From Candidatus Nanopelagicales bacterium (GTDB lineage: Bacteria > Actinomycetota > Actinomycetes > S36-B12), in assembly GCA_017854795.1 (NCBI GenBank), contig JAFMHB010000024.1, positions 1-32,977 on the forward strand: a stretch of 32,977 bases of DNA, given 5' to 3'. The position numbers and the translations under genes are program-made. This document shows, piece by piece, positions 1 to 32,977 of the stretch (position 1 is the stretch's first letter; each line of letters starts with the position of its first letter). The notes beneath the pieces are model-generated. The model was given only the letters and a program-made list of their open reading frames with translations. It did no database searches and was not told the DNA's origin.

Positions 1-83
1 CCCCGCGCACCTATCAGAGCCCACCTGCCCTTGCTGCCTTCCGGCCCTGGGGGATTCAGCGAGATGACACCACGCGAGGAGTC
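1..83 (-). ncRNA. ffs: SRP RNA (4.5S, small bacterial type), 3' end cut by window edge
   Basis: Read on the minus strand, the sequence contains the conserved SRP helix 8 core CAGGGCCGGAAGGCAGCA with its GGAA tetraloop, and then AGGTGGGCTCTGA. The 5' end GACTCC at about 83 can pair with the GCGCGGGG at the window edge, so only the last few 3' bases should lie outside. This RNA is the scaffold for Ffh in co-translational membrane targeting. It is transcribed divergently from tRNA-Ser, and a TAACCT -10 element sits 7 nt before base 83. The 5' end is inferred from pairing and promoter spacing; an end at 88 (CCCCTGAC) is the alternative. Confidence 0.9.
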
Positions 84-90
84 AGGGGAG

Positions 91-139
91 AGGTTACGCC
101 TAGGGCAGTAATTAGGCACACAGTGGTTAGGGGTAACCT
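91..139. promoter_or_regulatory. Divergent promoter pair for SRP RNA and tRNA-Ser
   Basis: Bases 91-102 (AGGTTACGCCTA) and 128-139 (TAGGGGTAACCT) form an inverted repeat matching at 11 of 12 positions, with 25 bp between the arms. Each arm supplies a TAACCT hexamer fitting the actinobacterial TANNNT -10 element. The plus copy (134-139) ends 7 nt before tRNA-Ser at 147. The minus copy (96-91) ends 7 nt before the inferred SRP RNA 5' end at 83. No good -35 element is visible. Confidence 0.6.
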
Positions 140-146
140 CCCCCAC

Positions 147-234
147 GGAGGATTCGCCTAGTGGCCTATGGCGCTCGCTTGGAAAGCGGGTTGGGTTAAC
201 GCCCTCAGGGGTTCGAATCCCCTATCCTCCGCCA
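147..234 (+). tRNA. tRNA-Ser(GGA)
   Basis: The acceptor GGAGGAT (147-153) pairs with ATCCTCC (224-230), followed by G and an encoded CCA. The anticodon stem is CTCGC/GCGGG with loop TTGGAAA, so the anticodon is GGA at 181-183. A long variable arm, expected for serine, precedes the GGTTCGAATCC T-arm. The neighbour is the divergent SRP RNA gene. Confidence 0.97.
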
Positions 235-248
235 GAGCAAGCCCTCGG

Positions 249-277
249 AAAAAAGGGCGGTCCACCCGGACCGCCCT
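249..277 (-). terminator. Rho-independent terminator of the LPMO gene
   Basis: A perfect 10-bp stem AGGGCGGTCC/GGACCGCCCT (254-263 and 268-277) has a 4-base loop. On the minus strand it is followed by a run of six T (complement of 249-254). It lies 14 bp beyond the LPMO stop codon. On the plus strand it lies 20 bp past tRNA-Ser, with the T-containing CTCTTCACTT after it, so it may act in both directions. Confidence 0.85.
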
Positions 278-291
278 CTTCACTTGTTCGA

Positions 292-1815
292 CTAGATCTT
301 GATCCACAGTGAGGGTGCATAGATCCAATTGGGGTCACCCACACCGGTGTGCGGCTGAACAGCCCGATAGGTGCTGCCGTTGAAGGTCACCGTGTCACCC
401 GCCCCGTAAGAGCCTGTTGCATTCCAGACAGATGCTGTCGGACTTGGCTCCGGACTTGGCTGCGGAGTAATTGTTGCAGCCGTGCCTAACTTGGTCCATA
501 GTGATTGGGCCGTGATCCAGTTCGGGTCGCCTACTCCACGGTGTGTTTGAACAGCTTCGTATGAACTGCCGTTATAGGTGACGCGGTCTCCCTTGATGTA
601 AGCAGCCGCCGCAGACCAGGTCCCCGTTGCCGGTGTCACAGGCTCCACAACAGCCTCGGATTTTGTGGTGATGCTCAAGGTGTTGCTGACTGGTGAAATG
701 TTTCCCGCACCATCGACAGCGCGCACCACATAGCGGTAAGAACTCCCAGGCTGTAACCCAGAATCAGTCAGTACAAGTTTGTTCGTAGTACCAATCACTA
801 CTCCATCACGTGACACCTGATAACCCGTTACAGCAACATTGTCCGTTGCCGCATTCCACATCAAATTCACACTCGACTCTGTAACACCCATCGAATGCAA
901 GTACGTAGGCGCAACGGGTGACGTTCTATCTGCTGCAGGTGCTGTCTTAGTAGTGATGCTCAAGGTGTTGCTGACTGGTGAAATGTTTCCCGCACCATCG
1001 ACAGCGCGCACCACATAGCGGTAAGAACTCCCAGGCTGTAACCCAGAATCAGTCAGTACAAGTTTGTTCGTAGTACCAATCACTACTCCATCACGTGACA
1101 CCTGATAACCCGTTACAGCAACATTGTCCGTTGCCGCATTCCACATCAAATTCACACTCGACTCTGTAACACCCATCGAATGCAAGTTCGTAGGCGTCGA
1201 AGGGGGCATCGAGTCAGAAGGACCGCCAATTACGTTGACATCAATAACGTTGTAAAAAGCATTTACAGTGTTTGACACATCCCAAACCGCAAGAATTACG
1301 TGATAGCCAGTTCGATTCGAGGGCACAGAAATCGTGTGATACGGATTTGTATTTGCTGGCGAACCATCATGTGTGACTTCACCGATGAGTTCGAAAGCAC
1401 CTCGGTCCAAAGGAGCGTTGACATCCCAGCCTGGCTTGGTCATGTAATAGTGCCACTTTGCAGTGTTGTGTGGAGCGGTATAGGTCCAATCAAAGCGCAA
1501 TGGGCCCGCCGTGATGTCCGTCTTGGTCCATCGGGTTTCGCTCTGTTGATCAAGATTGCCACCAAACTGGCCGCCTGCTGAAGCGATTTTCCCATCAACG
1601 GGTCCGCCGACCGGAAATCCTTTGAGGTACTCAAGACTTTGCGGCTCGTACACGATTGCACCACAATTTGTGTTCTTCCCGAGCTTGCACATGATCGAAC
1701 GGCTTTCAGGTGCATTGACATAGCCGTGTGCATTCGCAGGGACCGCAAAGGCCGCGCCCGTTAAAACCAGTGCGAATGCAGATAGACCAGTCAGCCCAAG
1801 TCGAACGACACGCAT
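292..1815 (-). CDS. Secreted modular lytic polysaccharide monooxygenase (AA10) with 2 FN3 and 2 CBM5/12 modules
   Basis: This is a copper enzyme that oxidatively cleaves chitin (or cellulose) outside the cell. A signal peptide (about residues 1-30) ends in PANA, placing His31 of AHGYVNAPESR at the mature N-terminus. With His117 in TAPHNTAKWH this gives the copper histidine brace, and Phe188 (NAFYNV) fits the axial position. Two FN3 domains follow (about 205-295 and 300-390), then two CBM5/12 chitin-binding modules (about 403-450 and 460-508) sharing GVGDPNW. Residue numbers count from the upstream ATG at 1818. That ATG is only 2 nt from the GAGGAG Shine-Dalgarno, so the second ATG at 1815 is preferred. 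The FN3 units are nearly identical in DNA. The binding modules favour chitin as substrate; this is inference. Confidence 0.93.
   Translation of the reverse strand: MRVVRLGLTGLSAFALVLTGAAFAVPANAHGYVNAPESRSIMCKLGKNTNCGAIVYEPQSLEYLKGFPVGGPVDGKIASAGGQFGGNLDQQSETRWTKTDITAGPLRFDWTYTAPHNTAKWHYYMTKPGWDVNAPLDRGAFELIGEVTHDGSPANTNPYHTISVPSNRTGYHVILAVWDVSNTVNAFYNVIDVNVIGGPSDSMPPSTPTNLHSMGVTESSVNLMWNAATDNVAVTGYQVSRDGVVIGTTNKLVLTDSGLQPGSSYRYVVRAVDGAGNISPVSNTLSITTKTAPAADRTSPVAPTYLHSMGVTESSVNLMWNAATDNVAVTGYQVSRDGVVIGTTNKLVLTDSGLQPGSSYRYVVRAVDGAGNISPVSNTLSITTKSEAVVEPVTPATGTWSAAAAYIKGDRVTYNGSSYEAVQTHRGVGDPNWITAQSLWTKLGTAATITPQPSPEPSPTASVWNATGSYGAGDTVTFNGSTYRAVQPHTGVGDPNWIYAPSLWIKI
668..1196. repeat. Tandem near-identical 244-bp repeat encoding FN3 domains
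   Basis: Bases 668-911 and 953-1196 match at every position except 903/1188 (A versus T, giving Tyr versus Asn). The repeat period is 285 bp (95 codons), so reading frame is kept. The 41-bp linkers between the units differ. This is a recent in-frame domain duplication, or repeats kept alike by gene conversion. Confidence 0.95.
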
Positions 1816-1855
1816 CATTTCTCCTCAATATATAAACCTGGATGTCAGTGTCAGA

Positions 1856-1955
1856 TGGTTCCAACACGCAATGCGGATTTGACGCAAAGAATCTGTAAGT
1901 GGTTCCAATGCGATAGTGACGAAATAGATGTCTGCTCAGAAGTGACACAGTGTCA
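1856..1955. promoter_or_regulatory. Candidate operators upstream of the LPMO gene
   Basis: The gap between the LPMO and DUF2142 genes contains two direct copies of TGGTTCCAA (1856-1864 and 1900-1908), 44 bp apart, about four helical turns. It also contains a perfect 13-bp palindrome TGACACAGTGTCA (1943-1955). A TATATT hexamer at 1832-1827 on the minus strand could be the LPMO -10. No known regulator motif is recognised, and the chitin regulator DasR consensus is not seen. Confidence 0.35.
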
Positions 1956-1980
1956 AATTGATTAACACGGGACGTGCCAG

Positions 1981-3456
1981 TTAGCGGGTAATTTTATTCT
2001 CCCGCGAAGCGCTCCCGGATAACACGCCCGCTACAAATACACCACCGACTAAAACCGCAACTGTGATCGTGAGGAACAGGGGCGGGCCATAGGACCAGAC
2101 GATGTCTGCTGAAAACAAGTTGTTGACACCATTTGAGCTATCCGCTGCAGCCGATGAATAACGGTGGGCATTCGTCCAGATCGCCAAACTGCTGGAAATC
2201 CAGAGTCCGAGCATGATCACGATTGCGGGGGCTCGTTGAATCTCAATGGGTTTTTTGACTCGCGCCGGAATCATCACGACGGCAATAAACACCGCGAATA
2301 ATGGCAACAGGTACCGGGATTGCACAACTTCACCGACCGCGATTCCCTGTGTTTGCATGAAGACCAGCGGGAAACCAATAAAAGCAATGAAGGTCACGGT
2401 AAGGGCAACAACTTTATTCACCCACAGGTGGGAAAGCCCAACATATGCAATCGCGCCGATAACCAAAAGACCAATAACCGAGATGAATGAAGGGAGCGGG
2501 GTGTCGTTCCACCCAAGTGGCCAACCACCCACTATCCCTTGTACCAAATAGGGGAACTCAACGAGATTGGTCAACAGCAAGTTTGATGTTTGCTCGGAAG
2601 TTCCCAGTTCACCTGAAGCCTGGATCGGAGTCACCATAAAATACGTGACCGCTCCAGCAACCGCCAACATCACCAATAACACTGAAGCTGGGACGTGACC
2701 GATGATCCTGCGTCCACCGGCCAAGGCGAATACAGCAACAGCGGTCATACTGAGAAATGCAGCTGAATCAACACGTGAAGACATCGCCATGAGCGCGCTG
2801 ACACACAGCGCCATCGCGGTTAACCACGTTCCTGGCTGTCTCCATGAACGTCGATACAACAACGCCAATCCAAATGCGAAGAAAAAGAGTGTTCCTGAAA
2901 TCGCCCACCCACTGGGATTAGTGGAAGCCACCAAGAACATCCCTAACGGAATAAACGTCACAGCAATCGCAATCAATGTAGCCTGCCGTATTCCATTGGG
3001 AACAACACGAATCAGTACAGCCATGAGTGCCGACACCATGAACACACTGAAAAGACGCATGAGATAAATGGATTTTTCAATGTCAGTACCTACAAAAACA
3101 GACATGACGCTGTAGTAACCACCTGGATATAACTGTTGAATGTTATTCACTCGATCGGTCAAGATCATTTCGGTGGAATTCACTTCACTAAACGTGCAAT
3201 CACCTGTGACATCAGGTTTGGTTGCAAAACAAAACGCCGAATTCACGGCACCCGCAGCAATCACAAACTTTCGTGGATCTAGCCCCGTGTCCGCACACGC
3301 CTGATCCTTATCACCTTGGGCACACCAAATGGAGGCTAAGTGATAATCGTCGTCGGGAGCCGATGCCACCGGTGAGGTCACCGCCCACGCTGAACCCAAC
3401 AAAAAGAAGGAAAGGGGCAGCCACACCCACTTCCAAGCTGATAGTCGGTGGCTCAC
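1981..3456 (-). CDS. DUF2142-family polytopic membrane protein
   Basis: The 491-residue protein opens with a hydrophobic segment (about 9-25) followed by SPVASAPDDDYHLASIW, the family's characteristic (P)PDE/D..H region. A Cys-bearing extracytoplasmic loop of about 90 residues comes next, then roughly ten further membrane segments. DUF2142 proteins resemble GT-C type membrane glycosyltransferases and are often found with cell-surface polysaccharide genes; the biochemical role is not established. The start is GTG at 3456, with TAGGGT ending 6 nt upstream (leaderless pattern). It is an isolated minus-strand gene, with no glycan cluster around it. Confidence 0.8.
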   Translation of the reverse strand: MSHRLSAWKWVWLPLSFFLLGSAWAVTSPVASAPDDDYHLASIWCAQGDKDQACADTGLDPRKFVIAAGAVNSAFCFATKPDVTGDCTFSEVNSTEMILTDRVNNIQQLYPGGYYSVMSVFVGTDIEKSIYLMRLFSVFMVSALMAVLIRVVPNGIRQATLIAIAVTFIPLGMFLVASTNPSGWAISGTLFFFAFGLALLYRRSWRQPGTWLTAMALCVSALMAMSSRVDSAAFLSMTAVAVFALAGGRRIIGHVPASVLLVMLAVAGAVTYFMVTPIQASGELGTSEQTSNLLLTNLVEFPYLVQGIVGGWPLGWNDTPLPSFISVIGLLVIGAIAYVGLSHLWVNKVVALTVTFIAFIGFPLVFMQTQGIAVGEVVQSRYLLPLFAVFIAVVMIPARVKKPIEIQRAPAIVIMLGLWISSSLAIWTNAHRYSSAAADSSNGVNNLFSADIVWSYGPPLFLTITVAVLVGGVFVAGVLSGSASRENKITR

Positions 3457-3462
3457 ACGCTC

Positions 3463-3468
3463 ACCCTA
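3463..3468 (-). promoter_or_regulatory. -10 element, leaderless DUF2142 gene
   Basis: TAGGGT on the minus strand ends 6 nt before the GTG at 3456, so transcription would begin at or next to the start codon. Confidence 0.5.
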
Positions 3469-3549
3469 CGGTGCCGCGCATGAATCCAAGCACCGACAAC
3501 TGCATAAATGAACCTCTAGTGAGCCTTAATGGAATTCTCGTTGCACGGT

Positions 3550-3864
3550 CTAGAAGACGAGCATTTCGTTGATCTGAACCACTGGGATTGAGTCGGTGAA
3601 GTTTGGGATATCCGCTTGAGTCTCTGCTCCATGGGTGACCAGCGCCGCTATCAGGCTTTCCATGTTGTCAAAGTAGAGCTCCGTGATGACCCCAAATGTG
3701 GGTGCGCCTTCACCACCGTCAGAGACGCCTTTGAATACGCGCGCATCACGTTGGCCCATCGGCTCGAATAGCCTGTTGACAAGTGAGAGATGCGATTTCA
3801 GGTAGTAGTCCATATTGAATGTTGTACCCGGAGTCAACGGGTACAGGACGGAGATGACAAACAT
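3550..3864 (-). CDS. EthD-like dimeric alpha/beta-barrel protein
   Basis: The 104-residue protein starts MFVISVLYPLTPGTTFNMDYYLKSHLSLV, which matches the EthD fold: a first beta strand, then the Y(Y/H)xxxHxxL helix. Later come GEGAPTFGVITELYFDNMESL and a C-terminal strand. EthD-like proteins form small dimeric barrels and are mostly of unknown substrate. The ORF extends upstream to 3906, but the ATG at 3864 is chosen because GGAGG lies 5 nt before it. A weak relation to degradation of ethers or polyketide-like substrates is only family knowledge. Confidence 0.75.
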   Translation of the reverse strand: MFVISVLYPLTPGTTFNMDYYLKSHLSLVNRLFEPMGQRDARVFKGVSDGGEGAPTFGVITELYFDNMESLIAALVTHGAETQADIPNFTDSIPVVQINEMLVF

Positions 3865-4043
3865 GTGTTCCTCCTTCTTGTGAATTGGGTGAAAGCGACC
3901 TGCCACTATTCCGTGAGCTAGGTGGCATAAACCCCGCTGTTGTTTGCGGCCAGGATGTCAGTGTAGCCCTCATGTTGGCCTCGGTCATGAATTTTGAGAG
4001 GGCGAAAGAATCCGTCAAGCCGGGCATTTGTACAGTTCTCTGC

Positions 4044-4133
4044 GGTGGCGTGTCCGAGCGGCCAAAGGAGCGCGCCTCGAAAGCGCGTGTGGGGGCAACC
4101 TCACCGTGGGTTCAAATCCCACCGCCACCGCCA
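4044..4133 (+). tRNA. tRNA-Ser(CGA)
   Basis: The acceptor GGTGGCG (4044-4050) pairs with CGCCACC (4123-4129), followed by G and an encoded CCA. The anticodon stem CGCGC/GCGCG has loop CTCGAAA, giving anticodon CGA at 4078-4080. The long variable arm is typical of tRNA-Ser. It is the second serine tRNA in the window. Confidence 0.97.
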
Positions 4134-4374
4134 CGGCTTCCTACAAAACTAATGACCCTCAGGTTACGAAGACTCATGTACAAGTACCTGCAGGCACGGC
4201 CTTCTTTGTGAAGTTTCTCGGCCACGCTTCCGCCCTCGAGACACGTTCCACCACAGATAACGATTTTTTTATTTCATTGCTTTTCCTATTCCTGAACAGT
4301 GGTCTGGGATTTCCTTCTGAGCACGGACAGTGCTGATATGGACCACACTGCCCACGGGGCCCTGCGAGGCTCGA
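4134..4374. other. 241-bp intergenic gap
   Basis: The gap lies between tRNA-Ser(CGA) and the 3' end of the next minus-strand gene. I see no gene, and no clear terminator beyond a weak GCCC/GGGC hairpin near 4350. There is an AT-rich stretch around 4260-4290. Confidence 0.4.
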
Positions 4375-4869
4375 TTAGGAACAGCGAAAGACCCGTAGGA
4401 CCGGAGCCTCTGCGAATAGCTTCATGAACTCGGCCGTGACATCTGGGTTGCCGTACATCGTTTCGATGTACTTGTCGTTGTCCCAGAGATCGAGGGACAG
4501 AAATTGGCTGGGATCAGCAACGCCCGTGAACGGAAGGTGTGTAATGTCACCCATCTCACGCATTGCGGGAGCGCCTGCCTCCGCGATCACGTCATGTGTG
4601 GCCTGGGTAGAAGCCGGGTCGACAAGGCGACCACGAATCATGACGATCCAGGAATCACGCGCTGCGGATGGGTCAGGGAGTTCACCGAATGAGAACCAGT
4701 CGGGGTGAAAGTGAAAGTGCTCAACTACCGGCGTCGATGAGAGTTCGAGTAACTCTTCGGCAATGGCCGATAGGTCGATGGCGCCGCGGCCAATTCGCAA
4801 CAGACCCCCCTTTTCGCCCCCCATGAGTGTGGTGCTCAACGCCGTGATGTGGGACGTGTTGTGGCCCAC
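4375..4869 (-). CDS. Small ABM/dimeric-barrel-like protein, function unknown
   Basis: The protein is up to 164 residues. Its C-terminal part (from about 75: SWIVMIRGRLVDPASTQATH, later FLSLDLWDNDKYIETMYGNPD and FMKLFAEAPVLRVFR) has the strand-helix pattern of antibiotic-biosynthesis-monooxygenase/dimeric alpha-beta barrel proteins. A substrate cannot be named. The start is uncertain: GTG 4869, ATG 4824 and TTG 4800 are all possible, and the TTG has AAGGGGGG just upstream. The longest version overlaps head-to-head with the first part of the HxlR regulator gene on the other strand, so a shorter start is likely. The divergent pairing with an HxlR regulator suggests control by it; this is inference. 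Confidence 0.6.
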   Translation of the reverse strand: MGHNTSHITALSTTLMGGEKGGLLRIGRGAIDLSAIAEELLELSSTPVVEHFHFHPDWFSFGELPDPSAARDSWIVMIRGRLVDPASTQATHDVIAEAGAPAMREMGDITHLPFTGVADPSQFLSLDLWDNDKYIETMYGNPDVTAEFMKLFAEAPVLRVFRCS

Positions 4870-5219
4870 GGTGGACGCTTCTCGTTCTTCGGGACATGCT
4901 GCTGAGAGGCAAATCGCACTTCAGCGAATTCGTTGAAGATGAATCCATAGCCACCAATGTCCTGACCGATCGCCTCGCCACTCTTGTTGATCAGGAAATC
5001 ATTGAACGAGTCCCAGATCCCGACGACGGCCGCAAATACCTCTACCGACCGTTGGCTCCAGCTATCGAACTTTTGCCCGTTATCGCCGAACTCACCGCCT
5101 GGGGAATCAAGTACTCGCCTGTAGAGGCTCCTGCTGACGCACTCCCTCTCGCCGACCCAGCGATGCGGAAGAAGTTCATTGCGCGATTGACTCGTCAACT
5201 GGCTGCACGTAAGGAGTAG
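4823..5219 (+). pseudogene. HxlR-family winged-helix regulator, interrupted by a +1 frameshift
   Basis: From ATG 4896 an open frame of 107 codons encodes the C-terminal three quarters of an HxlR regulator (MLLRGKSHFSEFVED, later TNVLTDRLATLVDQEIIERV with the DGRKYLYRPL wing). The same frame upstream of 4896 encodes GPRWTLLVLRD, the family's invariant DNA-binding start, but a stop occurs at 4845. The frame one base away reads MSVVLNAVMWDVL from ATG 4823 (possibly from ATG 4778). Removing one base near 4862 joins the two into VMWDVLGPRWTLLVLRDM, a normal HxlR N-terminus. The gene is therefore either a recent pseudogene or carries a sequencing or assembly error. HxlR proteins are dimeric repressors or activators that often respond to electrophiles. 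The intact remnant at 4896-5219 lacks helix 1. Confidence 0.75.
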
Positions 5220-5360
5220 CCAACAGCAGATCGGAACAGGTGGAGTGGGTCGGTAGCCGGCCACGTTTACCTGGGGATTTGGGGGGAAACAACACACGTT
5301 GCTTACGGCTCCCACCGGCATACTTGCTCGGCATTTACTAGGAAGAGTTTGATCTCGGGG

Positions 5361-6020
5361 CTAACCCTGTTCCGGTGACCCAGAAACACTCTCGGATTCA
5401 CTAGCGGACTCGGTCGGCAGTGAATCAGGGATCGGGCAGCCTGACGGGGAAGCACTCGGTGACGGTTGCGCAAGTTGCGCTACCACTTCAGCGTCATTGG
5501 CTAAGTCAACGAACTGGGTTCCCAGGACAACATCAATTCGCTTGCCTGCGCGACCATCATTGACCAGTGTCGCACCCGGGAAGTGATACGCCATCAGTTC
5601 GGCATTAGCTTCGCCCTTAGGGCCGTACCGAATTTCCCCTTGACCTTCAATAACAACGCCTAGTGGATCGTTTTCAACTTTAGCGATTGTGAAACCGCGA
5701 ACTCCGAGGATTTTGGCGACATCCCCGGCAAGACCAACCCGCTTCGTTGAGTTGTAGACGTTCACATTCACCCGAGAAGCCCGCGGTAATACCTCCGCGG
5801 GAGTCACCATAATGGTGGTGCAGCCGGGAACAGAGGTTGAACTACTTGGCGAAGCACCCGCTTCCCCAGCATCTGTTCCCCCTGAACCCTTGAGCAGTGT
5901 GGCAATTCCAAATCCAATACCAAAAAGCACAAGCATCGCAACAAGAATGAGCAGCACGGTCAGCCAGAGCGGCCGCTGGGCAGGCCGAGTCTTGGGTCGG
6001 TTTATTCCACGAGATGACAT
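5361..6020 (-). CDS. Membrane-anchored LytR_C domain protein
   Basis: The 219-residue protein has a short basic cytoplasmic tail, one membrane segment (about 19-43) and a Ser-rich linker. A LytR C-terminal domain follows (about 83-172: VNVNVYNSTKRVGLAGDVAK, later GEIRYGPKGEANAELMAYHFPGA and DVVLGTQFVDL), then a Ser/Pro/Glu-rich tail. It has no LytR-CpsA-Psr catalytic domain. LytR_C proteins are envelope proteins common in actinobacteria, with unclear function. It lies 10 bp after tadA on the same strand and is probably part of that operon, but it also has its own leaderless-type TAGTCT promoter. Confidence 0.85.
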   Translation of the reverse strand: MSSRGINRPKTRPAQRPLWLTVLLILVAMLVLFGIGFGIATLLKGSGGTDAGEAGASPSSSTSVPGCTTIMVTPAEVLPRASRVNVNVYNSTKRVGLAGDVAKILGVRGFTIAKVENDPLGVVIEGQGEIRYGPKGEANAELMAYHFPGATLVNDGRAGKRIDVVLGTQFVDLANDAEVVAQLAQPSPSASPSGCPIPDSLPTESASESESVSGSPEQG

Positions 6021-6027
6021 CTTGTAC

Positions 6028-6033
6028 AGACTA
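6028..6033 (-). promoter_or_regulatory. Internal -10 element for the LytR_C gene
   Basis: TAGTCT on the minus strand begins with the tadA stop codon TAG and ends 7 nt before ATG 6020. The identical hexamer at the same spacing precedes upp. Confidence 0.5.
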
Positions 6034-6477
6034 CCGTTTCTGACGCAAAAATTCTTTTACCAATTGGGCTGATTCATCCTCTAAAACACCAGGGATAACT
6101 TCAACCTGATGGTTCATCCGCCGATCGCGAACTAGGTCCCAACGAGATCCGACAGCACCATATTCCTCGTTCCATGCGCCAATCACCAACCTCGGCATTC
6201 GTGACATCGTGATCGCCCCGGCACACATGGGACATGGCTCAAGGGTGACGTACATTGTCGAATTAAGGATTCTCCAGTCATTCAATTTCAATCCAGCTTC
6301 ACGCAACGCAAGAATCTCAGCATGCGCGGTCGGATCTTTACGTTGCTCGCGAGAATTCCCCGCCCGTGCAATTACTTGTCCCTGATCGGTAACGATCACC
6401 GCACCAATGGGTATATCCCCTCGGGCACCGGCAAGTTTTGCCTGCTCAAGGGCTTCGCGCATAAACGCTTCATTCAC
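6031..6477 (-). CDS. tadA: tRNA adenosine(34) deaminase
   Basis: The enzyme converts A34 of tRNA-Arg(ACG) to inosine, so that one tRNA reads three arginine codons. Its zinc site is complete: H52-A-E54, with Glu as the proton shuttle, and P81-C82-x-x-C85. The length of 148 residues is normal. Its ATG at 6477 overlaps the stop of the upstream gene by 4 bp, indicating translational coupling. The substrate is assigned from the family; the cytosine-deaminase paralogues are less similar. Confidence 0.95.
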   Translation of the reverse strand: MNEAFMREALEQAKLAGARGDIPIGAVIVTDQGQVIARAGNSREQRKDPTAHAEILALREAGLKLNDWRILNSTMYVTLEPCPMCAGAITMSRMPRLVIGAWNEEYGAVGSRWDLVRDRRMNHQVEVIPGVLEDESAQLVKEFLRQKR

Positions 6478-6962
6478 TTGTTAATGATCTTCTTCCATGC
6501 AAGCTCCGCACCAATGCGCTTGAAGACCTCCGAGACTTGTTGATCCGGCTCAAGATCAGGGTTTTCGCAGATCATCGATAAATCTTCCGCTTTAAGACCG
6601 AAGTTCGCCAGAAGATTAAGGTCTCCAATGGCTTCAAACTCTTCGAGGTCTTCTTCCTGCCATTGCAAATCAATAAGGTCGGCTGCGTCTTCGGCGATAT
6701 CCCAATCCAACAGCGCAAAACTGTCGCTGATGAAAGCTTCTATCTTTCGCGGATCATTCCTTAACAAAATAAAGAATTCACCGGAAACGCCAACTACCGC
6801 GTAGACGCCTCCCTCACCCGGGTATTGCTTACATATGGCCAGCAAGTCGTCAAGCACGATAGCTTGTTGAGCGGGCACCTGGACTGCGTTCCAGACCCCC
6901 TCTTCCCGCCACAAAATGGCACTGTAATCAAGGTCCTCTGCACGTACCTGTTCCATTGCCAT
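6474..6962 (-). CDS. tRNA adenosine deaminase-associated protein
   Basis: This 162-residue acidic protein belongs to an actinobacterial family recognised mainly by its position directly upstream of tadA (TIGR03941-type). It has a beta-rich N-terminal part (SAILWREEGVWNAVQVP, YAVVGVSGEFFILLRND) and an Asp/Glu-rich middle (AEDAADLIDLQWQEEDLEEF). The 4-bp overlap with tadA suggests a stoichiometric partner. No catalytic motif is seen. A second in-frame ATG lies 6 bp inside. A CACTAT hexamer 6 nt before ATG 6962 could be its -10. Confidence 0.85.
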   Translation of the reverse strand: MAMEQVRAEDLDYSAILWREEGVWNAVQVPAQQAIVLDDLLAICKQYPGEGGVYAVVGVSGEFFILLRNDPRKIEAFISDSFALLDWDIAEDAADLIDLQWQEEDLEEFEAIGDLNLLANFGLKAEDLSMICENPDLEPDQQVSEVFKRIGAELAWKKIINK

Positions 6963-7037
6963 GTCTCAATAGTGACATGTCGGCTCCGGAGAATGTGACC
7001 TCGATCCTTTATTCGTGAGTGAACCAACACATTGCAC

Positions 7038-7043
7038 TAGTCT
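7038..7043 (+). promoter_or_regulatory. -10 element, leaderless upp
   Basis: TAGTCT ends 7 nt before ATG 7051 and no Shine-Dalgarno precedes that ATG. This supports a leaderless transcript and decides the start against the in-frame GTG at 7015. Confidence 0.55.
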
Positions 7044-7050
7044 TGCCCGC

Positions 7051-7689
7051 ATGCACACTCTTGTTATTGACCATCCACTCGTTGCCCACAAGATGTCGCG
7101 ACTGCGCCGTGAAGAGACTTCGTCGGCAACATTTCGTCTCCTGACCGAGGAACTGGTCACCCTGTTGGCCTATGAAGCAACACGTGGACTTGAAGTGGGT
7201 GAAGTGGCAATCACAACCCCCGTCAGCCCCACCACCGGCCGGGAAATGTCCCAGCCATTGCCATTGGTCGTACCCATCATGCGGGCCGGACTAGGCATGC
7301 TGAACGGAATGGTGCGCCTGATGCCGACAGCTGAAGTGGGTTTCCTTGGACTTGTGCGAGATGAAGAGTCCTTAACCGCATCAATTTACGCGGATCGACT
7401 GCCCGACGACATTCACAACCGTCAAGTCTTTGTCCTTGACCCAATGCTCGCCACCGGCGGAACCCTCATCGCTGCAATCGACATCCTGTTGGAACGCGGA
7501 GCAAAAGACGTTATTGCCATTTGTTTGCTCGCTGCACCCGAAGGCTTGGCCCGACTTGAGCAGGCGTACGGAGACAGAGCGGAGAATGTAACCCTCGTCA
7601 TTGCCGGACTCGACGAACGACTCAACGAAAAGGGCTATATCGTGCCCGGACTCGGTGACGCAGGAGACCGTCTCTACGGAACCGTGTAA
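7051..7689 (+). CDS. upp: Uracil phosphoribosyltransferase
   Basis: The enzyme salvages uracil: uracil + PRPP gives UMP + PPi. From ATG 7051 the protein has 212 residues, the normal length, starting [19 protein letters not shown]. Family landmarks are PIMRAGLGM, the PRPP loop DPMLATGGT, and the C-terminal uracil-binding [13 protein letters not shown]. It is divergent from the tadA operon. A conserved upp/tadA/tRNA-Ser/SRP RNA neighbourhood is familiar from other actinobacteria. Confidence 0.97.
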
Positions 7690-7776
7690 TTTCTTCTGAG
7701 CGCGACGGGCAATATCTTGTGCTTCAACGCGTATTGCGCCCAACGTGTCCTGATGCTCATTTCTCCCCGCTTCCTT

Positions 7777-7782
7777 TAATCT
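7777..7782 (+). promoter_or_regulatory. -10 element of the DUF5993-dsbB operon
   Basis: TAATCT ends 6 nt before GTG 7789 (9 nt before ATG 7792), matching the leaderless spacing of neighbouring genes. Confidence 0.45.
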
Positions 7783-7788
7783 TGGTCC

Positions 7789-7941
7789 GTGATGCTCTCC
7801 ATGTTTGTTCTCTGGTTAATCGTCTTTGCGGGGATTGCCCGCAAATGGAAATGGACGCCTGGCTTGGCTGTTCTGACCCTCGTGTGGACCCTCGTGATTC
7901 TGCGGTTGCATATGACCGACCCGATCCCGCTGAACTTCTAG
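7789..7941 (+). CDS. Small DUF5993-like membrane protein
   Basis: This 50-codon ORF encodes (V/M)MLSMFVLWLIVFAGIAR, KWKWTPGLAVLTLVWTLVI and LRLHMTDPIPLNF: two membrane segments and a polar ...DPIPLNF tail. That is the pattern of DUF5993, a family of about 50 residues with a (T)D.L.L.F end found next to DsbB-like genes. It lies 24 bp before the DsbB-like gene on the same strand. The start may be GTG 7789 (leaderless position) or ATG 7792. The function is unknown; a partner or assembly subunit of the DsbB homologue is inference. Confidence 0.72.
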   Translation: MMLSMFVLWLIVFAGIARKWKWTPGLAVLTLVWTLVILRLHMTDPIPLNF

Positions 7942-7965
7942 CCAGAAATGCCACGAGGAGTCGTC

Positions 7966-8676
7966 ATGTCAGATACACAATTACTTTCCGATAAACAAAC
8001 ACTTACGGTCGCCCGACTGATCAACATTGCAGCCTTATTCGCGCTCCTCGGTGTGCTAGCCGGCTCACTGAACCTTCAGTTCGGTGCGGGCGAGTTGCCG
8101 TGTCCACTGTGTCTCGTTCAGCGTTCGGCAATGATCGGCCTTGCTGTTGGCCCCGCCATGAACCTGCTGTGGGGCATGAAGGCTCGCCATTACGCCTTGA
8201 GCATCTTGGCAGCTCTCGTTGGCGGGGCGGGGAGTGCCCGCCAGATTTTATTGCACATTGCTACACCCGGTGATCCTGGATTTGGGCCGGCCATCCTTGG
8301 CTTCCACCTCTACACGTGGGCGTTTATCACGTTCGTCATTGCCGTTGCCGGTTGCGCCGTGTTGCTTATGTGGAATCGACCATTTGATCTTGGTGACACG
8401 GGAGTCTTGGGCAAGCGCCATTGGCATCGGTCATTGACCCTTTTCATCACGATCTGGGGTCTGATGTGGCTCTTGGTTGATCTTCTCGTTATTGGGATCT
8501 CAGTCATTCCGCAATGTGGGCTCGGGTTGTGCCCTGATGATCCGCCTCCGGGTGCCGATCTCGGCGACGTTGTTGGTTGGGCCCTCGTTCTCGGGCTTGG
8601 AGCCGTAGCCGCGGTTATCGCCTACTTCGTGGAGCGTCGAATGGGTGACACTCCCGAGCGAGTGAACGCGAGCTAA
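7966..8676 (+). CDS. DsbB-like disulfide bond formation membrane protein
   Basis: The 236-residue protein has a first membrane helix followed by PCPLCLVQR (Cys46, Cys49), the quinone-proximal CxxC of DsbB. Two or three more helices follow, then an extracytoplasmic CGLGLC pair near the C-terminus and a last helix. DsbB re-oxidises a periplasmic thiol oxidase using quinones. The protein is longer than E. coli DsbB (176) and the second Cys pair is placed differently, so its partner may differ. The start ATG 7966 has GAGGAG 5 nt upstream; the ATG at 7948 is rejected. It is co-directional with the small DUF5993-like gene. Confidence 0.88.
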   Translation: MSDTQLLSDKQTLTVARLINIAALFALLGVLAGSLNLQFGAGELPCPLCLVQRSAMIGLAVGPAMNLLWGMKARHYALSILAALVGGAGSARQILLHIATPGDPGFGPAILGFHLYTWAFITFVIAVAGCAVLLMWNRPFDLGDTGVLGKRHWHRSLTLFITIWGLMWLLVDLLVIGISVIPQCGLGLCPDDPPPGADLGDVVGWALVLGLGAVAAVIAYFVERRMGDTPERVNAS

Positions 8677-8689
8677 CCACGCGATAAAG

Positions 8690-9463
8690 CTACTTGCGCA
8701 ATAAAGATGACAGATACAGGTCAAAGATTCCGGCGACCTCCCGCCCACCCTGTGTTTTCACTTCATAGACCGGTGCACCAAAACCTTCGGCTTGAGTCAC
8801 CGCAATACGCTCAGGCAGGAACGGCTTAAGAATTGTCGCCTTTCCATAAATACTTCCCAACTCGCCGACGCGGTATTGGTGTTCTTCAGCAACTGATCGC
8901 ACCCGATTCACCACGATCCCTGCAAGTTTTAGATCCGGATTGACCCCCTTGCGTATTTCTTCCACCTCTGCCACGGCCCGCTCAACTCCTTGAGTGCCAA
9001 AGTAGGAGGGTGTTGTAACGACAAGGGCAAGGTCGGATGCGGCTAACGCCTCGCGAGTGAGTGCGCCAAGTGATGGTGGGCAATCGATGAGTACCAGGTC
9101 GTAACCCTCAAGTTGCTGCAATGCTTTTGCTAACTTTGGTTTAAATACAGTTCCCGGGTGCGTCCAAGAATCGAATCGAATCACACTCGGGTGACTCGCT
9201 AACACGTCAACTTCACCGGGACCGATCTCCCAATCGCAGGGAGTTAACGCCGCCTCGATTTCGGCGCGAGTGGGGTGCTCGAGCACATTCGCCACCGTTG
9301 TCTTAGAGGGTCGGGCCCGCAAGATGGAAGTCGCATTCCCCTGCGGATCAAGATCGACCACCAGTGAGGTCAGGCCGCGGGCCATTGCCGCCCCCGCCAA
9401 ACCCAAAGTCACCGAGGTTTTACCGACTCCACCTTTGAGGCTCACAACGCTAATAACAGGCAT
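8690..9463 (-). CDS. ParA/MinD-family ATPase
   Basis: The 257-residue P-loop ATPase has a deviant Walker A, LKGGVGKTS (residues 9-17), a switch I region VVDLDPQGNAT and Walker B DLVLIDCPPSLG. These are marks of ParA-type ATPases that position DNA or protein cargo. No parB-like gene is adjacent and it is not next to an origin region, so it is an orphan. It may partition another cargo or assist cell-surface or septum assembly. It faces the septum-formation-like gene 114 bp away. It converges with dsbB, with a 13-bp gap. Confidence 0.9.
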   Translation of the reverse strand: MPVISVVSLKGGVGKTSVTLGLAGAAMARGLTSLVVDLDPQGNATSILRARPSKTTVANVLEHPTRAEIEAALTPCDWEIGPGEVDVLASHPSVIRFDSWTHPGTVFKPKLAKALQQLEGYDLVLIDCPPSLGALTREALAASDLALVVTTPSYFGTQGVERAVAEVEEIRKGVNPDLKLAGIVVNRVRSVAEEHQYRVGELGSIYGKATILKPFLPERIAVTQAEGFGAPVYEVKTQGGREVAGIFDLYLSSLLRK

Positions 9464-9564
9464 GCGGCATAGTCTTCAGGGTTCTCCTAGCGAACGCAAC
9501 CCGCCTGAATATCTGGGGATTCCTCTCCCAATTGACCCTTTTGGTGGATTTTCGGTTCAGAAGG

Positions 9565-9570
9565 TAGTGT
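9565..9570 (+). promoter_or_regulatory. -10 element, leaderless septum-formation-like gene
   Basis: TAGTGT ends 6 nt before ATG 9577, with no Shine-Dalgarno. It supports the first ATG over the internal ATG at 9589. Confidence 0.5.
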
Positions 9571-9576
9571 GAAACC

Positions 9577-10413
9577 ATGCTTTTCGCTATGCCTTTCACC
9601 TTACCCAAATTCACCGCGGTAGCAGCCTGTATTGGCCTCTTCGCTGGAATCACCCTCATCGCAACTACCCTCCCCAGCGTTGGGGCGAATGAGACTGTGG
9701 CGGCCAAAGTAGGGGACTGCTTCAACTACAAAGCCAACGGAACGAAGGACCAGGCCGCGAGTGCACCTGTCGTTGACTGCACTGCTGCGCACACTGCCCA
9801 GACTTACTGGATTGGGACTCTGCCCGATAGTTACGGGCTTCCTGAGAAAGCTAAAGCAGCCAGTCGACTGAAACAGACTCAACCTTGCACGGTCAAAAAT
9901 ATCAATTCCTTCGTGAATCTTGTGGATCGGAAATTACCAACTCGATTGCAAAGTGTTTCGATTTTTCCGTCAAAGGCTCAATGGAACGATGGGCAGCGCT
10001 GGGTGCGCTGTGATGTTGTTTTTCGGGCAGGAAAGGCTTACAAGCCACTATCAACTCCCATCGCAGAGTTCGTAGCGGCAACTCCCGCAAGCCAATTGAA
10101 TTTCTGTACGCCGAGGGTCCCCGGAAATAGAACAACGAGCGCCTATCCGTGTACCAATGTCAAGAGAAACTGGATCATGATCCTTGAACGCAATCTGGGA
10201 ACAACCCCGACCAAGAGATTCCCAGGAACTCGAAGTGTGGAGTTTCAGACAAAGCGGATTTGCGAAAAAGCGGCCAAGCCCTACGTCACATTAAAGAAGT
10301 TCTATCCATGGTGGGCAATTTGGCCTACTTCAGCCGGATGGTCCCGCGGTGATAGAACTGCGCAGTGTTTCGTGCCTTACAGCGAATTTGTCAAAAACAC
10401 CGTCAGTCAATAA
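9577..10413 (+). CDS. Exported septum-formation-like protein
   Basis: The 278-residue protein has a signal peptide (hydrophobic core about 13-33) and then VAAKVGDCF, PVVDCTAAHTAQTYW, RWVRCDVVFRAG and a later repeat of the pattern (FCTPR, AYPCTNVKRNW, DRTAQCFVPY). The GDCF...V.C...H signature with paired cysteines fits the actinobacterial 'septum formation' domain family (PF13845-like), apparently in two copies. The function is not established. Its end overlaps the convergent NDH-2 gene by 11 bp. Confidence 0.7.
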   Translation: MLFAMPFTLPKFTAVAACIGLFAGITLIATTLPSVGANETVAAKVGDCFNYKANGTKDQAASAPVVDCTAAHTAQTYWIGTLPDSYGLPEKAKAASRLKQTQPCTVKNINSFVNLVDRKLPTRLQSVSIFPSKAQWNDGQRWVRCDVVFRAGKAYKPLSTPIAEFVAATPASQLNFCTPRVPGNRTTSAYPCTNVKRNWIMILERNLGTTPTKRFPGTRSVEFQTKRICEKAAKPYVTLKKFYPWWAIWPTSAGWSRGDRTAQCFVPYSEFVKNTVSQ

Positions 10414-11638
10414 CTGGCCTTTTGGGGCCAACCCCCCAAAAGATGTAATTCCAGAACCAGTCAGCCATGACAGATATTCGGTTTCGACCACCGGCAAGGT
10501 AAAACACGTGCAAACCTAACCATGCAAACCACGCGATCGTGCCGTGCAGTTTTATTCCATTTGGCATTTCAACAACAGCCCGACGTCGACCAATTGTGGC
10601 CATCTGACCTTTGTCCTTATAACTGAATGGTTTTGGTTCCTCACCTTTCAGAATCTTTTCAATGCTCGCCGCGACATAACGTCCTTGTTGCATTGCAACG
10701 GATGCGACCATGGGTAATGGGCGATCACCAGCACCAACGACATGCGCCATGTCGCCTAATACCCAGACATTTGGCTGCAGTCGAAGTGTGTCCGAAACAA
10801 TAAGTCGATTAGAGCGATCCGTTTCACCCAAAACATTCCACTCCGCAGGGGCTGCCACGCCTGCCGCCCAGATAATGGTGCCCGCAGGAAGAACTTCACC
10901 CGACTTAAGGTGAACGTCCCCGGGGTACATGCGGTCAACCGCACTGTCGACCATCACATGCACACCGAGCTCTTCTAATTCACTTTTCGCGTGTGCGGAG
11001 GACTTTTCTGCAAAGGATGGTAGGAGACGAGGTCCGGCTTCGACCAACGTCACCGCAGCGTGTTCTGCAACTTTTCGGAACTCTCGGTGCATACTTTTTT
11101 GTAGTTCAGCAACGGCACCGGCAATTTCAACACCCGTGGGTCCGCCACCAGCAACAACAACACGGAGTGATTCTTTTGGCTTTAAACCCGTTTCGACATC
11201 TTCATAGGTTTGCAGCAGTCTGTTTCTAATAGCTCTCGCCTGGTACAAATCTTTCATTTGCAGAGCATTTTCCTGCACACCTGGAATACCAAATGTCGTA
11301 CCGCCACTGCCAACCGCAAATACCAATTGATCAAAATAAAGCACCCGTCCATCTTCCAAACGAACGTTATTTGCTTCCAATGAAACCTTAACCACGTCAC
11401 CACGGATGAAGTCGACTCCAGGAATGGCCGAACGAACGGGATAAGCGATGTCGTCTTCTGGTAACCCACCCGTTGCCACCTGATAGAGCAATGGTGCGAA
11501 CAGTTGATAAGAATGACGGTCAATCACGGTCACTTGGACATTGCCCTGTTGCGCTAATTTTGTAGCGGCCGTTAAACCGCCGAAACCCGCTCCAATGACA
11601 AGGATTCTTGCTATTGATTTGTCAGTCTGGGCAGTCAC
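10403..11638 (-). CDS. ndh: Type II NADH dehydrogenase (NDH-2)
   Basis: The 411-residue flavoprotein passes electrons from NADH to quinone without pumping protons. The FAD dinucleotide fold is at VIGAGFGGLTAA (about 14-25) and the NAD(P) fold at VVVAGGGPTGVEIAG (about 160-174), followed by WVLGDMAHV and the family's PMVASVAMQQGRYVA. A C-terminal amphipathic/hydrophobic segment (WFAWLGLHVFYLAG) would bind the membrane. It starts with GTG inside GTGA, overlapping the aldo/keto reductase stop by 4 bp, so the two are translationally coupled. Confidence 0.93.
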   Translation of the reverse strand: MTAQTDKSIARILVIGAGFGGLTAATKLAQQGNVQVTVIDRHSYQLFAPLLYQVATGGLPEDDIAYPVRSAIPGVDFIRGDVVKVSLEANNVRLEDGRVLYFDQLVFAVGSGGTTFGIPGVQENALQMKDLYQARAIRNRLLQTYEDVETGLKPKESLRVVVAGGGPTGVEIAGAVAELQKSMHREFRKVAEHAAVTLVEAGPRLLPSFAEKSSAHAKSELEELGVHVMVDSAVDRMYPGDVHLKSGEVLPAGTIIWAAGVAAPAEWNVLGETDRSNRLIVSDTLRLQPNVWVLGDMAHVVGAGDRPLPMVASVAMQQGRYVAASIEKILKGEEPKPFSYKDKGQMATIGRRRAVVEMPNGIKLHGTIAWFAWLGLHVFYLAGGRNRISVMADWFWNYIFWGVGPKRPVID

Positions 11639-12591
11639 CGAAGTGGACTCCTTGGTTCGGACTCGGGAAAGAAACTTTCCCCAATGGACTCGGTCGCACT
11701 GAGACGCTCAAATTGCGAATCAGTGAGTTCAATACTCAATGAGCGAACTATTGAGTCAACGGTTACCGGCTTCGTTGCACCCGGGATGGGAATGACAACC
11801 GGTGAAAGTTTCAATAGCCAAGCGAGGGTAATTTCTTGTGCTGTTGAATCATGCTCGGCAGCAACAACCGCAAACTCGTTAAACTGCGAATCCAGATTTT
11901 TCGCGTTGTCTGATCCACCCAGAGGGGACCAAGGCAGGAATGCGATTCCCAATTCGGTGCATCGATCAAGCACCTCGCGATCTTCACGGTAACGCGGTGA
12001 GAATTCATTCTGCACAGAAACGACACCGCCACTACCCGGGCCTCCCAAAATCTCGAGAGCTACCTCAAGTTCCGGCAAGGTCGCATTTGATATCCCAACT
12101 TCACGAACCCAACCAAGATCTCGTAACGCCAGAATTGCTCGCATTTGATCGGCATAGGTTTCGCGCGGATCATGCCGGTGAAACTGGTAAAGATCGATGA
12201 CGGTGACACCCAGCGCGGTCATGCTGGCCTCACACGCCTCTTTCAGTCCTGATGCACTTCCATCCCGCATCCACGTTTCGCCCTCACCGCGGGTGATGCC
12301 ACCTTTTGTTGTGAGAACAATGCTCGAAATGTCCGCGGGCCCCGTGTACAGGGACAGGGCCTCCGCCAGTAACTCTTCATTGTGACCCACGGTGTCCCAC
12401 GTCGGCGCATAGACATTTGACGAATCAATCAATGTGATACCCAAATCAAGTGCTCGGTGAACCGTAGCGATCGCCTGTTCCCGGTGAGGCAGCATGTGGG
12501 TAAATGAAAGTGGCATCGCACCCAGGCCAATTTCCGAGACTTGCCATGGCCCAAGTTGACGCTGGGGTAAAGGTGTAAATACGGCGCTCAT
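11635..12591 (-). CDS. Aldo/keto reductase
   Basis: This 318-residue TIM-barrel NADPH-dependent oxidoreductase has the catalytic set Asp56 (LIDSSNVY), Tyr61, Lys96 (LTTKGG) and His138 (YQFHRH). The cofactor-binding end is AWLLKLSPVVIPIPGATKP. The substrate is unknown. Coupling to NDH-2 by a GTGA overlap hints at redox balancing; this is inference. TAGGCT ends 6 nt before ATG 12591, so the transcript is probably leaderless. Confidence 0.92.
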   Translation of the reverse strand: MSAVFTPLPQRQLGPWQVSEIGLGAMPLSFTHMLPHREQAIATVHRALDLGITLIDSSNVYAPTWDTVGHNEELLAEALSLYTGPADISSIVLTTKGGITRGEGETWMRDGSASGLKEACEASMTALGVTVIDLYQFHRHDPRETYADQMRAILALRDLGWVREVGISNATLPELEVALEILGGPGSGGVVSVQNEFSPRYREDREVLDRCTELGIAFLPWSPLGGSDNAKNLDSQFNEFAVVAAEHDSTAQEITLAWLLKLSPVVIPIPGATKPVTVDSIVRSLSIELTDSQFERLSATESIGESFFPESEPRSPLR

Positions 12592-12597
12592 AACGGC

Positions 12598-12603
12598 AGC
12601 CTA
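12598..12603 (-). promoter_or_regulatory. -10 element of the aldo/keto reductase-ndh operon
   Basis: TAGGCT on the minus strand ends 6 nt before ATG 12591. The same hexamer and spacing precede the Gfo/Idh/MocA gene at 16214. Confidence 0.5.
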
Positions 12604-12615
12604 CCGCCCGAAGGT

Positions 12616-14436
12616 TTACTCTCGCCCATCTGAAAGTTCATCAGCGGCTTCGAGCCACTGCAATTCAATATTTTCCTTTGTCTCATTTAGGTCCTTGAGT
12701 TCCTTGTCGAGCTGGCCAACCCGCTCAAAGTCACTTGCAAACTCGAGCATTTGGTCGTGGACCAGTCCAATCGAAGCCTCAATTTTTCCCAGTTGGCGCT
12801 TAAATTTGTCGGTTAACTTGCGGAGTTCCCGTTCGCGAGCAGGGGTCAACTTTGAGGTGCCTTTGCCATCACTTGATCCTCCTGAAGTGGGCTTCCCAGA
12901 GGCCCCCGCCAGCATTTTCCTTCGAAGATCCAAATACTGTTCAATTCCGCCGGGAAGGTCAGTGAACTTGAGATCACCAATCACGGCAACAAAATTGTCG
13001 CAAACCCGTTCCAAGAAATACCGATCATGGGAAATAATGAGAAGTGTTCCCGGGAAGCCGTCGAGCAAATCTTCCAACGCAGCCAACGTTTCAACGTCAA
13101 AATCGTTGGTTGGTTCGTCAAGAACCAACACATTAGGCTCTGACATCAGGATCCGAGTCAACTCCAAGCGCCTTCGCTCCCCACCTGAAAGTTCACCCAC
13201 TCGCGTGAATTGACCGTCATGATCAAATCCAAGACGCTGACACACTTGGCTGGCGCTCATTTGCTTTCCCTTGCCCAGTTCAATGTAGTTAGCGACGTCA
13301 GAGACCGTGTCAATAACAGTCTTGCTCAGATCCAAATCAGCGAGGTGCTGGCTCAGCACTCCCGGTTTAACCGTGACACCCTCAACGCGTTTGCCGGCAA
13401 GAAGTGGGATCTCACCGAGGATTGACCGCAGCACCGAGGTTTTACCGGCCCCGTTCGGTCCCAAGATTCCGATACGAGCACCCGGTGCGATATTCCACGT
13501 GATGTGGTTAATCAGGGTTCTCGTCTCAAAACCTATTTTGGCGTCATGGAGTTCATAGACAGTTTTACCTAAACGAGCACTGGCGAACTCCAACAACTCG
13601 ACAGCGTTGCGTGGTGGTGGCTCCGCTGCAATCAGTTCATTCGCTGCGTCAATACGGAATTGTGGTTTCGTGGTTCGTGCGGGTGGGCCGCGGCGCAACC
13701 AGGCAAGTTCCTTGCGCATTAAATTCTGTCGGCGCGCTTCACTCGCTGATTCCTGACGCATGCGTTCCGCTTTTGCTAGAACAAAGGCCGAATACCCGCC
13801 TTCATACTCTTCGACTTTCCCGCCAACGACTTCCCACATGTGGTCACAGACTTCATCAAGGAACCAGCGATCATGTGTGACGGTGACGATCGCAATTTTT
13901 GGGCGACTTTTCAGATGCGCCGCAAGCCAAGCAATAATTTCCACGTCGAGGTGGTTAGTTGGTTCATCGAGAAAAAGAACGTCAACTTCGCGGATCAATT
14001 GCTCGGCCAAATAGGCGCGGCGCCGCTCGCCACCGGAGAGATCAGAAATCCGGCGATCAAGTTGTTCTGAACCAAATCCACCCAATAGTGCCGTCAAGAT
14101 CTCACGGACGGCCGAATCACTCGCCCACTCGTGTTCGTCACGATCCCCCAGCACATGGCTGCGAATCGTCGCATTTTCGGCGCTGATTCCGACCTGATCA
14201 AGTTCGCCCACGACAACACTCGCGCCGCGGGTCACCCGCCCCGAATTGGGCGGTTCCGCACCTGCGAGAACGCGAAGCAAGGTGCTCTTGCCCGCGCCAT
14301 TGCGACCAACAACACCGATTCGTTCCCCTTTGCTGACACCGAGGGAAACGTCACTCAACAGAGGGCGGTCCCCAAAGGACTTCGAGACGTTTTCGCAGCT
14401 GAGCAGATTTACTTGTTGGGGAGAGGCCACCGACAC
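12616..14436 (-). CDS. ABC-F family ATPase (Uup-like)
   Basis: The 606-residue protein has two ATPase domains and no membrane segment. Walker A motifs are GRNGAGKST and GPNGAGKTS. The signatures are LSGGERRRAYLA and LSGGERRRLELT, each with a LDEPTNxxD Walker B. The linker contains PPARTTKPQFRIDAA. The C-terminus is a charged coiled coil (about 535-600), as in Uup. ABC-F proteins act on ribosomes or branched DNA, and some give antibiotic protection. The coiled-coil tail and linker favour a housekeeping Uup-type factor. The start is GTG 14436, with no obvious Shine-Dalgarno. Confidence 0.92.
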   Translation of the reverse strand: MSVASPQQVNLLSCENVSKSFGDRPLLSDVSLGVSKGERIGVVGRNGAGKSTLLRVLAGAEPPNSGRVTRGASVVVGELDQVGISAENATIRSHVLGDRDEHEWASDSAVREILTALLGGFGSEQLDRRISDLSGGERRRAYLAEQLIREVDVLFLDEPTNHLDVEIIAWLAAHLKSRPKIAIVTVTHDRWFLDEVCDHMWEVVGGKVEEYEGGYSAFVLAKAERMRQESASEARRQNLMRKELAWLRRGPPARTTKPQFRIDAANELIAAEPPPRNAVELLEFASARLGKTVYELHDAKIGFETRTLINHITWNIAPGARIGILGPNGAGKTSVLRSILGEIPLLAGKRVEGVTVKPGVLSQHLADLDLSKTVIDTVSDVANYIELGKGKQMSASQVCQRLGFDHDGQFTRVGELSGGERRRLELTRILMSEPNVLVLDEPTNDFDVETLAALEDLLDGFPGTLLIISHDRYFLERVCDNFVAVIGDLKFTDLPGGIEQYLDLRRKMLAGASGKPTSGGSSDGKGTSKLTPARERELRKLTDKFKRQLGKIEASIGLVHDQMLEFASDFERVGQLDKELKDLNETKENIELQWLEAADELSDGRE

Positions 14437-14484
14437 ATCATGCCGATATCGCTCACGTCCTTTGATAGCGGACCAATATTGGTG

Positions 14485-14940
14485 CTAAATCTGGTGGGTT
14501 TTGGTCACTCGAAATACTGGAATATCTCTTTCTATATTGCGCTCATACATGCGGTACGAGGACCACGAATCACCCAGGGCCGCATAGATACGCGCCGCTT
14601 CCTCACCATGAACCTCGGTGAATACCGCTTCACTCACTTCACCGTCTATCTCAACACGACCCTGATCGTGTGTCCTGACGTTGAACACCCAACCGGGTAT
14701 TTTCTCCTGGCCCGCATTAGAGCCGGCGATCCCCCAACCACCTGAGTCCGGGACAGCAAGTAATGGAGTTTTGCGCCACTCACCACTTTTTCGACCCAAG
14801 GTCGTAATCCACACGACCTGAGCACCACCAGGGAAGTGGCGACCGATCTTTCCTCTGCTCAGTGAATAAACTGCTTTATGCAGGACTGTTGTGGTTCGCA
14901 ATGCAGTTCCCCACAACATGTCATAGGCCTTAGAACCCAT
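14485..14940 (-). CDS. Deazaflavin (F420)-dependent nitroreductase-family protein
   Basis: The 151-residue split-barrel protein carries the family hallmark ITTLGRKSGEWRKTPLL (about 45-61), which binds F420H2, followed by GWGIAGSNAGQEKIPGW. The relatives are Mycobacterium Ddn and Rv3547-like proteins. The substrate is unknown. It begins 3 bp after the pterin dehydratase gene stop, so the two are co-transcribed. If the assignment is right, the organism makes or takes up F420. Confidence 0.87.
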   Translation of the reverse strand: MGSKAYDMLWGTALRTTTVLHKAVYSLSRGKIGRHFPGGAQVVWITTLGRKSGEWRKTPLLAVPDSGGWGIAGSNAGQEKIPGWVFNVRTHDQGRVEIDGEVSEAVFTEVHGEEAARIYAALGDSWSSYRMYERNIERDIPVFRVTKTHQI

Positions 14941-14943
14941 CGC

Positions 14944-15243
14944 TCAACCCCCCACTATTTTGCTGGCTGCAACATCAATGGCTGTAGCTAATTCAAAGTC
15001 AAGAGATGTAATCCCGCCAGCGGAGTGTGTGCTCAATGCGAATGACACTTTGTTCCAACGAATATCGATGTCTGGGTGGTGGTCCAATTCTTCGGCAATC
15101 ACAGCAACAGCATTAACGAAATCAATGGCAGCGAGAAAACTTGGTGCCGTGAACTCTGACGTGAGTGCACTTTCATTTCTCGACCAGTTCGGATTACGAT
15201 CAAGAAAAGACTCAATCTCTGACTGCGTCGCTAACTGTGGCAT
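14944..15243 (-). CDS. phhB: Pterin-4a-carbinolamine dehydratase
   Basis: The 99-residue protein has the family core EELDHHPDIDIRWNKV with catalytic His residues, followed by LSTHSAGGITSLDFELA. It dehydrates 4a-hydroxytetrahydrobiopterin in pterin recycling. No aromatic amino acid hydroxylase is nearby, as is common in bacteria, where the protein may act in other pterin or molybdopterin steps. A GGAAGG sequence 7 nt upstream supports the ATG at 15243. Confidence 0.9.
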   Translation of the reverse strand: MPQLATQSEIESFLDRNPNWSRNESALTSEFTAPSFLAAIDFVNAVAVIAEELDHHPDIDIRWNKVSFALSTHSAGGITSLDFELATAIDVAASKIVGG

Positions 15244-15289
15244 GAATCAACCTTCCCTGAGGCAAATCGAGACCTATCACAGGAAAAAG

Positions 15290-15361
15290 TGGGTCGCCCC
15301 GGGCTCGAACCGGGAACCTACGGATTAAAAGTCCGCAGCTCTGCCATTGAGCTAGCGACCC
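15290..15361 (-). tRNA. tRNA-Lys(TTT)
   Basis: The minus-strand acceptor GGGTCGC (15361-15355) pairs with GCGACCC (15297-15291), with A as discriminator. The anticodon stem GCGGA/TCCGT has loop CTTTTAA, giving anticodon TTT. The T-arm contains GGTTCGAGCC. The 3' CCA is not encoded. Confidence 0.96.
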
Positions 15362-15427
15362 CAATGCACCAATGAATCCTATTGGTTGCTCATGGGTGCA
15401 AAAATTTGGTCCTGACCACAGTCAGGT

Positions 15428-16165
15428 TTAGCTTTGCTGACCCATGGACCACAGTTGCCAGACCGTGGTGCGCACACTGCGAGGTTGTTGCAAGACGGAG
15501 ACAACTGCGTGGGCAACGTCGTCGGCAACGAGCCATCCGGATGAACGGGGATCGTTCTCGACGCGACCGGTGCCAACTGCGAATTCGGTGCCAACACCGG
15601 CTGGGCAGATCGCGGTGACGCGGATCTTCTTCTCGCGCAGTTCCCGGTCGAGTGCGCCGGCCAGTCCGACCTGAGCGAACTTGGTGCCAGCGTAGATGGC
15701 TTCGTCCTCGCCACCACGGAAACCAGCGACAGAGGAAACAATCACGATGTCACCGGAACCCGTGGTCTTGAGCATGGCTGGGACGCCGGCCCGAACGGTC
15801 CACACGGTGCCGTCGTAGTTGGTGTGCATCATGCGTCGTATTTCATCGTCTGAGTGATCAAGGATTGATCCGTACATTCCGATACCAGCGTTGGGAACAA
15901 TTGAATCAAGTTTTCCCCACTTGGTGACCGCAGCGTCAATAAGTGCTTGGTTGTCGTCAACCGAGCGAACATCCATGGGAACTGCAACAGCGTTATCCGC
16001 GCCGAGCTGCTCCACCAGAGCGTTCAGTCGATCGGCATTACGGGCTCCGAGCGAAACCTTTGCACCAAGTTCCACCAGTTGCTCGGCTGTGGCTTTACCA
16101 ATCCCGGATGTAGCTCCGGTGATAGCAATTACGGTGTCTTTTAGGTCGCGCAAGGCATAGGTCAT
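15428..16165 (-). CDS. Short-chain dehydrogenase/reductase (SDR)
   Basis: The classical SDR starts MTYALRDLKD. It has the NAD(P) motif TGATSGIGKA, NAGIGMYG, the active-site Ser in VIVSSVAGF and Y-x3-K in IYAGTKFAQ, totalling 245 residues. The substrate is unknown. The start ATG 16165 is preferred over the longer frame to 16213 because TACGAT ends 7 nt upstream of it. It is divergent from the Gfo/Idh/MocA gene across 48 bp. Confidence 0.92.
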   Translation of the reverse strand: MTYALRDLKDTVIAITGATSGIGKATAEQLVELGAKVSLGARNADRLNALVEQLGADNAVAVPMDVRSVDDNQALIDAAVTKWGKLDSIVPNAGIGMYGSILDHSDDEIRRMMHTNYDGTVWTVRAGVPAMLKTTGSGDIVIVSSVAGFRGGEDEAIYAGTKFAQVGLAGALDRELREKKIRVTAICPAGVGTEFAVGTGRVENDPRSSGWLVADDVAHAVVSVLQQPRSVRTTVWQLWSMGQQS

Positions 16166-16172
16166 GGTGCCA

Positions 16173-16207
16173 ATCGTACTGATCCTGCAAACTTCGGCAG
16201 ATAGGCT
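16173..16207. promoter_or_regulatory. Compact divergent leaderless promoters (SDR / Gfo-Idh-MocA)
   Basis: TACGAT (16178-16173, minus) ends 7 nt before ATG 16165, and TAGGCT (16202-16207, plus) ends 6 nt before ATG 16214. Both start codons lie within a 48-bp gap, so the two polymerases could hardly bind at the same time. Confidence 0.55.
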
Positions 16208-16213
16208 GCCCAC

Positions 16214-17281
16214 ATGAAGACTATTGTCATATGCGGATACGGATTAGCGGGAAAAATCTTTCATGGGCAGTTGATTAAGGCTGTTCCCGGTTATCAAGTG
16301 ATTGGGATCCTGACTGGAAATGACGAGCGAATTTTGCAGGCAAATACCGATTTCCCCGGAGCACTTGTTAGCAACGATCTGGACGCACTTCTCAACTTGA
16401 ATCCCGATCTGGTGGTTGTTGCCGGCGCGAATGTGACCCACGTGCCACAAGCCCAAGCGGCGCTTTCCCGCGGAATACACGTTGTCATTGATAAACCAAT
16501 TGCTGTCGATGCCCAAGCGGTAATCGAACTTGGTGAACTTGCCGCCGCTAACGGCGTCGCGTTGCTCCCCTTTCAGAATCGAAGGTGGGACTCGGACTAC
16601 CTGACCCTGAAGGCCGCCGTGGAAACAGGGGTGATCGGTACTCCTCACCGATTCGAGTCGAGGCTTGAACGATTCCGCTTACTTCCCAAGGGCGGGTGGC
16701 GTGAACTGAATGACCCTGAGGTCCTCGGTGGTGTGCTTTACGACTTCGCGCCGCATGTCGTTGATCAGGCACTTGACCTCATGGGTCCCGTTGTTTCGGT
16801 CACCACCCACACTCGAACGGTGCGCGAGACGCCTGTATCCGATGACGATCTAATAATTCTTTTGCAACATGAGTCCGGTGGAGTTTCCTATCTTGTGGGT
16901 TCACTGGCGGTGGGCCTTCCCGGACCTCGTTTCACATTGGCTGGGACCCGAGGTGCACTTCGCGTTGCAGCACTGGATACCCAAGAGGATCACCTCAAGT
17001 TGGGTGAAATTCCCGGCGAGGACTGGGGGGTGGAACCTGCCGATTCAACTATTGAGATCTGGTCAAGTGACGCACAGGGCGAACTCACACACTCGACCCT
17101 GCCCTTTAGCACCGGTAACTGGCCCGAGTACTACCGGGAAGTACTAGCTTTTCTCACGAATTCAACGACACCGACGGTCACTCTGGCTCAGGCTGTTGGA
17201 ACCATGCGGGTCATGGATGCGGCTCGAGAGTCCGCGTCAACAGGTGAAGTGGTTCGCCTAGATCCGCCGGCTAGCCATTGA
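16214..17281 (+). CDS. Gfo/Idh/MocA-family oxidoreductase
   Basis: The 355-residue NAD(P)-dependent sugar/inositol-type dehydrogenase has an N-terminal Rossmann fold (ICGYGLAGKIFHG) and the family lysine in VVIDKPIAVDA. The C-terminal substrate domain contains GGVLYDFAPHVVDQALDLMG, with the expected DxxxH arrangement. The substrate is unknown; a sugar fits, since its 3' end lies 1 bp from the end of the convergent xylose operon. TAGGCT 6 nt before ATG indicates leaderless expression. Confidence 0.92.
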   Translation: MKTIVICGYGLAGKIFHGQLIKAVPGYQVIGILTGNDERILQANTDFPGALVSNDLDALLNLNPDLVVVAGANVTHVPQAQAALSRGIHVVIDKPIAVDAQAVIELGELAAANGVALLPFQNRRWDSDYLTLKAAVETGVIGTPHRFESRLERFRLLPKGGWRELNDPEVLGGVLYDFAPHVVDQALDLMGPVVSVTTHTRTVRETPVSDDDLIILLQHESGGVSYLVGSLAVGLPGPRFTLAGTRGALRVAALDTQEDHLKLGEIPGEDWGVEPADSTIEIWSSDAQGELTHSTLPFSTGNWPEYYREVLAFLTNSTTPTVTLAQAVGTMRVMDAARESASTGEVVRLDPPASH

Positions 17282-17282
17282 G

Positions 17283-18134
17283 CTAGTTACTGAGGCTTTG
17301 CAGTTCCCACCGCGTTGTCATGAGCGCAGGTTCACTCCGGCTGCATAAAAGCGCGGACTCACTGAATGCGCCATTAAGTGCATTGGGTGCCCCAGTTTGG
17401 GGTTCGACACAGATTAAATCCTTGTTTCCGTTATAGATCACAAACCACTCGTGAGAGTTTGTTATTCGCAGCTGTAACGCTTCAGGCCATTGGATGACCA
17501 CCGTCTTACTTGGCACGATTAAGGCGTCGTCGAACGGACCGAGCATGACATCGAAATCAACAAGTTCACCCGTGGGCAAAGAATCTACCTTGGTGAGTAA
17601 TTTTGCGTCATCAATCTTTAACACCGATGGGGAACCACTGCCAAGTGATTTACGAAACCACGGGTGCCATCCCACAACAACTCGACTAGTAACTTCACCG
17701 ATTGGTTTCACTTCAATTCTTGTTTCCAGTGAATGCTTGTCAATCTTCCACGTGAATGTGGCTTCCAAATCCACTATCCAACCTGAGATCCCTTGCACCG
17801 CTAAAAATGTGGTCGAATCTCCATCGGCTTGAACACTCCAACCGGTTAATGGATTATCAAAGGAAAGCCCATGAATAGCCCAACCTTGATAGTTGATCTT
17901 CTGTTGAATCGATTCACCGTTGACAGAATTCACTGAGACAGAATTGTCAGCCAATCTTCCAGCCCACGGAAGCATCGGATAAAAGCCGAATTCAATAGGG
18001 TCTGCCCCACTTGCGCCCAATAATTCAATGCCTTGGTAGTTCCAACTTATTGCGCGTCCCCCGAGTGCCGTGTCGAAAATTAGTTGCTGCTCACCACATC
18101 GAATCTCTACTTGCGAGCCGTTAGACGAGGGCAA
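17283..18134 (-). CDS. Aldose 1-epimerase-like protein
   Basis: The protein is a galactose-mutarotase fold enzyme: IRCGEQQLIFDTALGGRAISW, then FGFYPMLPWAGRLAD, AIHGLSF, VVVGWHPWFRK and the catalytic-Glu-like VEPQTGAPNAL. It would interconvert alpha and beta anomers of xylose or another aldose entering through the adjacent transporter. It is the last gene of the xylose operon. The longest ATG start (18197) would overlap the ROK gene by 77 bp, so the TTG at 18134 (14-bp overlap) is preferred. No strong Shine-Dalgarno decides it. Confidence 0.85.
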   Translation of the reverse strand: MPSSNGSQVEIRCGEQQLIFDTALGGRAISWNYQGIELLGASGADPIEFGFYPMLPWAGRLADNSVSVNSVNGESIQQKINYQGWAIHGLSFDNPLTGWSVQADGDSTTFLAVQGISGWIVDLEATFTWKIDKHSLETRIEVKPIGEVTSRVVVGWHPWFRKSLGSGSPSVLKIDDAKLLTKVDSLPTGELVDFDVMLGPFDDALIVPSKTVVIQWPEALQLRITNSHEWFVIYNGNKDLICVEPQTGAPNALNGAFSESALLCSRSEPALMTTRWELQSLSN

Positions 18135-19332
18135 ATGCTTGTTCCATTTCCTGTAATGGGTGGGAAAGAAGTCGACCAAAGGCGACTTCGGCGGCACCGA
18201 CCAGCGGGCTATCCAAGGATAAAGATGGCAGTAAAATTTCGGCCCGTGTTTTCCGGTTGGGTCGTGATTGATCGACTCGTTTATTCACCACTTCAATGAT
18301 GTACGGGTGAATCTCAGCAAGGTGCCCCCCGAGCACAATGTAATCAGGATCAATACTGTTCATCAAGTTCACGAGACCGACACCAACCCACTCACCGACA
18401 TCATGCAAAGTCTGTTTCATTTCCTCAGGGTCGCTTGCGCCGAGCTCGAGGAGTTCAGGAAATGAGTCCGGTCCCGGTGGCAAACCTGCCGCGGAAAGAA
18501 TTGCATCTCGCCCAACTTCGGTCTCCCAACATCCCCTACTTCCGCAGTTACACGGTTGGCCATTCGGATTTACAACAAGGTGCCCAAGTTCTCCGGCGTA
18601 ACCGCTCCCGCCCGTTAACACCTGTCCTCCCAAGACAACTCCTCCACCAACGCCCACATCTCCCGAGAGGTAAACCACACTCGACGAAGTTGTTGCGGCC
18701 CCGCGCACGTATTCGGCGATCGCACCAAGGTTTGCGTCGTTGCCGAGAACCACACTGGGACAAACACCCATGTGCGATCGAAACGCCTTCTCAACATCAA
18801 GCCCGAATGGCACGTCAATCCAACCAAGGTTAGGTGCCTTCCGAACGAAACCAAGTTCGGTCTCAACAACACCAGGAATCGCAATTCCCACTCCAGCCCA
18901 AGTGGCACCTAGCGGAAGTTTGGTGAATAGTTTATCTGTGCTTTCCAATATTGCGGCGATTGCATTCTCAACCGGATAAGGGCCATCAAGTCGTGGCCGG
19001 TGCAATGTGGCTAGGACCTCACCGCCGAGACCAATTGCCGCACACACAATGCGATCAACTCTAAGGTCAAATGCAAGGACAAAAACATTTTTGCTCTTTG
19101 AACGGACAACGAGCGAGGGACGACCGCGTGATCCACCGACGCCCGATACTTCTTCAACCAAATCAGCACCTGCTAGGTCGCTGACAAGTGAACCAATTGT
19201 GCTGCGATTGAGCCCGGTAAGAAAAACGAGATCTGAACGACTCAACTCACCATCTTCGTGTAAATGTCTCAGTACACGAGCTAGATTGTGTCGCTTAACT
19301 TCATCGGGTGTGACAGGTGTTGGTTTCAGCAT
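18121..19332 (-). CDS. xylR: ROK-family transcriptional regulator, probable xylose repressor
   Basis: The 403-residue protein has an N-terminal winged helix (about 12-62: VKRHNLARVLRHLHEDG, SRSDLVFLTGLNRSTIGSLV). A ROK sugar-binding domain follows, with GVGIAIPGVVE, GNDANLGAIAEY, GDVGVGGGVVLGG and the zinc motif CNCGSRGCWE. Lying inside a xylose operon between the permease and epimerase genes, it most likely represses xylA and the transporter until xylose or a metabolite binds. The specific ligand is inferred from context. A candidate operator lies at 23871-23901. Confidence 0.9.
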   Translation of the reverse strand: MLKPTPVTPDEVKRHNLARVLRHLHEDGELSRSDLVFLTGLNRSTIGSLVSDLAGADLVEEVSGVGGSRGRPSLVVRSKSKNVFVLAFDLRVDRIVCAAIGLGGEVLATLHRPRLDGPYPVENAIAAILESTDKLFTKLPLGATWAGVGIAIPGVVETELGFVRKAPNLGWIDVPFGLDVEKAFRSHMGVCPSVVLGNDANLGAIAEYVRGAATTSSSVVYLSGDVGVGGGVVLGGQVLTGGSGYAGELGHLVVNPNGQPCNCGSRGCWETEVGRDAILSAAGLPPGPDSFPELLELGASDPEEMKQTLHDVGEWVGVGLVNLMNSIDPDYIVLGGHLAEIHPYIIEVVNKRVDQSRPNRKTRAEILLPSLSLDSPLVGAAEVAFGRLLSHPLQEMEQAFALV

Positions 19333-19344
19333 GGCACATGCGTG

Positions 19345-20592
19345 TTAACGCATCACTCCTTGGGAACGTTTTCGTGAGAGTGCGTCGGCGCCAGCCGCGA
19401 TCATCAAAACTGCACCTGTGATCATCAACTTCACACCGGCCGAATAACCCAAAAGCCCCATACCGTTATCAATGACAGCAACAACAGCTCCACCAATCAG
19501 TGCGTCATGAATGCGGCCACGACCACCGAAGAGACTTGTTCCACCGATGACCGCTGCGGCAATGGCATTTAGCACGATGAACTTACCCGCGTTTGGATCG
19601 ACCGATGCAGCGCGCGATGCGAAAACAATTCCCGCGAATGCTGCCGTTCCCGAACAGATTGTGAACACGGTAATGCGAATTCGGCTCACACTGATTCCGG
19701 CGCGACGCGCAGCCTCGACATTGCCGCCCACCGCGTACACGTGACGCCCGAATGTTGTTCGGTTCAAAATAAACCCGAATACCAATGTCAAAATAACAAT
19801 AATTGGGACAATGATGGGTACGCCGCTTAACGGATTTAATTCCGGATTCGTGCTTCGCTCCAGACTCAAAGCCCACACGATTGCAAAACCGACTACCGCC
19901 ATTGTCGCTGTTTTAATCAGGATCATGGAAAGCGCTGTTGCCGCAAATCCGCGTGCAAGCCGACGGGTCCTACCTAGGTAAGAAGTTAAGAAATAGCCAA
20001 CTATTATCACGACATAGAGAGCCCAGCCGAGCCAGATTGGCAGATTTTGATTCTGGATTGACAGGATGACACTGTCCGTTATTCGTATATTTCCACCCAC
20101 TCCGATGATCACCAGAATTAGGCCTTGGAAGGCTAAAAATAGTGCGAGGGTGACCACGAAAGAAGGGATACCGATCTTGGCCACCAAGAATCCGATGAAG
20201 AGGCCAATTGCAATTCCAGCGAGCAATGCGATAGCAACTGCGATCGGCCAAGCTAGGCCCCAGCGCGAGAGTGAAACTGCCAGAAGTGCGCCGGCGACCC
20301 CTGAGGTCACACCCGCAGAGAGATCAATCTCTCCTAATAGCAGGACAAAAATCAAGCCCATGGCCAAGATCATGACAACAGCTGCTTGAGTGAAGAAGTT
20401 TGCGAAGTTCAAAGCCGTGAAGAAAACTGGATTTGCGAGTGAAAAGAGAACCACTAAAACTATGAGCCCAATAACAGCGGGGAGTGATCCCATTTCGCCG
20501 CTTCGGACCTTGGTGCGATAAGCACTCCACGACTCAGCGACACCACTTCCCTTGGTCTTCATGTACTGGGGAACCTCAACGTCTGCACTCAT
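19345..20592 (-). CDS. xylH: Xylose-type sugar ABC transporter permease
   Basis: The 415-residue CUT2-type permease has about ten hydrophobic segments, LLLGEIDLSAGVTSGVAGA (the conserved GEIDLS loop), and FGRHVYAVGGNVEAARRAGISV, the family's cytoplasmic ATPase-contact loop. The length is closer to XylH than to ribose RbsC. Its ATG overlaps the stop of the ATPase gene by one base (TAATG), so translation is coupled. Confidence 0.92.
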   Translation of the reverse strand: MSADVEVPQYMKTKGSGVAESWSAYRTKVRSGEMGSLPAVIGLIVLVVLFSLANPVFFTALNFANFFTQAAVVMILAMGLIFVLLLGEIDLSAGVTSGVAGALLAVSLSRWGLAWPIAVAIALLAGIAIGLFIGFLVAKIGIPSFVVTLALFLAFQGLILVIIGVGGNIRITDSVILSIQNQNLPIWLGWALYVVIIVGYFLTSYLGRTRRLARGFAATALSMILIKTATMAVVGFAIVWALSLERSTNPELNPLSGVPIIVPIIVILTLVFGFILNRTTFGRHVYAVGGNVEAARRAGISVSRIRITVFTICSGTAAFAGIVFASRAASVDPNAGKFIVLNAIAAAVIGGTSLFGGRGRIHDALIGGAVVAVIDNGMGLLGYSAGVKLMITGAVLMIAAGADALSRKRSQGVMR

Positions 20593-21377
20593 TAAATTGC
20601 TCCGTTCTGGGCCAACAAGTCCGTTTTTCCGCCGGTAATGTACTCAACAATTTCCCCGCTAGTGGTCTCGTCGACACGTAGTCGCGTGACCATGGTTCCG
20701 AGATAGAGGACGTAGACGTAGTCCGCCACTTGGAATATGTCTTGGAGGTTGTGGGAAATGATCACTACTCCCAGCCCCGCATCAGCGAGTCTGCGCACTA
20801 ACGCAAGCACCTGCTCGGTTTGAGCGACACCTAGTGCCGCGGTTGGTTCGTCGAGAATGACCACTTTGTTATTCCACAGTACGGAACGGGCAATGGCAAC
20901 AGTCTGACGCTGGCCGCCCGAAAGACTGGAAACTTTCTGTCGCAAGGAAGATACGGTTCGAACTGACAGTGATTGCAGTGTCTCGCCGGCGCGAGCTTCC
21001 ATGTGAGCTTCGTCGAGTGCTACTCCGCGCTTCAATTCCCGGCCTAGAAACATGTTTTGAACTATGTCGAGGTTGTCGCAGAGTGCTAGGTCTTGGTAGA
21101 CGACCTCAATTCCCAATTCCGCGGCTGCTCGTGGATCATCAAGCTTGACTTCTTTTCCTTCGAAGTAAATTGCTCCACCGTCAAAAGGTTGAATACCCGC
21201 CAAGCCTTTAATGAGGGTTGATTTTCCTGCGCCATTGTCTCCCACGAGTGCTGTGACCGATCCGGGCAAAACCGAAAAGTCGATGCCTTGTAACACGTCC
21301 ACAGCGCCAAAACTCTTGGTGACGCCTTTGACTTCCAGGATGGGATTAGCTTCCAAGGTTGGACTCGCAGATTCCAT
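20592..21377 (-). CDS. Sugar ABC transporter ATP-binding protein (single NBD)
   Basis: The 261-residue ATPase has Walker A GDNGAGKST, signature LSGGQRQTVAIARS, Walker B VVILDEPTAALG and the H-loop IISHN. E. coli XylG carries two fused NBDs, whereas this protein has one and must dimerise, like the FrcA type. A GAGG sequence 5 nt before the ATG gives the start. The 153-bp gap to the binding-protein gene holds a strong hairpin that may lower its expression. Confidence 0.92.
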   Translation of the reverse strand: MESASPTLEANPILEVKGVTKSFGAVDVLQGIDFSVLPGSVTALVGDNGAGKSTLIKGLAGIQPFDGGAIYFEGKEVKLDDPRAAAELGIEVVYQDLALCDNLDIVQNMFLGRELKRGVALDEAHMEARAGETLQSLSVRTVSSLRQKVSSLSGGQRQTVAIARSVLWNNKVVILDEPTAALGVAQTEQVLALVRRLADAGLGVVIISHNLQDIFQVADYVYVLYLGTMVTRLRVDETTSGEIVEYITGGKTDLLAQNGAI

Positions 21378-21478
21378 TATTGCCTCATCTTCTTTAAGTT
21401 CTTTAAGTGAATGCTCGACCTGAGATTACGGGTAAATTCACGCACACGACACTGCTTTTGAATAAATAACTTGATAGA

Positions 21479-21512
21479 AGTGTGGGCTCGCACCGAAGCG
21501 CGAGCCCACACT
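21479..21512 (-). terminator. Intercistronic hairpin after the sugar-binding protein gene
   Basis: A perfect 13-bp stem, AGTGTGGGCTCGC against GCGAGCCCACACT, has an 8-base loop and sits 18 bp beyond the binding-protein stop. On the coding (minus) strand it is followed by TCTATC and not a T-run. It is therefore more likely a partial terminator or mRNA-stabilising structure than a full stop. The T5 run is on the opposite strand. Confidence 0.65.
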
Positions 21513-21530
21513 TTTTAACTAACGAACCCT

Positions 21531-22634
21531 CTACTGAATGCCCAATTCGGTGCAGACAGCGGCCACGTCGCCGGCACAAAGTGCAGCCACGTCAAAACCA
21601 GGTGTAGCAGCGATAACGTCAGAAACGTTCTCTGAGTAAATGATCACTGGCTCTGAGTACTTCGCAGGAACGGTTGTTCCATTGACGTCAACTGTGCCTT
21701 CAACGGTTGGGGTTTCACCGTTGAGGAGCGCGATTGCGAGTGCGGATGCATCGCCAGCTTCAAGAGCAGTGTTCTTGAATACTGTCATGCACTGCTTGCC
21801 CAGGAGAACATTCTGCAAACCACCAACGGTTGCATCTTGTCCTGTTACTGGGACCTTGACGCCGTTCTTGTCAAGAACTGCAATTGCAGCTCCACCAAGA
21901 CCGTCGTTTGCTGCGAGAACTCCGTCAATCTTTCCACCAAGGTCGGTGAACATTTGCTCGAAGATAACTCCACCCTGCTGGTTATCCCAGTCAGGTACGG
22001 ATTGGTCGTTTACGGGTGTCACGCCTGCAGCAGCAAGTGTGGTCTCGTAACCTTCCTTGAACATTGCAGCGTTGCCATCAGTTGGTGAACCATTGAGGAA
22101 CACAACTGCGGCAGTTGCGGGATCGACGCCATTGTCGCCGAGGCACTTAAGGAGACCTTCGCCCTGAAGTTGTCCAACCTTCACGTTGTCAAAAGACACG
22201 TAGTAGTCGGCAGGTGCGAATGGACGGTCGTAAGCGATTACGGGGATGCCCTGTGCCTTTGCCTTTTCAGCAACGGTTGCACCGGAGCCATTGAGGTCAA
22301 CGAGGACCATGACGCCACAACCACCGGCGAGCATTTGGTCACCGATAGTCAAGTACTGGGTTGTGTCACCCTGTGCATTTTGAATATCTGTTGTGAAGCC
22401 TGCACCTTCAAGTGCTGACTGAATTGCTGGACGATCCTGGTTTTCCCAGCGATCTGAGGACTGGCTGTCAGGCAGGATGACGCATGCCTTGCCTGCATCG
22501 CCAGCGGCTTCTTCGACTACTGCTTCTTCAGTTGCAGTGTCCGTTGCTGCCGTGTCATCGCTTGATGAACACGAGGTGAGTACCAATGAAGCTGCCGCGA
22601 TACCCGCGAAAGCCACATATAGCTTCTTCTTCAT
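21531..22634 (-). CDS. xylF: Xylose-type sugar-binding lipoprotein of ABC transporter
   Basis: The 367-residue protein has a lipoprotein signal LVLTSC (Cys22), an acidic linker (about 25-48), and a periplasmic-binding fold of the XylF/ChvE group: CVILPDSQSSDRWENQDRP, YLTIGDQMLAGGC, VIAYDRPFAPADYYVSFDN and VLAANDGLGGAAI. It captures the sugar at the cell surface. AAGGAAATAA places a Shine-Dalgarno before the ATG. Xylose specificity is supported by the adjacent xylose isomerase gene. Confidence 0.92.
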   Translation of the reverse strand: MKKKLYVAFAGIAAASLVLTSCSSSDDTAATDTATEEAVVEEAAGDAGKACVILPDSQSSDRWENQDRPAIQSALEGAGFTTDIQNAQGDTTQYLTIGDQMLAGGCGVMVLVDLNGSGATVAEKAKAQGIPVIAYDRPFAPADYYVSFDNVKVGQLQGEGLLKCLGDNGVDPATAAVVFLNGSPTDGNAAMFKEGYETTLAAAGVTPVNDQSVPDWDNQQGGVIFEQMFTDLGGKIDGVLAANDGLGGAAIAVLDKNGVKVPVTGQDATVGGLQNVLLGKQCMTVFKNTALEAGDASALAIALLNGETPTVEGTVDVNGTTVPAKYSEPVIIYSENVSDVIAATPGFDVAALCAGDVAAVCTELGIQ

Positions 22635-22649
22635 TTATTTCCTTCCCCT

Positions 22650-22684
22650 GCAGGAATCTCCTGCTTTTCATTTTCCTGGAAAAT
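22650..22684 (-). promoter_or_regulatory. Short hairpin and palindrome between xylA and the binding-protein gene
   Basis: GCAGGA/TCCTGC (22650-22664, 3-base loop) lies just before the Shine-Dalgarno of the binding-protein gene. The 15-bp palindrome ATTTTCC-T-GGAAAAT (22670-22684) touches the xylA stop. These may be an RNA-processing or translation-control element, or a protein site. No full terminator is formed. Confidence 0.4.
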
Positions 22685-23847
22685 TAGATTCCCAGAATTC
22701 GATCAATAACTAATTGATCAAGTACTTCGTTGCCATATGTTCTAGCCGCCAGAGCGTCCGGATCAAATGTCTCATCGAGCAACCGATTAGCGGCTTCGGA
22801 ACTAAATTTGCCGATACTCGGTTCCGCGAGTTCAGGAGTGCTAGCAATATCTAGTGCTGCCTTAACCCGAGGATCTTGGTCGAACTCGCGCGCTTTGGCT
22901 GCGAGTGCGAGATAGGTGCGCATGCATCCGCGAGCGAAGTCCCAGATGCCATCACCCCATTCATTGCGGTACGGGCGAGCATCAAAGTGCTTAGGCCCGT
23001 TGTAGTCGGAGTTCTCCAACAACCGCACCAACATAAAGTCATCTTTAATACCTTCTGAACCAAATCGAAGGTCTTGATCAAATCGTCCAATTTTTTGATC
23101 ATTCAAATCGATGTGGTAGAGCTTGCCTTGCCAGAGGGCTTGAGCCACACCTTGGAAGAAACTCAGACCTGCCATGGTTTCGTGGGCAACTTCGGGGTTC
23201 AGGCCAACCATCGCAGGGTTCTCGAGTTGGTTAATGAACGCCATTGCGTGTCCGATTGTGGGAAGGAATGTGTCTCCACGTGGTTCATTGGGTTTGGGTT
23301 CAAGGGCAAAGCGAATGTCGTACTTCTTATCCGATACGTAGCCGCACAAGAAGTCAAGTGCCTCTTTGTATCGATCCAGCGCATCAGCTGGATTTTTACT
23401 CGCCGCACTTTCCACACCCTCGCGACCGCCCCAGAGAACGTAGGTGTTTGCACCTAATTCGGCGGCGACATCAATATTACGAAGTGTTTTCTGAATTGCG
23501 AAGCGACGCACATTGCGGTCATTCGACGTGAATGCTCCATCTTTGAAAACTGGATGCCAGAAAAGGTTGGTTGTCGCCATAGGGCACACCAGGCCAGATT
23601 CATCGAGTGCTTTTTTAAATGAATCAAGTTCGGCGCGACGTTGCGATTCGCTAGCACCAAATGTCATCAGGTCATCGTCGTGGAAAGAAACTCCCCAAGC
23701 GCCAATGTCGGCAAGTCCCTTAACAAAATCCGCAGTTGTGACCGGGGGACGAGTTGCGTCACCAAATGGATCGCGGCCAATGTGTCCAATCGTCCATAAG
23801 CCGAAAGCGAACTTATCTTCTGGCACGGGCGTTAGGCGATCGCTCAC
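22684..23847 (-). CDS. xylA: Xylose isomerase
   Basis: The enzyme converts D-xylose to D-xylulose. Its 387 residues match the short actinobacterial class (Streptomyces about 388). Visible active-site and metal residues include His56 and Asp59 (VSFHDDDL), W..(WGGREG), the FALEPKPNEPRGD strand with metal Glu and catalytic Lys, the VAHETMAG His, and HIDLNDQ with metal Asp residues. The start is GTG 23847 with GAGGA upstream. It is the first gene of the xylose operon. No xylulokinase gene accompanies it. Confidence 0.97.
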   Translation of the reverse strand: MSDRLTPVPEDKFAFGLWTIGHIGRDPFGDATRPPVTTADFVKGLADIGAWGVSFHDDDLMTFGASESQRRAELDSFKKALDESGLVCPMATTNLFWHPVFKDGAFTSNDRNVRRFAIQKTLRNIDVAAELGANTYVLWGGREGVESAASKNPADALDRYKEALDFLCGYVSDKKYDIRFALEPKPNEPRGDTFLPTIGHAMAFINQLENPAMVGLNPEVAHETMAGLSFFQGVAQALWQGKLYHIDLNDQKIGRFDQDLRFGSEGIKDDFMLVRLLENSDYNGPKHFDARPYRNEWGDGIWDFARGCMRTYLALAAKAREFDQDPRVKAALDIASTPELAEPSIGKFSSEAANRLLDETFDPDALAARTYGNEVLDQLVIDRILGI

Positions 23848-23870
23848 GAGTTCCTCTGTTTAGCTCAGAT

Positions 23871-23901
23871 GGGATATTGTTGTGAGCGACAACATAATCC
23901 C
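23871..23901. promoter_or_regulatory. Candidate XylR (ROK) operator upstream of xylA
   Basis: This is a 31-bp inverted repeat: left half GGGATATTGTTGT (23871-23883), spacer GAGCG, right half ACAACATAATCCC (23889-23901). Eleven of 13 positions pair and the inner GTTGT/ACAAC is perfect. It starts 24 bp upstream of the xylA GTG, where a repressor would block transcription of the whole operon. Assignment to the ROK protein is inferred. Confidence 0.6.
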
Positions 23902-23951
23902 GAAACCCAAGAACCGCAACCAACATTCGTGGATTTTTCAGCACATTCGCA

Positions 23952-23965
23952 TAACAATTTTGTTA
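23952..23965. promoter_or_regulatory. Second palindrome upstream of xylA
   Basis: TAACAA-TT-TTGTTA is a perfect 6-2-6 palindrome, 105 bp upstream of the xylA start and just downstream of the ATP-grasp stop. It could be a second repressor or catabolite-control site. Its TTGTT half-site resembles the inner part of the 23871-23901 repeat. Confidence 0.4.
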
Positions 23966-23976
23966 CGGAAGGGAAC

Positions 23977-24855
23977 CTACTCCTTGAATTGTTGAGCCAG
24001 TCGAGCTGCTGATTCGGGTGCCGTGGCAAAAAACATGGACGGCTCGACGAGTTCCAGTTCAAGGATGACTGGTTTTCCTTCAATGTCTTGGAGAAGATCA
24101 ACTCGAGCATACAAAGGGACTCCAAATCGCTGGGAAACGTAACCCATCACGGCCGCCGCCAATTCACGCTGCTCTGGACTTGGATCGCGGGGTGAAATGT
24201 CTTCTTTAAGAAATAGGCCGTGTTCCTTGATCCCCTCCACATTGGGGACCAGTAATGGGCCTTTGCGAATGGCGTGGGAGTACTCACCGCCGATGAAAAG
24301 TTGTGCCGTTTCACCGATTTCGTCAACGGCCGCCAAGTAGGGCTGCACCATCGCAGTTTTTCCTTGGGAAACAATTCGTGTCATGAGGTTCTGGGCCTTG
24401 TCACGGGAATCCGGATCATTCGTTCTAAACCGCATGGTGTCCTGGCTACCAGCCGAGATTGTCGGCTTCACCACGAAGTCTCCGATTTGTGGTGATTGCC
24501 AATCACCAAGTGGATCGGTGACAAATTGCGTGTCAACGATTGGGAACCCTGAGTCGAATAAGTCGTTAAGGTATATCTTGTTGGAGTTCCATAAAAGAAT
24601 TTCATATGAATTGCGAATGCGAGACTCATTCATTTTCGCCCAAGCGAGGAATTCCTCAAGCCGATGGGTGTAGTCCCATGTGTTACGAACGATTATGTGA
24701 TCAAACGCGGACCAATTAATTGTTGGATCAGACCAAATGGCCGGTGTCGCCTCAATACCTACCTTGTGAAAGTGCCCAACCAAAGGTTGGTCATCAGGGT
24801 CAAGATCAGGCAGTTCCTCGCAGGTGGCGAGGGCTATTTGAGGGGACACCGGCAC
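23977..24855 (-). CDS. ATP-grasp ligase-like protein (DcsG/RimK type)
   Basis: The 292-residue protein has DHIIVRNTWDYTHRLEEFLAW near the N-terminus, FVVKPTISAGSQDTMRF for ATP binding, AMVQPYLAAVDEIGETAQLFIGGEYSHAIRKGP, and the metal-binding end VILELELVEPSMFF. This is the pattern of RimK/glutathione-synthase-like ATP-grasp proteins often labelled DcsG (cycloserine pathway), but no cycloserine genes are near. It probably joins a carboxylate to an amine; the substrates are unknown. It starts with GTG 24855, with AAGGA 7 nt upstream, 36 bp after the lipoprotein gene. Confidence 0.8.
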   Translation of the reverse strand: MPVSPQIALATCEELPDLDPDDQPLVGHFHKVGIEATPAIWSDPTINWSAFDHIIVRNTWDYTHRLEEFLAWAKMNESRIRNSYEILLWNSNKIYLNDLFDSGFPIVDTQFVTDPLGDWQSPQIGDFVVKPTISAGSQDTMRFRTNDPDSRDKAQNLMTRIVSQGKTAMVQPYLAAVDEIGETAQLFIGGEYSHAIRKGPLLVPNVEGIKEHGLFLKEDISPRDPSPEQRELAAAVMGYVSQRFGVPLYARVDLLQDIEGKPVILELELVEPSMFFATAPESAARLAQQFKE

Positions 24856-24891
24856 ATGGTAATCCTTCTTTGTGCCTAGGACACTTTGTCT

Positions 24892-25278
24892 TTAGGAAAC
24901 AACAACCACGATGTCTCGGGTTGAACCATCCGGATTTGTTACCGTGATGGTTGCAGTTCCTGCAGCGAGTGCCTTTGCTCCTGGATTGAAAATCGCGCTG
25001 CCGTCGTCGTAGCCCTGAGTGATTTCAAGGACATCAGCATTGTCTACCGCGATGACGGTGTTTACGGGATCGTCGACCACGATGTCGATCATGTCGCCAA
25101 CGACTGCATTGGCATCCATTTGATCAGCAGTAATAATCACAGGTGGAAGGAGCTGACTCATCTCCGAAGAGGTTGCACTATCAGTTGCGCTTTCATCGCT
25201 GCTTGAGCAACCAGCAAGAACGCTTACGCCGAGAATGCTGATCGCTCCAATTGCAGCGATTTTGTTTATTTTCTTCAC
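24892..25278 (-). CDS. Small secreted lipoprotein, Ig-like
   Basis: The 128-residue protein has lipobox VLAGC (Cys24), a Ser/Thr-rich linker and a beta-rich domain (VVGDMIDIVVDDPVNTVIAVDN, AKALAAGTATITVTNPDG, DIVVVVS). The KALAAGTATITVT stretch resembles bacterial Ig-like or protease-inhibitor-like beta sandwiches. GTG 25278 has AGGAG 6 nt upstream. It lies between rpiB and the ATP-grasp gene on one strand. The function is unknown. Confidence 0.75.
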   Translation of the reverse strand: MKKINKIAAIGAISILGVSVLAGCSSSDESATDSATSSEMSQLLPPVIITADQMDANAVVGDMIDIVVDDPVNTVIAVDNADVLEITQGYDDGSAIFNPGAKALAAGTATITVTNPDGSTRDIVVVVS

Positions 25279-25349
25279 GTGTTTCTCCTAAGAAGTGGGT
25301 CAGCTTGACCGAGTGTTGTTATGACGATCTAACCTAGGAAATGGTTCCA

Positions 25350-25784
25350 TTAAATCAAGGAGTTGAGCTGGCCGACACGAACTGCATGTCGGCCCCCTTC
25401 AAACGTAGTGGAAAGAAACACCGCGAGAGCTTCTTGAGCGCTTGTGGGATCAGTCACACGGCCACCGAAACACGCAACATTCGCGTCATTGTGAGCTCGT
25501 GAAAGTTGTGCGTCCTCGACCGTGCGGATAACCGCCGCGCGAATTCCGTGAATTTTATTGGCAGCCATGCAAATTCCTTGACCACTTCCGCAGACGGCAA
25601 CACCCACTTCGGCTTCACCCGCTGCCACAACCCTTCCCAGTTCAGCTCCAAACTCGGGGTAATCAACGCTTTCTTGCGTGAATACACCTAAGTCATACAC
25701 CTCATGCCCCATCTCGAGCAGCCAACTGCCGAGTGCACTCTTAAGTTCAAATCCTGCATGGTCACTCGCTATTGCAATTTTCAT
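25350..25784 (-). CDS. rpiB: Ribose-5-phosphate isomerase B
   Basis: The 144-residue enzyme starts MKIAIASDHAGFELKSALG. It has the active-site loop AVCGSGQGICMAANKIHGIRAA and SRAHNDANVACFGGR. It interconverts ribose-5-P and ribulose-5-P in the pentose phosphate pathway. The frame is open to 25844, but ATG 25784 has GGAG 6 nt upstream and begins at the family's conserved first strand. It is divergent from ribokinase, matching a ribose/pentose theme. Confidence 0.93.
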   Translation of the reverse strand: MKIAIASDHAGFELKSALGSWLLEMGHEVYDLGVFTQESVDYPEFGAELGRVVAAGEAEVGVAVCGSGQGICMAANKIHGIRAAVIRTVEDAQLSRAHNDANVACFGGRVTDPTSAQEALAVFLSTTFEGGRHAVRVGQLNSLI

Positions 25785-25855
25785 GGTCTTCTCCCAGTCA
25801 CTCATCTGGCGATCAATATTTATTTGAGGATCGATGGCCTTCAACCTGACCAGCG

Positions 25856-25869
25856 TGTCATGACATTAT
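25856..25869 (+). promoter_or_regulatory. Palindrome overlapping the -10 of the ribokinase gene
   Basis: TGTCATGACA (25856-25865) is a perfect 10-bp palindrome overlapping CATTAT (25864-25869). CATTAT sits 6 nt before the GTG start, a possible leaderless -10. A protein bound there would block transcription. Confidence 0.4.
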
Positions 25870-25875
25870 CCTCTC

Positions 25876-26856
25876 GTGAGTCAATATTCTTCCCCGAATC
25901 AACCCGTCAACGATGAATCGCAGCCAGACGAAAAAGTGATCGTGGTCGTGGGCAGTCTCAACACGGACTTTGTTGTCACCCTGAATTCCTTTCCACAGGC
26001 GGGCGAGACTGTTCTCGGTGAAACTTTTGAGCAGTTTGCCGGAGGCAAGGGCCTCAACCAAGCGGTAGCTTCATCACGGTTGGGCGCTCGTGTCACCATG
26101 ATCGGCGCGGTTGGTGCCGATCCCTTCGCCGATGCGCTCCTGAGCACTCTCGCCACCGAGGACATTACATCCCATGTCGACAGGGTCGCTGATTCAAGCA
26201 CCGGAATGGCGCTGATCGAAGTGGCAGCCTCCGGTGAAAACAAGATCATCGTGATCTCTGGCGCTAATAGTGTGCTCTCGGAGGAAAGCGTCGAAGCTTC
26301 CTTGCGCGAAATCGCAAGGGACCATCAAATCGGTCTTGTACTCACCCAAGGCGAAGTACCCGTAGCCGCAACCCACCGAGCATTGATGGTCGCAAGGGAA
26401 CTTGGCGCAATAACAATTCTGAATCCCGCACCGGTTCGAAATTTCCCCGTTTCACTATTTCCGTTTGTTGATTACTTGATTCCTAATGAGCACGAAGCAA
26501 AGGAACTTGTTGAATTAGAAGGCAACACATTTAGCTCCATGTTGGATTTTGTCGAATTAGCAACAGCAATTGTGGATTTGGGTGTTGGCACGGTAGTGAT
26601 CACTCGCGGTGAGAAGGGTGCAGTGTGGTCGACCGCAACCGCATCGGGGCAGGCTGCCGCATTCCGTATTGTCCCCGTTGACTCTGTTGCGGCCGGTGAC
26701 GCGTTTTGTGCTGGTCTTGCCGTTGCACTCAATGAAGGTCAGCCGTTAAACGAGGCTTTGCGTTGGGCCAGTGCGGCCGGAGCAATCGCCGCTACAAAAG
26801 CTGGTGCTGTCACTTCACTTCCACAACGATCTGAAGTTGAAGAACTTCTCACTTAG
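25876..26856 (+). CDS. rbsK: Ribokinase (PfkB family)
   Basis: The 326-residue sugar kinase has, after a short polar leader, VVVGSLNTDFVV and PQAGETVLGETFEQFAGGKGLNQAVA (PfkB signature 1). The C-terminal VDSVAAGDAFCAGLAVAL carries the catalytic Asp and anion hole. It phosphorylates ribose to ribose-5-P, the substrate of the divergent rpiB product. The start is GTG 25876, with no Shine-Dalgarno. The exact sugar is inferred from family and context. Confidence 0.9.
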   Translation: MSQYSSPNQPVNDESQPDEKVIVVVGSLNTDFVVTLNSFPQAGETVLGETFEQFAGGKGLNQAVASSRLGARVTMIGAVGADPFADALLSTLATEDITSHVDRVADSSTGMALIEVAASGENKIIVISGANSVLSEESVEASLREIARDHQIGLVLTQGEVPVAATHRALMVARELGAITILNPAPVRNFPVSLFPFVDYLIPNEHEAKELVELEGNTFSSMLDFVELATAIVDLGVGTVVITRGEKGAVWSTATASGQAAAFRIVPVDSVAAGDAFCAGLAVALNEGQPLNEALRWASAAGAIAATKAGAVTSLPQRSEVEELLT

Positions 26857-26886
26857 ACCCGAATCTCTATAGTGGGGAAAGTTCAG

Positions 26887-28839
26887 CTACGGGGCAGGGA
26901 ATCCCAGGGTCACGGGAACACCATTGCGAGTGATTGTCACGACTCCGTCTCCAATTTCCACCGGGACACTTTCGGCAGAGCCTCGAGGAACAAAAACCGT
27001 GATCATGACCGCTCGTTCGCCCTTTCGTGGGACTGTTGTTGAGCGTGACATAACAGTTCCAGGCGCTTTCACACCCCAATCCGTGGTGTGCCAACCAATT
27101 GAAGAACCGTTAGTTGCAGATCGCAAGTTCCAGTCGCCGACACCAGCTTTAATGACATCAACTCGTTGATCACCTGCGACCAAAGTCAATTGACCCTCAG
27201 CACCCTCAACTCCAATACCTGGCCCAATTTGCCAGCGTTGAGTGATCTCACGATTTTTGTAATTTGCTCGTTGCTTCTTGGGCACCTTGACTTTGGCTGC
27301 ATCGATGTAGTCCGCGACAACGAGGACGTCGCTTCCACGAACATAGGTAACGCAGCGCGTCATCGCAGTCTTAGTCCAAGCCCGATCGGCCAAACAGGAA
27401 TAGTCGTTCCCACCCACGGCAGAGTCCGAGGTGCCCTTGGTTTTAACGACACCCTTCCAGCGGTTGTACTTGGTGTTGGAAACAGTCAACGTTGAGTGGG
27501 CTGCTCGGGTTTTGACAAATGACCTCAGTGAACTTGAGTTGTAGCGGTAGGGTCCGGGGTCAGAAATCCATGGGACACCGCGCGAATAAAAAGTGAGCGA
27601 TCCGCCGTCGTCATGTGTGTGTGCTGTACCCGGCCGCGCACCCTTGTACCGAAGTGAATAAAAACTGTCGGGCACACCTGCTCCGCTAGGGGCCCAGGAA
27701 TAGCGCCCAAAAATATAGCCGCCGTCATAGGACGTGTAGACGGGCGTGGGTGGGGTTCCAATCGCCCCTTTGGAACGCAACCAATCCGCACGCCAATCAC
27801 CAACACCGAAGTTACTGCGAAGTTCTACAGAGGCTGTATCTCCAAGTGATTCAAGTTTGAAATCTGGACGGACAGCCTGTGCAACGAATGCGTACAACAG
27901 TTCACGCAACTGCGGAATTGGTTCATTGGGAATTCCGCATGTCACCGCGGCTGCCTCAACCTGAGTAAGAAGTTTCTCCATGTACATCGCGTATTGCGGG
28001 GAACCTTCGACATCGCTGCCGTCGTTATTAATAACTCCTCGAGCAACGGCAACCAGATTTCTCCACGCAGCGTCTCGCAAGTTTGGATCACCAACAGAAC
28101 AGAAAGTTGCAAGCGCTCCAATTTGCCGCACTAGATCCGTGTTGTTCGCACCAATTTTGATATCAGTGCCACCTCGGTACGACTTCCACATTGCGGTTGC
28201 ATCACGAACTGCCGCTTGCTGAATAATTGGATCCTGCAAAGTTTGCCAAGCGCAAGCAAGTGTCTGCGTTCGCAGTCCACCATAAATCGAGGCGTCAACC
28301 CAATAGGAGCGACCACTTTTGTGGTCCTCAATCCACGAGTACATGAGTTGACGGAAACGATCGACCATCGATTGATTCTGCTTATTCACTCCGCGGAATA
28401 AAAGAGGTAAGGCCCAGTCCAATGAGTTGATATGGCGATTACCCGAAAGGTCCGCTGAGGACTGCGAACGCCAGTTCGGGTTCTGTGTGAGTGTGTACGT
28501 TCCACCCTTTCCCAGGTCCACTTTCCCGGCCATCAATGCTTTCGCCTTAGTTCGCTGCTTACTCGCCGACATCGGGAACAAACTCGTGCACCAACTACCA
28601 AGGGCAGTTGGCATAACCGGTGGGGCTGGAGCCGGGGCGGGTTCAGTAACTGGTTCAGTGACCGGTTCAGTAACGGGAGCAGGAACAGGATCAACGGTAA
28701 CCACGGGGTTTGGCTCACTGACTGGAACATCTTCAGCGTAGGCAACTGAACCGAAAGTTGCCAGAGAAAGCGCAGCGCACACCACAACGGTGGTTGTGCG
28801 CGCCGGGAGAAGTCGACCTCTAGGTCGCAGCGACGACAT
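26887..28839 (-). CDS. Exported heparinase II/III-like protein
   Basis: The 650-residue protein has a signal peptide (about 15-36), then a Pro/Thr/Glu-rich linker with repeats of VTEP. A helical toroid domain follows (about 80-370), then a beta-sandwich heparinase II/III domain whose catalytic-type segment is PGTAHTHDDGGSLTFYSRGVPWISDPG. Family members are polysaccharide lyases acting on uronic-acid polymers; the substrate here is unknown. Together with the LPMO it points to extracellular polysaccharide breakdown. The start region lacks a clear Shine-Dalgarno. Confidence 0.85.
   Translation of the reverse strand: MSSLRPRGRLLPARTTTVVVCAALSLATFGSVAYAEDVPVSEPNPVVTVDPVPAPVTEPVTEPVTEPAPAPAPPVMPTALGSWCTSLFPMSASKQRTKAKALMAGKVDLGKGGTYTLTQNPNWRSQSSADLSGNRHINSLDWALPLLFRGVNKQNQSMVDRFRQLMYSWIEDHKSGRSYWVDASIYGGLRTQTLACAWQTLQDPIIQQAAVRDATAMWKSYRGGTDIKIGANNTDLVRQIGALATFCSVGDPNLRDAAWRNLVAVARGVINNDGSDVEGSPQYAMYMEKLLTQVEAAAVTCGIPNEPIPQLRELLYAFVAQAVRPDFKLESLGDTASVELRSNFGVGDWRADWLRSKGAIGTPPTPVYTSYDGGYIFGRYSWAPSGAGVPDSFYSLRYKGARPGTAHTHDDGGSLTFYSRGVPWISDPGPYRYNSSSLRSFVKTRAAHSTLTVSNTKYNRWKGVVKTKGTSDSAVGGNDYSCLADRAWTKTAMTRCVTYVRGSDVLVVADYIDAAKVKVPKKQRANYKNREITQRWQIGPGIGVEGAEGQLTLVAGDQRVDVIKAGVGDWNLRSATNGSSIGWHTTDWGVKAPGTVMSRSTTVPRKGERAVMITVFVPRGSAESVPVEIGDGVVTITRNGVPVTLGFPAP
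28639..28680. repeat. 15-bp-period repeat encoding a VTEPV linker
   Basis: Three copies of GGTTCAGT(A/G)AC(T/C), spaced 15 bp apart, encode VTEP repeats in the heparinase-like protein linker. They are prone to length change by slippage. Confidence 0.7.
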
Positions 28840-28868
28840 GTGTTACATCATCACCCGAGAGGGGGTGG

Positions 28869-29786
28869 TTATGTCAAGTCGGGGGTCGAATCAAAGGCCG
28901 CTGCCCGCTCATGTGCTGCCTTCATTGAAGGTGAGGTCGGGCCCAGAACCCATCCAAGACTGCCCAGCATCCCGGCCACAACAGGTTTCACGGCTGTGAG
29001 GGGAATTGTGGGCAATCCCAATAATTCACGCTGATATTTGGGCATTGTTGCTGCTGCACCGGCAAAGAGTGCGCTGTAGGGAGGCTTAGCCGCCAGCGGG
29101 ACCGGGGCATTTCGCACAAATTTCACGGTGCGTAGTGCTCGTTCACCACCACAAAGATCAGGCTTGAACGCATTGAGTTGATCTTGCAGTTCATCAAAAC
29201 TTCTTGGAGGATCGGTGACACCCACCATTTCGCCAGCGATTGCCCACTCGCGAACGTACTGATCTGGCCCACCGGGGATTGGTCCACCCCACACCAAATG
29301 CGTGGTCAGAAACGAATCCGCGAAAGCAACATGCACCCACCTCAATAGATCTGAGTCCGTCGCCGTGTAATCCTTGTCCTCGCCGTTTGCGGTTACGTAA
29401 GTCCCCGTTACTTTTCGATGCATTCCGCGAACCCGAGCGCATTCGCGCTCTGCCATTGCCGTGTCACCAAATGTCACCACGGTCAACCACTGAGTGGTAC
29501 CCGAGAGTCGACCCAACGGGTCAGCTTCATAACGCGAGTGTTCATCAACACCGGCGAGGGCTCCAGGGTGCAAAGCTTGCATGAGCAGTGAACGCACCCC
29601 GCCAACCAACGTTGGCAGAGAACCGTGCACGGCCCACGTTGCCGAACCCGGACCAAAAAATCCCTTGTCAATTCCACCGCTCAACTGGGTAACCCACTCT
29701 GGCGCTCCGTCGGCCTCGCCAGAGACCATGCGCCTAAAACCTGAGGCGGTTTTCTCTCGCACAATGGAAAGGGGGTTGATCACCAT
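28869..29786 (-). CDS. MpaB/DUF2236-family oxygenase-like protein
   Basis: The 305-residue protein has WAVHGSLPTLVGGVRSLLMQALHPGALAGVDEHSRY, then GRLSGTTQWLTVVTFG and LLRWVHVAFADSFLTTHLVWGG. These conserved His-containing helices define DUF2236, the fold of latex-clearing protein Lcp and fungal MpaB, which use heme for oxidation. The substrate is unknown. It is 29 bp downstream of no co-directional gene and 29 bp upstream of the heparinase-like gene, so the two may be co-transcribed. Confidence 0.85.
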   Translation of the reverse strand: MVINPLSIVREKTASGFRRMVSGEADGAPEWVTQLSGGIDKGFFGPGSATWAVHGSLPTLVGGVRSLLMQALHPGALAGVDEHSRYEADPLGRLSGTTQWLTVVTFGDTAMAERECARVRGMHRKVTGTYVTANGEDKDYTATDSDLLRWVHVAFADSFLTTHLVWGGPIPGGPDQYVREWAIAGEMVGVTDPPRSFDELQDQLNAFKPDLCGGERALRTVKFVRNAPVPLAAKPPYSALFAGAAATMPKYQRELLGLPTIPLTAVKPVVAGMLGSLGWVLGPTSPSMKAAHERAAAFDSTPDLT

Positions 29787-29885
29787 CTAACTGTGCCCAA
29801 TAAAAGCAAAATCCGCACCTTGAAAGGCGTAAAAATTATAAGGTGCACGGTCCTTCTTTTGGTGGGTGCGCCGCAAAAGAAGAGA

Positions 29886-29923
29886 ACTGGGCCCGCCGTG
29901 GAGGAGGTTACGGCGGGCCCAGT
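29886..29923 (-). terminator. Rho-independent terminator of the HtrA gene
   Basis: A perfect 14-bp stem, ACTGGGCCCGCCGT against ACGGCGGGCCCAGT, has a 10-base loop. It is followed on the minus strand by the T-rich TCTCTTCTTTT. It begins about 25 bp past the HtrA stop. Confidence 0.85.
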
Positions 29924-29948
29924 CTGTGCCATTCGTTCAGTTAAGTTA

Positions 29949-31133
29949 TTAGCTCGTTGGGTCAGCCGCCGTCAGGGTCAGTGGGACCGTGAGGGTTTGA
30001 CCATTGCGCAACACCGTGAGTTCAATTTGATCTCCCGGTGCATTTGCACGAATAGCAACAATGAGTCCGGTTGAGTCGCTAATGAGATTTCCTTCGACTT
30101 TGGTAATGACGTCACCTTCTTGCAATCCAGCGGATTCAGCGGGTGAACCTGGAGTTACCGCAGCGACCGCTCCACCGGGTCCTGCAAATTCCATGTCGAG
30201 CTGAACACCAATGATCGGAGTTTGAGACGTACCGGTGTTGATCAGTTCATCAACAATTCTTTTTGCCGTATCAATTGGAATTGAGAAACCAAGCCCAATA
30301 CTTCCCGAGGCGTCACCCAAACCAAGTGTTGCAATCGCAGAGTTAACGCCGATTACTTCACCAGATGCGTTAACAAGCGGGCCACCGGAGTTGCCCGGAT
30401 TAATTGCAGCGTCTGTTTGGATGGCGTTGATGTAGGCCAAATCTCCACGTCCACCGGCAGTCACCGGGCGATCAAGTGCGCTAATAATTCCTGAAGTCAC
30501 AGTTCCTTGAAGCCCAAGGGGTGAACCAATGGCAATTGCAAGGTCACCGACATTAACCGCGTCAGAACTACCAAGTGTAAGTGCCGGCAAATCGGTTCGA
30601 TCTACCTTCACTACTGCAATGTCGTAACCTGGATTAGCACCAACAAGCTTTCCTGTCGCTGTCGAGCCGTCAACAAAAGTGACTTCGATTGTTCCGCCAT
30701 TGCCTGCATCGCCTACAACGTGATTATTAGTAACGATGTATCCGTCGGAGCTAACGACAAACCCGGTACCGGTGCCTTCGCCCTGTGATCCGGAAACGTT
30801 CATCTGAACTACTGATGGCTGCACCGCTGCCGCAACGGCGGCAATTGAACCTGCAGCAGGATCGACCGTTCCACCTGTTGAAATCATGATTGGTGAACTC
30901 GAATTACTCTGGGCGACGGTGTAACCGACGGCACCGCCAACTGCTCCGCCAAAGAGTGCGATGAGTGCTGCGCTCGCTATCAATAATCCAACTTTGGATT
31001 TTTCCTTCGGCGCCTCACTTGCGGGTGTTGAAAAATTTGGGGGCGTGTTGAATGGTGGGACGGGACTTTCAGTTACCAACGTTCCCACTATCGACGTCTC
31101 ACCCGTAGGCAAAATCTCTGGCGTGCTCGTCAT
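29949..31133 (-). CDS. HtrA/DegP-like membrane-anchored serine protease with PDZ domain
   Basis: The 394-residue protein has a Pro-rich cytoplasmic tail, one membrane segment (about 48-72) and a trypsin-like domain with the triad His138 (VTNNHVV), Asp171 (YDIAVVKV) and Ser249 (GNSGGPL). One PDZ domain follows (about 305-388). It degrades or refolds damaged envelope proteins. AGGAGG 6 nt before the ATG is the strongest Shine-Dalgarno seen in the window. It is divergent from sua5. Confidence 0.95.
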   Translation of the reverse strand: MTSTPEILPTGETSIVGTLVTESPVPPFNTPPNFSTPASEAPKEKSKVGLLIASAALIALFGGAVGGAVGYTVAQSNSSSPIMISTGGTVDPAAGSIAAVAAAVQPSVVQMNVSGSQGEGTGTGFVVSSDGYIVTNNHVVGDAGNGGTIEVTFVDGSTATGKLVGANPGYDIAVVKVDRTDLPALTLGSSDAVNVGDLAIAIGSPLGLQGTVTSGIISALDRPVTAGGRGDLAYINAIQTDAAINPGNSGGPLVNASGEVIGVNSAIATLGLGDASGSIGLGFSIPIDTAKRIVDELINTGTSQTPIIGVQLDMEFAGPGGAVAAVTPGSPAESAGLQEGDVITKVEGNLISDSTGLIVAIRANAPGDQIELTVLRNGQTLTVPLTLTAADPTS

Positions 31134-31270
31134 TTCATTCCTCCTGGATTATTTCGTGTTCCCATTAGAGCGAAGGGAGGCTGATTCGGCTCCACCAAAA
31201 TCGGGAATTGGCCGAGCCCAAACACGATCTTTACCTTTCCCTTACATAACTCCCCAAAAACTCCCGCAGC

Positions 31271-31276
31271 TAGAGT
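31271..31276 (+). promoter_or_regulatory. -10 element, leaderless sua5
   Basis: TAGAGT ends 6 nt before GTG 31283 and no Shine-Dalgarno is present, which supports the GTG as start. Confidence 0.5.
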
Positions 31277-31282
31277 TCAACC

Positions 31283-32236
31283 GTGCGTGAAGTGAGCGGT
31301 CCTACGGATGCAGCGCTAGCACTCGCCCACGGGCACCTCGCGATCCTGCCCACCGAAACGGTCTACGGGCTTGGTGCCGACGCCGACAACCCAGAAACTG
31401 TCGGTCGAATCTTCACCACCAAGAACCGTCCAGCCAATCACCCGGTAATCGTGCACATTTCCCAACAAGAACACATATATATGTGGGCAACAACTGTTCC
31501 CGATTACGCGGTCGATCTGGGGACGGCTTTCTGGCCAGGTCCCTTGACCCTCATCCTGAAACGTCTCCCTAGGGCTGGGGACTACCTCACCGGAGGGCAA
31601 GAGACGATCGCCCTGCGCGTCTCGAGCCACCCGGTCTTCGGCGAAGTTCTCACCCAACTCGCGCAAGAGAAAAATGATCCATCAGTTGGTATCGCCGCAC
31701 CGAGTGCAAACAGATTCGGCAGTGTGAGCCCAACAACGCTCGCTCATGCAATTGAAGAACTCGGCGAATACCTCACCGACGAGGACGTTGCACTCGACGG
31801 TGGCAGTTCACATGTTGGCGTGGAATCAACGATTATCGATGCAACCGGAAGTGAACCAATCATTCTGCGTCACGGCGGAATCACCGCTGAGGACATTGAG
31901 AGTGTGATCAAACTTTCCCAAAGTGAAAGTGACGTGCGAGCACCCGGCACCCTCGCTTCTCACTACGCCCCAAATAAACAACTGCGATTAGTAACCCACA
32001 ACGAACTGCTCGAAAGACAACCCGGTGCATTGATCGCAATGAGTGATGTCAAAACACCCACCGGTTTTAACAGAATTGCAATACCTAAGAATGCGAACGA
32101 ATACGCCCAAATGTTGTATGCAGCAATTCGTAGTGCAGACAAGTCCAGTGAGTCTGTAATTTACGCTGTTCCCCCGACCGGAGGCGGAATTGCCGCCGCG
32201 ATTCGTGATCGACTTAACCGTGCGGCAACCCAGTAG
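31283..32236 (+). CDS. sua5: L-threonylcarbamoyladenylate synthase (Sua5/YrdC type)
   Basis: The protein makes threonylcarbamoyl-AMP from threonine, bicarbonate and ATP, the first step of t6A tRNA modification. The 317 residues contain the YrdC core (ILPTETVYGLGADA, KNRPANHPVIVH, FWPGPLTLIL, APSANRFGSVSPT, DGGSSHVGVESTI) and the C-terminal Sua5 domain (RAPGTLASHYAPNKQLRL), so it is the long two-domain Sua5 form. GTG start, leaderless pattern. Confidence 0.95.
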   Translation: MREVSGPTDAALALAHGHLAILPTETVYGLGADADNPETVGRIFTTKNRPANHPVIVHISQQEHIYMWATTVPDYAVDLGTAFWPGPLTLILKRLPRAGDYLTGGQETIALRVSSHPVFGEVLTQLAQEKNDPSVGIAAPSANRFGSVSPTTLAHAIEELGEYLTDEDVALDGGSSHVGVESTIIDATGSEPIILRHGGITAEDIESVIKLSQSESDVRAPGTLASHYAPNKQLRLVTHNELLERQPGALIAMSDVKTPTGFNRIAIPKNANEYAQMLYAAIRSADKSSESVIYAVPPTGGGIAAAIRDRLNRAATQ

Positions 32237-32246
32237 CCACCAAAAT

Positions 32247-32594
32247 TTACGCCCAGCCTAATTCGTGTAATCGTTCGTCACTGATCCCAAAGTGGTGGGC
32301 AACCTCATGGATCACGGTGATTCCGACCTGAGCTACGACTTCTTCTTCTGTTGAGCACCGTCTCAGAATCGGCTTGCGGTAGATAGTTATGTGATCTGGC
32401 AAAAAACCCGAATAACCTGTTCCACGCTTGGTGAGTGGGATCCCGTAATACAAACCCAATAATCCAGGTCGCCCCGGCTTTTGGTCCTCAACGAAGACTG
32501 CGACGTTGTCCATTAACCCAGCCAGACCCGCAGGGATCGTGTCCAGGGCTTCGCTGACCAGTATTTCAAACTGATCCAGTGGGACGTCAATCAC
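32247..32594 (-). CDS. Small zincin-like metallopeptidase family protein
   Basis: The 115-residue protein ends with H96-E-V-A-H100-HFGISDERLHELGW, the HExxH zinc motif of the actinobacterial/proteobacterial zincin_1 (DUF1025) family, normally about 110-130 residues. Proteolytic activity is unproven for the family. The start is GTG 32594, with AAGG about 8 nt upstream. It converges with sua5, with a 10-bp gap. Confidence 0.88.
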   Translation of the reverse strand: MIDVPLDQFEILVSEALDTIPAGLAGLMDNVAVFVEDQKPGRPGLLGLYYGIPLTKRGTGYSGFLPDHITIYRKPILRRCSTEEEVVAQVGITVIHEVAHHFGISDERLHELGWA

Positions 32595-32605
32595 TTTTCA
32601 CCCTT

Positions 32606-32644
32606 CACATGTAAACCCTCACTCGTAAACCCTCACATGTGAGG
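32606..32644. repeat. Direct repeats and 14-bp palindrome upstream of the tRNA cluster
   Basis: GTAAACCCTCAC occurs twice, 14 bp apart (32611 and 32625), and leads into the perfect palindrome CCTCACATGTGAGG (32631-32644). The element lies between the metallopeptidase start (minus) and tRNA-Glu (plus) and may be a regulator site. Identity unknown. Confidence 0.45.
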
Positions 32645-32695
32645 CCGGCTACCTCTCACGCAGGTCTCTCCCCTACACTTTCCGAGTTGTACCAG

Positions 32696-32768
32696 GTCCC
32701 CATCGTCTAGTGGCCTAGGACGCTGCCCTTTCACGGCGGTAACGCGGGTTCGAACCCCGCTGGGGATA
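32696..32768 (+). tRNA. tRNA-Glu(TTC)
   Basis: The acceptor GTCCCCA (32696-32702) pairs with TGGGGAT (32761-32767, the first pair is G-T). The anticodon loop CTTTCAC gives anticodon TTC at 32730-32732. The T-arm is GGTTCGAACC. CCA is not encoded. It is the first of three clustered tRNA genes. Confidence 0.95.
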
Positions 32769-32798
32769 CGGTTTCTGTACGCTGGAAATCAACAGTTT

Positions 32799-32872
32799 GG
32801 CCCCGTAGCGCAGTTGGTTAGCGCGCCGCCCTGTCACGGCGGAGGTCGCCGGTTCGAGCCCGGTCGGGGTCG
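32799..32872 (+). tRNA. tRNA-Asp(GTC)
   Basis: The acceptor GGCCCCG pairs with CGGGGTC (32865-32871) with G discriminator. The anticodon loop CTGTCAC gives GTC at 32833-32835. T-arm GGTTCGAGCC. No encoded CCA. Confidence 0.96.
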
Positions 32873-32899
32873 CTTAGTTCGGAGAGATCCGAACTTGTT

Positions 32900-32976
32900 G
32901 GCCAGGTAGCTCAGTTGGTACGAGCGTCCGACTGAAAATCGGAAGGTCGACGGTTCGATCCCGTCCCTGGCCACCA
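32900..32976 (+). tRNA. tRNA-Phe(GAA)
   Basis: The acceptor GGCCAGG pairs with CCTGGCC (32966-32972), with A discriminator and encoded CCA (32974-32976). The anticodon stem CCGAC/ATCGG region with loop CTGAAAA gives anticodon GAA at 32934-32936. It is complete, ending one base before the window edge. Confidence 0.95.
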
Positions 32977-32977
32977 C

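Follow-up and report, generated by a model that had tools for sequence, protein, structure and literature searches.

The window analysed here, a stretch of 32,977 nucleotides of actinobacterial DNA (G+C content 49-56% per kb), carries a 50-codon gene for a DUF5993-like membrane protein immediately followed by a gene for a DsbB-family protein, and these two genes form a near-obligate module (Table 1). What stands out here is a branch of DsbB which has a relocated second cysteine pair and a Dba-like partner, and which is found over several phyla. In our view, the two products probably make up one membrane thiol-oxidase unit, where the DUF5993-like protein would be a subunit or an assembly factor, and its partner a DsbB variant in which electrons would travel from a CX4C pair to the CPLC pair and from there to quinone; the binding of the two proteins, their topology, the electron path, the quinone and the substrate are what we infer within this explanation.

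Table 1. Position of the module, of its sequence elements and of the neighbouring genes in the window
Feature	Position	Strand	Remarks
Uracil phosphoribosyltransferase gene	7015-7689		5' neighbour of the small gene
TANNNT -10 element (TAATCT)	7777..7782	+	Six bases ahead of the GTG start
DUF5993-like small membrane protein gene, 50 aa	7789..7941	+	GTG 7789; next codon ATG 7792
Conserved tail HMTDPIPLNF	7909..7938	+	H-x-[TS]-[DS]-x-[LI]-x-[LI]-x-[FL]
Shine-Dalgarno-like GAGGAG of the DsbB gene	7955..7960	+	Read from sequence
DsbB-family membrane protein gene, 236 aa	7966..8676	+	PF02600; six predicted helices
CPLC redox pair (C46/C49)	8101..8112	+	In loop 1-2; next residues LVQR
CGLGLC second Cys pair (C184/C189)	8515..8532	+	After helix 5 and before helix 6; next residues PDDP
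Single ParA-type ATPase gene	8690-9463	-	Convergent with the DsbB gene
Gene for a protein with a Septum_form domain	9577-10413	+	PF13845, E 2.9e-17

The small protein aligned with the DUF5993 profile (PF19455) from end to end (residues 1-50 of 50, E 1.7e-5), the family having the same length. Its score of 25.3 bits is 1.7 bits short of the curated cut-off of 27, and it is therefore named DUF5993-like. Orthologues adjoining the same DsbB in the genus and family of the window scored 33.8 bits (G008) and 28.5 bits (G031). The first-pass annotation, which had proposed a DUF5993-like gene of 50 codons with a DPIPLNF tail and a profile search as a check, was right on these points: the search gave a match, though under the cut-off, and the protein does end in DPIPLNF. 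There was no match in NCBIfam, and the small protein alone gave a single partial match (E 3) against the plasmid collection. When compared with the nearest relatives, codon changes were mostly synonymous (synonymous versus non-synonymous: 5 versus 0 for L002, 14 versus 2 for both L003 and L004, 24 versus 4 for L005); they were about even for three more distant relatives, 66-70% identical (17 versus 15, 13 versus 15 and 15 versus 17). Third codon positions were the most often changed in all seven comparisons. One of the alternative frames had 3-6 stops in all seven, and the other had a single stop in five and was free of stops in the remaining two. The 50-codon gene is thus real and kept as a protein. 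As to the surroundings, a ParA-type-like neighbour is also present in L002, L003, L006 and L009.

A leaderless promoter had also been proposed for the small gene, and no Shine-Dalgarno sequence was seen in the bases upstream of it in the window. A TANNNT element occupies -15 to -17 relative to the ATG in 22 of the 24 actinobacterial loci aligned there (L067-L090), against a mean of 0.46 and a maximum of 4 when the upstream sequences were shuffled; eight of these loci appear shared with the contig set of window relatives, i.e. the locus sets overlap. The double start, a start codon immediately preceding the ATG, is present in 24 out of 24. When 78 loci were considered, all 22 with TANNNT within -18 to -12 were actinobacterial, and none was found among the others; a Shine-Dalgarno-like stretch was present in 27 of the 78, with starts picked mechanically. 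This pattern supports the existence of a conserved leaderless promoter in the actinobacterial loci. For the DsbB gene, the likely start is ATG 7966, given the GAGGAG located 5' of it, rather than 7948; this leaves 24 bases between the two genes.

The DsbB-family protein was above the cut-off of PF02600 (40.5 bits versus 22.1, E 4.5e-10), with an alignment restricted to the first half of the profile (positions 2-84 of 148). Its best NCBIfam match was the Campylobacter DsbI model, NF050065 (E 1.2e-9, 37 bits for a cut-off of 800). Among the relatives considered (the best 80 of 568 loci), 79 have the CXXC-x2-[QE]R motif. The loop joining helices 3 and 4 is devoid of cysteine in the window protein; those outside CPLC are C130, inside helix 4, and C184/C189, after helix 5. 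In the same best 80 of 568, the second pair was CX4C in 78 and CX3C in one, and the remaining contig ends before the site; its usual form is CGxxxC[PA]D[DN]P. The pair had been placed near the C-terminus by the first-pass annotation: it is indeed displaced from loop 3-4, but it lies between helices 5 and 6 and is not strictly C-terminal. What follows it in the window protein is one helix and a short tail, and in five proteobacterial relatives the protein ends shortly after it. [EQ]GxxxxLPDDP, without cysteines, stands at this site in eight loci belonging to other families within the window's order and in three further Actinomycetota loci with DUF5993 matches over the cut-off; the second pair is therefore dispensable for the pairing of the genes.

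For structure prediction, both window genes were read through as one artificial chain, which was modelled with 44 further aligned rows (22 paired, from 24 in-register pairs, and 22 with DsbB only). The model had a mean pLDDT of 85 and a pTM of 0.81; the small protein formed two helices and DsbB six, and the linker was disordered. The six predicted helices of membrane length depart from the four of canonical DsbB. Helices 1-4 superposed on E. coli DsbB 2zuq with a Z of 10.7 (rmsd 3.3, 120 aligned) and on DsbB 6wvf with a Z of 10.5, for 7.6 in the best unrelated row; a third DsbB structure, 2hi7, was only at 7.3, among the unrelated rows. Foldseek gave no match at E <= 0.001, the top one being DsbB 6wvf at E 0.25. 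As modelled, helices 1-4 are arranged like those of DsbB, a Z of about 10 in a helical bundle being sufficient only together with the sequence match. A single-sequence model of DsbB alone (pLDDT 53) was set aside.

The pairing with a DsbB homologue, already remarked upon in the window, was seen in both directions. In a DsbB-first search, which was not blind as it used an alignment of 12 DsbBs all already known to have the partner, the small gene was immediately upstream in 80 out of 80 (the best 80 of 568 loci). These 80 loci span at least five phyla (Actinomycetota, Pseudomonadota, Bacteroidota, Campylobacterota, Desulfarculaceae and one 'Deltaproteobacteria'). In the DUF5993-first direction, 16 of 398 Pseudomonadota genomes had a match (one of them being the chosen centre), and all 16 had this DsbB downstream; three of these matches (the chosen centre G057, G879:C77 and G681:C7) overlap the DsbB-first locus set. 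The nine Actinomycetota matches comprised the window, three others over the cut-off, all with this DsbB downstream, and five in frames of 511-633 aa, taken as chance. The co-occurrence suggested as a check was accordingly found in 19 of the 19 opened loci. The believable matches, 4 in 396 Actinomycetota genomes, are a lower bound because members of the window's own family score close to the model's cut-off or under it; the distribution of the pair is patchy. In 19 genomes, reached via loci already having the pair and hence not a blind sample (20 loci submitted, L103 left out), a DUF5993 match adjoined 20 of the 22 half-profile DsbBs versus none of the 16 full-profile, i.e. canonical, ones, and 20 of the 21 DUF5993 matches adjoined a DsbB. 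At 15 full-profile DsbB loci, no upstream ORF did better than E 0.11 with the DUF5993 profile. Both half-profile exceptions are preceded by divergent small ORFs, and in one case the protein encoded next is a 472-aa DsbI-like protein of Photobacterium (see below). An orphan DUF5993 copy, L179:819-1001 on the minus strand, has an altered end and no adjoining DsbB, and looks like a broken copy or a remnant.

Among the window relatives, 35 of the 44 DsbB matches were examined: the pair was present in 32 loci, and the other three, here called paralogue B, had no DUF5993 match. Two of the nine other matches, G026:C12 and G025:C313, have an adjoining DUF5993 match. The first-pass annotation had staked its proposal on a DUF5993 match and on a small ORF conserved next to dsbB in relatives, and both were found. 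The pair was also there in the six plasmid loci examined out of 22 records (three Pantoea, Vibrio, Pandoraea and Legionella); the Legionella and Vibrio records list no small gene, their gene table being incomplete, and nearly empty for Vibrio. A 5.3-kb stretch of Vibrio campbellii (L062) apparently contains two different DUF5993-DsbB pairs, with CGPFEC and CGPYQC. Concerning a possible third gene, no Pfam family (E <= 1e-5) was shared by more than 5 of the 61 same-strand neighbours scanned. Mechanical ORF calling had given 77 downstream neighbours, of which 29 were on the same strand and 27 were scanned, and 78 upstream ones, of which 44 were on the same strand and 34 were scanned. The commonest families, from the 25 of 58 listed, were AHSA1 (5), then UPRTase, PriA, DEAD, MOSC and some others (3 each).

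In the small protein, the tail is conserved: within the best 80 of 568 loci, the His was found in 80, the T in 70 and the D in 65. Among 137 pairs (122 distinct proteins), the His was at position -10 in 132, and one place off in three of the five exceptions. A tail of the same kind recurs across phyla. There is no conserved cysteine, 92 of the 137 proteins having none at all. The protein is a predicted helical hairpin (helices 2-17 and 22-40 in the model) whose central loop carries more positive charge than the tail in 130 of the 137 pairs. As positively charged loops face inside (positive-inside rule), both ends of the protein would be outside. A coupling analysis of 136 of the 137 pairs (L028 left out, Meff 89.8) gave best inter-protein z values of 6.7 and 6.3, while eight shuffled pairings (unweighted) reached at most 3.7, shuffling being a control that also removes shared ancestry. 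The top coupled inter-protein pairs are topologically sensible, and shared ancestry could also raise them.

The closest described system is the Dba-DsbI pair of Campylobacter, so that the gene arrangement is not wholly new. According to PMC3167755, dba of C. jejuni is 11 bp upstream of dsbI and translationally coupled to it; halting dba translation abolishes DsbI, dsbI is made without dba when expressed from its own promoter, and in E. coli the absence of Dba leads to degradation of DsbI. For Dba, the authors suggest a role as periplasmic or transmembrane chaperone. DsbI is described as having five helices, a CXXC, no second pair and a C-terminal beta-propeller (PMC4460558, PMC4152235). Of 121 Campylobacterota genomes, 52 contain a match to the DsbI model (27 of them score over the cut-off, and some matches are partial), and a Dba-like ORF was directly upstream in the 30 DsbI loci fetched (the best 30). 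The window pair shares several features with it: a small predicted inner-membrane protein is encoded directly upstream of a DsbB-like enzyme which has the CXXC but lacks a cysteine pair between helices 3 and 4. Dba is also like DUF5993 in its length, its hairpin and its gene place, and H/R-x-[TS] is retained in the tails of Dba-type proteins. The sequence likeness between Dba and DUF5993 is suggestive only. One of five scanned Dba-type proteins matched DUF5993, at E 0.0014 and under the cut-off; the mean was 10.1 bits for Dba versus 1.2 for class-preserving shuffles and 7.1 for reversed Dba, one reversed Dba (18.0 bits) beat the best real one (16.1), and the hhalign probability was 24.9%. From their position and their partner, it is nevertheless likely that Dba and DUF5993 share descent.

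Readings other than ours have to be weighed against these data. According to a first one, the window pair is simply the actinobacterial Dba-DsbI system, already described. The gene order is the same, the best NCBIfam match is DsbI and a quick tree, built from 72 rows, places DsbI on the same side as the DUF5993-type DsbBs: 57 rows (DUF5993-type, paralogue and DsbI) stand opposite 15 canonical DsbBs with an SH-aLRT of 97, a support possibly flattered by long branches meeting at the split (row L178, without the core, was left out). The window protein has the first five helices, as predicted, and the CXXC, and a sixth predicted helix follows. Yet it lacks the C-terminal beta-propeller described as defining DsbI (PMC4152235). 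It also has a CX4C after helix 5, where DsbI sequences read STGxxPYxGQGDP or similar. The missing propeller and the CX4C, together with the below-threshold match between Dba-type proteins and DUF5993, make this identity unlikely. A second reading sees the small ORF as a leader gene, the translation of which merely opens the dsbB ribosome site, its product having no lasting role. It would fit the 24-base interval, the coupling reported for dba and dsbI and the synthesis of DsbI without Dba from its own promoter (PMC3167755). It agrees poorly with a conserved amino-acid sequence in which changes versus the nearest relatives are mostly synonymous, with an invariant His in the best 80 of 568 loci and a tail type common to several phyla, with the GAGGAG that the window dsbB has of its own, and with the reported degradation of DsbI in the absence of Dba; we consider it quite unlikely.

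Outside Campylobacterota, a Dba-DsbI-like pair was seen in Photobacterium (L177:1171-2763, G073:C6), where a 58-aa small ORF is just upstream of the gene for the 472-aa DsbI-like protein. The same genome has two DUF5993-DsbB pairs and one canonical DsbB.

The thiol-oxidase unit that we favour could operate as follows. The DUF5993-like hairpin, with its positive loop inside and its two ends outside, would bind and stabilise DsbB, either as an assembly factor or as a permanent subunit, as Dba reportedly does for DsbI. Its His and [TS]-[DS] tail would be at the outer face, near the displaced Cys pair. A reduced DsbA-like protein would be reoxidised at the CX4C after helix 5, which would replace the missing helix 3-4 pair, and electrons would go from CX4C to CPLC and then to the membrane quinone. 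A bolder proposal, possible but rather doubtful, is that of a two-subunit quinone-linked thiol oxidase extending from actinobacteria to Bacteroidota. There the small protein would be catalytic, the His and [TS]-[DS] of its tail helping quinone binding or proton relay beside CX4C/CXXC, and DsbI-Dba would be a derived branch, devoid of CX4C and fused to a propeller.

Alternatively, the CX4C could be a metal site and not a redox relay, within a module for metal (copper) or thiol stress in which the His of the small protein would take part. An Erwinia amylovora DUF5993 gene figures in a table of strain-dependent copper-adaptation genes, alongside spy, with values of 3.35 / -0.64 and 4.83 / 0.23, pairs taken here as hypersensitive versus tolerant strain (PMC12542790). 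Moreover, the plasmid pair of Pantoea sp. JZ29 precedes, on the same strand, genes for phytochelatin synthase and gamma-glutamyltransferase (L066:2226-5276). However, the rise in Erwinia amylovora seems limited to one strain in that table, no metal-stress family appears among the 25 of 58 neighbour families listed, no family of any kind recurs in more than 5 of the 61 neighbours, and homology with DsbB favours a second redox pair. A metal site is thus very unlikely in our opinion, and the Erwinia transcriptome and the Pantoea cluster are hints of metal or thiol stress to be taken as leads only.

Canonical DsbB (E. coli, PF02600) has in common with the window type helices 1-4, the CXXC of loop 1-2 and the x2-[QE]R that follows. 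It differs from it by the position of the second pair, which is in loop 3-4 in canonical DsbB and follows helix 5 in the window type, and by the one or two extra helices and the small partner of the window type. The first-pass annotation spoke of a distinct system: this holds with respect to canonical DsbB, in view of the 0/16 versus 20/22 pairing and of the tree, but, given dba-dsbI, not in the sense of a wholly new one. CydX-type small subunits are tiny helical proteins encoded in the operon of a large quinone-linked membrane oxidase partner, and the DUF5993-like protein could by analogy be a similar companion of a larger enzyme. VKOR has the same presumed cellular role, that of a bacterial quinone-linked thiol oxidase. 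It belongs to a different family, its helices being related to those of DsbB by circular permutation (PMC4555120). A full-length VKOR and, on contig C22, one Thioredoxin_4-type DsbA candidate are encoded elsewhere in the genome, and the window DsbB is therefore probably a second, specialised oxidase.

In the literature searched, no paper joined DUF5993 to DsbB, and an earlier description of this branch is possible; the main text of the paper naming DUF5993 (PMC12542790) mentions neither dsbB nor disulfides. DUF5993 gains a clear partner and a testable role, as well as a link to the isolated Campylobacter Dba-DsbI observation, and a gene of fewer than 60 codons, easily overlooked by annotation, may be required by an oxidative-folding enzyme.

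A few variants of the module were also seen. In the annotated records seen, the DsbBs of this branch are named plainly 'disulfide bond formation protein B'. L023, L024 and L025 represent a third actinobacterial subtype, with CSHC and either CGPGIC or CGIGLC in DsbB, and with small proteins ending in VNWPW or VDWPW in place of DPIPLNF. Paralogue B was found in the window's family in L027 (G004:C48), L022 (G012:C17) and L021 (G024:C46). The small ORF located 5' of it codes for a hairpin without the His tail, and the DsbB of L027 has lost the CXXC (SSLG) and kept CGLTVC; judging from these sequences, paralogue B is perhaps a divergent, non-oxidising branch.
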